Below are positions 1 through 64,000 of a stretch of 64,000 nucleotides of DNA, piece after piece. The first letter of the stretch is position 1; every line of letters starts with the position of its first letter. The stretch comes from Planctomycetota bacterium (lineage in GTDB: Bacteria > Planctomycetota > Planctomycetia > Planctomycetales > Planctomycetaceae). Under the pieces are notes generated by a model. The model did not search any database. It worked only from the letters and a program-made list of their open reading frames with translations, and was not told the origin of the DNA. Position numbers and translations under genes: made by a program. The stretch lies in assembly GCA_030836185.1 (NCBI GenBank), contig JAURQH010000047.1:62001-126000 (forward strand), given 5' to 3'.

Positions 1-1
1 C

Positions 2-1558
2 AATCTGTCGACCGAACAACTTGTCGGACTGAACGGCGATGCCTTCAAAGATGGATTGTGTGTGATGGTGTGGGAAGTGGTCAGCGTCATTTCGCTCGTC
101 ATGATGGCGTGGTTCTTCTTGCCTCGCTTTTTGAAAAGTGGTGTCGCGACAGTTCCCGAATATCTGGAAATCCGCTTCGACCGTCAGACACAAGTCATTA
201 CCAACATCATCTTTTTGCTCGCCTATGTGGGGATTCTCCTTCCCATTATTCTCTACACCGGTGCTCAAGGCATGAGCGGCATTCTCGATCTTTCATCGAT
301 GTTTGGCCCTTTCATCGAATCGCTGGGCTGGACTCAAGCATCGCTCGATATGAACCCAGAAGAATATTTAGTTTTTCAGAAAACTGTTCTTCTGTGGGCC
401 ATTGTCTGGATGGTCGGCATCATTGGCTCGATCTACGCCCTCTTCGGTGGATTGCGAACGGTCGCCGTCTCAGACACTCTAAACGGCATCGGCCTCTTGG
501 TGGGTGGGATGATGATTACCGTCTTTGCATTATCTCAACTGGGGGGTGACGGCGGCATCACAGCAGGAGCAGATCGACTGTTTGCAGAACAAAGAGCCAG
601 AATGAATTCGGTGGGTGGTCCAAAATCTTCCGTCCCATTCTCTACCGTCTTCTCGGGAATTTTTCTGCTCACGTTATTCTACTGGACCACGAACCAGCAA
701 ATTATTCAGCGCACGTTTGGAGCAAGTAGTTTAGCCGAAGGTCAAAAAGGCGTTCTGTTGACCGGTGCCCTCAAATTACTCGGACCCTTCTATCTCGTGC
801 TGCCCGGCATGATTGCTTATACGATTTACAAAAACGAAGGGATCGAATCGGTGACCGCATATGGTCGATTGGTCAGCGATGTGTTGCCCGCTCCGCTCAC
901 TGGTTTTTTTGCAGCCGCCATGATCGGAGCGATCCTCTCCAGCTTCAACTCCGCTCTCAACAGTTCCTGTACGCTCTTTAGTTTGGGGCTCTACAAATCT
1001 GTCTTGAATCCGAATGCCGCGGAACAACAGGTGGTCCGCAGTGGTAAAATTTTTGGCTGGATTGTCGCCATCACAGCCATGTGTCTGGCCCCGCTGTTAG
1101 CCAAGACAGAAAGCATCTTTGGCTATCTACAAAAGATGAACGGCATGTATTTCATTCCCATCTTCTCCGTCGTGCTTGTCGGAATGCTCTCTCGTCGCGT
1201 TCCGGCCTTTGCCGCAAAAGTGGGATTAGTGACAGGCTTTGTCCTCATCGCGGTCGGTTACTTCGTCCCGCCGTTTCCTCTCATTGTAGAATCCATGCAC
1301 ACGTTCCACTTTCTGGGAATCGTGTTCTGTTGGCTGGTGATCTTGATGTTAGTCATCGGGGAATTGTACCCGCGCGAAACCGAGTTCGTGCAGGAAGATG
1401 TCAAAGCGGTCGACATGACGCCGTGGAAACACACTCGTACCGCGGGGCTCGTGCTGATTGTCGCCGTCATCGCAATTTATGCGGTCTTCGCCGACTTCTC
1501 GGTCTTAGAACCGGTCACGCCAGAAACGACGACGATAACCGAACTCGTCGAAGAATGA
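2..1558 (+). CDS. Sodium:solute symporter (SSS family), 5'-truncated by window edge
   Basis: The reading frame is open from base 2, so the start lies outside the window; 518 residues are visible. A TTG at 56 is the first start-like codon but cuts into the conserved region. Many hydrophobic helices alternate with short loops, and the segment around [12 protein letters not shown] followed by a Trp-Glu helix resembles SglT/YidK-like members of the family. Such proteins couple inward sodium flow to uptake of sugars or related organic solutes; the substrate cannot be read here. The tail is a short acidic cytoplasmic or periplasmic extension rich in Thr and Glu. No gene follows for 1.46 kb on this strand. 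Confidence 0.9.
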
Positions 1559-1641
1559 GCCGTCGCGACCCTGTTTTGAAATTCCATTCGAAGGATCCGT
1601 ATCATTGGGATTATGTGTTGGCGATCGGAACAATACTGAAA

Positions 1642-1659
1642 GCGGTGACAAGTCACCGC
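1642..1659. repeat. Perfect 8-bp-arm palindrome
   Basis: GCGGTGAC and GTCACCGC are separated by two bases. It lies about 85 nt downstream of the symporter stop and 17 nt outside the 1676-1893 element. No T-run follows on the plus strand, so it is not a classical terminator. Confidence 0.55.
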
Positions 1660-1675
1660 ACTCCAAAGTAGAGCA

Positions 1676-1893
1676 AGCAGGGTAGCCCGACCGATCCATA
1701 GATCGGTTGGGTGACTTTAGAGCAACTGAGGTCGCCGAGCAATAGCGAGGATTCAAGACCGAAGGCGGTAGTTTCTATCCTCCCATCCTGCGGTTGCAGA
1801 CTGTGGTTGTCCGGCCTCACTTGATTGTACCATGATGATGACAGATTCTTGTCGCTCACGCGACCCAGCCGATTCCGGCTGGGCTACCCTGCT
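1676..1893. mobile_element. MITE-like 218-bp element with 13-bp terminal inverted repeats
   Basis: AGCAGGGTAGCCC at 1676-1688 is matched exactly by its reverse complement at 1881-1893. At each end the CCC of the terminal repeat is also the base of a hairpin. The left hairpin (1686-1711) pairs CCCGACCGATC with GATCGGTTGGG around loop CATA. The right hairpin (1864-1883) pairs CCCAGCCG with CGGCTGGG around ATTC. The stems differ in sequence but keep pairing. There is no coding capacity and no obvious target duplication. Mobility is inferred only from the architecture. Confidence 0.5.
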
Positions 1894-2073
1894 GTTGACG
1901 CCTTTCAGTGACGCACCATTCCCCGGAGCGCCCACCGGCACCCTGTTTTAATTTTATTCGTTTGATTCGAGAGTTCCATAGCACGTCGAATGACACTTGC
2001 CCCCATCCCGACTGCTGGCGCAGATCGGGCTATGCGAACTCCGCGGTGAATTAAATTTGGTTCCCTCTCATCT

Positions 2074-2096
2074 CACTGGCGGGCAAGCCGCCAGTG
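2074..2096. repeat. Hairpin repeat CACTGGCGG/CCGCCAGTG
   Basis: Nine-base arms pair perfectly around the loop GCAAG. No T-run follows in either direction. I have the impression that similar palindromes occur between planctomycete genes, but this was not checked. Confidence 0.5.
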
Positions 2097-2273
2097 CCAC
2101 CCAAGAAGAGAATGAACGCTTTGCGTTTCTTCGTGTCTTGGCGTTTTTGCGTCAAAAAAATGATCGTTCAAAACTCGCCTTGCCAAACGCGATCTACCAG
2201 AGTTAGCGTTCGTGTTTCGCCGACAGGCGACTCGATCTTTGGCAATTTGAACGTCATGACGACATCAACATAG

Positions 2274-2295
2274 CCCTACTGCGCAAGCAGTTGGG
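2274..2295. repeat. Hairpin with GCAA loop
   Basis: CCC-T-ACTGC pairs with GCAGT-T-GGG around a GCAA tetraloop, with one T-T mismatch. It is a separate palindrome from those upstream, in a region without genes. Confidence 0.45.
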
Positions 2296-2361
2296 GCAGG
2301 TTCAAGTGTCATTGCGTGTCGCAGGTGATTTGTACGAGCACGATGTGTATTACTTGGGTGG

Positions 2362-2389
2362 CTGTGGATGACCGACAGGTCACCCACAG
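2362..2389. repeat. Hairpin with 11 base pairs
   Basis: CTGTGG-A-TGACC pairs with GGTCA-C-CCACAG around GACA, with a single A/C mismatch. It shares the 4-nt loop design of the neighbouring palindromes but not their sequence. Confidence 0.45.
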
Positions 2390-2598
2390 AATCAGAAATC
2401 TGGGGACTCACTACGTTCGTACCCAGGCACACCTGTGATTCAGCCAGTAGTGTGTTGAAGAATGACTAAGGCTGCAACGTGAGAAAGGAGGCGATCTCGC
2501 GTGACGTAGAAAATGCGCACCCACAAAAAGTAACACTCACTCACAAAATGAAGATCGACTCAAACCGAAAGGTGCCAACAAGTTGCTCAAGAGTATGG

Positions 2599-2691
2599 AA
2601 GATTCGAAATCAAGATTCGGAAAGATTTGATTCAACATTTGGTCAAGATTCGGTCAAGGTGTGTCCCCGAATCTCCGAATCTTCAAATCTT
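2599..2691. repeat. Cluster of AAGATTYGR nonamers in both orientations
   Basis: Direct copies or near-copies begin at 2599, 2612, 2622 and 2645. Inverted copies lie at 2667-2674, 2675-2683 and 2683-2691 (CCGAATCT, CCGAATCTT, TCAAATCTT). The halves can fold into one imperfect stem of about 30 pairs. It may be a small inverted-repeat element or a binding-site cluster; no function is evident. Confidence 0.4.
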
Positions 2692-3022
2692 GAAAACGGT
2701 GTTGAGCGTTTGGGAATCAGGGGCGTCTGCAAGTTGATCACCAGAGACCAAGCCGACAGATCGATGGTGAATATGACAGGAGTACAAACCCATCTAACAT
2801 GCCTTGGCCTCTTGTGCTGATGCAACCTTTTTTGTTTCGTCGGGTAGCGGGAGTGCACTATGGAACAGAAACGCCGGTTTATGACGGTCGGAGGAGTTGT
2901 GTCCCTGTGAATTTGTCCCGGGTCGTCGATTGATGATTGGCGATGAGGTTGTCGGCAAAGTAACCTATAAAATCGCCCAAAGCCCCTGTTTTGACATATT
3001 ACTCGATTGATTGGCTGCAACG

Positions 3023-6000
3023 ATGAACAACCGCTGGCTAACTCTGTGTTTGATCTTGTGTCCGGCTGCTCTCTCGGCTGCCGAACTCGGTTACTTCCGT
3101 TATCCCACCATTCATGGGGATACGGTCGCGTTCACCGCGGAAGGCGATACCTGGGTCGTGTCGGCTGAGGGAGGATTCGGCGGTCGACTTTCAACACATC
3201 ACTCTCTGGAATACCGCAAGGCGATTTCTCCCGATGGTGAATGGCTGGCTTTTAACGCGCAGTACGAAGGCCCGACCGAAATTTACATCATGCCCGTTTC
3301 GGGAGGTCGCCCCAAGCGAATGACCTTTGAAGGGGAATATATTCAGGTGCAAGGTTGGACTCCCGATGGAAAGATTCTTGCCGCCACCTCTCGTTACTCA
3401 CCACTGTCTCGCAACAAACAACTGGTCGAAATTGATATCAAAACCACCTCGCAAACTTTGATCCCCTTAGCTCAAGCGGCAGAAGGTGCCTGGAACGATG
3501 AGAAGTCGGTCCTGTTTTTCACGCGACTGGGAAAGCAATCGAGTTGGACAAAACGATACAAAGGCGGGACCGCTCAAAATTTGTGGAAGTGGGAACCGGG
3601 AAGTGAGGAAGCCGTTCCTATGACGGCTGATTACGAGGGTACCAGTCGGTCGCCGATGTGGTGGAACGGTCGTTGTTACTTTGTCACTGATCGTGATGGC
3701 ACCATGAATGTCTGGTCGATGACGGTTGAGGGAGAAGATTTGAAACAACACACAAAACATGTCGGCTTTGATGTGCAGGAACCCAGCTTGGGGCAAGGAC
3801 GAATCGTCTACCAAAACGGAGCCGACTTGAGACTCTACACAATCGCCGATGGCAGTGATCGCGTGATTGACATCGAACTGGTTTCGGATTTTGCACAAAC
3901 TCGCGAAAAATGGATCAAGACTCCGATTAGTTATCTCTCTCACATGGCCATTTCTCCGAAAGGTGACCAAATTGCGTTGGTTTCTCGCGGGCAGTTGTTT
4001 GTCACGCCGGTGGGCGGAGGCCGCATTCAACCCATCAGTCGTAAGCAGGGAGTCCGTTATCGTGATATCAGTTTCAGTCACGATGGAAAATCGTTGATTG
4101 TCGTATCGGATGAATCGGGAGACTACGAATTCTGGAAATTCGATCTCACTGCCGTCGACAAACGAAAGCAATTGACCAAAGACGGTGCCGTCTTGCGATA
4201 TGACCCACTGGTCTCGCCTGACGGGAAACGAATTGTCTGGACTGACAAGGATTTGAAGCTCTGGAGTTACGATTTCAAAACGGAAAAAAGCGAACTGATT
4301 GCCGCCTCTAATAATGGGTCGTTCGGGTCGGTAGTGTATTCGCCCAACGGAAAATGGCTGGCTTGGTCTGCCAATGCTTCCAATGACTTCGCTCAAATCT
4401 GGTTATACAATTTTGAAACCCAGCAGAAACAGACACTCACCAGTGACCGGATTGATGCACACTCCCCCACCTGGAGTCGTGATGGAAACCGATTATTTTT
4501 TGTCGTCGATCAGCGACTAGCCTCGGAAGTCTCTTCGCCTTGGGGCATGAGGCAACCGGAACCATTTTTTGACAACGTCAGTTATATTTACGAATTGCCT
4601 TTGAAATCGGGATTGCGCTCGATTTATGAATCAGAGAACGAAGCAACAAAACAATACAAACCGACCGTCAGTAAAGATTACGATTTCAAAAACCTCTCGC
4701 TCCGTCTGAAAAAAGTCCCCGTTCCCGCAGGAAATTACCGTGACTTGAAGGCCACCGCGCAAAATCTGTTTTTTGTACATCGCGGTAAAACAGGTTCGAA
4801 GCAATCAGTCCTGCGAGCGTTCAAGCTGTCTTCGAAACCAGGATCGGTGCGAAACATTATCAATGGAGTCTCGTCGTATGAACTTTCGGAAGATAGCCGC
4901 AAGGTCTTCGCGCGAGCGGGAAATAATTTGTATGTCTTCGATGGCTCAATTTCCGCGGGTATCAACGCGACCCAATCTCTCGTTAAACTCAGTGGGTGGG
5001 AATTTTCGGTCGATCCTCGTGAGGAATGGCGTCAAATGTTTGTTGATGCCTGGCGCATGGAGCGAGATTACTTTTACGACCGCGAATTACACGGCGTCGA
5101 TTGGGATGCAGAACTCCATCGCTATCTACCCCTCGTGGAACGTGTGACCGACCGTTCTGAATTAAATGATCTGATCACTCAAATTGTGGGAGAGCTGGAA
5201 GCGCTCCACATTTTTGTTTCGGGGGGCGATTATCGAACTGGTGGAGAATCTATCGACCCCGGTTCACTGGGTGTCGAACTGTTACGCGATGAGGCGGCAG
5301 GCGGATACCGCATCTCTCGGATTCCTGCCTGGGATACCGATTATCCACATGAAGCGCCTGCTTTATTGCAAGCCGACCCCGAAGTGAACGTAGGAGATAT
5401 CATCGTCGAAATCGATAATGTTTCTGTGCTCAGTGTGCCTCATCCTGCCATGCTGCTGAGAGAGAAGGTCGGGGAAGATGTTTTGGTCGAGATGAAGTCA
5501 GCCAGCACCGGCAAGCAACGGCCCATTCTCGTGAAACCGATCTCCATCACATCGTACGCAAATCTGTTGTACAACGAATGGGAATTGACCCGTCGGCAAG
5601 AGGTGGAAGAAAAAGCAAATCGCGAGATTGGATACATTCATTTGCGAGCGATGGGAACATCAGACTATGCGGCATGGGCCGAGCAATACTTCCCTGTGTT
5701 TAACCGGCAGGGATTGATTATCGACATGCGTTACAACAACGGAGGGAATATCGATAGCTGGCTGTTGAGTCGCTTGCTGAGAAAGGCGTGGTTCTATTGG
5801 AAGCCGCGTGTCGGTCAACCGTACTGGAACATGCAGTACGCTTTCCGCGGACACATTGTCGTCCTTTGCAACGAGTGGACAGCTTCAGACGGAGAAGCGT
5901 TCTCGGAGGGTGTGAAACGATTGGGAATTGGTACGGTCATTGGAACTCGCACTTGGGGCGGGCATATCTGGTTAAGTCGCAATAACCCATTGGTTGATAA

Positions 6001-6301
6001 TGGTATCGCAACAGCCGCACAACTGGGCGTTTTCACCGATGACGGAGAATGGTTGATTGAGGGACGCGGCGTCGAACCCGATCTTGTGGTCGATAACCCA
6101 CCGCATGAAACTTTTCTGGGCCGCGACCATCAACTGGAAGCCGCCATCGATTACCTCCAGAAGAAAATCAAAGAAGAACCGGTTGAGCAACCAGTGGTTC
6201 CGCCGTATTACCGACGGGAAGACGCACCGTTAGAAGCAGAGCGTGACAACACAATTTCACCGGCAACAGAAAAGGCCCAGAACGCGGCTGCGGTTCCTTG
6301 A
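3023..6301 (+). CDS. Secreted tricorn-like protease (S41 family)
   Basis: Start ATG 3023 gives a signal peptide (MNNRWLTLCLILCPAALSA) cleaved before AELGYF; a TTG four codons upstream is less likely. The 1092-residue protein has the tricorn order: two beta-propeller regions with PD40-like repeats (about 25-300 and 310-640), a helical core-1 domain (about 665-745), a PDZ-like domain (about 770-860) and a C-terminal S41 serine-protease domain. Candidate catalytic residues match tricorn spacing: His729 in ALHIF, Ser955 in TASDGE and Glu1018 in GVEPD. Archaeal tricorn trims proteasome peptides in the cytosol; the signal peptide places this one in the periplasm, where it probably degrades peptides. 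It is monocistronic and its stop abuts the stop of the opposite-strand gene. Confidence 0.88.
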   Translation: MNNRWLTLCLILCPAALSAAELGYFRYPTIHGDTVAFTAEGDTWVVSAEGGFGGRLSTHHSLEYRKAISPDGEWLAFNAQYEGPTEIYIMPVSGGRPKRMTFEGEYIQVQGWTPDGKILAATSRYSPLSRNKQLVEIDIKTTSQTLIPLAQAAEGAWNDEKSVLFFTRLGKQSSWTKRYKGGTAQNLWKWEPGSEEAVPMTADYEGTSRSPMWWNGRCYFVTDRDGTMNVWSMTVEGEDLKQHTKHVGFDVQEPSLGQGRIVYQNGADLRLYTIADGSDRVIDIELVSDFAQTREKWIKTPISYLSHMAISPKGDQIALVSRGQLFVTPVGGGRIQPISRKQGVRYRDISFSHDGKSLIVVSDESGDYEFWKFDLTAVDKRKQLTKDGAVLRYDPLVSPDGKRIVWTDKDLKLWSYDFKTEKSELIAASNNGSFGSVVYSPNGKWLAWSANASNDFAQIWLYNFETQQKQTLTSDRIDAHSPTWSRDGNRLFFVVDQRLASEVSSPWGMRQPEPFFDNVSYIYELPLKSGLRSIYESENEATKQYKPTVSKDYDFKNLSLRLKKVPVPAGNYRDLKATAQNLFFVHRGKTGSKQSVLRAFKLSSKPGSVRNIINGVSSYELSEDSRKVFARAGNNLYVFDGSISAGINATQSLVKLSGWEFSVDPREEWRQMFVDAWRMERDYFYDRELHGVDWDAELHRYLPLVERVTDRSELNDLITQIVGELEALHIFVSGGDYRTGGESIDPGSLGVELLRDEAAGGYRISRIPAWDTDYPHEAPALLQADPEVNVGDIIVEIDNVSVLSVPHPAMLLREKVGEDVLVEMKSASTGKQRPILVKPISITSYANLLYNEWELTRRQEVEEKANREIGYIHLRAMGTSDYAAWAEQYFPVFNRQGLIIDMRYNNGGNIDSWLLSRLLRKAWFYWKPRVGQPYWNMQYAFRGHIVVLCNEWTASDGEAFSEGVKRLGIGTVIGTRTWGGHIWLSRNNPLVDNGIATAAQLGVFTDDGEWLIEGRGVEPDLVVDNPPHETFLGRDHQLEAAIDYLQKKIKEEPVEQPVVPPYYRREDAPLEAERDNTISPATEKAQNAAAVP

Positions 6302-7333
6302 TCAGGAATCGGTTTTTTCATCGGCAGTGCGTTTGCTCTCAATGGGTTTCGCATTTTCCGCATACTGGGCGGCGGGAATTTTAGGACCGCGTAACAGTTG
6401 TTCTTTGGTTTCCCGCTCGAAACGAAGCATCTGTTCGCCCAACAATTCGATGCGAGTATTGACTTCGTCGTTAGATTGCTCCAAGCCACCCGAAATGAGT
6501 GTCACGATCCCCAGTAACAGCAACATTTGACCGGCAGTTGTCAGCATCCAGCCTTTGGGTGTCATGTCAGAGTTTCCACCAAAGTAGCCATACACAATTA
6601 AGGCAGCTCCTGCCGTCAAACCGAGCACACCGAGATAGGATAACCATTGCCCGGCGAGGACCAGCCAATTGATGCCTCGTTGCTCTTGGGCGAGTCGTTC
6701 GTCGATGAGTTGCTGGATATCTATATGAGGTACGGAACTGATGGCAACTGGTTGTGCCGCATCGACTCGTTGAGGTTGAAACTCTGATTGTTCTTGAGCA
6801 ACCGGTTCTGGCTCGGTCACGACTTCTTGGCTTGATTCAACAACGGGTTCTTCAACGGCACCTTCTGCAGAGACTTCTGAAGTGATTGGTGCTGAGACCG
6901 GGTCCGGTTCTTGGACTTTTTCCGGCTTTGGTTCGGGTGTCTTTTCTTCGGGAACGTGAGCGGCATCGAAGCGAAACTTGGGTTTTTGTGCGGCAGGTAA
7001 CTCGGGGTCTATGTTAGCGATTGGTTCAACAACTTCGGGAGGCTCAACTGTGTCTTCATCGCCGGAATTCTCAACAGCTTCCTCAGGAGGTTCCTGTTCA
7101 GAATCTTCTTCACTCTCAGAAAGATGACTGGCCTCTTTGCCGGGTGGAGAGGAGAGCGGTTCGAGCAACGGTTCTTTCGACCAGCGGTCGAGGAGTTCCT
7201 GCGCGCCGCGAAGAGGGTCATCGGGAGGATTGACATGCTTTCCGGGTAGAATCTCTCCGCAAGTTCCACATGTGACTGATCCATCTACCGCGACTTCTGC
7301 CGCAACTTCAGTTTGACAATTCTCACACCACAT
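6302..7333 (-). CDS. Zinc-ribbon membrane protein with Pro/Glu-rich linker
   Basis: This 343-residue protein is uncharacterised. ATG 7333 is preferred over an in-frame ATG 36 nt upstream because GGAG lies at good distance and the protein then begins with its zinc ribbon, MWCENCQ, followed by CGTCGE (a CxxC pair). A long Pro/Glu/Val-rich, probably disordered stretch covers about residues 40-190. Two membrane helices follow (around VLAGQWLSYLGVLGLTAGAA and LLLLGIVTLISGG), and then a charged helical tail. The zinc ribbon is probably cytoplasmic. The gene converges on the tricorn-like gene with no spacer. Function is unknown. Confidence 0.8.
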   Translation of the reverse strand: MWCENCQTEVAAEVAVDGSVTCGTCGEILPGKHVNPPDDPLRGAQELLDRWSKEPLLEPLSSPPGKEASHLSESEEDSEQEPPEEAVENSGDEDTVEPPEVVEPIANIDPELPAAQKPKFRFDAAHVPEEKTPEPKPEKVQEPDPVSAPITSEVSAEGAVEEPVVESSQEVVTEPEPVAQEQSEFQPQRVDAAQPVAISSVPHIDIQQLIDERLAQEQRGINWLVLAGQWLSYLGVLGLTAGAALIVYGYFGGNSDMTPKGWMLTTAGQMLLLLGIVTLISGGLEQSNDEVNTRIELLGEQMLRFERETKEQLLRGPKIPAAQYAENAKPIESKRTADEKTDS

Positions 7334-7410
7334 AATTCGGGGACTCCGTTCCCGCTGTCTCGAAAACATCTGCTATTCACTCTTGACGCACCACATGCGC
7401 AGAGATCTGT

Positions 7411-7422
7411 CGATAATTATCG
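7411..7422. promoter_or_regulatory. 12-bp palindrome upstream of the zinc-ribbon gene
   Basis: CGATAATTATCG is a perfect palindrome 78 nt before the minus-strand start at 7333. Its place between two minus-strand genes fits an operator or promoter element, but a chance AT-rich palindrome is possible. Confidence 0.25.
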
Positions 7423-7501
7423 TGAGATTAGGAAATCGGGCAATAGCGGATTTCGGGAGAATATAAAGTGATGTAACCTCATACAATATCAATAGCTTAC
7501 A

Positions 7502-10500
7502 TCAATTCGTCACAAAGTACCCTTTGAGTTCTCGCAGGACAAAATGCGCTCTTTTCAAAAACGTCTCCTGACTGCGAACCCAACCATCCGTGCGAATTTT
7601 GACATTGATGCGGGTATTGGTGAGCAGACCGTTATCACTCCGTTGTTGATTCCAACCCTCACCCAATTCCAGATCAATCAACACAGGACGATCATCATCC
7701 TGCCGTCCCCAGTAAGGGAGTAACCCCTTTTTACCAACTCGCATGGAGACGTGACGACGGTCAACATGCAACAACTTGGCGTGCATGTCGTACAAAAATC
7801 CTCCCAATTTGTACACGATCATGTCCGAAGCCACCATCGCCTCGAAGTGAGTCTCCACATCGAATTCACCCGTGATGAGCTTCGACATATTATCTTCGAC
7901 GGCTTTCATCTCGACCGCGATGTCGGCAGCACTGACACCCACGGAACAGTTTCGACCACTCTGTTTGGCTTGATACAAACCATGTTCGGCACGGTTCATC
8001 ACTTCCGTCAGATCATCCCCTTCTTCAAGAGATGCGATCCCCGCGCTGACGGTCAAAGAATGAAACGGTAAAACATCGAAGCGGGTTCGATCAATCAACT
8101 TGCGGAATTGATCTCCTCGCTTGCGGGCTTTTTCCAAATTGATCCCTGGACAGGCGATGGCGAATTGACCGCCGCCGTATCGACAAGAGAGTTCGCGTTT
8201 TCCACAGGCTTGTGACAATCGCCGCGAAATTTCTGTCAACAAATCATTACCAATTTGGCGTCCAAACCCTTCGTTGATTGCTTTGAAATGATCGACATCC
8301 AGAAACAACACCGAGACCTGCTCATGATCGGGAGAGGCGGGGTCAATCAGATGCTCGACGAAAGCATCCCATTCCTTCCGGGAAACAGGTTGAGCCAGAG
8401 GATCGGTTTGACCAGGATCGGGAGAGGGAACTTCTTGTGTTTCGGGGGCTGGCGACTCTACGGGCAATTCGATGGTCTCTGGTATTTTCGAACTCTCTTC
8501 AACATTTATATTTAGTTCTTCCTCAACAGATTCCTCAATCGCTTTGTCTTCTTCAACGTCGAGTTGTTCGGCTACTTCTTCATGAGACTCATCTGCCTCA
8601 GGAACTTCTTCTTGCTGCTCTTCGAGTTGCTCCGAAACAGTTTCTTCTTCGATAGCCTCTTCAGCAGTTGCCACTTCATACTCTTGAGAGGAATTTTGTA
8701 CCTCTTCTGCCAAGGGTTCGACAGCCAGTATCTCGTTATCATTCCCAAGAGTTTCAGGATCCGGTAAATCTACGACCGGATTTTCGGGACTTTGTTGAGG
8801 CGATTCTTCGTCGGTTTCGAGACCATTAACTGTCTGTTCGCTCTTCTCGGCTTGTTCTACTTCAACACCTTCTGTTTGCTCGATGTCTTGCTCGTCAGTA
8901 ACCAGTGAATCAAACCGGCTGAAAAGCTCATCCAAATTTTCCGAACTCGGGGTTTCAACGGCATCCTCCGTAGAGGAATCTTCTTCAGTTGGCTCACTTG
9001 ATACTTCAGCCTGCTCCGACTCTTCAATGGAGTCTTGAGGTAAACTGTCTACCATCGGTTCTTCGAGAATGTCCGTTTCCGACTGCTCCTCGACGATATC
9101 CGAAACTTCGGCGTTTTCTTCTGAAGAAAGTGCCTTCGCTTCTTCGATATCGATCTCTGTCGAATCATTGGAGACTGTTTCTTCTGCCTTTTCGATGACC
9201 GCTGCTACCGAATTTTCCGAAGCACTCGGCGGCCCAGTCAACCCGGTAATGCCGAGTTGCTCTTCGATGGCAACTAAGTAGGAATTGTCGAGTTTAGGTA
9301 CTTCAAAAATGGGTTCTGCATCGTCATCCAGATTGTGAATCGTATCAACCAAATCTCCCACCCATTCAGGAGTCAGCATCAATGCAGACTTCGATGTTTC
9401 GGTTTGACAGGGAGCCCCTCGATGAACTTCCACAATCCCTAACAACAACCCATCACGCCCCATAATGGGAATCGAGTTCACTTCGGCTTCGATCATCTTG
9501 TCAGCCGAATTTTTGAGGCACAAAGTGAGATGTGCTGGTTTGGCTGATTCAAGTGTCTGGTAGAGCGGAGTCTGAGAGTCAGAGAAGGCTAGACCTTCCT
9601 CGTTGCAATACCCCATCAGTTGATTCGTCCAGTGTTTGTTTCGCATTTCCCTCATCGAGTAGCCAAGCCGACTTTGACACCCGTAATTCCATAACAGAAA
9701 ACGTCCCGTGGCATCGAGTATGAAAAAACCCTGATAGTGTGCTTCCAGATCATGCAACTCGAATAAAATCTCGATGAACGTCGCATGAACGATATTCAAT
9801 GTTTCCTCATCCATCCCCAGATCTTGCTGTTGTAACAGCGCGACATCGTAATTCTCGACCTGCTGATCGCGACCGGAAAGCCATTCTTCCAACGATTCCA
9901 GAACACGATGTTCTTCGGGAATTTCTGCGAGTGTTTTCAATGCCGCGATAATCTCAGCGACATCGTGTTGGCCATTTTCCCGATGTCGGACGGCATCAAA
10001 CAAGTTGGCAAAATTAAATGCAGCCGCCCCCAAAATCACATGGAGTGGCGTGGGTGACTCACTCTCTGCCGAGAGTGGTTCGCGATAACGAAAGTTTTGA
10101 GAGAGTGTCAAAATTTCCAGAAGTTCAGAATCCGCATGACAGGCCGCCAAAAGATCCACCGAAACACGACGGGACAACTCTTCAGCCTCGGTACTTGTCA
10201 GCTCCCAAAACGGAAATTCAGCCGGCACAATGACCGTACCAATCTCGTGCAACAACGCAGCCGTGACGAGGGTATTGACTTTCCGCGAAGTCCATCCGCA
10301 TTGCCGAGCGATTCCATGACACAAAAACGCAACCCGCTGCGAGTGAGCCAGTAAGTCGGGGCGAAGTGCTTCCAAGACGCTCAAGAGTGTGTCGCGCAGC
10401 ATCTCAGTCACAGGGAGTTCTTCACTGCCGGTGAACGTCGTCAAATCCGACTTGGAAAGTTCCAGTAGGTTCAGCAAACGATTGGCTGCCGAGATTGAAA

Positions 10501-10600
10501 GAGGACTTCCATTCTCTCTGGCGGCTTGATCTGAAGCTTGTCCCATCACCATGTTGAATCCGTTGACTCTCTGAACGTGTTTCGAATTTGGGTCTGTCAC
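7502..10600 (-). CDS. HD-like / PAS / degenerate GGDEF signalling protein
   Basis: The 1032-residue protein starts at GTG 10600; no clear ribosome site is visible and internal ATGs at codons 17 and 19 are alternatives. Residues 60-215 resemble an HD-GYP-type domain (H86, then LLHEIG at 115-121), with HE in place of HD and no GYP motif. A PAS domain covers about 275-400. A very acidic Glu/Ser/Val-rich linker spans about 440-735. A GGDEF domain follows (about 745-900): LFLDVDHFKAIN keeps the metal-site Asp residues, but the signature is GGGQF (809-813) and the inhibitory RxxD motif is lost. The last 125 residues match no family I recognise. Active cyclic-di-GMP synthesis is doubtful; a sensor or scaffold role is inferred. 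Confidence 0.83.
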   Translation of the reverse strand: MTDPNSKHVQRVNGFNMVMGQASDQAARENGSPLSISAANRLLNLLELSKSDLTTFTGSEELPVTEMLRDTLLSVLEALRPDLLAHSQRVAFLCHGIARQCGWTSRKVNTLVTAALLHEIGTVIVPAEFPFWELTSTEAEELSRRVSVDLLAACHADSELLEILTLSQNFRYREPLSAESESPTPLHVILGAAAFNFANLFDAVRHRENGQHDVAEIIAALKTLAEIPEEHRVLESLEEWLSGRDQQVENYDVALLQQQDLGMDEETLNIVHATFIEILFELHDLEAHYQGFFILDATGRFLLWNYGCQSRLGYSMREMRNKHWTNQLMGYCNEEGLAFSDSQTPLYQTLESAKPAHLTLCLKNSADKMIEAEVNSIPIMGRDGLLLGIVEVHRGAPCQTETSKSALMLTPEWVGDLVDTIHNLDDDAEPIFEVPKLDNSYLVAIEEQLGITGLTGPPSASENSVAAVIEKAEETVSNDSTEIDIEEAKALSSEENAEVSDIVEEQSETDILEEPMVDSLPQDSIEESEQAEVSSEPTEEDSSTEDAVETPSSENLDELFSRFDSLVTDEQDIEQTEGVEVEQAEKSEQTVNGLETDEESPQQSPENPVVDLPDPETLGNDNEILAVEPLAEEVQNSSQEYEVATAEEAIEEETVSEQLEEQQEEVPEADESHEEVAEQLDVEEDKAIEESVEEELNINVEESSKIPETIELPVESPAPETQEVPSPDPGQTDPLAQPVSRKEWDAFVEHLIDPASPDHEQVSVLFLDVDHFKAINEGFGRQIGNDLLTEISRRLSQACGKRELSCRYGGGQFAIACPGINLEKARKRGDQFRKLIDRTRFDVLPFHSLTVSAGIASLEEGDDLTEVMNRAEHGLYQAKQSGRNCSVGVSAADIAVEMKAVEDNMSKLITGEFDVETHFEAMVASDMIVYKLGGFLYDMHAKLLHVDRRHVSMRVGKKGLLPYWGRQDDDRPVLIDLELGEGWNQQRSDNGLLTNTRINVKIRTDGWVRSQETFLKRAHFVLRELKGYFVTN

Positions 10601-10784
10601 GAGAAATCATTGTGGGAGGAGACAGCAAGATTTCAGCATATCGACACCTAAATACAAACCACCCCCAAGTATATAGAAAAAGATACTACACAGACAGAGG
10701 GAGTCAAATTACAGGCTGAACATGGACGCAGATATTTGAGAGTTGCGCGAGGAAATTAAAGAGCTTTTATGCGGATTCTGACGA

Positions 10785-11606
10785 TCAACCCAACTCGCGA
10801 GACCGTTCTGTCGCTTGCTGAACGGCGTTCATCACAGTCCCCCGAAACTTCCCATTTTCCAGAGCGTGCAATCCAGCGATTGTTGTCCCACCGGGCGATG
10901 TCACGGCATCTTTCAAAACTCCCGGATGTTCAGACGTTTCCAGAACCATTTTGGCAGCCCCCAAAACTGTTTGTGCCGCCAATTCTGTCGCCGTCTGTCG
11001 AGGCAATCCCATACGAACTCCTCCATCAGACAACGCTTCAATGAATTGGTACACATAAGCAGGGCCACTTCCCGAAAGCCCCGTGACAGCATCGAGCAAG
11101 GATTCATCCACCTGCTTCACCACTCCCACTGTCGATAATAATTTTTCCAGCAAACTGGCATCTTCAGCGGTGGCTTTCGTTCCCAAACTGTAACCACTTG
11201 CCCCCGCACCCACCAGGCAAGGAGTATTCGGCATCACTCGAATAAGACGACCGGTACTCTTTAATCCTGTTTCCAGGGTGCTAAGCGAAACTCCCGCCGC
11301 GATGGAGATGACTAACAAATCATCCGAGATCCCCAACTGCATATCTGTCAGTAAGCGTGGGAGATGCTGCGGCTTCACGGCAATGATCACGACATCCGAG
11401 TTTTGTAGCACCTCAACAGGACTCTCCCGAATTTGCGCACTGGTGAGTTCCGAAAAAGCCTGCAAAGCGTCCGCAGAAACATCAGTCGCCGAGACACGGT
11501 TTGACTCAATGACACCCGCCTTTAGCATTCCCGCCGCTAGTGCAGAGGCCATTTTACCAGCACCAATAAATCCGATGCGGCAATCGATTGCGGAGATTTC
11601 TGACAT
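10785..11606 (-). CDS. proC: Pyrroline-5-carboxylate reductase
   Basis: The 273-residue protein makes L-proline from 1-pyrroline-5-carboxylate with NAD(P)H in the cytosol. The N-terminus has the Rossmann motif GFIGAGKMASALA. The C-terminal dimer domain carries the family signature from SGSGPAYVYQF through SPGGTTIAGL. Length matches the family. It begins at ATG 11606, diverging from the YhdT/symporter pair across 183 bp. The signalling gene upstream of its 3' end is on the same strand 184 bp away, so it is probably a separate unit. Confidence 0.96.
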   Translation of the reverse strand: MSEISAIDCRIGFIGAGKMASALAAGMLKAGVIESNRVSATDVSADALQAFSELTSAQIRESPVEVLQNSDVVIIAVKPQHLPRLLTDMQLGISDDLLVISIAAGVSLSTLETGLKSTGRLIRVMPNTPCLVGAGASGYSLGTKATAEDASLLEKLLSTVGVVKQVDESLLDAVTGLSGSGPAYVYQFIEALSDGGVRMGLPRQTATELAAQTVLGAAKMVLETSEHPGVLKDAVTSPGGTTIAGLHALENGKFRGTVMNAVQQATERSRELG

Positions 11607-11789
11607 GAAAAAACTTTCTGAACAGCAGGAAAGATGTAGAAATTATATCGCACAAACTGTTGATCTCTCAATGATTTATGGCTTCTGAAGCGAGTTGCTG
11701 GAACGGGTTTTGCTTCTGTCTCTCATCACCACTACAATCGTCAACATTCTATCAACGCTCATTGATGTGTCTAAACTGAGAATTTCACT

Positions 11790-12131
11790 ATGTCTGAGAC
11801 TCCACAAGAGAAGTTACCCGACCCCCAATGGGATCCCGTTTATTTGCACGCTCGTAAAGAAGCGATGTTGATTTTGGGAGTCTGGTTTCTCGCCTTACTT
11901 TGGACTCTACCCGTTAGCTATTACAACGGGTTCGACTCCCAAATTGAAATCGAACAGGTCACCTTTATCTGGGGGATGCCGAGCTGGGTCTTCTGGGGAA
12001 TAGGTCTTCCCTGGATGATAGCAAATCTGATCACCGTCTGGTTTTGTTTTTGTTATTTCTCTGCGGACGATCTCGAACCACCCGAATCGACAATGACTCC
12101 CACAGAGCAAGAAAGTGCGGGTGACGCATGA
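11790..12131 (+). CDS. YhdT-like small membrane protein (DUF997)
   Basis: A 113-residue protein with two predicted membrane helices (ILGVWFLALLWTLPVSYY and WVFWGIGLPWMIANLITVWF) after a charged N-terminus with the family-like motif HARKEA. In E. coli the related yhdT sits next to panF, and here the gene overlaps the next symporter gene by ATGA. The family is thought to accompany sodium symporters, so it is probably an accessory subunit. That role is inferred from gene order, not demonstrated. Confidence 0.82.
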   Translation: MSETPQEKLPDPQWDPVYLHARKEAMLILGVWFLALLWTLPVSYYNGFDSQIEIEQVTFIWGMPSWVFWGIGLPWMIANLITVWFCFCYFSADDLEPPESTMTPTEQESAGDA

Positions 12132-14278
12132 TTCCATTTTTCCCATTGGCGGTTGCTCAATCTTCTACCGCTCTGATTGTGTTCCTGATTTACACCTTGG
12201 CCGTGTTTGGCTTGGCTGCTTTCTCAAACTATTTAATGAAGAGTAAAAGTTTCCTCAGTGAGTATTTCCTGGGAAGCCGGTCGCTCGGTGTCTGGGCATT
12301 CGCGCTCACATTTGCAGCAACCAGCGCCTCGGGAGGAAGTTTCACAGGATTCCCGGCCAGAATTTATTCACACGGCTGGATTCTCGCATTATGGATTGCC
12401 AGCTACATGGTCGTCCCGATTTGCACGATGGGTTTTCTCGGAAAGCGTATCAATCAAGTCGCCAGACTTTCTGATGCGATCACGGTCCCGGATGTCATCC
12501 GTGATCGATTTCGATCTCCCGGATTGGGATTATTGTCTGTCTCGCTGATTGTTTTCTTCATGTCTTTTAATCTGGTGGCACAATTCAAAGCAGGAAGTAA
12601 AATTCTGATTACTCTGCTGGGAGACAACGACACTTTTCAACAAGGTGTCGCGTGGACGCAATCCATCACTTCAGGCTGGGGGTTTCTCGAAGGAGTCGCC
12701 CCCGATTACTTCCTCTGCTTGTCGCTCTTTGCGGTCGCCGTCATTGCTTACACAACCTACGGCGGTTTTCATGCCGTCGTCTGGACTGATGTCATGCAGG
12801 GAATTGTGATGGTGATTGGTGTCGTCATTATGCTGCCATTGGCGTTGTATCAAGTGGGAGGCACAGGGCAACTTGCGAGCGAATTTCGGGAAATGACACC
12901 ACCGAAAGTCGGTTTTGTCAAAGTCTCCTCAGCAGTTCCGTTAGCTCAGCCACAAACCTTGAATGCCCGCTGGGTGGTACTCGACTCCGATGGAGAAGAC
13001 GGCATGCGGCTTCTCAGACTGAACACACCAGTGGTTCTTCCTGCTCAAGAAGAGGGTGAAACACCCGCCACGACCCAAGACATCCGTTATGTCGAACTGA
13101 CCACGCCAATTGAAATTGAACGTCAATTTCAACGATTGAAAGAGGACAGGGAACTCGTGGTCTTTCGCAACGAAATCAAATCGATTCTGGAGGCAAGCCT
13201 GGAAACGTCTGACAGTTCAGATCTCAGGAAGGCCTCACAGGACATCGAGCAGATTGACACGGCAATTCTGAATAACGCACCCGGCATGAATCTTGAATTC
13301 GAGATTCTCGTCGAACGTGAAGATGCCTACGGGGCCGATAAACCGGGTGTCTATGCCATGGGACCTGGTCCCAGTGGACCAAATCTGGCAAACACTCCCG
13401 AGGACGAGTTGAAAAAAGATGAGGCCTCGTTGATGACTTCTTTGGGCTTCTTGCCGTTTTCGGTCGCGGTTTCTTTTTTCTTCATGTGGGCGATTTCTGG
13501 AAGCGGCCAGCCGAGCAATATGGTCCGCTTAATGGCATTCAATAACGCCGTCACTTTGAAGAAATCCATCTTCACCGTCGCCATGTATTACACTCTGATT
13601 TATTTTCCACTCGTATTGATCTTCTGTTCGGCACGAATCTTATTACCCGGATTGGAACTTGACCCTGACAGTATTATGCCCCGGATCGCTGTCGAGTTGA
13701 CAGCCAATGCGGGTCAGGCGTGGTTGGCGGGTTTACTGGTTGCCGCCCCTTTCGCGGCAATCATGTCAACAGTTGATAGCTTTCTGCTAATGATTTCATC
13801 AGCCGTTGTCCGTGATATCTATCAGCGAAACATCAACCCGGACGCCTCAGAAAACCGAATCAAATATATGAGCTATCTCACAACACTCATTATCGGCGTG
13901 GTTGCCATGGCGGGTGCCATCAATCCTCCCCGGTTTTTACAAGACATCATCGTCTATACTGGCAGCGGTCTGTCAGCATGCTTTTTAGGGCCAATCGTGT
14001 TTGCGTTGTATTGGCCACGAATGAATCGGCAGGGAATGTATGGTGGCATGCTGGCCGGTTTCGCGGCACACTTTTCCATGTACGCAGCCGGCATGTCGAT
14101 CAATGACTCGTTCTTTACGCCTTGGAGACCGATGGGGATTGACCCGATAGTAATCGGATTACTGGTCTCGTTTGTCAGTACATTTGCAGTGGCCTCTTTG
14201 ACACCTCCCCCCGAAGAGTCGCTGGTGGATCGCTACTTTCGCAGAGGGAAAGCACTCGAAGAAAGTGAAACTCATTGA
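12128..14278 (+). CDS. PanF-like sodium:solute symporter with a large soluble insert
   Basis: At 716 residues this is about 200 longer than usual family members. The core is typical: FLGSRSLGVWAFALTFAATSASGG near the N-terminus, repeated long helices, and FFFMWAISGSGQPSNMVR in the second half. The extra length is a hydrophilic block of about 185 residues (roughly 245-430) between hydrophobic segments, rich in Glu and Asp with no recognised fold. ATG 12128 overlaps the stop of the YhdT-like gene by 4 bp, so the two are translationally coupled. Resemblance is to sodium/pantothenate or monocarboxylate transporters; the actual substrate is unknown. Confidence 0.88.
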   Translation: MIPFFPLAVAQSSTALIVFLIYTLAVFGLAAFSNYLMKSKSFLSEYFLGSRSLGVWAFALTFAATSASGGSFTGFPARIYSHGWILALWIASYMVVPICTMGFLGKRINQVARLSDAITVPDVIRDRFRSPGLGLLSVSLIVFFMSFNLVAQFKAGSKILITLLGDNDTFQQGVAWTQSITSGWGFLEGVAPDYFLCLSLFAVAVIAYTTYGGFHAVVWTDVMQGIVMVIGVVIMLPLALYQVGGTGQLASEFREMTPPKVGFVKVSSAVPLAQPQTLNARWVVLDSDGEDGMRLLRLNTPVVLPAQEEGETPATTQDIRYVELTTPIEIERQFQRLKEDRELVVFRNEIKSILEASLETSDSSDLRKASQDIEQIDTAILNNAPGMNLEFEILVEREDAYGADKPGVYAMGPGPSGPNLANTPEDELKKDEASLMTSLGFLPFSVAVSFFFMWAISGSGQPSNMVRLMAFNNAVTLKKSIFTVAMYYTLIYFPLVLIFCSARILLPGLELDPDSIMPRIAVELTANAGQAWLAGLLVAAPFAAIMSTVDSFLLMISSAVVRDIYQRNINPDASENRIKYMSYLTTLIIGVVAMAGAINPPRFLQDIIVYTGSGLSACFLGPIVFALYWPRMNRQGMYGGMLAGFAAHFSMYAAGMSINDSFFTPWRPMGIDPIVIGLLVSFVSTFAVASLTPPPEESLVDRYFRRGKALEESETH

Positions 14279-14296
14279 GGAGAATAGCCCTGATTG

Positions 14297-17200
14297 TTAT
14301 CGCTCTACATAATTGAATCGTCGAGTATCTCCTGAGACACGATCAACCACATACACTTGTGGTTCGTCATCTTTCCCCAATGCAAGCATGGTTCCTCCCG
14401 GCTGGCTCATAAACGCAGTCGCGCCGGTTGTCCCGCTAATCTCCTTGCGTTCGAGCGATTCCGACTCAAGATTAATCGTTGCAAGCTCCTTCGCTAGAAA
14501 GCCGAAGAGTTCCGTTCCGTCTGAGTTATAAAACAGTCGAGAAAACGCAAGAGGCCTTCCGGTCGGCGATACTTCTGGTTCATCTAGCGAATAATAGACT
14601 TTTCCTGAATCCACTTGAATCACTTTCAGGTATCCCGAATCGTTGCAAACAGCCAAATATTGGTCATCGGGAGAAAACTGCATAGCAACTGTGTTCGTAC
14701 CGGGAAATAGATCAAACTCATAGAGTTCGGTGGCGTCAGCAGTCGACCAAATTTTAATAGGTCCGCGACCACCAGAGCCCGCAATCATAGCCCCATTGTT
14801 CGAAAGTTCCGCCAGACTCACTAGAGCACGAGGGAGTGAAAGAGCGCCAGCCCCAATGGGCTGACCACTCGTAATATCCAGGAAAGTCACGACTCCCGCG
14901 TTGGTTGCGATCATCAGATTTTTACGATCACGGGTGGGTTGGAAGGATTGAATTTTCCCCTTGGAAACCGGAACTTCCCACAACATTTTCCCTTCCTTAA
15001 GATCGTACCCTCCCACTGTCGTTCCATTACTTACGACGACCTGATCTTTACCTGCCACAAACGAAACCCCAATAATTTCACTCCCTTGGGAGAACGGCTT
15101 GAAGACTTCAGAACGCTCTTTGGATTTTAAATCCCAAATTTCGACCACACCCATGGTGCGACCTACGACCAACTGCGATCCATCTCCAGCAATATCGAGT
15201 GATGCCACGTAACCACGAAGCTTTAATCCTGTACCGCCTCCTGACGACCCACCGCTCAGAAAGAGAAAATAGCCTCCCGCCAGAAGAACAGGAGAGAGCA
15301 TAATGATTGCCATCGTGGCCTTAAGGGCCAATGAACCGTGTTGAATCGCATCTGCCATTTCACCCGGTGAGATGGCCGCCAGCATATTTTTGAACTGCTG
15401 AAATCCTCGACGAACTCCTTGTTTGGTGTTTGATCCCAACAACGTATCCGCATTACCTTGCCCCAGTGTTTCGAGAGCTTTTGCCGCTCCGCGGCGAACC
15501 ATGGAATTGGAATCTGTTAACAAGGGCTCAATATTTTTGGCGGCGACAGCATGTTTCATTTGAGCCAATGCTTGCGTCGCATGGTAACGAATTTCTGGAG
15601 CCGGCTCTTTCAACATCGCAAGCAAAGATGCCAAAGCAGATTCTTCGCCGATTTCTCCCAACGCAACAATCGCGCGACAACGTACCGTAAACGCACCATG
15701 TAATGCGTCAATGAGAGAATCCACCGATCCGGGGTCACGAATTTCCCCCAGTGCTTTTGCCGCTGCGGCGCGCACATCTTCAGAACGGTCATTTCGCAAC
15801 ATCTGCTCAAGTTGTTCCGCGACCACCGCGTCCCCCACCTGACCGAGTACATCAATGGATCGCTGGCGAATTCGACTGGAATCATGTTCGAGCAGAACTG
15901 TCAGCGGCTCGATCGATTGGGGGCTCTTGAGCTTCCTGAGAGCTCCGAGAGCTTTCAAAACAACAGACTCGTCTTCGTCATGTGTCATTTCGATGAGATA
16001 GGGAACCGCCCGATCATCGCCGATACGCCCTAATGCTTCCGCCGCTGTAATTCTTAACTCAGATTCAGGCTCTTTCAATAATTGGGAAAGTCCTGGCGCG
16101 GCGCGTTTGTCACCAATTTCTCCCAAAGCAGACGCGCAACGCTTTTTGACCTCGTGATTCGGATCGTCCAAAGCATCAATTAAGGCCTTCAGACATCCGG
16201 GGTGAGGGACGCGTCCCATTGCAGAAGCTGCCTGCACGCGAATTTTGTCATCAGGACTTTTCAGCAAGGGAGCGAGGGTCGGAATACACTTGGGTTCTCC
16301 GATGAGGCCAAAGGCTTCGGCAACAAGACCTTGAATCAGACCAGGGTGAGTCTGGAAAACTTCCATTAACGGTTTGATGGCATCAGGAGTTTTTAAACGC
16401 CCCAAAAGAATAACCGCATCGGAAACAACCTTTGAGTCCTGTGATTTTAACAAATCGATCACGGGATCAATGGCGTCTTCTCTCATTTCCAGCAGGCTGT
16501 CACCCACGGCGTATTTCAGTTCCGGGTAAGACTGTCCAAAGGAAACCAACAGAGAAACAAGACGTGAGTCATGGGTAAACGCCAGACTTTGCACGGCAGC
16601 CAAGCGAATCTCGGAAATGGGATTTTTTAATAGTCGCAGCAAAAATAAAGTGCCCCGAGGGTCTTTAGATTCCCCCATTGCTCCCAAGATGGCAGATTGA
16701 AGGTTCGCAGGCTCTTCTTCCCAGAGGCGTTCCAAAATCGGGTACGCCCGAGAGTCTTCGGATTCTCCCAGTTGATTGATCGTTTCGCGAATGCGATCAA
16801 TATCAAAGCGACCTGTGGCGACCTGATCGGCTGATTTTCGCAGAGAACGTATCGCGAAACTGCTTAATGTCTTCTTTTCTGTCAACTGCTCAATTTCTTG
16901 AGCAAGTTCGGAAGTCAGTTTTTCCCATGATGTCTCATAACCAGACGTTGGCGAGACTGCATCTTGGCCGCCTTTTGCTGATCCTCCCGGAACCCTTAAA
17001 GCCTTCTCACACTTCGGGCATTTGATTTTTGTTCCGGCTTTATTCTGCTTAAGCCGCATTCGATAACCGCAAGAGCACGACATGCGAATAAAATTTGTAT
17101 TGTTCGCAGGGAGAGGCGTAACAGAGCCAACCGCATCCGACTCAGGTTGTTCTGACGTTGCTGATACTTTTGTATCGACAGGTTTTTGTGGAGAGGAAAG

Positions 17201-17350
17201 GTCGGACGACTGATTTTCCAGCTCAGAACGAGGCTTGGAAGTGACCGGATTGGATTCCGAAGTCGCAGTAGACTCGCTTGGGTTCAGATCTTCTGCTTGG
17301 CTCAGTAAGTCATCCAAATCGAGATTGGAAGAGTCTGAATTGGAACTCAT
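14297..17350 (-). CDS. Zinc-ribbon / HEAT-repeat / WD40 membrane protein
   Basis: The 1017-residue protein has a Ser/Glu-rich disordered start, then a zinc ribbon with C92, C94, C111 and C114. About a dozen HEAT or PBS-lyase-like repeats cover about 190-640, with recurring patterns such as AAEALGRIGD and AAAKALGEIRD. One membrane helix lies around 675-700 (AIIMLSPVLLAGGYFLF), and a WD40-like propeller fills the remainder. HEAT and WD40 parts are therefore on opposite sides of the membrane, with the propeller probably outside the cytoplasm. No enzymatic motif is visible; a protein-interaction scaffold is inferred. The gene is convergent with the symporter (18 nt gap). Confidence 0.85.
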   Translation of the reverse strand: MSSNSDSSNLDLDDLLSQAEDLNPSESTATSESNPVTSKPRSELENQSSDLSSPQKPVDTKVSATSEQPESDAVGSVTPLPANNTNFIRMSCSCGYRMRLKQNKAGTKIKCPKCEKALRVPGGSAKGGQDAVSPTSGYETSWEKLTSELAQEIEQLTEKKTLSSFAIRSLRKSADQVATGRFDIDRIRETINQLGESEDSRAYPILERLWEEEPANLQSAILGAMGESKDPRGTLFLLRLLKNPISEIRLAAVQSLAFTHDSRLVSLLVSFGQSYPELKYAVGDSLLEMREDAIDPVIDLLKSQDSKVVSDAVILLGRLKTPDAIKPLMEVFQTHPGLIQGLVAEAFGLIGEPKCIPTLAPLLKSPDDKIRVQAASAMGRVPHPGCLKALIDALDDPNHEVKKRCASALGEIGDKRAAPGLSQLLKEPESELRITAAEALGRIGDDRAVPYLIEMTHDEDESVVLKALGALRKLKSPQSIEPLTVLLEHDSSRIRQRSIDVLGQVGDAVVAEQLEQMLRNDRSEDVRAAAAKALGEIRDPGSVDSLIDALHGAFTVRCRAIVALGEIGEESALASLLAMLKEPAPEIRYHATQALAQMKHAVAAKNIEPLLTDSNSMVRRGAAKALETLGQGNADTLLGSNTKQGVRRGFQQFKNMLAAISPGEMADAIQHGSLALKATMAIIMLSPVLLAGGYFLFLSGGSSGGGTGLKLRGYVASLDIAGDGSQLVVGRTMGVVEIWDLKSKERSEVFKPFSQGSEIIGVSFVAGKDQVVVSNGTTVGGYDLKEGKMLWEVPVSKGKIQSFQPTRDRKNLMIATNAGVVTFLDITSGQPIGAGALSLPRALVSLAELSNNGAMIAGSGGRGPIKIWSTADATELYEFDLFPGTNTVAMQFSPDDQYLAVCNDSGYLKVIQVDSGKVYYSLDEPEVSPTGRPLAFSRLFYNSDGTELFGFLAKELATINLESESLERKEISGTTGATAFMSQPGGTMLALGKDDEPQVYVVDRVSGDTRRFNYVER

Positions 17351-17416
17351 AAAATGCTTTCAAGGTCGAGTGATCAGGATCAGATCGGTCGAACAATTCA
17401 TTTTGTTTTTAATCGC

Positions 17417-17451
17417 AAAAACCAGGGGATGGTTCAATTACCATCCCCTGG
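17417..17451 (-). terminator. Rho-independent terminator after the DUF1559 gene
   Basis: On the minus strand an 11-bp perfect stem (CCAGGGGATGG/CCATCCCCTGG, arms 17441-17451 and 17422-17432) with an 8-nt loop is followed directly by five T. It lies 66 nt past the DUF1559 stop and separates that gene from the HEAT/WD40 gene. Confidence 0.85.
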
Positions 17452-17517
17452 CGAAATGCGAGAGATCACCATCAGGTGAAAAATCATTCAATTTTAGAGT
17501 CATCTTCAAACAGAGGC

Positions 17518-18816
17518 CTATTCAAATGCCTGCTTGGCGATGATCTCGATATTCAGGAAGCTTGCTGAATACACTTCAAACGGATTCAATTCGACAACAC
17601 CATCGGTGTAACCAACTTCGGCAGCCCGGACAGTTTCGTCAGCATCATAACCCAAGACAGGAAAGCCTGGATTCAGGAATCCGTCACCGTTAATGTCTTC
17701 AGGTGACTTGACGCTACCATCGGCCATCAGAATGTTGCAGGTATTCCCGTGAACGGCATTCCAGTCGCGAGTATCCTGCAACCAAAGAGAACCTGAAGAG
17801 AATGCTGCCACATCAACGTCACCGTCGAGAGTCGCATCAATCGCACCAGAACCATCGAGAATGGTTTGACCAATTCGCGGGAAGGTGTTGGATCCACCAC
17901 CGGCAATACCTGGATTATCAGGAATGGTTGCTGTCACGACGACACCGTCGGTAATGAGGTCGAGTCCCGACATTCCGTTGAAGGTCGCAGGACCATCGTT
18001 GAAGGATTCACACAAACGTGAACCTTCTGGAAGGTCATCGTTGAGGCCAATCACCAGAACGGCTTCGTCAATGTCACCAGGAGCGGCATCGCCCATCAAA
18101 GGAATCGATGAAGAAGGAACGTCAGCATTCGACAGATCGTTTTGACGAATCGGTCCTTTTGTACCATTCAAACCTTTGTATTGCTGCGTACCAGCGGTCT
18201 TACCAGCAACAGGTGCTGTCTCTGAAACGCCACCGTTGTCTTGGAATGCCGTGATCTGAGTACGAACCATGTACCAACTTGAAGCGTAGTTCGTGTTGTA
18301 ACCTTCACGAATTTTCTCAGCGATCAAACCTTGACGAGCGGCAGCATCAGCCAAATAACCAGTCGCTCCTGAATCGAATACACTACAGAAGCCTTCATCC
18401 AAACGAGTTGCAGGTGCGCCGTCTTTAGCATCGGTAGTATCAGCACCGAGCAGGTCGTTCAATTTTTCGATTCCACGAAGTGGACTCGAAGGACACATCA
18501 TTTCAGTGGCGTTACCAGCACCGATTTTCTTCAGATCGGCAGCCCAACCCCAAGTGTCAACACAACCATCACGACGAAAGTCGAAAGCACCTGTGCAAAG
18601 TGCGCCAGTTGGTGCGGAGTCGGAGAAGGCGTACAGGCCGATTCCGATTTGACGCAGGTTGTTTTTACACTGCGTTTTACGAGCAGCTTCACGGGCTGAT
18701 TGCAGCGCGGGAAGCAGCAAAGCAATTAAAACGGCGATGATCGAAATCACCACCAACAGCTCAATCAGCGTGAAACCGCTGCGAGCTTTCTGTGACTTGG
18801 CAGACATTTTCTTCAT
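17518..18816 (-). CDS. DUF1559 protein with type IV pilin-like N-terminus
   Basis: A 432-residue member of the large planctomycete DUF1559 family. The prepilin-type signal [20 protein letters not shown] starts at about residue 14, after a basic leader. The C-terminal part has the H-X9-DG motif (His of [12 protein letters not shown]). These proteins are expected to be processed by a prepilin peptidase and displayed at the cell envelope; their role is largely unknown. A strong ribosome site (AGGAGGA, 18823-18829) supports ATG 18816, and a strong terminator follows, so it is a well-expressed single-gene unit. Confidence 0.95.
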
Positions 18817-18821
18817 AGTTT

Positions 18822-18831
18822 CTCCTCCTCT
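18822..18831 (-). promoter_or_regulatory. Strong ribosome binding site of the DUF1559 gene
   Basis: AGAGGAGGAG on the minus strand ends six nucleotides before ATG 18816, a near-ideal anti-Shine-Dalgarno match. Most other genes in the window have weaker sites, which points to high expression. Confidence 0.75.
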
Positions 18832-19309
18832 TAAGTGAGAGCTTTTTTTGTTTTGTGTAAACCAAACAGACGTTGAAACAGATTTTCAGCAAAGTAAGAA
18901 ACAATAAATTCGATTGATGCTAACTGATGGGGACTCTCTCCTTTCTTAGGAACTGGTATCCTTCGTATGAGAACGGCATCGGCTTCTCTCACAGAGCTGA
19001 CTCAGCCATTCAACTGTGGAAATGATAAACAGCAAATGTGTTCATTTTGTGAAGATGAGAGTAAGACTTGAGGATCTTGAAAAAATTCAGACGCCCAACT
19101 CAGACTCAAACAAAAGCTGCTTGATGCGAGTGAAGCTCACATCCTTTGTTGACAGAATGAAGATTCTCCGCCCATTCGTTAAGAAATGATGAGCGTTCTT
19201 TGAATTAACCGCGCAGGTGAACCTTTGGATCCCGAGCAAAGCCGCAAAGTCTTATCAGACCTCATGTTTTGCCAGCCAGAAATTCTGTGGAGAGATTAGT
19301 CACCGCGAT
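18832..19309. other. 478-bp intergenic region between DUF1559 and dsbD-like genes
   Basis: No gene is seen. It should hold the promoter and 5' leader of the minus-strand DUF1559 gene and the 3' end of the dsbD-like gene. A hairpin with arms ACCGCGAT/ATCGCGGT (19302-19309, 19320-19327) spans the dsbD-like stop codon but has no T-run after it. Nothing else stands out. Confidence 0.5.
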
Positions 19310-21754
19310 TCAATCAGCCATCGCGGTTTTGGAAGCCGATATCGCATCTTCCAGCTTTTCCAGCAAGTGACTTTGACTGTACTTATCCCGAATAATGATT
19401 GGCTGTTTGGGATTGTCGCCGGGAAAGATCACCGTCAGCGGAACGCTGATGCTGTCGAACTTTTTCAGCCACGATTTCAAAAAGTCATCTTCATTCGTGA
19501 AGTCAGCATAGAGCGGCACGATCCCAGCTTTCTCGATCACTTCCAACGTCTCTGGTGTATTCAAAGCCTCGCGTTCATTTTGTTTACAGATCAAACACCA
19601 ATCAGCCGTGAAGTCGACCAGCACGGTTTTCTTTTGACGCAACGCGGTTTGCAATGCCGACTCGGAAAAATCTTGCCACGGAAGTCCATGTTCGCCGTGA
19701 TTTTTGGAACTCTTAGTCGTCTGTCCCGGTGAGTGATCAGCCGTGTTATTTTTGACCGTAGATGTGACGGGGCCACGATCTTTATCAACTTTGGCAACTT
19801 GTGATGCCCCAGTAGGAATCTGGCTGAAACCAAAATAGACAATGACGGAAGTCACTAGAGTCGCGATCACCCGCACTCGCATTTTATGGGTGATGTGCGT
19901 CGTCGCGTCATAGAGATTGCCGATCATCCACAAGCCAAAGGCCAAGCCCATCATCATGATCATCGACGGAACAATCAAATCGGTACTCGTATAAGAGATG
20001 ATCCAGATGACGGCTCCCATCAGCGCAAACCCGGAAAGCTCTTTGAAGCGAACCATCCAGGCCCCCGGCTTGGGTAACCAGCGGATTGTTGCGGGAAAGA
20101 AGCCTGCCATCAGGTAAGGCGAAGCCATTCCCAGCCCCATCACACCCCAGATCAAATAGATAATGTGAGTTGGCTGTTTCACGGACCAACCGAGAGTGGC
20201 TCCCAAAAAAGGGCCACTACAAGGTGTTGCCAGAAAGGTGGCAAAAATCCCGGTGAGAAACGCGCCCGGCAATCCTTCTTTTTGAGCCCCGCCTCCTGCA
20301 AGTCCCGGAATCGGAATCTCAAAGACTCCCAACAGGCTTAGTCCCATGACAAACACCAGACACGCCATGAAGAGATTGAATTCGGAATGTTGGAAGAGAG
20401 AACCCCAACCCATCTCCAGAAAAGCCGCCAATGAAGCGAGACAGAGAAAAACGAGGATCACGCCCGCCGAATAGGCGATGTTCAATTGCAAAACTCGCAT
20501 CCGATCTTCGCCGGCTTGTTTGACGAAGCTGAGAATTTTAATGGCCAGAACCGGTAATACGCACGGCATGATATTCAAAATCAGACCACCCAAAAATGCG
20601 TAGACGAGATATAATCCCAAGCCACCCTGCTCTTTTTCGAGTTCGAAATTCTCAAAATCAATTGGCTCGAATGTGGTGAGTTGTGAGATCGGTTGAGCAG
20701 ACGACAAAGTTCCTAAAGCAAAAGGAAGCTCTTGCGGGGACAAACATTTTTGGTCGGTACAGGTTTGATAGAGCAGCGATCCCTGAATTCCGTATCCCGT
20801 TTTCGTGGCCGATTCGTCAACCACAAAAACACGACTCCAAGTGATGGTGTCGTGAAAGAGATGTTGTTCGACGGTTAAGCCTTCGGCGAGTTTATTTTGT
20901 TTCACCTCGGCGTCTTGATTGGCGACAAACGCGGCATCAACAGCGATCAACCCCTGAAAGCTCTGTAAATCGAATTCGGTCGGTGTTCCACCCGGACCTT
21001 CTTCTTGCGACTGAGCATACGCATGCCAACCTTTGTCGAGCTTCATTTTGATGCTGAGTGTGACTTCTTCACCTGGTTGTGCATCCGCCGGTAACAAATT
21101 GAAGGTGATGACAACGGGCCCCGGTTTACCAAGATTCTGAGGACGACCATGTAACGAGTAAGTCGTCAAAACCGATGGTTCTGAAGACGGCTCAACCATC
21201 AATGTTTCTTCAATTGATTCATTATAGGGAATGCATTGCGTGTTACAGATTTGAAAGCGAATTTTGCCTGCGAGTTTGATCGATGAGACGCCGGGAAGAA
21301 TGCGATACTTGCGAGACCACGTTACGTCTTTGGTGAACTTTTCGAGGTCTTGTTCGAGGGTCGGATCAAAGGCTTTCTTGGGAGCGTGATCGGGGACAAA
21401 TTTTTCATCAACGGGAACCAGTCCCGCAGTCTCACTTAAACTGATGGCTGTTCGACCGGAAAACGATTCGCTTTGTGAATAGGTGTAAGAATCCCGGGGA
21501 ACCTTTACGGCCAACTTGAGGGTTACAATGTCGCCAGCTTGGGGATTTTCCGGGGCTTCGAGACTCGATGAAAAAACGGGGCCAGAAAAACTATCCGTGA
21601 GATTCGGCGGCCCCCCACCAAGATTCAAATCGAATTTGCTGTCAGGCTTGCCGAGCTGGAACAGTTTGGGCAACTCCTGCGGTGGCTCATCTTGTGCACA
21701 CAATGTACCACGCAGGATGACGACGAAAGAAAGTATGCTGAGGAAGATTCTCAT
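19310..21754 (-). CDS. DsbD-type thiol:disulfide interchange protein
   Basis: An 814-residue membrane protein that passes electrons from cytosolic thioredoxin to the periplasm. ATG 21754 gives a clean signal peptide (MRIFLSILSFVVILRGTLCA); an upstream ATG at 21808 would bury it. Two DsbD-N-like beta-sandwich domains (about 50-190 and 200-340) are followed by an eight-helix domain with paired cysteines in NIMPCVLPVLAIK (about 397) and ATPCSGPFLGA (about 511). The C-terminal thioredoxin fold has WCLIC (about 717-721). Having two N-terminal domains makes it longer than E. coli DsbD (about 565 residues). It probably supports c-type cytochrome maturation or disulfide repair. Confidence 0.92.
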   Translation of the reverse strand: MRIFLSILSFVVILRGTLCAQDEPPQELPKLFQLGKPDSKFDLNLGGGPPNLTDSFSGPVFSSSLEAPENPQAGDIVTLKLAVKVPRDSYTYSQSESFSGRTAISLSETAGLVPVDEKFVPDHAPKKAFDPTLEQDLEKFTKDVTWSRKYRILPGVSSIKLAGKIRFQICNTQCIPYNESIEETLMVEPSSEPSVLTTYSLHGRPQNLGKPGPVVITFNLLPADAQPGEEVTLSIKMKLDKGWHAYAQSQEEGPGGTPTEFDLQSFQGLIAVDAAFVANQDAEVKQNKLAEGLTVEQHLFHDTITWSRVFVVDESATKTGYGIQGSLLYQTCTDQKCLSPQELPFALGTLSSAQPISQLTTFEPIDFENFELEKEQGGLGLYLVYAFLGGLILNIMPCVLPVLAIKILSFVKQAGEDRMRVLQLNIAYSAGVILVFLCLASLAAFLEMGWGSLFQHSEFNLFMACLVFVMGLSLLGVFEIPIPGLAGGGAQKEGLPGAFLTGIFATFLATPCSGPFLGATLGWSVKQPTHIIYLIWGVMGLGMASPYLMAGFFPATIRWLPKPGAWMVRFKELSGFALMGAVIWIISYTSTDLIVPSMIMMMGLAFGLWMIGNLYDATTHITHKMRVRVIATLVTSVIVYFGFSQIPTGASQVAKVDKDRGPVTSTVKNNTADHSPGQTTKSSKNHGEHGLPWQDFSESALQTALRQKKTVLVDFTADWCLICKQNEREALNTPETLEVIEKAGIVPLYADFTNEDDFLKSWLKKFDSISVPLTVIFPGDNPKQPIIIRDKYSQSHLLEKLEDAISASKTAMAD

Positions 21755-22038
21755 GCTCAAACCTGAATGTTTTCGCGGTGGGATAAATCGAATTCTAAAG
21801 CCGATCAACGTGGCTTGAATTCTTACGTTTCAGAAAGTCATTATGTGGGGCTAAGCGATAAAACGGAATCCTGTCGCCGAGTTTGGTAAGTATCGACATC
21901 ATCGCAAAAAGAGTCTGTGAGGTAGAGAACAATCGCCATCAGACGTGGAACCGTTCCCTCACCTTTCAGAATGATAGATCATCCGCAAATGATTTGACAA
22001 TAGGTGTTTAGGGACTCTCATTCCGCAGAAAACAGCCA

Positions 22039-22944
22039 CTAATCGAAACGGGGAATTCCTGGCGCCTTTCGATCAACCCATTCTCCTTCTCGTTCAACCA
22101 GATATTTATCGATGAAATTCGAGAATACGGATGCTGCGCGCGAGTCCTGAACCGCCATTTCAATTCCTCGCGAATCACCGTTGAGTTCCAATTTGAAGAC
22201 GCGGGGACGCTGCTCGGCGGACTTGAATGTTTGATAGACGCCATCGGTAAACCCTTTATCTTCTGGATCATCCACTGAGGAAAGAGTCAGGATGGCGAGA
22301 TCTTTCTCCTGCTGTCGGAGAGATTTCACTGCGTCGCCAATCGATAAGCCGGGAACCTTCTTCCTCGGAGATATGAGAACCAATGATCGCACGTCTTGAC
22401 CACGGGGGGTTCTTGCAGAAAACAGAGCCGAATCAGGCCAAGGCTTTTTGGCCCAATCAATGGCAGCAAAGATCAAGGCGACCGAACAGCTTTCTTGAGA
22501 GGCCACAATCGACATTTTTCGCATATTGAGACGCTGGGCTTGATGCTCCTCGTGGATGAATTCTTTGACCGCCGACATGTCTGATGTGACCATGGCCCGG
22601 TAATCGGCAGCGGTCAGCTTAAGAGAGCCGGTTCCGGGAGGTTTGCTCTCACCCTGTTTACGCAGATCAACGGTGAGACAGGCGATTCCTTTCTTTTGCA
22701 AATCTTCAGGCCAGTTTTTGTCTTCAACTTCCCAGTAACCACGATGTTCTCCCTCGCCGTGCAGAAATACCACAACAGGCGACTCCTTTCCTTCAGCCGA
22801 CGGGTAGTAAGAAATCGTGATCGGCCAATTGTCTTCGGTGACCAAGCGTTTGGGAATTCTCTCCGCACTCGTTCGTGCGATCAGAATTGAGATCACGAGA
22901 ATTGCAGCCTGTCCGAATCTGAATCTGCACATGCGTCTGGCCAT
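22039..22944 (-). CDS. Alpha/beta-hydrolase-fold exported protein lacking the nucleophile
   Basis: ATG 22944 has GGAG seven nt upstream and starts a signal or anchor sequence (FGQAAILVISILIARTSA), so it is preferred over an ATG 90 nt earlier. The 301-residue product has hydrolase-fold landmarks: VVVFLHGEGEH (oxyanion region) and a strand-helix IACLTVDLRKQGES. At the nucleophile elbow, where GxSxG is expected, the sequence is ASQES, which puts Gln at the Ser position. A non-enzymatic or divergent role is inferred. It is separated from dsbD by 284 bp and diverges from tatC. Confidence 0.72.
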   Translation of the reverse strand: MARRMCRFRFGQAAILVISILIARTSAERIPKRLVTEDNWPITISYYPSAEGKESPVVVFLHGEGEHRGYWEVEDKNWPEDLQKKGIACLTVDLRKQGESKPPGTGSLKLTAADYRAMVTSDMSAVKEFIHEEHQAQRLNMRKMSIVASQESCSVALIFAAIDWAKKPWPDSALFSARTPRGQDVRSLVLISPRKKVPGLSIGDAVKSLRQQEKDLAILTLSSVDDPEDKGFTDGVYQTFKSAEQRPRVFKLELNGDSRGIEMAVQDSRAASVFSNFIDKYLVEREGEWVDRKAPGIPRFD

Positions 22945-23281
22945 TCTTTTCTCCTGCAATTCACCAGACCAAATCCTCCCGGATCGACTGGATTGACATT
23001 CTCTGCCTCGTCCATGAGTTCTTTTACTCCCCATATGATAAACGCGACGAAAAGAATTTCGCAGAGAAAATCGCTTTCAGAGCCAGAAACAGTGTATGTC
23101 TAGCTATGAGACTGTTGACAGAAGCGATTTGGCATTGCCTAATAAAGATTCAAACTCTTTATCAATAAGGTGTTATTGAGTTTCTCCGTTCTTTGGCAAT
23201 GCACAGAACAGAACTCGGCGACACTCCTCAACACGACCTGCCCTATTCAGCGAAAACTTCCAGCCGCTGAAACCAAGTACC
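22945..23281. other. Divergent promoter region upstream of tatC
   Basis: The 337-bp spacer between two divergent genes must carry both promoters. Apart from the folded segment at 23132-23202 no repeat or gene is seen. Confidence 0.5.
23132..23202 (+). ncRNA. Possible three-helix leader structure upstream of tatC
   Basis: Three exact helices can form together. P1 pairs GCATTGCC (23132-23139) with GGCAATGC (23195-23202). P2 pairs ATAAAGA with TCTTTAT (23142-23148, 23156-23162). P3 pairs CAATAA with TTATTG (23163-23168, 23173-23178). P2 and P3 are directly adjacent. It could be a 5'-leader fold or a chance result in AT-rich DNA; no known class is recognised. Confidence 0.3.
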
Positions 23282-24409
23282 ATGCCCAAATCCATCGACC
23301 TTTTTGACGACTCCACCATGAGTTTCGGGGATCACCTCGAAGCGCTCAGAGTGCATCTCTTCAAAAGCTTGCTGGGTTTAATCGTCAGTGTCTCGGTGAT
23401 GTTGTTTTTTGCGGATTCTGTGGTCGACATCATTCGTCGACCGATCGACAAAGCACTCCGCGACCATCATTCTCAACAGGCCCAACAATTTGATGAGGAA
23501 GCCCAAAAGCTTCAGAGCAAACCGGTCTGGGAACGACTGACCGAGTATTGGGGCTATTTAGTGAGTGGGGAAATGTTTGCGGTCCCAGAAGAAGAGGCGG
23601 CAGAAGCTCCCAAGCGAAGCGAGATCGATGTCACATTTTCGCGCGCAGATTTGGCAAAATTGATTTACGAAATCGATCCCGAAGCAAAAATTACGTTCGA
23701 CCTTCCCGATGAGGCGGACGAACAAGAACCAGAGGACAACGAAGAAACGACCACATCGGAAGCCCCCACAGAATTGACTTTGCGATTGAAGTCTCCTGCG
23801 TTTCTCGATCTTCAACAAACGATTGACAACGCCAATCGTCCGATCACGTTGAATGTCCAAGAAGCATTCATGATCTATCTGAAGGTGGCCGTTGTCTCTG
23901 GCTTGGTGTTCGCCTTCCCCTGGATCGCTTATCAGATGTGGTTATTTGTGGCGGCCGGACTTTACGAACATGAGAAGCGGTATGTCTTTGTGTTTCTGCC
24001 GACGAGTATGTTTCTGTTCTCGCTGGGAGCCGTCTTTTGTTACTTCGCCGTCTTTCCGTTCGTCTTGGAATTTCTCCTCGAATTTAACGCCAAGATCGGG
24101 GTGGCTCCTCAGCTTCGTCTTTCGGAATGGATTTCGTTTGCACTCGTCTTGCCAGTGATGTTCGGCATCAGCTTTCAATTGCCGCTGGTTATGTATTTCG
24201 TGGAGCGAATGGGATTTGTCAGCGTCAAAGCGTATCGCGAAAAACGACGACTGGCGATTTTGATTATCGCGACACTCTCAATGTTTCTCACCCCTGCAGA
24301 CCCCATGAGCATGATCATGATGATGGTCCCGCTGATCATTCTCTACGAATTGGGGATTTATTTCTGTCGATTGAATCCGAGAATCAATCCTTATCAAGCG
24401 GAATCCTGA
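23282..24409 (+). CDS. tatC: Twin-arginine translocase subunit TatC with acidic insert
   Basis: TatC forms the receptor for folded proteins bearing RR signal peptides. The N-terminal motif MSFGDHLEALRVHLFKSL is diagnostic, and helices with LVFAFPWIAYQMW, FPFVLEFLLEFN and SFQLPLVMYF follow. The protein has 375 residues against the usual ~250. About 125 extra residues (60-185) lie between helices 1 and 2, on the periplasmic side, and include a Glu-rich run. The window encodes probable Tat substrates (34449 and 59858 genes). No tatA/tatB is adjacent. Confidence 0.93.
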   Translation: MPKSIDLFDDSTMSFGDHLEALRVHLFKSLLGLIVSVSVMLFFADSVVDIIRRPIDKALRDHHSQQAQQFDEEAQKLQSKPVWERLTEYWGYLVSGEMFAVPEEEAAEAPKRSEIDVTFSRADLAKLIYEIDPEAKITFDLPDEADEQEPEDNEETTTSEAPTELTLRLKSPAFLDLQQTIDNANRPITLNVQEAFMIYLKVAVVSGLVFAFPWIAYQMWLFVAAGLYEHEKRYVFVFLPTSMFLFSLGAVFCYFAVFPFVLEFLLEFNAKIGVAPQLRLSEWISFALVLPVMFGISFQLPLVMYFVERMGFVSVKAYREKRRLAILIIATLSMFLTPADPMSMIMMMVPLIILYELGIYFCRLNPRINPYQAES

Positions 24410-24419
24410 CCAAACATCG

Positions 24420-24614
24420 ATTAACCCGGATTTCTCATTAGCCGCTGGGCGCGAGCCCACGGTTCGTTAGATGACTCTGTGATTTCAAGGAAACCGGACG
24501 CTGGCGCGTTCCGGCTGATTCAGACACTCCGCTTTTCAGCGTTTTTTTTGTAGTTGGCTGTGAATTAACAAGTGACGTCGAATTACGAATTCCCCGTGAG
24601 AAATCCGGGTTAAT
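24420..24614. mobile_element. MITE-like 195-bp element with 18-bp inverted ends
   Basis: ATTAACCCGGATTTCTCA at 24420-24437 is repeated as its exact reverse complement at 24597-24614. Inside are two bulged hairpins. One is CCG-c-TGGGC/GCCCA-CGG with a GCGA (GNRA) loop (24442-24462). The other is CCGGACGC/GCG-t-TCCGG with loop TGGC (24494-24514). A short CGCT/AGCG stem before eight T follows (about 24532-24549). The element fills nearly the whole space between convergent tatC and lspA, so it may also serve as a terminator. There is no coding capacity and no clear target duplication. Confidence 0.6.
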
Positions 24615-24616
24615 GT

Positions 24617-25231
24617 TTAAGTCGAAGTCGCGTTGGAAGTGAGCGATTCATCAGAATCAGGTGAGACACTAGATGGCTCTTTGCGGTTGGCTTCTTCGTG
24701 TTCATCGGCGTAGAGCAATGAATAGACGAAAAGCATGATGGCTCCCGTCACGAGAAACACATCGGCGTAATTAAACACCGGCCAATGATAGCCCCAAAGT
24801 TCAAATCGCAGAAAATCGCGGACCGCGTATTCGAGATCACCGACTGCATTTCGGCATCCGTGTAATGCCAAACGGTCGTACAAATTGCCCAGAGTTCCTC
24901 CCATAATGGAAGAGAGCGAAAGGGTCAGCCATAAGCTATTCGCGTGACCTTTGATGAACAACCAATACAGGACAGCAACGACGGCGACCAAACTGAGTCC
25001 CGCAAATCCCAGCGAAAGTCCCTGTCCGACCCCCCACAGCGCACCATGATTAAATGTTGTGTGTTGGCGATAGAGAACACCGCCGTTGAAGAATGTTTTC
25101 ACCCACGGACTGATTCCATCCGGGAACCCGAGGTTGGTAAAGACCGTATGTTTGGAATAGAGATCCCATCCGCAGGTCGCAACAACAATCACCCAAAATA
25201 GCAGTTGCCTGCTGGCGGGAACTGATTTCAT
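24617..25231 (-). CDS. lspA: Lipoprotein signal peptidase (signal peptidase II)
   Basis: The 204-residue inner-membrane aspartyl protease cleaves signal peptides of diacylglyceryl-modified prolipoproteins. It has four predicted helices and the catalytic Asp motifs GNLYDR and VFNYADV, with WDLYSK in the first helix. ATG 25231 overlaps the stop of the upstream DksA/TraR gene as ATGA; a longer frame starting at 25261 is less likely. A hydrophilic Glu/Ser-rich tail of about 25 residues is longer than in most relatives. Potential substrates in this window are the products at 27071-28360 and 59481-59819. Confidence 0.94.
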   Translation of the reverse strand: MKSVPASRQLLFWVIVVATCGWDLYSKHTVFTNLGFPDGISPWVKTFFNGGVLYRQHTTFNHGALWGVGQGLSLGFAGLSLVAVVAVLYWLFIKGHANSLWLTLSLSSIMGGTLGNLYDRLALHGCRNAVGDLEYAVRDFLRFELWGYHWPVFNYADVFLVTGAIMLFVYSLLYADEHEEANRKEPSSVSPDSDESLTSNATST

Positions 25232-25620
25232 ATCGAGAGTTCTTCGCGTTTCCGTTCGCATTCGATGCAGTTACGTGCGTAGGGAATCGCTTTCAGCCGC
25301 GTTTTGCGAATCTGTGATTTGGAGACAGCACGCCCTGCTTCTTTGCAGCTTTCGCAGACACCATAGGTTCCCTCTTCAATTCGCTCAAGAGCAGCATCGA
25401 TCTCAGCGAGGATTTCCTGATCGTTTTCCACGAATCTTAAGGCAAAGTCCTGCTCATACGCATCCGTTCCGAGTTCGGCAATATGCGTCGGGCTGTTTTG
25501 TCCCGCAGCACCATCATGGCCCGTCAGCGCTTCATCTGTCAGTTGTTCGACATCTCCACGCACTCGTGCTTTGATGGCCAGTAACAACTCTTTGTATTTT
25601 GCAGATTCTTTTTTGTTCAT
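25228..25620 (-). CDS. DksA/TraR-family zinc-finger protein
   Basis: A 130-residue protein with a helical coiled-coil N-terminus and a C4 zinc finger (CESC with CIEC 20 residues later), typical of TraR/DksA proteins that bind the RNA polymerase secondary channel. It may modulate rRNA or stress promoters, but the acidic coiled-coil tip of DksA cannot be judged. It is translationally coupled to lspA, an arrangement that points to co-expression more than shared function. Confidence 0.88.
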   Translation of the reverse strand: MNKKESAKYKELLLAIKARVRGDVEQLTDEALTGHDGAAGQNSPTHIAELGTDAYEQDFALRFVENDQEILAEIDAALERIEEGTYGVCESCKEAGRAVSKSQIRKTRLKAIPYARNCIECERKREELSI

Positions 25621-25986
25621 CGAAATCTCTTTGACTCGGCAGTCTCCAAAGGAAATGATATTCGGGAAAGGTGGGACATTATGGAGCGACCCTTCGCGCG
25701 GGTCAAGAAGCTATCCCCACTCACAGCACCAGGCCTCACTTTGACTGTTGTCTTTTCAAAATAAATTCAAACCGACTTTGAAACCTGTAACTTCTAATCA
25801 GATTTCATCTTATGACGGAATTGAAGGAACATTTGAGGTTTGCCGGAAGCAGAAAAAGCGCCTAAGATGACTCTCTAAAATTGTCGTCAATTTGATGCAA
25901 TTACGCGGTAAAACTGATTGTCGAATCATTTTCTCGCATTCTGCACTCCCCCGAAATCACACTACGCCATCAGAAAGAATCATCTC
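25621..25986. other. Divergent intergenic region between traR/dksA-like gene and bcp
   Basis: A 366-bp region with no gene. A small GACCC/GGGTC hairpin lies near 25689-25705, and the segment 25740-25900 is AT-rich and should hold the promoter of bcp. No specific operator was recognised. Confidence 0.4.
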
Positions 25987-26469
25987 ATGCCTGCCAGTAC
26001 CCACCTTGAAGTTGGTAAGTCGGCTCCAAAATTTACGTTGCCCGGTTATCCAGATGCCAAATATCGTCTGAGCGAGGCTTTGAAAGAAGGGCCTGTGGTG
26101 CTGTATTTTTATCCTCGCGATGACACACCAGGGTGTACCAAAGAGGCTTGTGGATTCCAGGAAAGCCTCTCACGCTTCAAAAAACTGAAAGCCACCATCT
26201 TTGGCGTCAGCACCGATGATGTCACTTCGCACGAGAAGTTCGCCGCCAAATATGAGCTGAACTTTCCTTTGCTGGCCGACACCGATCATGCGATTTGCGA
26301 GAAGTATGGCGTCTGGGTCGAGAAAAACATGTATGGAAAGAAATCAATGGGAGTTCAGCGGGCGACTTTTCTAATTGGAGCCGATGGCAAACTCGCCCAT
26401 ATTTGGCCAAAGGTGAAAGTCGATGGACACGTTGATGAGGTCGCAGAAGCCGTCAAAAGCCTCAAATAG
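25987..26469 (+). CDS. bcp: Thioredoxin-dependent peroxiredoxin (BCP type)
   Basis: The 160-residue cytosolic enzyme reduces hydrogen peroxide and organic peroxides with thioredoxin. ATG 25987 is chosen; an upstream in-frame start at 25918 would add a non-conserved leader. The active site is DDTPGCTKEACGF, with the peroxidatic Cys in PGCT and the resolving Cys five residues later, as in bacterioferritin-comigratory proteins. Length and the FYPRDDTPG motif match the family. Confidence 0.94.
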   Translation: MPASTHLEVGKSAPKFTLPGYPDAKYRLSEALKEGPVVLYFYPRDDTPGCTKEACGFQESLSRFKKLKATIFGVSTDDVTSHEKFAAKYELNFPLLADTDHAICEKYGVWVEKNMYGKKSMGVQRATFLIGADGKLAHIWPKVKVDGHVDEVAEAVKSLK

Positions 26470-26804
26470 AAGTGTCCAACTACCAGAATCTTGAGTCTTA
26501 TTGTCTAAAATCAAGAGAATTTTGGAAATAAAGCATGTCCTCGTAGTCTGTCAAAATACTCCATTTTAATAGAGTTGGTGAACAAAACTCGTTATTCCAA
26601 TTACAGTTAGGAAGCAAACCGTTTATCGAGGTCTCAGAACTTAGGAACTCGACAGAGAGTTTCCCGATGCGGTTGAATCTTGACCAATTCAACGACGTAC
26701 ATACGATTCTTTCATTACTGGTGCGGCAACCCGTTAATTCGCCGCCATCAAGTAGAGCACTTGGTACAGGAGACATGTTGACCCGATTTCAAGGAGGATT
26801 AGGA
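26470..26804 (+). other. 335-bp leader region before csrA
   Basis: No gene. The first part is AT-rich and probably carries the csrA promoter. The last 40 nt hold several GGA motifs (see the csrA control region). Confidence 0.45.
26764..26804 (+). promoter_or_regulatory. csrA ribosome site with clustered GGA motifs
   Basis: ACAGGAG (about 26766-26772), AAGGAGGA (26791-26798) and AGGA (26801-26804) lie within 41 nt of ATG 26805. The middle one is the Shine-Dalgarno sequence. CsrA binds GGA-centred sites, often in pairs over its own ribosome site, so autorepression is plausible; this is inference. Confidence 0.5.
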
Positions 26805-27017
26805 ATGCTCGTACTTAGTCGAAAAGCTGGTGAACGGATTCATATTGGCAATTATGTCACGCTGACAGTGGTTTCTATTAAAGGAAACCGAGTGCGTCTC
26901 GGCATTGAAGCACCTCAAGACTGCCGAATTGTGCGAGATGAAATGCTCTGGGACAATGAAGTGATCGAATTTGAACTCCAAAAAGAAAAATCGGACACAG
27001 AGCTTATTGCCTGTTGA
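26805..27017 (+). CDS. csrA: Carbon storage regulator, RNA-binding protein CsrA
   Basis: A 70-residue protein beginning MLVLSRKAGERIHIG, the hallmark of CsrA. It binds GGA motifs in mRNA leaders and blocks translation or alters stability. The longer frame upstream is unlikely because ATG 26805 has a strong ribosome site and the family starts there. No fliW or flagellin gene is nearby. It is followed by a strong terminator, so it is a single-gene unit. Confidence 0.96.
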   Translation: MLVLSRKAGERIHIGNYVTLTVVSIKGNRVRLGIEAPQDCRIVRDEMLWDNEVIEFELQKEKSDTELIAC

Positions 27018-27037
27018 TCTAGTTTCTAGTCATAAAG

Positions 27038-27072
27038 AAGCACCTCTTGATCATCCAAGTGGTGCTTTTTTC
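27038..27072 (+). terminator. Rho-independent terminator of csrA
   Basis: AAGCACC-T-CTTG pairs with CAAG-T-GGTGCTT around ATCATC, with one T-T mismatch, and is followed by TTTT. It overlaps the last codon of the convergent HEAT gene by two bases. Confidence 0.88.
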
Positions 27073-28360
27073 ATGGACGGGATCTCTGCATCGAGTTCCA
27101 TAATCGTTGTGAATACTCGTCCATCACAGATCCCATCGTCCGCTCCAATCCAGACCATTCCTCTGTATCAGGCTTCATAGAGATCCAAAGATCGGCGGCT
27201 TCACGCCGAGTTTTCCGCTCGGAGCGAATCAGCAAGTCCATCAAGACTGAGACGACCCGCCCTCTTTGCTGAGGGCGTTTTGCCAGCGCCTTTGAAGCAA
27301 CCAATCGGACACGATCCATTTCGTCATCAAGGGAATTTGTCAAAGCAGACACCGACTCTTCCGAGAGCGAAGAGCTTTGCCCCAAGGCAATGACACTGAA
27401 TTCTCTGACCAGAGGCTCTTCGTCGCGTGTTAATCCCCCCAGGAGTCGTTCTCCATCAGCGCCAAGTCGTGCAAGTGCAAGTGCGGCTTCACGTCGGACT
27501 TCTTCGGCGTCGTCAAACACGAGCTTCTCTGCGAGTGCCGTTGACGCGGGACTCGCCGATGGCCCAATGGCTCCCAACGCGATCACAACTTTAACCCTTA
27601 TGAGATCATTCGAATCATTTAAGTATTCCATGAGAACTGGCACTGCGATGGAAGCATCGGGACCGATTAAAGCCAGCGCGTCGATGACAGCCCTTCTGAT
27701 CTCCAATTGTTGATGAACATCAAGTTTCGAGGGTAGGGACTTCAATTGCTCAAGGATTGCGGGAATCACATCGGCATGGACTCCCCCAATGCGTGCCAGC
27801 GCTTCGAGACACGCTAGCCGGGATTCCAAATGTGCCGAAGAGGAATTCAATCGTGCGATCAAATCAGGAGTCGCCTCCTTAGCAGACGGACCAAGCAGTG
27901 AGATTGCTTTGGCCGCCCATGCCGCCGGTGCATGACCTTCACGGGCTTCTTCTTTCAGTAGTATTCTCAATGTCGGCAAACCTTCCAATCCGGGTTCTCC
28001 CAACCGACCGATCATAATTGTCGCCCGTCGACGATCTATAGGATCCGCAGATTTGTCAGCAGCTAACTTTGTAAGCCCTGGAATTGCCGCAGAGGCTCCC
28101 GGAAGATCGGAACCGAGCATTTTCAAACGAGCGCGCCATTGTTCAACCGTCAAACCGTCATAAGTTTTGACATCGGGGTCAGAGATCGAAGATTTCTCTT
28201 CGGAAGTATCCGTTTCCGCCTGGGGTTGTGAGGTCGTCTTTTCGGCCTGACAACCACAAAGCAAGGCCAGAAAGGTCATGCTGGCCACACGAACGAACTT
28301 CAATTTGAAAGCGTTCGAGGCTGTTTTGACAGTTTTGAATACTGAAAATCCAACTCGCAT
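27071..28360 (-). CDS. HEAT-repeat lipoprotein
   Basis: A 429-residue protein with a signal peptide ending in LALLCGCQA, where the second Cys is a probable lipidation site (LCGC lipobox). It then has a Glu/Ser-rich linker and about seven HEAT-like repeats (for example AAIPGLTKLAAD and VIALGAIGPSA). No enzymatic motif. ATG 28360 is used; ATG 28279 would still include the hydrophobic core but shorten the basic part. It is probably an envelope-bound interaction protein. It diverges from the PSP1 gene by 134 bp. Confidence 0.8.
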   Translation of the reverse strand: MRVGFSVFKTVKTASNAFKLKFVRVASMTFLALLCGCQAEKTTSQPQAETDTSEEKSSISDPDVKTYDGLTVEQWRARLKMLGSDLPGASAAIPGLTKLAADKSADPIDRRRATIMIGRLGEPGLEGLPTLRILLKEEAREGHAPAAWAAKAISLLGPSAKEATPDLIARLNSSSAHLESRLACLEALARIGGVHADVIPAILEQLKSLPSKLDVHQQLEIRRAVIDALALIGPDASIAVPVLMEYLNDSNDLIRVKVVIALGAIGPSASPASTALAEKLVFDDAEEVRREAALALARLGADGERLLGGLTRDEEPLVREFSVIALGQSSSLSEESVSALTNSLDDEMDRVRLVASKALAKRPQQRGRVVSVLMDLLIRSERKTRREAADLWISMKPDTEEWSGLERTMGSVMDEYSQRLWNSMQRSRP

Positions 28361-28494
28361 TGGAGGTCAATCTCTGGTTATACTTGATTCTGTAGTAAAA
28401 ACAGACACGGATGGAATCGAACAAAGATTCCGTACTTAATCATATATCAATTCTCCCACTTCTCGTGTGGGGATCAACATATACTCCAATTCTT

Positions 28495-29328
28495 ATGGCC
28501 AATTCATTCATAGTACGTTATGGATCGATGCGATCCATCGGTGAGTTTTCCGCTCGCCCCAGTGATCAATTTCTCAGGAATCAACAAATTCTCGTTCGCA
28601 CTGATCGAGGGATCGAATGGGGAGAGGTACTTTCAGAAGCGAGTGAGATGACGCGAAAGTATCTCAACTCCAAAAAAAGTGCGGGGCGGGTTCTGCGCGT
28701 CGCCGACGAACAGGATCTCAAGTCTCGCGATGAACTCGAAAGCAAAGAGCGCAGTGAATTTGCCAGATGCGGAGAGATGATCGCCGAACGCAAATTGCAA
28801 ATGCAGTTGGTTGATGTGGAGCATGTGTTCGGTGGAGAGCGAATCATTTTTTATTATCTGGCCGAGAATCGTGTCGATTTTCGAGAGTTGGTCAAAGATC
28901 TCGCTCGTGAATTCAATACTCGTATTGAAATGCGTCAGATCGGTGTTCGGGATGAAGCAAAACTGCTTGCCGATTACGGCGACTGTGGCAAGCCGGTCTG
29001 TTGCAACACTCATCTGAACGAGATGCCGCCCGTTTCGATGAAGATGGCCAAGATGCAAAAAGCGACCCTCGATCCCAATAAGATTTCAGGGCGTTGCGGA
29101 CGGCTGAAATGCTGCCTGCGTTACGAGTACGATACTTACAAGGAGTATCAACGCGAGCTGCCCAAAGTGGGCGCTACGGTGATGACCAGAGAGGGTCAGG
29201 GACGTGTTGTCGCTCAAGAGATTTTGGCGCAGAAAGTATTGGTCAACTATGAAGGCGGGACAACGAAGATGACCGATGCGAGCGATATTGTGACGGTTGT
29301 CTCTGGAAAAACGAAAAGCCAGTCCTGA
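28495..29328 (+). CDS. PSP1 domain protein, RicT/YaaT-like
   Basis: The 277-residue product begins at ATG 28495 (MANSFIVRYGSM); upstream start codons add a non-conserved leader. The PSP1 core includes RTDRGIEWGEV, VRDEAKLLADYGDCG and the Cys-rich segment CGKPVCCNTHL, then GRCGRLKCCLRYE. In Bacillus, RicT with RicA and RicF holds iron-sulfur clusters and affects RNase Y and phosphorelay. The Cys pattern fits cluster binding. No ricA/F-like gene is adjacent. Confidence 0.9.
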   Translation: MANSFIVRYGSMRSIGEFSARPSDQFLRNQQILVRTDRGIEWGEVLSEASEMTRKYLNSKKSAGRVLRVADEQDLKSRDELESKERSEFARCGEMIAERKLQMQLVDVEHVFGGERIIFYYLAENRVDFRELVKDLAREFNTRIEMRQIGVRDEAKLLADYGDCGKPVCCNTHLNEMPPVSMKMAKMQKATLDPNKISGRCGRLKCCLRYEYDTYKEYQRELPKVGATVMTREGQGRVVAQEILAQKVLVNYEGGTTKMTDASDIVTVVSGKTKSQS

Positions 29329-29472
29329 CGCCAAAAGCCTTTCCCAATAAATCTTCTCTGAAAAACAGGTCCGATTCTCGGGAGATTAACGTGTCGAAAG
29401 ATCAAAATTGGCTCGTTTTTGTGACAGACACGAATTCCCACTTTTCAGTTGCCGTTTCAAAATCTATACTGC

Positions 29473-29498
29473 ACAGACAGACTGATTGGTCTGCCTGT
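29473..29498. promoter_or_regulatory. Palindrome, possible operator upstream of the Minf_1886-type gene
   Basis: ACAGACAGAC and GTCTGCCTGT pair with one mismatch around TGATTG, giving the core AGAC-N6-GTCT. That core spacing resembles TetR-type operators, but no regulator of that family is in the window. It lies 67 nt before the next start. Confidence 0.3.
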
Positions 29499-29564
29499 AT
29501 TGAAAGTTGAGACTTTCCCACCCGATCTTCAAAGATCACATGGGTTTACATAAAGCGTGAAATT

Positions 29565-29948
29565 ATGACAACGTCCTCGTTACGTCGGCATCAATATCCT
29601 CGGAGCGCTTATAAATTTGTGTTCGATGCTCTGCATCAAACGCAACGGCGGATTCACGCTCAACAAGCCAATGATGAAGAAGAGACACACATCAGCGGCT
29701 CCGAGCTGCTCGAAGGAATCCGACAATTGGCTCTCAAACAATTCGGTTTGATGGCTTGCACCGTCTTCCACCAATGGGGCATTGAGTCCACGGAAGACTT
29801 CGGAAGACTCGTGTTTGAATTGATCGAACGTGGCGAGATGAAAAAGAACGAATCCGATTCCCTCTCCGACTTTTGTGGTCTCTACTCTTTCGAAGAAGAA
29901 TTCGATCACAAATACCTCATCAGTACGTCAACCGCCTTTGAGGTTTGA
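29565..29948 (+). CDS. Minf_1886-type small conserved protein
   Basis: A 127-residue cytosolic protein with no membrane segment. The order YKFVFDALHQTQ, LLEGIRQLALKQFG, VFHQWGIESTEDFGRLVFELIE resembles the uncharacterised Minf_1886 family of planctomycetes and relatives. Function is unknown. Start ATG 29565. A TTG/ATG start of the next gene follows 27-42 nt later, so co-transcription is likely. Confidence 0.75.
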   Translation: MTTSSLRRHQYPRSAYKFVFDALHQTQRRIHAQQANDEEETHISGSELLEGIRQLALKQFGLMACTVFHQWGIESTEDFGRLVFELIERGEMKKNESDSLSDFCGLYSFEEEFDHKYLISTSTAFEV

Positions 29949-29990
29949 GTTGAAGCTGGTGTCGGGGTTTTCTGTTTGAGCGGGGCTTTC

Positions 29991-30470
29991 ATGGATGATC
30001 CAACCACCGAAAATAATTCCCTCGAACAGGTTAGCGTAAGCTCATCACAACTTGGCCCTTTCTGGATTGTGATTGGCCTCTTTGCTGTTTATGCATGCTT
30101 CCTGATGGGATTAGCCTTCGCGACAGCGAACCCGGTTCTGATTAACGGACGACAGATTGAAAATTCTCACCTGGTGTTCGTGGGCCAAGTTTTGAAAGTG
30201 GGAGATTCAACGGTTGAATTCCAGTTGAAAGAACTTCTCAAAGGAAAATTGGATCAGAAAACGATTCTCGTGAGTGGCTTCAAACCAAATCAGGTGACGG
30301 AAGGGGAAAATTGGGTCGTCCCGGCAATTATTGTCTCGGCAGAATCCGCTCAAATCACTCCTCTCAGCTTCCACCCAAACGCAAAACCGACCAGCCTGAT
30401 CTACCCCTCTGACAAAAAGACGCTCGACAATCTGAAATCGCGACTTTCTTCGAACGAAAACTCTCCGTAG
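29991..30470 (+). CDS. Single-pass membrane protein of unknown function
   Basis: A 159-residue protein with one membrane helix (IVIGLFAVYACFLMGLAFAT, about 28-47), then a beta-rich exported part with a VGQVLKVGDSTVEFQLKELLKG segment. ATG 29991 is chosen; an in-frame TTG lies 15 nt upstream. No family is recognised. It lies between the Minf_1886-type gene and the kinase-caspase gene on the same strand, 92 nt before the latter. Confidence 0.7.
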   Translation: MDDPTTENNSLEQVSVSSSQLGPFWIVIGLFAVYACFLMGLAFATANPVLINGRQIENSHLVFVGQVLKVGDSTVEFQLKELLKGKLDQKTILVSGFKPNQVTEGENWVVPAIIVSAESAQITPLSFHPNAKPTSLIYPSDKKTLDNLKSRLSSNENSP

Positions 30471-30519
30471 AATGGTAGAACCTCTCTTCGCAAATTCGCC
30501 CTTGAGAGGGAGTTACGAA

Positions 30520-30537
30520 ACAGTCCTGAGAGACTGT
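30520..30537. repeat. Hairpin immediately upstream of the kinase-caspase gene
   Basis: ACAGTC and GACTGT are separated by CTGAGA; there is no T-run. It ends 26 nt before the chosen start and 15 nt before its Shine-Dalgarno sequence, so it could influence expression, or be coincidental. Confidence 0.3.
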
Positions 30538-30562
30538 GATCATTGCCTCGCAGGAGATTGTG

Positions 30563-33244
30563 GTGAGTTTGGAAGATCGCTACCAGCTATTGGAAAAGAT
30601 CGGCACGGGATCGTATGCAACCGTCTTCCGCGCACGGGATCTGGAACTCGGCCGCGAGGTGGCGATTCGTCAAATCAACGAGAGATTTTTAGCCGAACCC
30701 CAGCATCTCGAACGATACTGGCAGGAATCGCAACTTCTCGCCTCTCTGCAACATCCGAACATCGTCACCTTATTCGACCTGGATCGCGAGAAAGGCTGGG
30801 TAATTCTGGAACTGATGCAAGCCAATCTGCGAGACCGAATCAGTGGTCGACAGATGGATTTAAAGTCGTTGCGAACGACGCTTGCTCATAGTTTACGAGC
30901 GCTCAAATATCTGCATTCACAAGGAATTGTTCACGGAGACATCAAGCCGGCTAACCTGATGCTCGATGCCCGGCGGCGTATTAAGCTGGGTGACTTTGGA
31001 TTGGCACGACGTGCCAGCGACTCTGAGGGTGAATTGCTCAAGGGAACAACAAAGTACATGGCTCCCGAAACCGTTTCCGACGATTTCGGCGAGATCGGAC
31101 CTGCGAGCGATTTATATTCACTCGGATTCAGCGCATACGAATTATTGTGTGGAACCAATTTTGACAGTCTGTTTCCCGGCTTGTCAGCCTTCGGAAGCGA
31201 TGAGCAAATTGCTTGGATGATGTGGCATGCGGCTCCCGACCGAAAGTTACCCGAGATCAATCGTGTCTTGGAAGGTGTCCCCGAAGATCTCCAACACGTG
31301 ATCCAGAAACTGACCGCAAAAGATCAAAAGAACCGATATAAATCGGCCGATGAAGCGCTTTCCGATCTTAATATCGATGCCAACCTGACAAGTGTTCGGC
31401 CAGCACTAGATGCCTCGGAAACGCTTGATCAGGAAGACGATGGAGAAGGCGACCGCACTCCCGCCGAGAAAAAACGGCTGATGATGCTCGGTGGAGCATT
31501 TGCGTTTTCGATGATCATTTCACTTTCGATGTTGTTCATGGGAGGAAATGATTCTTCCTCAGACGATCAGTCATCGAAAACTCCCCGACTGGTGGGTTAT
31601 GTACGGGACATTGATCTCGAGAACAACGTGATTATCTATAACGATGTTGATTTCACACAGGCTGCAGAAATCAAAGTTGGGGAATCGCCGCTGATCTACT
31701 TTCGCAATAACGACGAAAACATTTTGCTGAGAGAAATCGAGAAACTCGACCGTGTCATCATTGAGAAGCGCGAAGTGGGGAAAGACAAATTTCAATTGTC
31801 GATCACCGTTGATCGCCCAAAAGTGACCTATGGTCGATTGGTCACCCGAGACACGCAGCGCAAACGGATCACCATCGAAATCGAAGAAGGTCCCGAACGC
31901 GGCTCTCTTTCTTTACGAGTCCCCGAGCGTCCACGAATCAAAATCAATAACCAACAAAAACAACTCGTCGAACTCAAAGACGGCGACATGGTGCGAGTGC
32001 GACATCTTCCCGATGTGACCGGTACCAGCGGACGCATGCTGAGCGAGTTAGTTTCGCTGCGACCCGAAGAGATGACGGGGTACATCTCACAAATCAAAAT
32101 GTCTTCTCCCCCAGAACTGACGGTCCGTTTCGGTCGTTCAGAGTCTTCGGGAACCGCCACGATATTGCCTCTTGCTGAAGACGTTCTCATTCAACAAAAT
32201 GGTTCTGGCACCGAAAAGCTGAACCTGGAAGTTGCCGATCTTGAAGAAGGAGATCGCGTCCGAATCGTTTATGATGTGGAAATTCGCGAAATTCTGGTAA
32301 CTCGCGAAGAGCGTCAAACGGGCGGAGTCATTCAATCAATTGAGGATGGTCAATTTTCATTGACGCAGGATGACCGACAAAAAATCTCGTTTTCGCTGGC
32401 CGACTCCACCGAAGTCACCGTGAACAGTGGTAAAGCGACTCCCGAGGATCTCCGACAATTTGATCGATTAATTATCTCTTGGGACGACTCTTCGAGCCCA
32501 CCCAGACCAGTGGCCGTTGATGCCAAACGCCCTATTCTCAATGATCGCTGGGCGATTCTTATCGCCAATGAATCCTACACCGATCAAACTTTGACCCCCG
32601 CGAGTAACGCGGTTCGCGATGTCGAGTTATTGAAAACTGCTCTAGTCAGTCGTTATGCGTTCGCAGCAGACCGTGTTGTTGTACTGATGGACGAAACCAA
32701 AGCCGAGATCACGAAGGTGATCAACAAAACGGTCTCGCTTTCACGCAGCGATTCGCAAGTCCTAGTGTTTGTCAAAGGACACGCTTATCAAACTCCCGAT
32801 CAGAATATCTACTTGGCGGTCAAAGATACCAATCGAGACAACCTGGCCGGGACGGGACTATCATTACTCACACTGGTGGAGCCTCTGGAAAATTCCAGTT
32901 CGACCAACAAGTTTCTGTTTCTGGAAGTTTGTAGCGACGAAGCCGAGCAGGATTTGCAAAATCAACCTTCCTCGGGAGAGGCACTCAAATATTTAGTCCC
33001 GGGAACTAAATCGACGACTTTAATTGCCGCTTGTCAGTCCGATCAAAAAAGTCTGGAACATGCCGACGAAGGATACGGCTTGTTTGCACTTTGTCTCGCA
33101 GAGGCATTTCAAGGTTCAGCGGACATCAATCGAGACCTTCGAATGACTGCCGAAGAACTGAGCAATTTTCTGACTGATTGTCTGCCGACTAAAACACCCG
33201 CTGGCAAAACTCAAACTGCTACAATCCACCAGCCTTCCCCTTAG
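30563..33244 (+). CDS. Ser/Thr kinase-like membrane protein fused to a caspase-like domain
   Basis: GTG 30563 has AGGAG six nt before it; in-frame GTGs at 30536 and 30560 are alternatives. The 893-residue protein starts with a kinase domain (about 7-270): GTGSYATV loop (14-21), alpha-C Glu55, HGD (124-126), Lys128, Asn131 and DFG (144-146). The phosphate-binding Lys is replaced: VAIR, Arg36. A membrane helix (about 307-329) is followed by an exported region with repeated beta motifs (about 345-650) and a caspase/metacaspase-like domain (about 665-880) with His740 in KGHAY and Cys790 in LEVCSDE. The kinase may be weak or inactive while the protease dyad is present. The fold order suggests signal transfer across the membrane. 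Confidence 0.86.
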   Translation: MSLEDRYQLLEKIGTGSYATVFRARDLELGREVAIRQINERFLAEPQHLERYWQESQLLASLQHPNIVTLFDLDREKGWVILELMQANLRDRISGRQMDLKSLRTTLAHSLRALKYLHSQGIVHGDIKPANLMLDARRRIKLGDFGLARRASDSEGELLKGTTKYMAPETVSDDFGEIGPASDLYSLGFSAYELLCGTNFDSLFPGLSAFGSDEQIAWMMWHAAPDRKLPEINRVLEGVPEDLQHVIQKLTAKDQKNRYKSADEALSDLNIDANLTSVRPALDASETLDQEDDGEGDRTPAEKKRLMMLGGAFAFSMIISLSMLFMGGNDSSSDDQSSKTPRLVGYVRDIDLENNVIIYNDVDFTQAAEIKVGESPLIYFRNNDENILLREIEKLDRVIIEKREVGKDKFQLSITVDRPKVTYGRLVTRDTQRKRITIEIEEGPERGSLSLRVPERPRIKINNQQKQLVELKDGDMVRVRHLPDVTGTSGRMLSELVSLRPEEMTGYISQIKMSSPPELTVRFGRSESSGTATILPLAEDVLIQQNGSGTEKLNLEVADLEEGDRVRIVYDVEIREILVTREERQTGGVIQSIEDGQFSLTQDDRQKISFSLADSTEVTVNSGKATPEDLRQFDRLIISWDDSSSPPRPVAVDAKRPILNDRWAILIANESYTDQTLTPASNAVRDVELLKTALVSRYAFAADRVVVLMDETKAEITKVINKTVSLSRSDSQVLVFVKGHAYQTPDQNIYLAVKDTNRDNLAGTGLSLLTLVEPLENSSSTNKFLFLEVCSDEAEQDLQNQPSSGEALKYLVPGTKSTTLIAACQSDQKSLEHADEGYGLFALCLAEAFQGSADINRDLRMTAEELSNFLTDCLPTKTPAGKTQTATIHQPSP

Positions 33245-33309
33245 GCTTTCGTTCGTCATTCTGCTCAAATTTGTATCAACTCCAACATTTCGACTCGGGA
33301 CACGCCATC

Positions 33310-34404
33310 ATGATTGCCCGCTTGATTCCTGCGATTTTCTGTCTCCCTGTTCTCCTCCTGAATTCCTCAGCATGGGGACAACCTCCAGCCGAAAAAGAAC
33401 CGAGCCCTGCGATTGAGTATCTTGAGTTAACCGAACTTGAGTCCGAACACATGACCAATCTGCGACAGGTCACCATGGGACTCCCTAGAGCGGGTGAAGG
33501 TTATTTCTCAAGCGATGGCGAATGGGTCGTGTATCAGGCGTATCCCGTTGGTTATCCGTTTTATCAAATCTATGTTCAGAAATTGGACGAACGAGTTCCT
33601 CGTCGCATCAGCACTGGTCGAGGTCGTACAACTTGCGCCTACTTCACACCCGACATGAAATCGATCATGTTTGCCTCGTCCCATTCTGATCCCGATATTG
33701 ATGCGACCGAATTGAAAGCCAGAGAGTTAGCGGCCGCCGGTGGCCGACGCCGTTACGAATGGGACTTCGATCCTCATATGGAAATCTATGTGACAAAGAT
33801 CGATGGGACCGGTTTGACGAGACTCACAGAATCTGCCGGATATGATGCCGAAGGAAGTTACTCATCCGATGGAAAGCAAATTGTGTTTACCTCAACTCGT
33901 GATGGTGACCCCGACATTTTCATCATGGATGCCGATGGTGACAATGTGAAGCAAATCGTCAATCAACCCGGTTACGACGGCGGACCATTTTTCTCTCCCG
34001 ATAATAAATGGATTATCTTCCGTAGCGACCGAGAAGAAGAAGACATGCTTCAAGTGCGGGCGGTTTCTGTTGATGGAAAACATGACATTCGGCTCACTAA
34101 TAACCTGAAGCAAGTCAACTGGTGCCCCTACTTTCATCCCAGTGGCGATTACATCATCTGGTCGGGAGCCGACTATTCCCGCGGTCCTCGCGGAGCCAAC
34201 TTCGATCTTTGGATGATGGAAACGAGTTGGACTGATACCGAATTCCAAGGCGGCAAGATCACACAAGTGACCGATCACGCTGCCGCTGATGTACTTCCGG
34301 TCTTCAGTCCTGACGGTACAAAATTGATGTGGACCGCCACCAAACGTGGGCCGGATGGATCGGCTCAACTATTTATTGCGGATTGGAAACGCGGCCTGAA
34401 ATGA
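33310..34404 (+). CDS. Exported TolB-like PD40 beta-propeller protein
   Basis: ATG 33310 starts a signal peptide (MIARLIPAIFCLPVLLLNSSAWG). The 364-residue protein has TolB-like repeats, with motifs such as YFSSDGEWVVY, SYSSDGKQIVFTSTRDGDPDIF and VFSPDGTKLMW, about six blades. These bind or sense other proteins or ligands in the periplasm; no catalytic site is visible. It follows the kinase-caspase gene by 65 nt and precedes the oxidoreductase by 44 nt, so the three could be one transcript. Confidence 0.85.
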   Translation: MIARLIPAIFCLPVLLLNSSAWGQPPAEKEPSPAIEYLELTELESEHMTNLRQVTMGLPRAGEGYFSSDGEWVVYQAYPVGYPFYQIYVQKLDERVPRRISTGRGRTTCAYFTPDMKSIMFASSHSDPDIDATELKARELAAAGGRRRYEWDFDPHMEIYVTKIDGTGLTRLTESAGYDAEGSYSSDGKQIVFTSTRDGDPDIFIMDADGDNVKQIVNQPGYDGGPFFSPDNKWIIFRSDREEEDMLQVRAVSVDGKHDIRLTNNLKQVNWCPYFHPSGDYIIWSGADYSRGPRGANFDLWMMETSWTDTEFQGGKITQVTDHAAADVLPVFSPDGTKLMWTATKRGPDGSAQLFIADWKRGLK

Positions 34405-34448
34405 AATCTGAATTGATGTGCGCTCACTCGTCTTCGAAAGGAACACTC

Positions 34449-35738
34449 ATGTCTGAACAAAATCGCCGACATTTCCTGACAACATCTGCCGCAGCCTCAT
34501 CCGCATTGGTTCTCAATCGGTCAGCGCAAGCAGAAACGACAACAACCGCCGCCGGCCGAAAACCGGTTCGAATGCTCATAATGGGCGTGAACGGTCGCGG
34601 CAAACAGTTGATCAAAGGATTTCTTTCGTTCGACCATGTCGAAATCGCTTACATCGCCGACCCCGACAAAAATGCCATCCCCTCAGCCGTCAAAATGGTG
34701 ACTGATCGCGGTCGTGAAGAACCAAAAGTGATCGACGATTTTCGGACAGTCCTCGACCAGGACGACTGGGATGTCCTCGTTTGTGCAGCCCCCGATCATT
34801 GGCATTCATTAGCCACGATTCTGGCATGTGAAGCCGGCAAAGATGTCTATTGCGAGAAGCCTGTTTCTCATAACGTTATCGAAGGTCGGCGTGCGGTGGA
34901 AGCAGCTCGAAAGTACAAAAGAGTTGTCGGCACAGGGACACAGCGCCGCAGTGGTGCCGATTTTCAAAAAGCCATCGAAACCGTCAAATCAGGTCGTCTG
35001 GGCGATGTGAATATGGCACGCTGCTGGATCAACAGTACGCGGCCGAACATCGGTTACAAAGAAGTGACCGAGCCACCTTCATCCCTCGATTTCAATTTGT
35101 GGGCCGGACCCGGACCCGGAAACGACTACAAAGAAAATCTCATTCCCTACCACTGGCATTGGCGCTGGGATTACGGAACGGGTGAATGTGGCAACAACGG
35201 CATCCATGCTCTCGACATCGCACGCTGGGGAATGGGCATCGATGCACCAACCCGTATTTCGTGCGGTGGTGGAAAATACTTCTTCGACGACGATCAGGAA
35301 ACCCCCGATACACAACTTGCCCAATTCGATTTTGATAATGGCGTCATCCAATGGGAGCATCGCACCTGGTGCCGACGAGGTATTGAAGATTCAAGCTTCG
35401 GGATCGCCTTTTATGGATCAGAAGCCTCACTCGTTCTCGGTAGCAGCGGCTATAAAATTTATCGTGGGACAAAAGAAATCGAAAAAGAACCGGGGGCCGA
35501 ACGAGAACTCGCTCACCTCGGTAACTTTCTCGATTGTCTGGAAACGCGTGAACGCCCCAATGCGGATGTGGAAATCAATCACCGCAGTACTTCGTTATGT
35601 CACTTGGCAAACATCGCCTGGAGAACTCAGAAGACACTGCAATGGGACGGCGAGAAAGAACAAATTATCAATGATGTCGAAGCCAACCAGCTTCTCGGTC
35701 GCACCTACCGTAAAGGATTTGAACTACCGGATGTGTGA
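34449..35738 (+). CDS. Gfo/Idh/MocA-family oxidoreductase with Tat signal
   Basis: The start ATG 34449 follows an AAGGAA-type site. The 429-residue protein begins with an RRHFLTT Tat motif, so it is probably exported folded. The NAD-binding fold starts at VRMLIMGVNGRGKQ, and the CEKPVSHN motif marks the family's catalytic Lys (EKP). Planctomycetes encode many such proteins, expected to act on sugars or polyols; the substrate is unknown. It is followed by a shared terminator with rpsR. Confidence 0.92.
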   Translation: MSEQNRRHFLTTSAAASSALVLNRSAQAETTTTAAGRKPVRMLIMGVNGRGKQLIKGFLSFDHVEIAYIADPDKNAIPSAVKMVTDRGREEPKVIDDFRTVLDQDDWDVLVCAAPDHWHSLATILACEAGKDVYCEKPVSHNVIEGRRAVEAARKYKRVVGTGTQRRSGADFQKAIETVKSGRLGDVNMARCWINSTRPNIGYKEVTEPPSSLDFNLWAGPGPGNDYKENLIPYHWHWRWDYGTGECGNNGIHALDIARWGMGIDAPTRISCGGGKYFFDDDQETPDTQLAQFDFDNGVIQWEHRTWCRRGIEDSSFGIAFYGSEASLVLGSSGYKIYRGTKEIEKEPGAERELAHLGNFLDCLETRERPNADVEINHRSTSLCHLANIAWRTQKTLQWDGEKEQIINDVEANQLLGRTYRKGFELPDV

Positions 35739-35755
35739 GCAAGTTCCGCGCTTGC

Positions 35756-35790
35756 AAAAACCGGCTTCCATTATGAAATGGAAGCCGGTT
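35756..35790. terminator. Bidirectional terminator between the oxidoreductase and rpsR
   Basis: AACCGGCTTCCATT and AATGGAAGCCGGTT form a 14-bp perfect stem around ATGA. On the minus strand the stem ends in a run of five T (two of them paired), a good terminator for rpsR. On the plus strand the following bases are only partly T-rich. Confidence 0.85.
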
Positions 35791-35825
35791 CTCACATTGT
35801 TTCAAACGTCTGCTGTCTGAATTAT

Positions 35826-36104
35826 TTAGTCTTCCGAAACGAACGGCAGCATACCAATGAAGCGGGCACGCATGATGGCCGAGCGGACGGCTCGTTGATA
35901 TAAAGCAGAAGTTCCGGTTTTGCGACGAGGCAAGATTTTGCCTTCACGGTCAACAAGGGACTTCAACAGGTTCACGTCCTTATAGTCGATGTAGACCGGG
36001 CGAACCGGTTTGCCATCGGGACAGAAGCGGCATTTGACCTTCTTCTTAAGTCGTGAACGTTTTTTCCGCAATTTGCGGAGATCGGACTTTGAAACGGTAG
36101 GCAT
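35826..36104 (-). CDS. rpsR: 30S ribosomal protein S18
   Basis: The 92-residue protein binds the 30S platform with S6. Motifs [26 protein letters not shown] and [18 protein letters not shown] are typical, with a CRFC zinc-type pair near the N-terminus. ATG 36104 is used rather than an in-frame ATG five codons earlier. It is alone here, without rpsF, ssb or rplI; the opposite-strand operon begins 297 bp away. Confidence 0.97.
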
Positions 36105-36201
36105 CGTTGATTCTCTCAATACGGGTTCGAATGGAATATCGCTCCCTGACTCGATTGTCGGCAGCGTCGAACTTGGTGAAAATTCTTTTCACCAATAAGC
36201 T

Positions 36202-36225
36202 CCTCTCGCGATGGAGCAAGAGAGG
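36202..36225 (-). repeat. Hairpin in the rpsR leader
   Basis: CCTCTC and GAGAGG pair across a 12-nt loop, about 97 nt upstream of the rpsR start. Ribosomal protein leaders often carry autoregulatory folds, but nothing here matches a known S18 leader. Confidence 0.25.
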
Positions 36226-36401
36226 GATTATTCTAGGCAGAGAGTAAAATTGCAACGCTGAGGGCTCGAAATCCTGAGTAGGAAACAGTTTCCGTGAGAG
36301 ACAAGCTGCTGAATCGTCTTGGAAGAGTCGCGTACTACCCGACATAATCACCACTATTATTCTTTGTAAACTCATAACTATTCAACTGTTAGGCGAATCT
36401 C

Positions 36402-38801
36402 TTGCCGGTCTGGCTCCAACGATATCTGGACATTCCGCCTTCTGACGGAGGTGAGGGGACCGCTTGGCGGATTCTCTGGGAATCACCTTGGCCAGTCTGG
36501 ATGCCCGACTGGTTCGGCTGGTTATCGTGTGTCAGCGTTGTGGGCTTAATTCTGTTCGTGATCAGCCGAGATGCTGGTAAATTGGCACGATTCTCTCGCA
36601 TTACGTTGATGACTCTGCGTGTGGCTGTACTGATACTACTGCTGGTACTGATCTGCCGACCCGTACTTTCAGTAAACCGCACCATCGATCCACTCATTGT
36701 GATTCTTGTAGACACCTCGGAAAGCATGTCTCTCAAAGATGAATACAAACAACGCAATCTCCAAGCAGCCGCCAAACAGTCGCTCGATGCCATCAACTCC
36801 GAGCTGCCGACACGTCTCAACATTAGTCGAGGACTTTTATTAGCCGACGATGCCAAGTTTTTGAAAACGCTCCTAAAATCTCACAAGATCAGAGTTTATC
36901 GATTTGCCGAAACGGCGATCTCACTTCATGCGGGTGAGCTTACGACCGAGCAGGAACTCCCCGAATTATTGGAAACATTGCGAACACTCGAATCATCGGG
37001 TCAGGAAACGAAACCTGGTGATGCCGTGAAACAGATTCTCTCTGAATTAAAGGCAACCCCCCCTTCATCGATTATTGTTGTCAGTGACGGGATCGCAACC
37101 GGTCACACTTCGTCTGGTGTGGGGCGTTTGAGTGACGCGATAGAAGATTTGAAGAAAGATCGTGTTTCGGCATGGACGATAGGTATTGGCAGTCAGACGG
37201 CAGCTCGCGACATTCGGCTCGTAGAAGTTCGAGTCCCCGAGATTGCTTTCCTCGATGATTTGATCACATTTGAATGTTTGCTTGATCATGTGGGATTCAA
37301 AGGCGAAACCACCGAATTGATGGTCGAAATTCGAGAGAATCAAGAAATCGTTATTTCGGACAGCGTCACCTTCTCGGACAGCAAAGAGCCTCAGACAATC
37401 ACTCTCGAATGGCAACCCGATTTAACAGGTGAAATTGAATTCGCCATCCGCGCGACACCGCTCACGGAGGAGACAGACCGCGACAACAACCAATTGATTC
37501 GCAAAATTCTGATTCGCGACCAACCCTTAAAAGTGCTGCTGGCTGAAGATCGTCCGCGCTATGAGTATCGCTACCTGAAGCATTTTCTGGAACGCGAACC
37601 CAGCGTTGATCTCGATTCCGTTTTGCTGGGTGGAGATTTACAGCAATCTTTGCAGGATCCCTCCGGTCAAAAACTGGCCGGACGTTTCCCCGTTCGGAAA
37701 GATCAAATCGACAACTACGATGTGATCATTTTGGGTGATCTTGGTCCACAAGATGTTGGCCCGGGTGTTGTCAATTTACTGAGAGAAGCCGTGGAATCTG
37801 AAGGGCTTTCGATCATTCTGATCGGTGGACCGCAAAAAAATCCGCAAGCCTGGAAAGGCTCTGCATTCGAAGCCATGTTTCCTATCGCGATCGAACGCGC
37901 TTCGTTTGCTCCTCCTCTTCGTTGGCAAGAACGTGGCTTCCAGCCACGCCCGACGATTGCCGGTTTGCAAACCACACCAGCATTTCGTTGGGGAGATGAT
38001 CAACCTGGTTCTTCCTCCTATTGGGATGAATTAAGTCCGTGGTATCGATTTCAAGCCTATCCTCATTTGAAACCGGGTGCTGTAACCTGGTTAACGACCG
38101 AGCCATTGGGTGAAGACCGACCGGGACTCCCCTTGTTAGTTGAACAACGATTCGGAACTGGCAAAGTCCTGTTTCATGCGACCGATGAAATGTGGCGGCT
38201 GCGATTTTTAACGCAGGATAAATTCTACGGTCGCTTCTGGTTGCAGACACTCAGATATCTCACTCGTTCTTCGGCGAGCGATCAATTAGGAGAGATCACA
38301 ACGGACCGTCGAATCTACGAACGAGGTGAGGCGGTTCAGGTTCGTTTGAAATCGTCACTCGTCAAAGCGGCAGACTCTCCTCAAATCACTCTCACTGGCC
38401 CAGAATCGTTTCGCAAACCCTTAAGTGCTTCGGAGCTGCATCCTGAACTCTTCACCACAGAACTCACAGGTCTGCCGGAAGGAACGTATCAAGTCGGTTG
38501 GACCTCCGCCGAAACCAATCAATCCCTCACAACCGACTTTCGAATCGAACTGGCACAACAAGAACTCAAAAATCGAAACCTCAATCAAACAGAGTTGCAG
38601 AAGGTGGCAGAAAAAACGGGTGGGCGATATGCGACCATCGAAACCGCAAAACGAATTCCTGAATTAATTCCCCCGGGGCAAAAAATACTGCTGGAAGCGT
38701 TAGCACCACGACCTTTATGGAATCGATGGGAACTTCTGGTTCTGCTTTTCGGTCTCTTAACGGCAGAATGGGTACTTCGCAAACGCCATCAACTGATATA
38801 A
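36402..38801 (+). CDS. Membrane-anchored VWA-domain protein
   Basis: The start is TTG 36402, preceded by AGGCG; the N-terminal GEGTAWRILWE segment that appears conserved would be lost with the next ATG (36501). The 799-residue protein has two N-terminal helices, then a von Willebrand A domain with the MIDAS motif VDTSESM (about 105-111). A middle region similar to class-I glutamine-amidotransferase-like modules (VIILGDLG and SIILIGGP) is followed by a beta-rich part, and a C-terminal helix (WELLVLLFGLLTAEWVL). In planctomycetes such proteins usually lie with a MoxR ATPase and DUF58 gene, which are absent here. It is probably cell-envelope related. Confidence 0.85.
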   Translation: MPVWLQRYLDIPPSDGGEGTAWRILWESPWPVWMPDWFGWLSCVSVVGLILFVISRDAGKLARFSRITLMTLRVAVLILLLVLICRPVLSVNRTIDPLIVILVDTSESMSLKDEYKQRNLQAAAKQSLDAINSELPTRLNISRGLLLADDAKFLKTLLKSHKIRVYRFAETAISLHAGELTTEQELPELLETLRTLESSGQETKPGDAVKQILSELKATPPSSIIVVSDGIATGHTSSGVGRLSDAIEDLKKDRVSAWTIGIGSQTAARDIRLVEVRVPEIAFLDDLITFECLLDHVGFKGETTELMVEIRENQEIVISDSVTFSDSKEPQTITLEWQPDLTGEIEFAIRATPLTEETDRDNNQLIRKILIRDQPLKVLLAEDRPRYEYRYLKHFLEREPSVDLDSVLLGGDLQQSLQDPSGQKLAGRFPVRKDQIDNYDVIILGDLGPQDVGPGVVNLLREAVESEGLSIILIGGPQKNPQAWKGSAFEAMFPIAIERASFAPPLRWQERGFQPRPTIAGLQTTPAFRWGDDQPGSSSYWDELSPWYRFQAYPHLKPGAVTWLTTEPLGEDRPGLPLLVEQRFGTGKVLFHATDEMWRLRFLTQDKFYGRFWLQTLRYLTRSSASDQLGEITTDRRIYERGEAVQVRLKSSLVKAADSPQITLTGPESFRKPLSASELHPELFTTELTGLPEGTYQVGWTSAETNQSLTTDFRIELAQQELKNRNLNQTELQKVAEKTGGRYATIETAKRIPELIPPGQKILLEALAPRPLWNRWELLVLLFGLLTAEWVLRKRHQLI

Positions 38802-38844
38802 TCATTGTGTCGATGAATACGAGTTATTGATAAGTTTCTCAAAC

Positions 38845-41800
38845 ATGCCTGAAGTATTGCGTCTGAAACTGACTGCCGTCCGACGACGTCTTCGCTCGTC
38901 GTTGTGGAAGGGTGGAATCTGCGCATTCATCGCCGGTGTTTTACTGATTCTGCTGGTCTCTGGACTGCTCGACTGGTTGGTCATTGGTAATAGTTTGAGC
39001 GGTCGATTGGTATTATCCGCGTCAGCCTTTGGTTTCTGTCTGTGGGTGTTGATTCGCGAATTGTGGAAGCCTTTGTCACACCCGCTTTCTGATCGTTGGC
39101 TGGCACAACGACTCGAACGAAAAATTCCCGAATTGGGTGGTCTATTAACGAGTACCGTGGAATTTAGTGCTGAACAATATCATGCACGCTTCGGCTCTGA
39201 AACTTTGCAACGCCAAAGTACGGATCAAGCCATTCGAAAACTTTTGACTCTCGATCTTCTGCATGTCATCGATCTGCGTCCTGTCCGATTAAGAACCTAT
39301 TTGGCAACAGGCTGCGTGATACTAGCTGCAATCGTCAGCATGATGATCCCCGCACATGCGTTGACTTCGCTTCAGCGCTTGGCATTACCTTGGCAACCTA
39401 TCGAGTGGCCACGTGAAGTGATCTTGAAAATCGAAACTGTTGACGGAGAAGAGATCAAAAAAGAAGTCTTTGAAAATCAATTATTCCCGCGCGGGACTGC
39501 TCTGGAATTATACGTCACGAATGTGCGTGGCGAGCTTCCCGATGATTTGGAGCTTATCATACGAGATTCAGAGGGAGAGATTCGTCGCCAGGCATTGCCA
39601 CGAATTTCAGGCAACACTCAGCAAAGGACTGTGGGGCAAATTCTCTTGCCACTGAAGGACTCATTTGAGTTTCGGATAACGGGTGGAGACGACACGAAAT
39701 TCCCGTGGATGCCGGTTGAGGTCGTCCCTCCTCCGATGCTCTCTGATTTGCAAATGGAACTGATTCCGCCAGAATATTCTGAGCGTGAATCGGAACTTAT
39801 CTCTGCGGGTTCCTCATTCGTTCAAGCCCTCATTGGTTCGCAACTATTGATCACCGGATCGGCAAATGTCCCTTTGGGAAGCGCGAAATTCATCACTTCC
39901 GAAAGAGATTCTAGCTCGCTGGAGGTTGTGGAGAAGACGGCTCAGTTTTCCGGGGTCTTGCCAATCACATCGACAGGGAGCCAATTCTATCGTTTACAAC
40001 TGACCGATGAATTGGGGATTTCCAACGACTCTGCATTGAGATTGGAAGTCATTGGAATCGCTGATGCCTCGCCGCAAGTTCAAATTGTTTCTCCCGAAAC
40101 CGATCAATTTTTAACCCCCGATGCACGTCTCGACATTGCGGTGACCGCGAATGATGATGTGGCCATCACGTTCTTGGAACTCTCTCTCAGCCCTCAAAAC
40201 AACCAAACGAATGACAAAAACTGGCGACAAGAGTTACTGAAACTCTCCGACGATCCCGAGAAAAATTTTCAGTCCAACTTCACTCTCAGTCTCCGAGAAC
40301 TTGGATTTCAGGAAGGTGATGTGCTGCAATTAAGCCTCGTCGGTCGCGATCATCTTTCGCTCGAAGAAGAGCACATCGGCATTGACGAGCGATTGTTGAC
40401 ATTGATCTCTTCAACAGAAAAGCAACGAGAACTGGCTGAGCGTTTACAAGAACTGGTCGATCAGATTGAACGCATTGCCGATCGTCAGGAGATACTCAGA
40501 GAGACGTTTGAAGAATTGGGGGCGGAGAAAGAATCCGTACCAAAATTAATGTCGGACCAGAAACGACTCGAACGAAAATTAGTGGAGGACGAGCGCTCTC
40601 TGCAGGCAGAACTCCAGCAATTGGCGGACGAAACAGATCTCAATCAACTCGAACAACCAAGATTTCGCAAGCGTTTAAGTGATTTACAACGAGACTTTGA
40701 ACGGCTGGAAGCCAATGAATTTCCCCAGCTCAATCAATATCTTGGTCGCTTGAGCAGCCAACCTCTCACCGCCCAGCCAGACACGCAAACCCTCGCTCTG
40801 CCAGATGATCAGATATTGGCAGATCCTGCGAAAGTCGACGAGTGGCTCAAAAAACAGCCGCGGAGTCAGCAGTCAGCGTTACTGGCTCAACTCACCCGGC
40901 GACAACAAAACAAAATCGAAACACTCTTGAAGGACATGTCTGGCTCTTTCTCGGAATGGAAGAAACAACAATCGATTCAGGATTCTCTGGCAGACTTAAT
41001 CGAACATCAGCAAGACATTGCCGACGAAACACGACGACTCAATTCTCGCTTACTCGGAAAATCTACGAACCGTCTCACCGATGATGAACGCAATCAACTT
41101 CAGGATCTTTCTGCCGACCAACTTCGTAATCAAAGTCGTTTGCGCGAATTTCAAGAAGCCATTCAACAGGAGATGGACGGAGAAAATCCTCAATCGATGG
41201 TGAAAGACCTGTCCGAGAACGTCGAAGCTTCGGACGCTGCGACTCAAATGTCTGACAACCAACGGTCGCTTCGCGATAATCACCTGAACGAAGCCATCGA
41301 ACGAAATCAGTCTTTGTTACAAGAATTTCAGGAATGGGACGATCAACTCAATGATCGACCGGTGACCGATGCTGAATTAAAAATGCAATTGCTCGACGAA
41401 CAATCTCGCAACCTCGATCAACTCACTCGCAATCAACAACAGATCGGCGATGAACTTCTCAAAAACAACGGTGATCCGCAAACACAAAATGAACTCCAAT
41501 CCCGCCAGGACGAATTGAATCGCGAAGCTGGTCGCATTCGTCGTATGCTTGATCGACTGCAACTTCCCAAGTCGGCCGATGCTTTGGAAGCAGCAGAACA
41601 CCCCATGCAGAAACTTTCGCAACAGATCGAGAAGAATCAACCGACTGAAGCTCTCTCTCAACAAGCCGAACAGAAACTGGCAGATGCACAAGACGCCATC
41701 GATCAGGAACGACAGAGTCTCGAATCGAGTCATCAACTCGAGCTATTAACCGAGTTATTACCGAAACTTCTGCAAATCGCTTTACGACAAAAACTGATGA

Positions 41801-42399
41801 ACCAAGTTGCTTTGCATCTGAACCAAGAAGTCGAAACGGCTGGTCGGTGGAACCGTTCGCTCTTAAAGAACCTGAATGAAATCCGTGACGGACAACAAAA
41901 TCTCCTCAACGACTTGGACGAATTACGAACGGCATTGGGAGAAATCGAAGCAGTGGAATTGGCCCTGAGCCATGTTTTGGAAACCATGACACAGAGCTAT
42001 CAGACGCTCGATTCTCGCGAAATCAAAACCGCCGCAACCAACTCAATGCCTCGCTCACTTCGTCAACTCGAAATTCTTCTCGACGTGTTGAAGCGGATGG
42101 CCCATGATCAGCAAGCAGACAACGAGAACAACCCCTCAGATCAACCTGCTGGTGAAGAGACCGAACAGGGCGAACAACAAACGATTTACGTGGAGCTTTT
42201 GTTGCTGCGAGCTGTCCAGCAGCAAATTCAGGAGGAGTCGCGAGAGCTATCAGCACGCGAGTTTTCGGAAGGATCGAATGAACAGACACAGGAGGCGTGG
42301 AAGCGGCTGGAAGAAAAACAGGCAGATGTTTTGCGACTGTTGCAAGACATCATGACACGCCAACAAGAATCACAAACACCGGTGGACGAGGTCATCTGA
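38845..42399 (+). CDS. Large membrane-anchored coiled-coil protein (DUF4175-like)
   Basis: 1184 residues; ATG 38845 is preferred to TTG 38827. Three membrane helices near the N-terminus (around 24-44, 55-74, 150-170) lead to a beta-rich region and then a very long, Gln/Leu/Glu-rich coiled coil (about 530-1184), with recurring LQEL, RNQSLLQEFQ and DQLTRNQQQ runs. No enzyme motif. It belongs with proteins described as DUF4175-like in similar operons; that name is from order and appearance, not a search. Its stop overlaps the next start (TGATG). Confidence 0.78.
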   Translation: MPEVLRLKLTAVRRRLRSSLWKGGICAFIAGVLLILLVSGLLDWLVIGNSLSGRLVLSASAFGFCLWVLIRELWKPLSHPLSDRWLAQRLERKIPELGGLLTSTVEFSAEQYHARFGSETLQRQSTDQAIRKLLTLDLLHVIDLRPVRLRTYLATGCVILAAIVSMMIPAHALTSLQRLALPWQPIEWPREVILKIETVDGEEIKKEVFENQLFPRGTALELYVTNVRGELPDDLELIIRDSEGEIRRQALPRISGNTQQRTVGQILLPLKDSFEFRITGGDDTKFPWMPVEVVPPPMLSDLQMELIPPEYSERESELISAGSSFVQALIGSQLLITGSANVPLGSAKFITSERDSSSLEVVEKTAQFSGVLPITSTGSQFYRLQLTDELGISNDSALRLEVIGIADASPQVQIVSPETDQFLTPDARLDIAVTANDDVAITFLELSLSPQNNQTNDKNWRQELLKLSDDPEKNFQSNFTLSLRELGFQEGDVLQLSLVGRDHLSLEEEHIGIDERLLTLISSTEKQRELAERLQELVDQIERIADRQEILRETFEELGAEKESVPKLMSDQKRLERKLVEDERSLQAELQQLADETDLNQLEQPRFRKRLSDLQRDFERLEANEFPQLNQYLGRLSSQPLTAQPDTQTLALPDDQILADPAKVDEWLKKQPRSQQSALLAQLTRRQQNKIETLLKDMSGSFSEWKKQQSIQDSLADLIEHQQDIADETRRLNSRLLGKSTNRLTDDERNQLQDLSADQLRNQSRLREFQEAIQQEMDGENPQSMVKDLSENVEASDAATQMSDNQRSLRDNHLNEAIERNQSLLQEFQEWDDQLNDRPVTDAELKMQLLDEQSRNLDQLTRNQQQIGDELLKNNGDPQTQNELQSRQDELNREAGRIRRMLDRLQLPKSADALEAAEHPMQKLSQQIEKNQPTEALSQQAEQKLADAQDAIDQERQSLESSHQLELLTELLPKLLQIALRQKLMNQVALHLNQEVETAGRWNRSLLKNLNEIRDGQQNLLNDLDELRTALGEIEAVELALSHVLETMTQSYQTLDSREIKTAATNSMPRSLRQLEILLDVLKRMAHDQQADNENNPSDQPAGEETEQGEQQTIYVELLLLRAVQQQIQEESRELSAREFSEGSNEQTQEAWKRLEEKQADVLRLLQDIMTRQQESQTPVDEVI

Positions 42400-43055
42400 T
42401 GAATTCTGTGTTGCTACCACAACTCGTACTTGCGATTTATCTCGCGTCTTCTCTCGCGCATGGTCAGGCACCGCCGCCTGATGTTGAGCAAATTCAGCGC
42501 GATGCCAAATTATTATTCGAAGATTTGCAAGCTCATCGTGTACAGATGGAAGAAAGAACCGTCGATGATTTGACACTCCAACTGCAAGGCGAAATTTTGA
42601 CTGTCTGGGATCGACTTCTCGATCAAGCCGATCAGCAAAAGAAGAAAAACCAACCTCAAGATCAACCGCAACAAAATCAACCGCAGGACGGTGAGAAACC
42701 TCCCGAGCAGGCCCCTCCCTCTCAGCAGCAGTCCACACAGCCGATGGGCAAACAGCCAATGCCCGAGGATGGCCAAGAACCACAAGGTTCGGGGGATGCG
42801 GAAGGGCAAGCTCCTGGCAACGAATCGAAAGAGCCCGCGGACCGAGCCTCTGAAGAAATTCGTCAACGCGAACAAAGTCGTTTACTCGAATTGCGCCAAG
42901 CAGAGCGAGAACGTCTTATGAAAGAAGTGTGGGGGAAATTGCCTCCTCGTATCCGTCAAAAGCTATTGAATGCTTCAGATGAAAAATATCTTCCCGCCTA
43001 TGAAGATCGAATCCGTGAATACTTTCGACGCCTTTCCACCAATGAACGAGAATGA
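42399..43055 (+). CDS. Exported Gln/Pro-rich protein
   Basis: ATG 42399 shares its A with the stop of the previous gene, indicating translational coupling. The 218-residue protein has a signal peptide (LLPQLVLAIYLASSLAHG), a short helical part, a low-complexity Gln/Pro/Gly stretch (about 75-150) and a charged helical tail (about 155-215) with ELRQAERERLMKEVWGKLPP. Function is unknown; with the two genes before it, it probably forms an envelope complex. Confidence 0.8.
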   Translation: MNSVLLPQLVLAIYLASSLAHGQAPPPDVEQIQRDAKLLFEDLQAHRVQMEERTVDDLTLQLQGEILTVWDRLLDQADQQKKKNQPQDQPQQNQPQDGEKPPEQAPPSQQQSTQPMGKQPMPEDGQEPQGSGDAEGQAPGNESKEPADRASEEIRQREQSRLLELRQAERERLMKEVWGKLPPRIRQKLLNASDEKYLPAYEDRIREYFRRLSTNERE

Positions 43056-43254
43056 TTTTGATGTGCGTCACTCCTCATAGATTTCACCATCTGTAGAAGA
43101 ACGAGTGGAATTGCCGGTAGAATTGAGCCGCGTGCAAAACTTTTATCGTGAATTGCATAGAAACCTCTCTCAACGCAGGAGACTCTGTTTTTGGAAGAAA
43201 AATTGCTATGCTGAAGGACCTTCCACACGATTACACTTATTGAGACGACTTCCC

Positions 43255-44094
43255 ATGTCAAACACTGGCGACGAAAAACCGATGCGATTGCAACGCTATT
43301 TAGCGGCTGCCGGTGTCAGTTCGCGTCGTAAAAGCGAAGAACTCATCACAACAGGCCACGTACAGGTTGATGGCGAAGTGGTCACAAAACTCGGGACACA
43401 GGTCGTTCCTGGGAAGAACGAAGTTCGCGTCGATACAGAAATCGTCAAGCTCAAACCCAAAGTCTATTACCTGCTCAATAAACCATCGGGAGTGGTGTGT
43501 ACGCACGAAGATCCCAGCGGACGCCCGCGTGCCATCGATTTAATTCCTCACAACCGGGCAGTTGATCATCTTTTTACCGTCGGTCGTCTCGATGAAAACT
43601 CCGAAGGGTTATTGATTGTCACTAATGATGGAGAACTGACGAACCGTATGACGCATCCGAAGTTTCGCGTTTTGCGAACCTATCGTGTGTTAGTCGCAGG
43701 TGATCCCGATTACTCCGCCATCAAACAGTTACAGGATGGTTTGTATTTCCGCGAAGGACGTTTCAAAGTTCACCACGTGAAAAAGCTGAAGAAGCAGGGA
43801 AGAAGCACCATGCTGGAACTGCAACTCAGTGAAGGACAAAATCGGGAAGTCCGACGCTTACTCGCCCGCATCGGTCATAAAGTGATGACGCTGACACGGG
43901 TTGGCTTCGGTCCCATCAAACTGGGAACTCTCGCCAGTGGTGAATACCGAATTCTGACTCATAAAGAAGCCAATGATTTGCTGGAGTTTGCCTTCAGCAA
44001 GCCCGGCAATGAGCCACGCGGCCAAGAAAAACACCGCGTTCGCCCACGTCGGCAAAGAAAAAGCAATTCCAAGAATTCAACACGACGCAAGTAA
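43255..44094 (+). CDS. RsuA/RluB-family pseudouridine synthase
   Basis: ATG 43255 starts a 279-residue protein: an S4 RNA-binding domain (about 10-65, MRLQRYLAAAGVSSRRKSEELI) and the synthase domain with catalytic Asp in GRLDENSEGLL. NREVRRLLA completes the family set. It isomerises a uridine in rRNA, probably of the large subunit (RluB-like), but the exact site cannot be assigned. A basic Arg/Lys-rich tail of about 30 residues is present. pyrK follows after 12 nt. Confidence 0.93.
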   Translation: MSNTGDEKPMRLQRYLAAAGVSSRRKSEELITTGHVQVDGEVVTKLGTQVVPGKNEVRVDTEIVKLKPKVYYLLNKPSGVVCTHEDPSGRPRAIDLIPHNRAVDHLFTVGRLDENSEGLLIVTNDGELTNRMTHPKFRVLRTYRVLVAGDPDYSAIKQLQDGLYFREGRFKVHHVKKLKKQGRSTMLELQLSEGQNREVRRLLARIGHKVMTLTRVGFGPIKLGTLASGEYRILTHKEANDLLEFAFSKPGNEPRGQEKHRVRPRRQRKSNSKNSTRRK

Positions 44095-44106
44095 CAGGAT
44101 TTTGAC

Positions 44107-44985
44107 ATGTCTTCTGAAACCACTCTACCAGGACTGGTTCCCACCGCTCGACAAGTTTCCGCTGTGGTTGTCGAACAAGAAAAGCTTGCCACCAATACCT
44201 ATCGCTTGCGACTGAAGTGCCCCGAACTGGCCCAGCAAATTCGTCCCGGTCAATTTTTCATGGTGAAAGAACCCGGCACAAACGACCCGCTTCTCGGTCG
44301 TCCCTTCGCTTTGTTTGACACCTATGAAGAAGACGGGCTCTCAGTCGGAATTGACTTCGGGTACGTCTCCATCGGTAAGCTGACCAACCTGATGACACAC
44401 TGGTCTGCTGGTGACCCCGTACAAGTTTGGGGACCGCTAGGAAATGGATTTCCCGAACCGGGCGATGGGCATCTAATGATGGTCGCGGGAGGAATCGGAC
44501 AGACTCCCTTTTTGGCAGTGGCTCGGGAATCGCTGGGATTAAAAAGCTACGGCAACCCACCCAGAGAACTCACTGGCAGACCCTCGAAATTGACGCTTGC
44601 CTATGGCGTCCGCTCAAAAGATTATCTGGCCGGGATCGAGCAGTTCACGATGGAAGGGCTCGATCTGCAAATTGCCACCGATGATGGATCATTCGGTCAT
44701 CACGGATTTGTCCCTGAGTTACTCCAAAACGCCATTCATTCCGACACACCTCCCGACAAAGTCTATTGCTGCGGTCCCGAACCGATGATGGAAGCCGTGC
44801 AAAAGATTTGCTTGCAGGAAAAGGTCGCTTGCTGGTTGTCGTTGGAAAGTCCGATGGCATGTGGATTCGGTGCTTGTTTCAGTTGCGTGGTTCCCGTTCG
44901 ACAAGCCGACGGCAGTTGGGATTACAAACGAAGTTGCGTCGAGGGCCCTGTCTTCCCCGCCGAGACACTCATCTTCGAAGACTGA
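44107..44985 (+). CDS. pyrK: Dihydroorotate dehydrogenase electron-transfer subunit
   Basis: The 292-residue flavoprotein passes electrons from PyrD to NAD. The FAD part has PGQFFMV and GRPFALFD; the NAD part has [16 protein letters not shown]; the 2Fe-2S cluster is bound by Cys residues of the segment [16 protein letters not shown] and the later SCVEGPVF. pyrD is not in the window. It lies 12 nt after the pseudouridine synthase gene, which suggests one transcript. Confidence 0.93.
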
Positions 44986-45202
44986 CTTGCCGCACGACTC
45001 GAAAGATCGATACAACCGGACGTAGAACCCGAATATCGCTCACACGTCTCCTTGTATTCATGGGTCTGTGACTGCTAAAATGGAGAGAGCTGGCAAAGAA
45101 TGCCGATCAGAGGAAGGATTCCCACCCCATGTGTGACTCTCATGGCTTGACTGCGAAGTGATCACACCCCACCGTCCGACCTTGTGTCGTTGAATGAATC
45201 TA

Positions 45203-45217
45203 CCCCCCCCTTTTTTT
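45203..45217 (+). repeat. Homopolymer tract C8T7 in a leader
   Basis: Eight C followed directly by seven T about 21 nt before ATG 45238. Slippage in such a tract could alter promoter spacing or leader structure; no experiment is visible here. Confidence 0.6.
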
Positions 45218-45237
45218 CCACACTCAGAGAGGTTTCC

Positions 45238-45942
45238 ATGATACGTGTTACACTTGTGACGTTGTGCGCATTGCTGTTGAATTCGGGGTTCTCGAATCTC
45301 GAAGCTGGCAAACCGAGTTGTTGTGCTCCAAAACCAACCTGCTGCACTCCAGGCACTCAGAAAACCACCAGCTTTCGCTATCCATTGCCTTACCACATCG
45401 CTCTACAACGAGCCGATGACGCCGACAAAGCCGAAGCTCTGAATACGGAACTCGCTACCAAACTCGAAAAGCTGGAAGCACAACTGGCCTCCACTCAAAA
45501 GTCATTGAGCGAAACACAATCTAAACTTGCTTCGACTCAAAAATCGTTGAAATCAACGCAACAGTCGCTGACAAAGGTCGAAACAGAACGCGATGCAGCC
45601 CGTAAGCAGGCACAAAATCAAAAGCAGGCCGCTCAGAAGCAGGCTCAACTTGCCAAAGCCGCCAAAGAGCGCGCTGAAAAAGCGGAAGCCGCCAACAAAA
45701 ATGCTCAGCAGCAAGTCGCCAAGATGACCAAAACCGTCGCAGAAGCAAAAGCGACTGCTCAAAAAGAAATGTCAGAGTTGAAAACTCAACTCGCTTCCGT
45801 CAGTGAAGAGCTGAAAAAAATGAAGGAAGAACAGCAGGAAAAACCACCGGTCCCGGAAACTCCTCCCGCGAAAGTGGAAGAGCCAGCCCGCGTCAAAGAA
45901 GAATCAACCGATGATTCTACGGACGACAAGACCGACGAGTAA
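45238..45942 (+). CDS. Exported coiled-coil protein with double-Cys motif
   Basis: ATG 45238 has a GAGAGG site. The 234-residue protein has a signal peptide (MIRVTLVTLCALLLNSG), then the motif SCCAPKPTCC, and a long coiled coil with near-repeats STQKSLSETQSKLA and STQKSLKSTQ. The C-terminus is Asp/Glu-rich. It may tether or span the envelope; no known family. A strong terminator follows, so it is a single-gene unit. Confidence 0.78.
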   Translation: MIRVTLVTLCALLLNSGFSNLEAGKPSCCAPKPTCCTPGTQKTTSFRYPLPYHIALQRADDADKAEALNTELATKLEKLEAQLASTQKSLSETQSKLASTQKSLKSTQQSLTKVETERDAARKQAQNQKQAAQKQAQLAKAAKERAEKAEAANKNAQQQVAKMTKTVAEAKATAQKEMSELKTQLASVSEELKKMKEEQQEKPPVPETPPAKVEEPARVKEESTDDSTDDKTDE

Positions 45943-45975
45943 AGTTTTCGGTTGACGTAGAATGACAATCCTATC

Positions 45976-46008
45976 AACGCGAGGTCATTTTTGGCCTCGC
46001 GTTTTTTT
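45976..46008 (+). terminator. Rho-independent terminator of the coiled-coil gene
   Basis: AACGCGAGG and CCTCGCGTT form a 9-bp stem with a 10-nt T-rich loop followed by a T run, just past the coiled-coil gene stop. Confidence 0.88.
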
Positions 46009-46031
46009 ATGGACACTCGGTATTCACGGTC

Positions 46032-48530
46032 TCATTCTCCCGAGTTGAACGCCGGCTCGGCGATCCCGGCATCATCGATCAGCCAGGGGGTCCAGACAAG
46101 TTGCACGTCATCGGTGCGGATGTCGCTCTTGCAAGGCGTTACTTCAAGTTCTTCGAGACCCAACTTCTCAGAATCCCAATGTTCTTCGAGTGATTTAACC
46201 TCTTCGTTCAGTTCTTTTTCGAGAGCATCCTTGTCCTGTTTGAGTGTGGAGACTTTCTCTTTCGCACGTACAACATCATCTCCTTGCTGAGATGCTCGCC
46301 CCATTGATCGTGCCGAGGTCGTGGCTTTGGAAACATTCGTACGTGAGGCAATCTTGCGTCCGAATAACGCACCGAGCAACGTCGAGCCGATGCTGAGATA
46401 AGAATCGTTTCTGGCTTTCGCGTATTGAGACTCTTCCCGTTTGACGGCGGCTTCGGCCGTTTCAATGCGACCTTGTAATGTCGCGATTTTGGAACCGAAT
46501 TTTTTGCGTAATTTTTCGACATCGACATCCCGTTGTTCCGACACCGCTTGTCGTATCCTTACTCGAAAATCCCCTTCCGTTTCTCCCGGTTCGGAATAGA
46601 GTTTCAGATCGGTACACTTCCAAACATTCACACGTTGAGTCTCATAAAACTCGGCCTTCAGTCGCGAGGTCCACCGCTTCAGGTTTGTCTTGTTGAGCAA
46701 CTTCGACGGAACATCGGCAAACACGGCTTTGGGATGAGGCTCGGATGTGAATTGAAACTGATGCGAATCGACGGGGGTCGCATCTTCCCAATCCGGTTCT
46801 GTAATATTGTTGTCAAACGCTTGCAGCAGTCCCGCTTCCCGCCACTCATCGACTTTGTAAGTCGAACGCACAAAATGCAATTCGCCCGTTCCCAACATCA
46901 TAGGACGATAAACCAAACGACTTGATTCAGAAATTGGTTGTGAGAGATCCAGAAAAGTCTCTTTGACGTAATCGGGAATGACAGGTCGAGCAGCGGCCGC
47001 CAAAGATGTCATCTGGGGAGCAGGCTGAGCCTTGGCTTTTGTCACTGAAGGTATGTGGCCGGGAGCAGTCGAGGTTGGCTTTTCCTCAACCTTTGGACGT
47101 AACGGATCCATCAAGGTTTTGATCTGCTGACGAGTCAGGGGACCGCGCAGATACGATAACGCCCACCGAGTTTGAAACGTCACGGGTCGGTTTTCATGGA
47201 CGTTATTCATCAGAAAGACGCGGCGACCGAGACCAGCCAGCGTGGCTTCCATTTCTGCTTTGTTGAACTCCTGCCCCGCTTGAATCGAGGCCCCTTCGAG
47301 ACCTTCCAGCACTCGGGCTTTATCTCGTTCGGTTTGTAATCGACCTAGGAACCAGGTTCCTGTATTGGACAGACCTTTGTAGTCGAGATCGACGGGGTTT
47401 TGAGTGGCCAAGACACATCCCAATCCGTATGCGCGAGCCTGTTTCAGTAACGTCAACATCGGCGTCTTGGAAGGAGGGTTCTTTGTTGGTGGGAAGTAGC
47501 CATACACTTCGTCCATATACAAAATTGCCCGCAAGCTCGATGTCCCCGGTTGCGTTCGTACCCAAGAGAGAATTTCGTTAAGCAAGATTGTCACAAAAAA
47601 CATACGCTCGGGGTCGGAGAGATGAGAGATGGACAAAATCGACAGACGCGGCTTCCCTTCCTTCGTGTAAAGCAGCCGTTTGATGTCGAGCGGCTCGCCT
47701 TCCAGCCAACTGGCAAACGTGGGAGAGGCCAGAAGATTATTCAAGGTCATCGCCAACTCAGTGCGATCTTTGGGCGGATAAAACGTCTCCAAGTCGAGTA
47801 CACCGACGGAATGGAACGGCGGGTTCTGAATCTCTTTGATCAAAGAGGGAATATCCATGTCACGACCAGAAAGCCACGCCGTCTGGAGAATGTTCGAAAT
47901 CAGGATATGCTCGCGGCTATTAAGCGGATCCCCCTCAATTCGAATGAGCGCCAGTAATCCCGAGGCCGCCGATGAAACCCGTTCCCGAAAGGCTTCGGGA
48001 TCATCCAATATTTGCTGCGCTGGTGCGTTAAAAGATCGTAAGACTGTGATCGGTAAACCGGCAGTGCTTCCCGGCGTGTAGATGGCCATATCGACCGCAT
48101 CGCGGAACCGTTTGATTCTTCCCGGAGACTGCCCCCAGGAAGCGAGTCCTTCTTTCCACATGGTCGCCGTCTTCTCGGCATACTCATCGGGAGACATCCC
48201 TTCGCGGGCCGCTTCACTCTCATCAATCCACGGCCGAAAACTCTTTGGATTCATTTCTGGGAACGTCAAAAAGACGTTACCGAGATCCCCTTTGGGATCA
48301 ATGGCGATGACGGGAATGTTATCGATGGCGGCTTCTTCGAGCAGAGACAGACAGAGTCCTGTTTTCCCACTCCCCGTCATCCCGACACAGACGGCATGTG
48401 TTGTCAGGTCTTTGGAGTCATAAAGAATCAAATCATCCCGGCATTCGCCCGCTTCCAAATCGTATTCTTTGCCAAGATAGAAGGCGCCCAGTTTTTCGTA
48501 TTGTGGTAACGCAGTTTTCACGATGGTCAC
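46032..48530 (-). CDS. HerA/DUF87-like P-loop ATPase
   Basis: 832 residues; GTG 48530 is the first start and no clear ribosome site decides it. Walker A is GMTGSGKTGL (50-59) and Walker B is AILYMDEVYG (about 336-345), typical of HerA/FtsK-like translocases. The second half, after ALSYLRGPLTRQQIK, holds a Pro/Ala linker, a less familiar region, a coiled coil with a small Gly/Ala-rich segment (LGALFGRKIAS) and a Glu-rich tail. No nuclease such as NurA is adjacent. It could be a DNA-processing or membrane-associated ATPase; the role is unassigned. Confidence 0.82.
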   Translation of the reverse strand: MTIVKTALPQYEKLGAFYLGKEYDLEAGECRDDLILYDSKDLTTHAVCVGMTGSGKTGLCLSLLEEAAIDNIPVIAIDPKGDLGNVFLTFPEMNPKSFRPWIDESEAAREGMSPDEYAEKTATMWKEGLASWGQSPGRIKRFRDAVDMAIYTPGSTAGLPITVLRSFNAPAQQILDDPEAFRERVSSAASGLLALIRIEGDPLNSREHILISNILQTAWLSGRDMDIPSLIKEIQNPPFHSVGVLDLETFYPPKDRTELAMTLNNLLASPTFASWLEGEPLDIKRLLYTKEGKPRLSILSISHLSDPERMFFVTILLNEILSWVRTQPGTSSLRAILYMDEVYGYFPPTKNPPSKTPMLTLLKQARAYGLGCVLATQNPVDLDYKGLSNTGTWFLGRLQTERDKARVLEGLEGASIQAGQEFNKAEMEATLAGLGRRVFLMNNVHENRPVTFQTRWALSYLRGPLTRQQIKTLMDPLRPKVEEKPTSTAPGHIPSVTKAKAQPAPQMTSLAAAARPVIPDYVKETFLDLSQPISESSRLVYRPMMLGTGELHFVRSTYKVDEWREAGLLQAFDNNITEPDWEDATPVDSHQFQFTSEPHPKAVFADVPSKLLNKTNLKRWTSRLKAEFYETQRVNVWKCTDLKLYSEPGETEGDFRVRIRQAVSEQRDVDVEKLRKKFGSKIATLQGRIETAEAAVKREESQYAKARNDSYLSIGSTLLGALFGRKIASRTNVSKATTSARSMGRASQQGDDVVRAKEKVSTLKQDKDALEKELNEEVKSLEEHWDSEKLGLEELEVTPCKSDIRTDDVQLVWTPWLIDDAGIAEPAFNSGE

Positions 48531-48730
48531 TCAATCGGTCAGAAGAATGTAAAGAGAATGATCTTCTGATTTTCATAGGAACCGGGTTCAGAGTCCAGCC
48601 TTGAACACGGAATCCTGACATTTCGTCAGCCATTCGCGCTGCAAATGTTTGTGAGAGAAAAATGTATCCGTATTGAGTACCGATTCGGTTATGCTGGAAA
48701 GAGAAATCATTTCAGAAAGCTCGATCAACG

Positions 48731-49348
48731 ATGACTGAAAACGAAGGCTCGCTAATTTTTACTCTGCTCAATCGAGCCCGGGAAGGAGACGATCATGCGC
48801 GCGATGAATTATTCGAAAAATGTCGGGCTTACGTCGGCTTCATGGCACGATCTCAGATGGAAACATGGATGAATGCCAAAATCGATGCGTCTGACCTGAT
48901 TCAACAAACCATGATGGACGCTCATCAGGGATTTGATCAATTTCGTGGGAAATCGGAAGCCGAATGGATTGGTTGGTTGAAGAAAATACTGCAACATAAC
49001 ACCGTCGACTTCTGTCGAAAATACAAAGGGACAGAAAAACGAAACGCCAATCGTGAAGTTTCATTTGCGCAATCGCAATCACAAAGTTTGTTTCGAGGCG
49101 CGGCAGAACCCGATGCCAACGAAGAAACTCCCAGCGAAGTGATCATGCGCAAAGAGAATGAAATTCTGCTGGCAGACGCGCTCTCGAAACTCCCCGACGA
49201 TTATCAGGAAGTGATCTATTTGAGAAACATGCAACAACTGCCATTCCAAGAAATCGCTGACAAAATGGAGCGATCTCAAGGAGCGGTTCAGATGTTATGG
49301 TTGCGAGCCATCAAACAATTGCAGGAGCAGATGCAGCATGTCGAATGA
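48731..49348 (+). CDS. ECF-type RNA polymerase sigma factor
   Basis: The 205-residue protein has sigma-2 (ASDLIQQTMMDAHQGFDQFRG) and sigma-4 (LPDDYQEVIYLRNMQQLPFQEIA) regions with a helix-turn-helix (MERSQGAVQMLWLRAIKQLQ). Its gene overlaps the next kinase gene by 11 nt. Sigma-kinase pairs are common in planctomycetes and suggest the kinase controls the sigma factor. Confidence 0.92.
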   Translation: MTENEGSLIFTLLNRAREGDDHARDELFEKCRAYVGFMARSQMETWMNAKIDASDLIQQTMMDAHQGFDQFRGKSEAEWIGWLKKILQHNTVDFCRKYKGTEKRNANREVSFAQSQSQSLFRGAAEPDANEETPSEVIMRKENEILLADALSKLPDDYQEVIYLRNMQQLPFQEIADKMERSQGAVQMLWLRAIKQLQEQMQHVE

Positions 49349-51017
49349 TGTCGGTGATCGTCCGACTCCATCTGACGAGTCCGAAGAATTGCTGTTTGCG
49401 CAATTGGAAGCCTACACCCAAGCGCTTCAGGTGGGAGAACACACCACTTGTGAACGCATCCTGAATGAATCACCAGAGATCGAACCCTTCATCGGGTGTC
49501 TGGGAAATTTGAATGACTTCAGTGTGGTGCAGTCTCGTTCGCTGGCTGACATTAATCTTCCCGAATACGCACCCACTATTTCCAGTGGCTCGGGATCGAG
49601 TTCCTCGTTCGGCTCATCCATGCTCAAACCGAACCAGACATTCGGAAAGTTTGAGATTGAAGAAGAGCTAGGCCGTGGTGGAATGGGTGTTGTGTTTCGA
49701 GCGCGTCAAACAGACCTCAAACGCGATGTTGCCATTAAGGTCATCCGCTCGCATCAATTGGCTGATGACGAAGATTTACGGCGTTTTCAGATCGAAGCCC
49801 AAGCCGCCGCAAGATTGAAGCATCCCAACATTGTCACCGTTCACGAAATTGGTGAAGTCGAGGGACAACATTACTTTGCCATGGATTATGTCACCGGGGA
49901 CACATTGTCCGACCGGTTGAAATCTGGCCCTTTGGACATCGAAGAAGCGGTCACATTATTGATTCCGATCTCTCAGGCGGTGCATTATCTCCACGAACAT
50001 CAGGTCATGCATCGTGACTTGAAACCCTCAAATATTTTACTGGATGAAAACGGTAAGCCATTGGTCACCGACTTCGGGCTGGCCCGAATTTTTGGAAACG
50101 ATGATGACCAACAGACACAAACCGGCGTGATTATCGGGACACCCAGTTATATGTCTCCCGAACAGGCAGCCGGTCGCGTGAAGCTGATCACCAATCGCAG
50201 CGACATCTATTCGCTGGGAGCGATTCTGTACGAAATGTTGACCGGGAAACCCCCCTTCAAAAAAGACCACCCACTCGACACGATAGTCCAAGTGATTGAA
50301 CAGGAGCCGTTGCTACCGCGACGATTGCGCTCGGGGCTTCCTCGTGACTTGGAAAAAGTCTGTCTGAAATGTCTCGAAAAAGATCCCGACAAACGGTACG
50401 CAACTGCCGAAGAACTGGCAGAAGACTTACAGCGATTTTTGCAGGGCGAACACGTTCAAGCAGCTTCACCATCGTTGATCAGTCGCGTGAATCGTTGGTC
50501 TCGTCGATTTCCTGCCGCGTCTTCACGCTGGGCCGGAGTGCTCGCTGCCGCGACGATTGTTCAAGGACGGTACTGGATCAGCGGAGTCGAAAGTCAGCCC
50601 TATCATAATGAAGTCATGACGATTCTCGGCGTGTGGGCCATTGTGATTGGGTTGTTTCAATTTCTTGCCGCGAATCGGACTGTGAAAACATATCTGGAAT
50701 ACGCCTGGGCCGCGACGGATGCTCTCCTGCTGACGTTTGTCTTATTGAAGGTGCCCGAAGATTTGGGACCGCTGGTCATTGGATATCCCATGGTTGTCGT
50801 CGCTTCGGGGATGTTTTTCAACGTGCGCGTAGTGGTCTGTTCAACGATTCTATCATGTCTTGGATACCTGGGACTTTGGCGATGGCATCCCACCGAACCC
50901 TATCTGCCACATTACGGAGTGATCTTCATGGTCACTCTCGGAATTCTCGGAGCAGTCACCGCGGCACAGGTCCGAAGAGTTCGCGTCTTGAACCAGTATT
51001 ACGAATCGCGACAATAA
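49338..51017 (+). CDS. Membrane Ser/Thr protein kinase
   Basis: 559 residues. The kinase domain (about 100-365) has GRGGMGVVF, VAIKVI, HRDLKPSN and DFGLAR, so it should be active. The last third has about five or six membrane helices (from VLAAATIVQ to VTLGILGAVTAA). A Ser-rich stretch precedes the kinase. It overlaps the ECF sigma gene by 11 nt, supporting a shared function. Confidence 0.92.
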   Translation: MSNDVGDRPTPSDESEELLFAQLEAYTQALQVGEHTTCERILNESPEIEPFIGCLGNLNDFSVVQSRSLADINLPEYAPTISSGSGSSSSFGSSMLKPNQTFGKFEIEEELGRGGMGVVFRARQTDLKRDVAIKVIRSHQLADDEDLRRFQIEAQAAARLKHPNIVTVHEIGEVEGQHYFAMDYVTGDTLSDRLKSGPLDIEEAVTLLIPISQAVHYLHEHQVMHRDLKPSNILLDENGKPLVTDFGLARIFGNDDDQQTQTGVIIGTPSYMSPEQAAGRVKLITNRSDIYSLGAILYEMLTGKPPFKKDHPLDTIVQVIEQEPLLPRRLRSGLPRDLEKVCLKCLEKDPDKRYATAEELAEDLQRFLQGEHVQAASPSLISRVNRWSRRFPAASSRWAGVLAAATIVQGRYWISGVESQPYHNEVMTILGVWAIVIGLFQFLAANRTVKTYLEYAWAATDALLLTFVLLKVPEDLGPLVIGYPMVVVASGMFFNVRVVVCSTILSCLGYLGLWRWHPTEPYLPHYGVIFMVTLGILGAVTAAQVRRVRVLNQYYESRQ

Positions 51018-51049
51018 AGCAGTGTCGCCGAGGGAGAAAATAGATCGGC

Positions 51050-51238
51050 TTACGAGTAATCTTTGAAAGTCTCGTATCCCATGTAGCCAATGAGACCAGC
51101 ACCGATCAGAAACATGATATCGAGCAGGAACTGCCGTCCATAAGGGATGGCAATGGCCATATCGAGAGCCGCGCTGACACCGACAATACCTGCCAGAACC
51201 AAGGCAACAATTACTAGATATCTCGAAACATTCGACAT
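51050..51238 (-). CDS. Small two-helix membrane protein
   Basis: A 62-residue protein with two likely membrane helices (RYLVIVALVLAGIVGVSAAL and FLLDIMFLIGAGLIGYMGY). Start ATG 51238 has no strong ribosome site, but the even hydrophobic pattern supports a real gene. Function is unknown. It converges on the kinase gene (32 nt gap). Confidence 0.6.
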   Translation of the reverse strand: MSNVSRYLVIVALVLAGIVGVSAALDMAIAIPYGRQFLLDIMFLIGAGLIGYMGYETFKDYS

Positions 51239-51424
51239 TCAGCCGTTCCGATCGTCTTCGGGCGAAATCACTATTACAAATCGTGTCAACTCAACATGTT
51301 TCGTCAACGAGGACGAGTATAGAACACCCGGGGGGGGCGAATCCACCCCGCATTCCAGAAACACGTCCGAATCAGTTCCCTTGACTGATTCAGTCCCTAT
51401 AACCGGACCGAATTTCAGGGGTTT

Positions 51425-51832
51425 TCACGGCTGACAAAGCTCGACCACGTAACCATCCGGGTCTTGCAAAAAGAGCTGGACGGCCCCATCAGGACGTGAT
51501 TTGGGTTCTGAAATAATTGTGGCAGACTCCGCTTTTGCGGCCTCAAAACAAAACTGAACGTCTTCGACGAGGAACGCAAAATGATGATTGCGTGTCGTCG
51601 GTTCACCGGGGCGAATCTCTCCAGCCGGTCCTGATTGTCCATGTTCGAGAATCAGGTGAATTTGTGTGTCTCCCGCCTGAAACCATTTTCCAGCGAAAGT
51701 AAAATCAGGGCGAGGAACATCCTCCATTCCCAACAGACCGCAATAAAATTCTTTACTGGCTTCCAGATCTTTCACAACCAACGTGACATGATCGAGGGCT
51801 TTGACCTGAATCGGTGTGGTCATTTTATTCAT
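51425..51832 (-). CDS. VOC-family (glyoxalase-fold) protein
   Basis: A 135-residue single-domain protein of the vicinal oxygen chelate family: LDHVTLVVKDLEASKEFY, IHLILEHGQSG, NHHFAFLVED and LQDPDGYVVELCQP. His and Glu metal ligands are present in these motifs. Members include glyoxalases, dioxygenases and resistance proteins; which is unclear. ATG 51832 or the ATG three codons later may be used. Confidence 0.88.
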   Translation of the reverse strand: MNKMTTPIQVKALDHVTLVVKDLEASKEFYCGLLGMEDVPRPDFTFAGKWFQAGDTQIHLILEHGQSGPAGEIRPGEPTTRNHHFAFLVEDVQFCFEAAKAESATIISEPKSRPDGAVQLFLQDPDGYVVELCQP

Positions 51833-51925
51833 GAGTTCGCCATTTCAAAAGTGTGTGAATTCTCTTGATCTTGTTCCGACCGAAAGCAGATTGCAAGTCG
51901 CAATCTTGTCCTCAAAACTACTGAA

Positions 51926-52648
51926 CTATATGAATGAAGCCGAAGTCGGGACGATAATGAGTTCTGGCACTCGCGCCCGTGCTGGAAGACACGCCACCAT
52001 GACGGCTGTCGCCGCCACATCTTCGGGCTGCAATATTCGGGCACGATGCTCGGCAGAAACCGGAGTCGGTCGGTCATCCAGAATCGGAGTTTCCACTTCC
52101 CCCGGATGAATGTTCGTCACGCGGATTTTGTTTTCATGCTCTTCCTCACCGACCGTCATACCAAGAGCTCGCATCGCATATTTCGAAGCGTTGTAAGCAA
52201 GGCCACCCAATGGGTTCGAGCGAACACCCGAGATCGAACAGATGTTGATGATCACGCCATCCTGTCGCTCGCGCATTGAAGGCAATACAGCTTGAACGCA
52301 ATGGAACGCGCCAGTCGCATTGATCTTAATGAGCTTGTCCCAATCGTCGGGATTAAGTTCGGCGACTCGTCTCTTCTGAATGTTGGTGCCTGCCGAGTTG
52401 ACGAGAATGTCGATGTGTCCGAGTTCATCGGCAGCCCATGCGAACAAATCTTTGACACTTTCACGATCCGAAACGTCACAAGCATGATATTTGAAGTTGG
52501 TCCCTTCAGCGGTTTCTTTCAACTTCTCTTCACGACGCCCGGTGATGGCAACCTGACATCCGAGATCGGCCAGCCCATGCGCAATGGCGGCTCCAATTCC
52601 CGTTGCTCCTCCAGTAATTAGCGCAACTTTTCCTGCGAGTATCGACAT
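51926..52648 (-). CDS. Short-chain dehydrogenase/reductase
   Basis: 240 residues with TGGATGIGAAIA cofactor motif, NSAGTNIQ and the S...YNASK active site (YNASKYAM). A GAGGAA site precedes ATG 52648. NAD(P)-dependent; the substrate is not predictable. It is oriented with the VOC gene 93 nt downstream. Confidence 0.92.
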   Translation of the reverse strand: MSILAGKVALITGGATGIGAAIAHGLADLGCQVAITGRREEKLKETAEGTNFKYHACDVSDRESVKDLFAWAADELGHIDILVNSAGTNIQKRRVAELNPDDWDKLIKINATGAFHCVQAVLPSMRERQDGVIINICSISGVRSNPLGGLAYNASKYAMRALGMTVGEEEHENKIRVTNIHPGEVETPILDDRPTPVSAEHRARILQPEDVAATAVMVACLPARARVPELIIVPTSASFI

Positions 52649-52772
52649 CGTATTTCCTCATCTGTGACTTCAACGTCTATCTATGATTCTCTATTGAGGC
52701 TCACATTATACAGCGGTGCCACATCCGATGCGAGCAGTCAGAACACTTTGAAAGGCTGTCATCTGAAGATGA

Positions 52773-54176
52773 TTACATGTTCGTCTTTGCATCAGCCGCT
52801 TCGCCCAGCATTTTTCCGAGAGATTCATTCAAAGCAACATCGTGATCATGATTCTGTGCATAGATGCGGAAGATCAGAAAGCTGGTCGGAACTGACCGGA
52901 ACAATTCATCATCCAATAACTCTTGAGCGTCTCCATACGCCGGATCGATCAAGTAGTTTTGGCCGCCCGCAGGAAGTCGCCCACTTGGACGGTGATAATG
53001 GCGAGCCACATCGACTTTCAGAGGGATCTCGTTAATCGCTTTCGGCAATCGTTCTCGGACCCGTTTTTCCACGATTTCAGGTTCGGAAAAGATCGACATT
53101 TGCTCGGCTGCTCCTGTGTGAAAGAACATTGACTTTTCACACGCCATCTTCCAGCCAAGTTCCCGGCAGAGAATTCGATTCCAGCGTTCGCCAATGTCTC
53201 TTTTTCGAGGATCGTCGCTATCGGCCCACCGTTTTACATCGACAAGAAATGTGGATTCGGTGAGTTTGCAATATTCATCCAGATGTTCGAGGGGATTTCC
53301 AGGAAACAGATGTTCCATAATCTCGCCGAAAATGTCTCCCAAAGATAAATCGAGTGAACGTACCGCGCGATGAAAATAAATGGATCGGAAGAGATTCGCA
53401 CGCGTTTCGATAAAGTTAATGAGAGTCGACAACCCACGAACATGGATTGTTAATCCCGAAGGCGTGAAGAAGCTGTAATGAAGTAGCCGTGAAATATCGA
53501 ACGAACGAAGCGAGTAGCCTGTCATGTAGGCGTCTCGCAAGACAAAGTCCATATTATCGACCGTATAGATACCGCTGAATAATGCGCGCAATTTGCGCAG
53601 CCAATCGGGTTGTCCTTCGTGGTCATCTCGGCTTTTAGGCCGACGGATTAACCAGGAGATTTGTCGAGGTTCGAGTTCTTCTAAAGGCTGTAACTCTCCT
53701 CGTGGGTTCCGACGGATCTGTCGCAACAAATCCCCTAATTCATGTTCAATGATATGAGCGCCGATATCTTCATGTGTCAGGTCATACTGGTCGAGATAAT
53801 GATCATCAAAGAAATGCCCGAACGGTCCATGTCCAACATCGTGTAATAACGCCGCCATTCTCACCAAACTCTCGACGTAACCGCGAGAGGGAACATTGTC
53901 GCACGCTTCAACCAGCGAATCGTACCAATGTTCGATGACTCGGGACGCGAGATGCATTGCTCCCAAGACATGCTGAAAACGCATATGTTCGGCGGAAGGA
54001 AAAACCCACCAAGCCGTTTGCAACTGATGAATTTGCCTCAGGCGCTGGACCCACGGGTGATCAATAATTTCCTGTTCAGAAACTTCGCCTTCAGGCAGGG
54101 ATCCTTTTGAGACAAAGGGAATGTAGCCGTGAATCGGATCGTGGATGAGACTTTCGAGCTCAAAATCGCGGACCAT
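52773..54176 (-). CDS. HD-domain phosphohydrolase (dGTPase/YwfO-like)
   Basis: The 467-residue protein has the metal-binding HD set: His69 in RFQHVLGAMHL, His112-Asp113 in LLHDVGHGPFGH, and a later Asp in YTVDNMDFVLRDAY. The N-terminal IHDPIHGYIPF is typical of the SAMHD1/YwfO group. Probable (deoxy)nucleoside triphosphate triphosphohydrolase. The ATG overlaps the stop of a 28-codon upstream frame. Confidence 0.9.
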   Translation of the reverse strand: MVRDFELESLIHDPIHGYIPFVSKGSLPEGEVSEQEIIDHPWVQRLRQIHQLQTAWWVFPSAEHMRFQHVLGAMHLASRVIEHWYDSLVEACDNVPSRGYVESLVRMAALLHDVGHGPFGHFFDDHYLDQYDLTHEDIGAHIIEHELGDLLRQIRRNPRGELQPLEELEPRQISWLIRRPKSRDDHEGQPDWLRKLRALFSGIYTVDNMDFVLRDAYMTGYSLRSFDISRLLHYSFFTPSGLTIHVRGLSTLINFIETRANLFRSIYFHRAVRSLDLSLGDIFGEIMEHLFPGNPLEHLDEYCKLTESTFLVDVKRWADSDDPRKRDIGERWNRILCRELGWKMACEKSMFFHTGAAEQMSIFSEPEIVEKRVRERLPKAINEIPLKVDVARHYHRPSGRLPAGGQNYLIDPAYGDAQELLDDELFRSVPTSFLIFRIYAQNHDHDVALNESLGKMLGEAADAKTNM

Positions 54177-54262
54177 CAGAACTTCCCGTCATAAATCTCA
54201 GGAGAATTGCTATCGGCACGATGATAACTGATGAGACCCCTCTTCGGATAGTTGAGTTTCAT
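54176..54262 (-). CDS. Possible 28-codon upstream ORF coupled to the HD gene
   Basis: The frame MKLNYPKRGLISYHRAD... ends with TGA overlapping the ATG of the HD gene by one base (TGATG). No clear ribosome site, and the frame continues upstream to alternative starts. It may be a leader peptide, or chance. Confidence 0.25.
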   Translation of the reverse strand: MKLNYPKRGLISYHRADSNSPEIYDGKF

Positions 54263-54354
54263 TGTAGTACCCTCCCCGGATTCGCATGATCCAGACGGAC
54301 TGCCGTGCGTAGAGAGAGTGGTTCTGGTATTTTGAGGATCGTCCCTTTCAGAGA

Positions 54355-56202
54355 ATGATTGATATGTTGCCTCCTGAAGAATCTCCAGAATTTCTTCGCT
54401 TTCGAGCAAGTCAGCACGAGCGCGGGTCAACTCGACTCGTGCAGACAGAGATGTTTGCACTGATCACTGCCATCGTGACACTCGCGATTCGACACGGCTT
54501 GCGGCAGTCCTCCGATCAGCAAACCGATTTACTCGGCGTTTTAATCGTGATGGCTTCCTTGACGATAGCCGTCTCTTGTATCACCCGCTATCGGTGGAGC
54601 CTGCGGCGTTCTTCATTTTTGAAAGAACACTGGGCCAAGGTGAGTTTTGCGGGGCTGTTTTGCTTTGGCTCAATGCTTGTGTTCTCAACGGCGCATTTAC
54701 TACCGTTTATCGATGGACCAGCAGGACAAAGGTTTGAATGGTTGTATGTCTATTCGGAAGGATTGATTCTGGTCTTGGGATTACTCCAGGGCCTGTCGGC
54801 TAGTCGGGCGTATACCTCCAAAGGAATTAATCCGGCACTCTTGTTGGTTGGGTCGTTTGTTGTCTTGGTGATGATTGGAACCTTCCTGTTGATGTTGCCT
54901 CGTGCTCGTGCTGTCATGCCAGGAGATTCTGTCGTCGAGAGCGCACCGTTTACGACCGCTCTTTTCACGGCAACTTCAGCCAGTTGTGTGACCGGATTGA
55001 TTGTCGAACCGACGGGAACGTATTGGAGCCGCTTTGGACAATCGGTCATTCTGGTTTTGTTCCAGATCGGTGGACTGGGCATCATGACATTTTGTGCTCT
55101 ATTCATCGCGTTGGCGGGTCGGCACCTGCAAGTTCAGGAAACAGCCACACTCAGAAAATTGCTCGATTCAGATCGGTTAGCAGACGTTCGACAATTGCTG
55201 ATCACCATTTTAATTTTTACGTTTACCGCCGAAATAGTGGGTGCATTCCTGATGGCGGGATTGTGGCCGGATGCCGCTCCGAGCGAACAAGCCTTTCAGG
55301 CGATTTTTCACTCGGTCTCGGCTTTCTGTAACGCGGGGTTTTCCTTGACGGACAACAGTTTTGTCGGGATGGCAGATCGCTGGCAGATCTAGTTTGTTGT
55401 ATCAGGATTGATTGTCGTGGGTGGTTTAGGGTTTGGTGTCGTTTTCAACTTGTATCGAGTTCTTCGCAAAAAAATACGTGGGCCAGGGAAACGGTACGCG
55501 ATACGTGAGAATTTTTTCACTCAAACCCGGCTGAGTTTGACTTCGCGATTAGTCCTCTATTCGTCAGTCAGCTTGCTGGTGATTGGGACATTGGGGTTTG
55601 TCTTGTTGGAGTCATTTGCTTCAACCGGAGAAGATTTTACTCAAGTCGCCTGGAGCGATGCCTGGTTTCAATCGGTCTCTTTCCGAACCGCCGGCTTTAA
55701 TACCGTCGATCTCGGAGAGCTACAAACCACCACCAAAATGTTCGCCATCGGCATGATGTTCATCGGAGCATCCCCCGGATCAACGGGAGGTGGCATCAAA
55801 ACAATCTCGGTCGCATTGGTCCTCTTATCGATTGTTTCGTTACTCAAAGGTAAGGACCGAGTGGAAGTTAGGCACCGCAGAATTCCTGCAAACCAAATTC
55901 AACGAGCGTTTCTCGTCGTCACATCGGGTTTGTTCATTGTCATGGTGGCTACTTTTTTACTCGTCTTGTTTGAAGCCAAACCCGCACAATTAATCGACCA
56001 TTTGTTTGAAGCAACCAGCGCCTTTGCGACCGTCGGTTTATCGACCGGCATTACCGCAGAATTGACGACACCCTCTCGAATCGTCATCGTGTTCACGATG
56101 TTTATCGGTCGAGTCGGCCCATTGACGTTGCTGCTGGCATTGGCGGGAAAACAAAAACGTCCCGTCTACGATTTACCGGAAGAGCGAGTTGCGCTGGGTT
56201 AA
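54355..56202 (+). pseudogene. TrkH/KtrB-type potassium channel subunit interrupted by one in-frame TAG
   Basis: A single 616-codon frame is broken only by TAG at 55390-55392 (codon 346, in WQI-stop-FVVSGLIV). All four pore filters of the Trk family are present: SCVTGL (210-215) and FCNAGF (324-329) before the stop, FRTAGFN (443-449) and FATVGL (557-562) after it. A protein ended at the stop would have half a pore. The halves are otherwise undamaged, so a recent mutation, sequencing error or readthrough are the options. ATG 54355 is used; an ATG three codons on is an alternative. The intact TrkA partner follows by 38 nt. Confidence 0.85.
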
Positions 56203-56240
56203 TCGACTTACCGATTCCTACATTATTCGGATAGACAATC

Positions 56241-56924
56241 ATGCATCGTATTGCCGTTATTGGTTTAGGACGTTTCGGAACCGCGCTTGCGCGTCAATTA
56301 TCGGTGAGTGGAGCGCAGGTCATTGCCATTGATGCGGAGCAGCAATCTGTGGAAGAGATTAAAGACCAGGTTCCTGTGGCCGTTCGTCTCGACTCCACCG
56401 ATAATCTGGCCTTAAAAAGCCAAAGTATCGATTCGGTCGATGTTGCCGTGGTGGCGATTGGAGAAAACTTTGAAGCCGCCCTTCTCACGACGGTCATCCT
56501 CACGAAGTTTGGAGTTCCAAAAATTATCTGCCGCGCTCAATCAGTCTTCCACGCCGAAATTTTCAAACAGATCGGCGCCCATCAAGTGATTCAACCCGAA
56601 TTACAGTCGGGAGAACATCTGGGCCGTCAACTGGCAAACCCCCGTATTGACGATTTTATCAAACTCGGAGAAGACTTCTCCTTAATTGAGTTGCATGCTC
56701 CTAAACAGTTTCAGGGTAAATCTCTCGCAACTCTTCGCTTGCGACAAGATTACGGCGTCAACCTGGTCGCACTCATGAGAAAAAAGATAGAAGTGACTGA
56801 GGAAGGTGAAGTCACTCGCACAAAAATCATGGCCGTTCTCGACGCCGAAGAAGTGATTTGCGATCAAGATGTCTTAATGCTGGTTGGTTCCGACGACGCG
56901 CTCGCCAAACTTCCACAAGAATAA
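56241..56924 (+). CDS. Trk/Ktr potassium uptake regulatory subunit (TrkA type)
   Basis: The 227-residue cytosolic protein has an RCK-N domain with IAVIGLGRFGTALARQL and VIAIDAEQQSVEEI, then an RCK-C domain (about 140-225). It gates the TrkH pore through NAD(H)/ATP binding. It lies 38 nt after the interrupted trkH gene in the same direction, a normal operon. Confidence 0.93.
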   Translation: MHRIAVIGLGRFGTALARQLSVSGAQVIAIDAEQQSVEEIKDQVPVAVRLDSTDNLALKSQSIDSVDVAVVAIGENFEAALLTTVILTKFGVPKIICRAQSVFHAEIFKQIGAHQVIQPELQSGEHLGRQLANPRIDDFIKLGEDFSLIELHAPKQFQGKSLATLRLRQDYGVNLVALMRKKIEVTEEGEVTRTKIMAVLDAEEVICDQDVLMLVGSDDALAKLPQE

Positions 56925-56938
56925 TCGTGGGAACCTTC

Positions 56939-57952
56939 CTACAGTCGGTCCTGTTTTCGAATTGGTAAATACGTAAGCCAAAGTTCGGGGATGGCACGAA
57001 GTGCAGATTCCAACGTCAGTGACTCGCGTTCCATGACGAGCTGTCGCGGTTTCAATCCCGCTCGTAAGGTTCGAATTCGCAGCGGAGAGATTTGCAACGG
57101 GCTACCTACCAATAAAACCGATCTTACATCGTTCTCGACTCTTAATTTTTCTAATTGGCTTTGGAATTGGTGATCTGCCGTTGATGTTCCCGCGATCATC
57201 GTGATTTTCAAGTCATGTTGATCAACAAGAGATTGAAATCTTTCTTGCCAAACTGAGGTCGTCTCTTCCGATCCGACGAGAATCAGTTGAGTCGGTTCAG
57301 TGATCGAAAAATATCGACTCAAATCGTGGGCGGCATCGACTGTGGGATCCGGTAAATCATCGACAGCAAATAAGATTGTTTGTGAGGGAACCGCATCGGT
57401 TGTTTGTCCCAGACAATAAATATGGGACAGAGGAACAACCAGTAAACACAAATCAAACGCAATGATCGCCAAGAGCAACCCCCCTTGTCGACCACGTTCG
57501 ACTTCACTCGGTTGAGAGAGTCCGACAAAGATAACCGACAAAATTCCCGTCACTTGCAAGACAAACGGAACCCTGACGGGGGAATCGATCATGCCGGCAT
57601 CTCTCGCAGTATACCAATTCCAAACTTGTAGTAAGGAAAATCCCAGTAACAGCCCAGTCATGGTCCAGGTGAGACCACGTACAATTTTGGGTTCTCGTTC
57701 GGTGAAGGCGTAAACCAACAACAAAACTCCGAACAATGCGCTCGCCCCACGTTGTGCGGTCGAAGGAAACGGTAACTCTCCCAACCACCAAACGGTGTAG
57801 GAATCACCCCAAAGAAAAACTTGCAGGAGCAAAAACAAACCCCAAAAGACCGCCACCCCACGCGAAATCGATTCCCAAGCGGGGCGCCGATCGATGGTGG
57901 AGCGTTGTGGCTTTGTCGGCCTGTTTACGACCGGACGTGCAGCACTCGACAT
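56939..57952 (-). CDS. Membrane protein with a DUF218/YdcF-like tail
   Basis: The 337-residue protein has about five N-terminal membrane helices and a soluble C-terminal part (about 190-337) resembling DUF218/YdcF proteins. It reads ILVGSEETTSVWQ, STADHQFQSQLEKLR and SVLLVGSPLQISPLRIRTLRAGL. Some motif residues differ from the canonical family, so assignment is tentative. It converges with the TrkA gene by 14 nt. A palindrome precedes the start. Confidence 0.7.
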   Translation of the reverse strand: MSSAARPVVNRPTKPQRSTIDRRPAWESISRGVAVFWGLFLLLQVFLWGDSYTVWWLGELPFPSTAQRGASALFGVLLLVYAFTEREPKIVRGLTWTMTGLLLGFSLLQVWNWYTARDAGMIDSPVRVPFVLQVTGILSVIFVGLSQPSEVERGRQGGLLLAIIAFDLCLLVVPLSHIYCLGQTTDAVPSQTILFAVDDLPDPTVDAAHDLSRYFSITEPTQLILVGSEETTSVWQERFQSLVDQHDLKITMIAGTSTADHQFQSQLEKLRVENDVRSVLLVGSPLQISPLRIRTLRAGLKPRQLVMERESLTLESALRAIPELWLTYLPIRKQDRL

Positions 57953-57978
57953 AAGACATCCTGAGGGGCAATTGATGC

Positions 57979-57996
57979 GAGAGGACCGGTCCTCTC
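57979..57996. promoter_or_regulatory. Perfect 18-bp palindrome upstream of the DUF218-like gene
   Basis: GAGAGGACC and GGTCCTCTC have no spacer. Outer arms CCTGAG (57960-57965) and CTCAGG (57994-57999) add a second, overlapping symmetry. It lies 26 nt upstream of ATG 57952 and 55 nt downstream of the stop of the preceding gene, so operator or attenuating structure are both possible. Confidence 0.4.
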
Positions 57997-58051
57997 AGGG
58001 GGATTCCATTTCAGAAACAAATCGTCGTAGTTCGGACGATTTTCTGCAACC

Positions 58052-58441
58052 TCAGTTCCCGGGTGAATTTGTCGATATCAGGGTTTGCCCTATCGCGAGT
58101 AATTCATCCAATTGTTGATTACAAAAATGTATACCGATGACGGCTTGCTGAAAGTTGGTATGCGTGGAAGCTTCTTTCGCATCAGATTCAAATTGATGTG
58201 CGGCGGTTTTGAGCTTTCCGATCTTCTTTCTCAGCATGTGCAGATAACCGGGGGGATCATCAATGCGTGTTTCCAACGCCCGGGACGTATCAAAGACGGC
58301 TCGTACGATTCCCATCAACTCGGGAAAGTCTTCCACTTCTTCACTATGTTTGATGAAAGTCCGCACCATCCAGGCGTTCGCCATCACTTGCTGACAACGA
58401 TTCACCACGTCTGGCAATGTTTGGGGGAGTGATTCATTCAT
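58052..58441 (-). CDS. Small helical protein, unknown
   Basis: A 129-residue cytosolic helical protein without membrane segments. A segment AWMVRTFIKHSEEVEDFPELMGIVRAVFD gives it a family-like look, but I cannot name a family with certainty. It begins 5 nt after the stop of the SDR gene, so they share a transcript. Confidence 0.7.
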   Translation of the reverse strand: MNESLPQTLPDVVNRCQQVMANAWMVRTFIKHSEEVEDFPELMGIVRAVFDTSRALETRIDDPPGYLHMLRKKIGKLKTAAHQFESDAKEASTHTNFQQAVIGIHFCNQQLDELLAIGQTLISTNSPGN

Positions 58442-58446
58442 CGTTG

Positions 58447-59229
58447 TTACATTTGCCCATCAGCACGATTGCTCCACCACGGTAAACTGACACCGCCATC
58501 CATCGTCACGGTACTTCCCGTCATATAGTCAGCATCGGCAGAGAGCATAAAGGCGATCCCCTTAGCCATCTCTTCGGGAGTTCCCATTCTCCCCCAAGGC
58601 AAATTTGCTGAACCTTCCTCAATTTGCTCTTCCGTGAAAAATTTTCGTTCTCCCGGAGTATCAATCCAACCGGGATGAATCAGATTGACATTAATCCGAT
58701 GCTCGGCCAATTCAATCGCCGCGGTTCGTGCCATGTGATCAATGGCGGCTTTCGACATATTATAGGCCATGGCTGTTGGAATGGGGATCACCCCATGCGG
58801 CGAACTAACAACAACAATCGAACCTTTCGTTTTGGCCTTCACCATCTGTTGAGAAGCCGCTCGCACACCATAAAATGCCCCCCACATGCTGACATCGACT
58901 GTGCGCCGAAAACCGTCCATATCGGCATTGATCATTAACTCTCGATCAGAATACGCCGCGTTAGAAACATAGCCGTAAAGTTCGCCAAATTCTTCGATTG
59001 TTTTGGCGACCATTTCTTCGACAGCGTTTTGATCAGCGACATCCGCTTGAAGCAGCAGACATTTTTGACCGAGTGATTCAATCTCTTGTTTGACAGCCTC
59101 CGCTTCTTCAGTATGTGAACGGTAATTGAGCCCAATATTGGCCCCCTCGGAGGCAAGCTGAAGTGCAACAGCACGACCGATGCCGCGCGAAGCGCCCGTT
59201 ACGATGACAGTCTGGCCTTCAAATCTCAT
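58447..59229 (-). CDS. Short-chain dehydrogenase/reductase
   Basis: The 260-residue protein has TGASRGIGRAVALQLA, SNAAYSDRE, and the active-site YNMSK motif (AMAYNMSKAAIDHMA). Family members of this type reduce sugars or alcohols with NAD(P); the precise substrate is unknown. It is the second SDR in the window. It is co-oriented with the 129-residue gene. Confidence 0.92.
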   Translation of the reverse strand: MRFEGQTVIVTGASRGIGRAVALQLASEGANIGLNYRSHTEEAEAVKQEIESLGQKCLLLQADVADQNAVEEMVAKTIEEFGELYGYVSNAAYSDRELMINADMDGFRRTVDVSMWGAFYGVRAASQQMVKAKTKGSIVVVSSPHGVIPIPTAMAYNMSKAAIDHMARTAAIELAEHRINVNLIHPGWIDTPGERKFFTEEQIEEGSANLPWGRMGTPEEMAKGIAFMLSADADYMTGSTVTMDGGVSLPWWSNRADGQM

Positions 59230-59480
59230 ATCAAACGTCCTTCAAGAGAAGTCACTCATAGTCTGGATGAGCAATATTTTAGCAGCAGAGCGTATACGAT
59301 GTGAGGAAGTGAACCGCACAATTGCCATTCCCGGCGAAATCTTCAGAGCGAAAATCGTGATTTTACAATAACTTATGTCTTGTGAATTCAATCTGGGCAG
59401 AAAATCGCTTGTCTGCTACGATTCCACCCACTCAATCAGATATTGAGGGCGTATTCGAACCCCAAGAACGATTTCATCTC

Positions 59481-59819
59481 GTGAAACCAAATCACAATAT
59501 CATATTATGTCTTCCTCTCGGAATTCTGGCCTGCTTGGCTTCCGGCTGTGTCAGTCCTTTGAATACGCGCTTTCCTCAACCGTTTATCTACAATCAAAAA
59601 GCAGAAGCCGTCTCTTATCAGTATCACGATCCGTTTCCTGATGAAAATATCGGGCCCGGCGTGGGAACTCGCCCGCCGTCGTTCCAGACTCAAAGAGACC
59701 CAGCACGACGCGCTGCGGAAAATCGATTGCTGAGAGGTTATAATCTGGAAGGAGCCCCAACCGGCTCGTTGCCTCCCAAAACAAGTTGGGATTATCCAGA
59801 AGCTGTGCAGACCCAATAA
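59481..59819 (+). CDS. Small lipoprotein
   Basis: GTG 59481 starts a signal peptide of lipoprotein type ending LASGC, giving 112 residues; an ATG 99 nt upstream is the alternative. The rest is Pro/Tyr/Arg-rich with no known motif. It precedes the cyclase-like gene by 38 nt on the same strand, so co-expression is likely. Confidence 0.6.
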   Translation: MKPNHNIILCLPLGILACLASGCVSPLNTRFPQPFIYNQKAEAVSYQYHDPFPDENIGPGVGTRPPSFQTQRDPARRAAENRLLRGYNLEGAPTGSLPPKTSWDYPEAVQTQ

Positions 59820-59857
59820 ACTCTCGATGACACTTCGTCGGGAAGGAATACCGCCCG

Positions 59858-60922
59858 ATGACTGATCTCATTTCTCGTCGCCAAATGCTGCTGTCTTTTT
59901 TATTGGGAGGACTTTCGGGATCGAAACTCTCTTATAGTCTCGTTGCTCAAGACACAAATGATGATGCCCGCCGATTGGTGACTCCCCAAATTCGCCAGAC
60001 CATCGAACGAAGCTTAGAATCTCTGGCAGCTACGCAGCACCAAGATGGCTCGTTTGGATCGGGGACTGTCGAAAGTCATAGCATCGGAGTGACAGCTCTT
60101 GTCGGCCTGGCATATCTTGCGGGAGGCCATACACCCGGCAACGGGCCTTATGGTGAAACCGTGGAACGAATCACTGATTTTCTCATTTCTCGTTGTGATG
60201 CCAACGGTTTTATTCAGAGACCAAATTCTCGGACTCATGGCCCGATGTACGGGCACGGATTTGCGGTCACTTATCTCGCCGAGATTTACGGCATGACCGA
60301 ACGAGAAAACCTGAAGGGCTGTCTCGACCGAGCCATCAAATTGATTCTCTCTTCTCAAAATGAAGAGGGGGGTTGGCGTTACCAGCCCAAGCCATCTGAT
60401 GCCGATGTTTCTGTGACAGTTTGCCAAATCATGGCACTGCGTTCGGGAAAGAACGCAGGATTATACGTGCCAAAAGAAACCATCGACAATGCGGTCAACT
60501 ATCTGAAGGCCAGCCAAAATTCTGATGGTGGATTTCGCTACCAGAAAGGGCGTCAACCAGAATCCGAATTTGCGCGTTCTGCTGCCGCACTTGTGGGTTT
60601 GAATTCTGCGGGTATCTATGAGGGCCAAGCCATCGAAGATGGCCTCAAGTTTTTGTCACGGTATCGCCCCGGTACCAGAGGACCGAGACATTTCCAAATT
60701 CAGAACTACTTCTACGGCCACTATTATGCAGTGCAGGTCATGTGGCATTGTGCAGGCGACGAGTGGCCACTGTGGTATCAAAGTGTGAGCGAAGAAATTC
60801 TCTCGATGAAACGCGACAACGGATTATGGCGAGACAATGTCATTTGCCCCGAATACTCAACCGCAATGGCATGTCTCATACTTGAGATGCCATTCAACTT
60901 TCTGCCAATTTTCCAGCGATGA
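59858..60922 (+). CDS. Exported prenyltransferase/terpenoid-cyclase-like repeat protein
   Basis: The 354-residue protein has a Tat-like signal (SRRQMLLSFLLGG) and repeats resembling the alpha/alpha toroid of squalene cyclases (ATQHQDGSFGS, SQNEEGGWRYQ, ASQNSDGGFRYQ). It lacks the DxDD or QW motifs of active cyclases, so a lectin-like or structural function is possible. It converges with the next gene (21 nt gap). Confidence 0.82.
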   Translation: MTDLISRRQMLLSFLLGGLSGSKLSYSLVAQDTNDDARRLVTPQIRQTIERSLESLAATQHQDGSFGSGTVESHSIGVTALVGLAYLAGGHTPGNGPYGETVERITDFLISRCDANGFIQRPNSRTHGPMYGHGFAVTYLAEIYGMTERENLKGCLDRAIKLILSSQNEEGGWRYQPKPSDADVSVTVCQIMALRSGKNAGLYVPKETIDNAVNYLKASQNSDGGFRYQKGRQPESEFARSAAALVGLNSAGIYEGQAIEDGLKFLSRYRPGTRGPRHFQIQNYFYGHYYAVQVMWHCAGDEWPLWYQSVSEEILSMKRDNGLWRDNVICPEYSTAMACLILEMPFNFLPIFQR

Positions 60923-60943
60923 GCAAAACTACGCGGTGAAAAA

Positions 60944-62767
60944 CTACTCAGCCGCGGCTGCCTCTTTGCTTTTGAGTTCAGTTCCAGGATCGGCGAGTGT
61001 GACGGTAAATTTAGCCAACAAATGACCGGCAAAACGTAGCAAGCCAGTGTCGAGCTGCCCGCCACCCGTCACATTATCTCCATCCCTCTTCAGTGAGAAC
61101 GTCAGAATATCATTACCCGATTTGAAGGAGCTGATCGCGATTTCCCGCAATTCATCCTGACTCACCTTGGGTTTGGTGTCTTCTTCACCATCAGTCGTCG
61201 TTTCTGCTTCGGCAACTTTTTCTTCGACTGCCGGGTCCTCCGGGGTGATGTAACGTCCTCGCCATTCGACCCAAGGCCCCAGTTTCAGGAACAATGAGAC
61301 AAATTCCATAGAAGGCTTTTCGATCTTGGTGTCATTTGCTTTGGTCACTGCGGTTTTGATCGCATCGATTCCATCTGCTCCAATCGCATACCAGAACTCA
61401 TGCTCGCCTACTCCAAAGTACAACGTGTCACCGCCAAACAAATCCATGTAGGCCGCCTTCATATCGGCTGAGGCAGTAAACGAGTGAATGGTCACTCCGG
61501 CATGTGTTTCGATATTCAGGTTCACTTCGCGATCAGGACGACCTTTCTTAACCAGCTCGATGGCGCGACTGACACTTTTTGCATTCTTGAACGCCATCCC
61601 GCCTTGCAGTGTGAATTTCCCGTCGGCAGAAGGTGCGGTGAGCACGTAACCGTCAAGCCGGCCCTCTTTTAGTGTGTCGATCATCGAAGCTGACAAAATT
61701 TTGACGATCTCGTCATAAGCTTCCTTTTGGCTGTCGTCGAATTTGTCCGAATTTTTCACTTCGGCCAGTCCGCTTTCGCGGTAAAGTTCCATGATGCCAA
61801 CGAGGTTCGACTTTTGTTGCTCGTCGAGCGGAAGGTTAATACTGCCGTGTAGAATTTTTCCTTCAGGAACCGGTAATCCTTCAAAACGTGAGGGCACTTG
61901 CCCCAATTGCTCCACCGCTTCTGCCAACATCGATTTTTTATCAGGGACCAAATTAATCGAGAGGTTGCCGGTGTTCTTTTCGTTATCAAGTAACCAACCG
62001 ATCACGGCTTCTTTCGGATCGGCAAAGTAGCGAGCCAATTCGTCCAATTGAAGTTCGCTAACGGCACGACGCAACTCATAATCTTCCTTGGTTTCATCTT
62101 CTTTCTGTTTGACGGCCGCTAATAGCTCTTCTTTGATCGATTCATATTCTTTGCGACGATCTTTGGCAGAGCCTTTTTTATTCAACATGTAAAACAAAAC
62201 ATCGAATATTGTTTTTTCATTTTTATCGAGAGCGTATTTCTTAACATCATTATCGATGGGGTCGAATCCACGCGCGGGAACAACCTCGCGGTCGGGACCA
62301 ATCACACCGAAATCATCTATGACTCGCAGGATTCCTTCATAGGCATTAGAGAGTTCGTAGTAAGTGCGAGTCCGACGTTTCGGTTCGATCCCAAACAGTT
62401 CCAGGTTTTCCAGAAAATCATTCAAATCTGCGATAGGAAATGATGAACGATACTTCACGCCCTCATCCGAATTGACGAGGTCAACTCGAATCAGACGCGT
62501 CGGATCGACACCTAACAGAAAGACATCATCGAGATATCGTTTCAGCACATCCCAGGGCTGTTCGACTTCATTAGCACGACCTTTGAGCTCACGCACCAAC
62601 TCCAAATTGGGATTCAATTCCAACATGAGTTTCAAGTCGGCTTTGATTGCATCCGCGCTGGAAAGCGCGATTGAAATTTTGGGGTCCTTCTCGTCACCAA
62701 ACAAGGAAACAAGAGGGAAGCAGGCCAGGCAAAGAGCTAATCCGGTAATCCGGAGGAGATGTTTCAC
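60944..62767 (-). CDS. Large exported protein, unknown
   Basis: The GTG start 62767 has AAGGAG six nt upstream. The 607-residue protein begins with a signal peptide (LLRITGLALCLACFPLVSLFG). It is mixed alpha/beta with short repeated strands (SFPIADLNDFLENLELFG and similar), and has an Ala/Glu-rich tail. No family is confidently recognised. Confidence 0.8.
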   Translation of the reverse strand: MKHLLRITGLALCLACFPLVSLFGDEKDPKISIALSSADAIKADLKLMLELNPNLELVRELKGRANEVEQPWDVLKRYLDDVFLLGVDPTRLIRVDLVNSDEGVKYRSSFPIADLNDFLENLELFGIEPKRRTRTYYELSNAYEGILRVIDDFGVIGPDREVVPARGFDPIDNDVKKYALDKNEKTIFDVLFYMLNKKGSAKDRRKEYESIKEELLAAVKQKEDETKEDYELRRAVSELQLDELARYFADPKEAVIGWLLDNEKNTGNLSINLVPDKKSMLAEAVEQLGQVPSRFEGLPVPEGKILHGSINLPLDEQQKSNLVGIMELYRESGLAEVKNSDKFDDSQKEAYDEIVKILSASMIDTLKEGRLDGYVLTAPSADGKFTLQGGMAFKNAKSVSRAIELVKKGRPDREVNLNIETHAGVTIHSFTASADMKAAYMDLFGGDTLYFGVGEHEFWYAIGADGIDAIKTAVTKANDTKIEKPSMEFVSLFLKLGPWVEWRGRYITPEDPAVEEKVAEAETTTDGEEDTKPKVSQDELREIAISSFKSGNDILTFSLKRDGDNVTGGGQLDTGLLRFAGHLLAKFTVTLADPGTELKSKEAAAAE

Positions 62768-63070
62768 AAGAAACTCCTTTTTCGATTCATCAATCGTGAT
62801 GTATTTCTGGGTGATCCGATCACAGACAGTCGTCAGACGTGAGGGAAATCACATCTCAGACGTTGACGTAATACTAAGACTATCAGCTTGTTATGGAAAG
62901 TCCGAAAACGCACGTTTCAGGTGGAAATTGCCCAACAAGGAAGACGGGTTTGAGTTCAATCTCTCCAAGATTCAGTCCAAAACCGACACCAAACGAGTCA
63001 TTTTCTCCTAATTTCACTATTTTTACAGAACTAACATTACTCAAGCCACGCAGGGACAGCTTTCTCGACT
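62768..63070. other. 303-bp spacer between two minus-strand genes
   Basis: No gene or strong hairpin is seen. It should contain the promoter of the minus-strand 607-residue gene, whose GTG start is 62767. Confidence 0.4.
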
Positions 63071-64000
63071 CTACTCCGCAACTTCGTTGTTGTCAGGTTT
63101 TGGTTGAGAAGTGTCCACGCCGACACAAATGCCTGCCAACATGGAAACTTCCTCGACCGGAGCCGGCAATTGCTTTTGAACCAGTTTCTGAAACTGCTTT
63201 GGCTGACCAATTTGTCCGGCAAAACGCCCGAGAAAATAATTCAACTCTTCCTTCATGACGGTCAAATCCATACGAGTAGTGCTGATCCTCTTAGGAATCG
63301 CCTGAATCGCGGAGACCGTCAACTCAAGATCACCAGCTTTTGCGACGGGCAATAATCGAGCAAACAACGACATCTCTAATCGTTCGCGATCAATTTTGCT
63401 GGTGTTAATGGCCGATTCCAAATTGCTGAAATCTTTAGTAGCGATCATTTGATCCAACTCAAAGAGAAAGACCAACTGCGCATCGCGCGATGGTAAGGTC
63501 GATCCAATTCTTCGATTCAATTCATTCAACTGACTCGATGCCTTCGCTTGCTGAAGCGCGGCTTGGACTTCAGGTAACAAAGATGATTTGAGAAACGGTT
63601 CTTTCAAATCTCCGTTGGTTTGATCGATCCTGGTCTGCATCTCTTCCCAAACATTGACGGCCTGCCCCCAAAGTAGCGCTTCGCTTAACAATGTTTCGAG
63701 AGTTTGTATTCGCAAATCTGCAGAGGATTCCAATTCGTTCAGTTTTTTGACGTAACTGTTAAATCGAATCCGAAGAGTGTTTTCGTTTTCCAGTCCCAGT
63801 TTTTCTCTCAACTCGGATTTGATGGCATCAGCGCCCACAGCATTCTGATCATGAGGTCGGGCAGCCAATGCAGAAGGAGTTGGTCCGATTGATCGAGCCA
63901 GCGTGAGAGCACGCTGCATGATGCCCCATGCTTCATCACTTTCTCCAACGGCATCCTGAGCGCGAGCCAAAGCCAACAACGCTAAAATTCGATTGAGCAC
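63071..64000 (-). CDS. Helical repeat protein, truncated by the window end
   Basis: 309 residues of the C-terminal part are visible; the frame is still open at base 64000, so the true start is outside. It is almost entirely helical, with TPR-like pairs (ALLALARAQDAVGESDEAWG). The tail is Pro/Asp/Asn-rich. No catalytic motif. Function unknown. Confidence 0.75.
   Translation of the reverse strand: MLNRILALLALARAQDAVGESDEAWGIMQRALTLARSIGPTPSALAARPHDQNAVGADAIKSELREKLGLENENTLRIRFNSYVKKLNELESSADLRIQTLETLLSEALLWGQAVNVWEEMQTRIDQTNGDLKEPFLKSSLLPEVQAALQQAKASSQLNELNRRIGSTLPSRDAQLVFLFELDQMIATKDFSNLESAINTSKIDRERLEMSLFARLLPVAKAGDLELTVSAIQAIPKRISTTRMDLTVMKEELNYFLGRFAGQIGQPKQFQKLVQKQLPAPVEEVSMLAGICVGVDTSQPKPDNNEVAE

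What the first reader, a model, noticed from the sequence alone, without database searches (positions are those of the whole stretch)
30563..33244. Kinase with Arg in place of the VAIK Lys fused to a caspase-like domain
The kinase has VAIR (Arg36) and HGD, suggesting low or no phosphotransfer, while the caspase dyad His740/Cys790 is kept behind a membrane helix. A pseudokinase sensor controlling an external or membrane-proximal cysteine protease is an unusual arrangement and a candidate for a new signalling or defence module with its neighbours.
Basis: partly seen in the sequence, partly recalled or inferred. Interest (0 to 1): 0.65.

Follow-up and report, generated by a model that had tools for sequence, protein, structure and literature searches.

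The report
Receptor kinase linked to pilus machine
This planctomycete membrane protein joins a kinase that has lost its key lysine in one genus to an external caspase-shaped domain that has lost its cutting residues in most relatives, and in related species its gene goes together with a pilus machine that it probably signals to.

Summary
In detail: one 893-aa ORF (30563-33244) carries a Hanks kinase with Arg36 for the beta3 Lys, HGD, one membrane helix, beta-barrels and a caspase fold with His740/Cys790. The interpretation largely fails its own tests. Arg36 occurs only in the window's genus (3 of 3 species); 80 of 80 other readable homologs keep Lys. HGD is family-wide (82 of 83). The His-Cys dyad is the weak part: 10 of 69 homologs keep both.

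New: homologs often sit directly downstream of a Tad/Flp-like pilus operon whose motor ATPase carries an FHA (phosphopeptide-binding) domain (37 of 65 loci), and kinase and operon co-occur (52 both, 111 neither, 7 discordant of 170 genomes). The genus keeps the operon elsewhere. It also has Glu157 for a conserved activation-loop Ser, and Ala for the motor's FHA phosphate-binding Ser; these two sites change together on four branches, suggestive but not significant by the tree-aware sign test. Best reading: a pilus-linked receptor kinase whose catalysis is impaired in this genus, though its kinase domain stays its most constrained part (dN/dS 0.012). Residual activity is not excluded.

The parts
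30552..30556 (+). AGGAG, likely ribosome-binding site 6 nt before the GTG at 30563
   Evidence: sequence
30563..33244 (+). receptor kinase with caspase-fold ectodomain, 893 aa
   Evidence: ORF and homology
30581..31360 (+). cytoplasmic Hanks-type kinase domain, about residues 7-266
   Evidence: PF00069 E 6.4e-48; PknB is the best sequence match among solved structures, E 5.9e-34
30668..30670 (+). Arg36 (CGT) in place of the beta3 Lys
   Evidence: R in 3 of 3 genus members, K in 80 of 80 other readable homologs
31031..31033 (+). Glu157 (GAA), activation-loop site that is Ser in most homologs
   Evidence: Ser in 75 of 80 outside the genus; covaries with TadA FHA Ser41
31478..31534 (+). single membrane helix, residues 306-324, KKR on its N side (kinase inside, rest outside)
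   Evidence: hydropathy; orientation by the positive-inside rule (recalled)
31580..32524 (+). extracytoplasmic tandem small beta-barrels (OB-like), residues 340-654
   Evidence: AlphaFold models pLDDT 93.6 and 92.2; single-barrel match to CusF 2qcp TMt 0.76, but E only 1.7e-2
32546..33217 (+). caspase-fold domain, residues 662-885
   Evidence: PF00656 E 2.7e-14; Z about 21 to procaspase-6 and metacaspase
32780..32782 (+). His740 (CAC), catalytic His position
   Evidence: H in 48 of 70 homologs that cover it
32930..32932 (+). Cys790 (TGT), catalytic Cys position, with Glu788 in place of the usual Asp two residues before
   Evidence: C in 13 of 69 homologs that cover it

Best explanation
It is a single-pass receptor kinase of planctomycetes that serves a Tad/Flp-like pilus machine of the type whose motor ATPase (TadA/CpaF) carries an N-terminal FHA domain. 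The extracytoplasmic barrels and caspase-fold domain act as a ligand- or pilus-sensing module, in most species without proteolysis. The cytoplasmic kinase passes the signal to the motor, most likely by the FHA domain of TadA docking on the kinase activation loop around site 157. In the window's genus the same receptor is kept, but catalysis is impaired (Arg36) and the activation loop carries a fixed negative charge (Glu157), so it probably works as an ATP-binding scaffold or conformational switch, with at most low phosphotransfer. Shown here: anatomy, genus-limited Arg, loss of the dyad in most homologs, linkage and co-occurrence with the pilus operon, covariation of site 157 with the FHA Ser. 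Inferred: direction of signalling, physical contact, loss of activity, ligand.
For: K at beta3 in 80 of 80 readable homologs outside the genus and R in 3 of 3 inside; alphaC Glu, HxD Asp, Asn, DFG Asp and APE Glu kept in 83 of 83. Kinase domain dN/dS 0.012 between the two nearest genus members, against 0.065 (barrels) and 0.106 (caspase), inside the range 0.004-0.085 of the kinase domains of the 11 Lys-bearing pairs measured. Dyad intact in 10 of 69; parsimony 7 changes of the dyad state, 1 of beta3. Operon directly upstream in 37 of 65 homolog loci with at least 2.2 kb upstream: 29 of 33 in L073-L110, 8 of 32 in L031-L072; parts identified by Pfam in one or two example loci: T2SSE+FHA, two T2SSF proteins, and a membrane protein with an FHA domain. 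Co-occurrence over 170 genomes of the family: kinase and TadC 52 both, 5 kinase only, 2 TadC only, 111 neither; with the FHA/Zn-ribbon membrane protein 52/5/1/112. The genus has the FHA-motor, both platform proteins and the FHA membrane protein, unlinked from the kinase, in 3 of 3 species. Site 157 against FHA Ser41: 59 Ser/Ser, 9 changed in both, 1 in the kinase only, 0 in FHA only, of 69; first of 63,261 column pairs by shared branch changes (4 of 4 FHA changes). Precedent: PknQ activation-loop pSer170/pThr174 bound by an FHA protein, weakened by mutating the FHA Ser (passages of PMC4238996).
Against: No biochemistry. Co-occurrence within one family can reflect shared ancestry, and the match thresholds were set after seeing the score gap. 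The tree-aware sign test on well-supported branches has only 2-3 independent pairs and is not significant (p 0.5). The nominal 9e-6 for the 157/41 pair times 63,261 pairs gives about 0.6 such pairs by chance; it counts only because both are functional sites, and I looked at them after noting the genus differences. L108 has Gly157 with the FHA Ser kept. The FHA His44 is not His in 30 of 69 motors, so the FHA site varies apart from Ser41 too. In 28 of 65 loci the gene is not beside the operon by the rule used. The TadE- and RcpC-like matches fall below the Pfam cut-offs, so 'Tad-like' rests on the motor and platform proteins. Natural beta3 Arg does not prove inactivity.
Confidence: 0.5

Rival explanations
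1. The Arg36 kinase is still a working enzyme: Arg holds ATP well enough, all other catalytic residues are kept, and Glu157 compensates by stabilising the active loop.
For: The other catalytic residues checked are kept in 3 of 3 genus members and the constraint on the kinase domain is not relaxed. Beta3 Arg can still allow nucleotide binding: EphB6, KSR1 (as cited in passages of PMC12599244).
Against: 80 of 80 readable homologs outside the genus keep Lys; 24 of 24 other own-genome kinases readable at the site have Lys; no substitute Lys at the WNK-type beta2 position (Ala there; alignment; WNK position recalled).
Confidence: 0.3
2. One reading: a pseudokinase sensor gates an active, external cysteine protease.
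For: The genus keeps His740 and Cys790 in 3 of 3 species and the caspase fold is sound. In this genus the two losses are complementary: kinase Lys lost, dyad kept.
Against: Dyad not intact in 59 of 69 homologs; the usual Asp two before Cys (64 of 67 outside the genus) is Glu in the genus; of the three domains compared, caspase is the least constrained in the genus pair (dN/dS 0.106). At least seven homologs of about 650 aa end after the barrels and lack the domain (L031, L042, L049, L058, L061, L064, L071).
Confidence: 0.15
3. Kinase and pilus operon are unrelated in function; linkage and co-occurrence are inherited together, and the covariation is chance.
For: Gene is not beside the operon in 28 of 65 loci nor in the genus; sign test not significant.
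Against: Co-occurrence persists when unlinked (7 discordant of 170 for TadC, all listed at 91% completeness or less), and the same gene order is found in loci titled Planctomycetaceae, Pirellulales and Thermoguttaceae.
Confidence: 0.2
4. The protein is a decaying relic in this genus after it left the operon.
For: Loss of linkage, of beta3 Lys and of the FHA Ser coincide in the genus.
Against: Kinase domain 98.5% identical with dS 0.57 and dN/dS 0.012; 90.9% identical to the third species, where dS is saturated; the other catalytic residues checked are kept.
Confidence: 0.05

Closest known systems
PknB/StkP-type transmembrane Hanks kinases
   Same: Kinase inside, one helix, sensory part outside (topology of PknB recalled); best solved sequence matches are PknB
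   Different: No PASTA repeats found by Pfam; ectodomain is barrels plus caspase fold; beta3 Arg in this genus
Bacterial pseudokinase families ActPs2 and DYD (PMC12599244, passages read)
   Same: beta3 Lys replaced by Arg; membrane-associated
   Different: ActPs2 also loses the HRD Asp and mostly DFG, DYD lacks the alphaC Glu; all are kept here; described from Actinobacteria and Firmicutes
Prokaryotic caspase homologs and pseudo-orthocaspases (PMC3501461, PMC6426788, passages read)
   Same: Caspase domain, loss of the His-Cys dyad in part of the members
   Different: Those surveys report 84% intact overall and 64% in Planctomycetes, and 8.6% pseudo among bacterial orthocaspases; here 59 of 69 lack an intact dyad, with Ser the commonest residue at the Cys site (30 of 69), and the domain is fused to a kinase. 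Their figures and supplements were not seen, so the fusion itself may be listed there
Class III CpaF/TadA motors with N-terminal FHA, and Myxococcus KilF (PMC12019362, PMC8460266, passages read)
   Same: Tad motor ATPase with FHA domain, as in the operon found here
   Different: No protein kinase is named with them in the passages read ('kinase' occurs 0 times in PMC8460266 and once, as pyruvate kinase, in PMC12019362); here a receptor kinase adjoins the operon
PknQ-MupFHA pair (PMC4238996, passages read)
   Same: FHA reads the phosphorylated activation loop of a kinase encoded nearby and needs its conserved Ser
   Different: Nothing in the passages read ties that FHA protein to a pilus motor

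Membership tests
Hanks-type Ser/Thr protein kinase (PF00069) | kinase family score over cut-off | tested here: met
   163.9 bits, cut-off 31.7
Hanks-type Ser/Thr protein kinase (PF00069) | beta3 Lys | tested here: not met
   Arg36; 80 of 80 readable homologs outside the genus have Lys
pseudokinase | at least one canonical catalytic residue missing | tested here: met
   beta3 Lys only; alphaC Glu, HxD Asp, Asn, DFG Asp kept
pseudokinase | no or very low phosphotransfer | not testable with these tools
   needs an assay
ActPs2 pseudokinases | HRD Asp lost and DFG mostly deleted besides beta3 Arg | tested here: not met
   Asp126 and DFG kept; definition from PMC12599244
DYD pseudokinases | alphaC Glu absent | tested here: not met
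   Glu55 kept, as in 83 of 83 homologs; definition from PMC12599244
caspase homolog, Peptidase_C14 | caspase fold | tested here: met
   53.9 bits, cut-off 21.4; Z about 21
caspase homolog, Peptidase_C14 | His-Cys dyad in this protein | tested here: met
   His740, Cys790
caspase homolog, Peptidase_C14 | proteolytic activity | not testable with these tools
   dyad not intact in 59 of 69 homologs
PASTA kinase | PASTA repeats | tested here: not met
   no PASTA match among the 8 Pfam families listed at E up to 1
anti-phage defence kinase (mad6, PD-T4-6) | match beyond a generic kinase domain | tested here: inconclusive
   36 PADLOC families hit, 25 shown; the shown matches end no later than residue 314 (mad6 profile 49-315 of 659)
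Tad/Flp pilus accessory protein | gene in or beside a Tad-like operon | tested here: inconclusive
   37 of 65 homolog loci, but not in the window's genus

The most novel reading that the evidence does not exclude
In this genus a phospho-switch has been replaced by a built-in one: the receptor kinase gave up catalysis (Lys to Arg) and fixed its activation loop as if phosphorylated (Ser157 to Glu), while the FHA domain of the pilus motor gave up its phosphate-holding Ser (to Ala) so as to read the carboxylate. Family-wide, the motor ATPase reads the activation loop of its own receptor kinase directly, and a caspase fold outside the membrane serves as the sensor.
Probability: 0.15. Interest if true: 0.85.

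Novelty: new variant of a known kind. Interest (0 to 1): 0.58.

Why it matters
FHA domains on Tad motor ATPases are known, but the passages read here name no kinase that controls them. This family supplies a candidate, with a covarying residue pair that can be tested directly. It is also a natural series in which two catalytic domains of one protein lose active residues in different lineages, so the scaffold role of each can be separated. If the genus-level swap of Lys, activation-loop Ser and FHA Ser is real co-adaptation, it shows how a phosphorylation circuit turns into a phosphorylation-free one.

Tried and rejected
HGD as a sign of loss: rejected, family-wide. A module with the window's neighbours (PSP1 protein, 127-aa and 164-aa proteins, PD40 propeller, GFO/IDH/MocA oxidoreductase): rejected; outside the genus only the oxidoreductase (L076, L084) and the 429-aa protein (L050) had hits among L031-L110. 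Defence system: the PADLOC matches shown lie on the kinase part. A compensating WNK-type Lys: none at the corresponding site. Relic: disfavoured by dN/dS. Sequencing error at Arg36: rejected, same codon in three genomes. Promoter- and terminator-like sites around the gene are no more than in shuffles; the repeats reported are short two-copy or distant pairs. Fold of the barrels: no whole-region match of high quality; single barrels resemble CusF. Papers: kinase plus Peptidase C14 in Planctomycetes, 0 papers by the terms; 3 papers by the terms, none relevant by their listing; the planctomycete kinase survey PMC11032199 has 0 occurrences of caspase and of peptidase in its main text, but its supplements were not seen. 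A prior report of a kinase tied to an FHA-type Tad locus was not seen in the listings. PMC1262709 and PMC7159879 (passages) gave no such kinase-caspase receptor.

Full report
1. The observation. The window encodes one open frame, 30563-33244 on the + strand, 893 aa from the GTG that follows AGGAG. It holds a Hanks-type kinase domain (PF00069, E 6.4e-48) and a caspase domain (PF00656, E 2.7e-14), with one membrane helix between them (residues 306-324, KKR before it), which by the positive-inside rule (recalled) places the kinase inside and the rest outside. The AlphaFold model of the ectodomain has pLDDT 93.6: small beta-barrels followed by a caspase fold (procaspase-6 4nbn Z 21.2, 2.6 A over 201; metacaspase 6w8s Z 20.9, 2.3 A over 200).

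2. Is Arg fixed? At the beta3 site 83 are readable: Arg in the 3 species of the window's genus, Lys in the 80 others. The five other catalytic residues checked (alphaC Glu, HxD Asp, Asn, DFG Asp, APE Glu) are present in 83 of 83. HGD is found in 82 of 83, so it is a family trait. A set of 54 genomes of the family, partly overlapping, shows the same split, 3 Arg and 51 Lys. Of the window genome's 30 kinase matches, 26 aligned and 25 were readable at this site; only this one has Arg.

3. Is the kinase domain decaying? It does not look so. Between the two closest genus members it is 98.5% identical with dS 0.57 and dN/dS 0.012; the barrels give 0.065 and the caspase domain 0.106. Eleven Lys-bearing pairs gave 0.004-0.085 for the kinase domain. 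Comparisons with the third species of the genus have saturated dS. The domain is under strong constraint although its Lys is gone.

4. The caspase dyad. Of 69 homologs that cover both positions, 10 keep His and Cys (7 of 66 outside the genus), 37 keep His only, 3 Cys only, 19 neither; Ser is the commonest residue at the Cys site (30) and 29 have a Cys one position earlier, which might in principle serve. On a tree the dyad state changes 7 times, the beta3 state once. Published surveys found 84% of prokaryotic caspase homologs intact, 64% in Planctomycetes (PMC3501461, passages), and 8.6% pseudo among bacterial orthocaspases (PMC6426788, passages). This family is thus mostly pseudo-caspase by its residues, yet the domain is under purifying selection (dN/dS 0.05-0.25 in the nine Lys-bearing pairs measured, four of which include a C-terminal extension). 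At least seven homologs of about 650 aa lack the domain; many of about 1,130 aa carry an extra C-terminal region (looks like helical repeats, not tested).

5. Neighbourhood. Of 16 other ORFs around the gene, 9 have a relative in both other species of the genus and 3 in one; outside the genus two had hits at all. Elsewhere a different neighbourhood recurs: in order, proteins with weak TadE- and RcpC-like matches, a TadA/CpaF-type ATPase with an N-terminal FHA domain (T2SSE 1.8e-59 and FHA 4.2e-9 in L048), two T2SSF platform proteins, a single-pass membrane protein with an N-terminal FHA (in several others a zinc-ribbon-like start), then this kinase. By a fixed rule (one of the last three families within 4.5 kb upstream on the same strand) 37 of 65 homolog loci with at least 2.2 kb upstream are linked: 29 of 33 in L073-L110 and 8 of 32 in L031-L072. 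In the window's genus the FHA-motor, both platform proteins and the FHA membrane protein are present together on another contig in 3 of 3 genomes.

6. Co-occurrence. In 170 genomes of the family, 57 have the kinase, 54 the matching TadC, 53 the FHA membrane protein. Kinase with TadC: 52 both, 5 kinase only, 2 TadC only, 111 neither (Fisher 3e-35); with the membrane protein 52, 5, 1, 112 (1e-36). Counted by hand, the FHA-motor gives 53 both, 4 kinase only, 1 motor only, 112 neither. The genomes discordant for TadC are all listed at 91% completeness or less. Fisher's test ignores shared ancestry. At class level 55 of 397 genomes have the ectodomain profile at E 1e-60 or better.

7. Covariation. 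Positions that set the genus apart include Glu157 in the activation loop, Ser in 75 of 80 others, in the sequence EG-S-LLKGTT. TadA's FHA domain shows the motif GR...SxxH...N; its Ser41, the phosphate-binding Ser by comparison with MupFHA Ser55/His58 (PMC4238996, passages), is Ala in the genus. Across 69 genomes with both genes: 59 Ser/Ser, 9 changed in both, 1 changed in the kinase only (L108, Gly157), 0 in FHA only. The changed ones are the genus (Glu/Ala), G010 with G189-G191 (Thr/Gly), G121 (Thr/Ala) and G028 (Gly/Ala; this kinase also has HSD and Asn for the Lys after it). On the tree site 157 changes 5 times and Ser41 4 times, all 4 on shared branches; the pair ranks first of 63,261 column pairs, and residue 212 with Ser41 second; by simple correlation 157 ranks first of 788 columns. 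Against: the sign test on well-supported branches has too few independent pairs (p 0.5); about 0.6 pairs of this nominal strength are expected among all pairs; I chose these sites after noticing the genus differences; and the FHA His44 is replaced in 30 of 69 motors regardless. I rate this as suggestive.

8. Mechanism. The simplest reading is a receptor kinase for an FHA-type Tad-like machine: outside sensor, inside kinase, motor ATPase docking through FHA. FHA binding to a phosphorylated activation loop has a precedent (PknQ-MupFHA). In the genus, Lys to Arg probably cripples phosphotransfer; pseudokinases with this change can still bind nucleotide (EphB6, KSR1, as cited in PMC12599244). Glu157 and the FHA Ala fit a circuit that no longer depends on phosphate, but this last step is conjecture. 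Shown: sequence facts and associations. Inferred: contact, direction, activity.

9. Novelty. Each part is known (transmembrane Hanks kinases, beta3-Arg pseudokinases, pseudo-caspases, FHA-bearing Tad motors). The combination, and a kinase tied to an FHA-type Tad locus, was not seen in the listings and passages found; this is limited to the held open-access library and those terms, and figures and supplements were not seen. I file it as a new variant of a known kind.

Noticed in passing
window 49338-51017, + strand: Second Ser/Thr kinase, 559 aa, with canonical Lys and HRD (L209; Pfam).
   Followed up: partly
window 46032-48530, - strand: 832-aa protein with HerA/DUF87-like ATPase matches at its N-terminus.
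   Followed up: no
window 28411-29328, + strand: PSP1-domain protein near the kinase, with relatives at the same place in the two other species of the genus.
   Followed up: partly
G086:C29, G059:C11, G103, G107 and others: Several genomes of the family carry multiple, sometimes clustered, other proteins with a related caspase domain (up to the scoring limit of 8 per genome).
   Followed up: no
L031, L042, L049, L058, L061, L064, L071: Homologs of about 650 aa that end after the barrels and lack the caspase domain; several lie near the Tad-like operon.
   Followed up: partly
G028 (L018): Second lineage with an altered kinase active site: HSD, and Asn for the Lys after it, with the FHA Ser also lost.
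   Followed up: partly
kinase residue 212 (genus Ser, others mostly Arg), window 31196-31198: Second-best covarying site with TadA FHA Ser41; it lies in a stretch absent from PknB in the alignment.
   Followed up: partly
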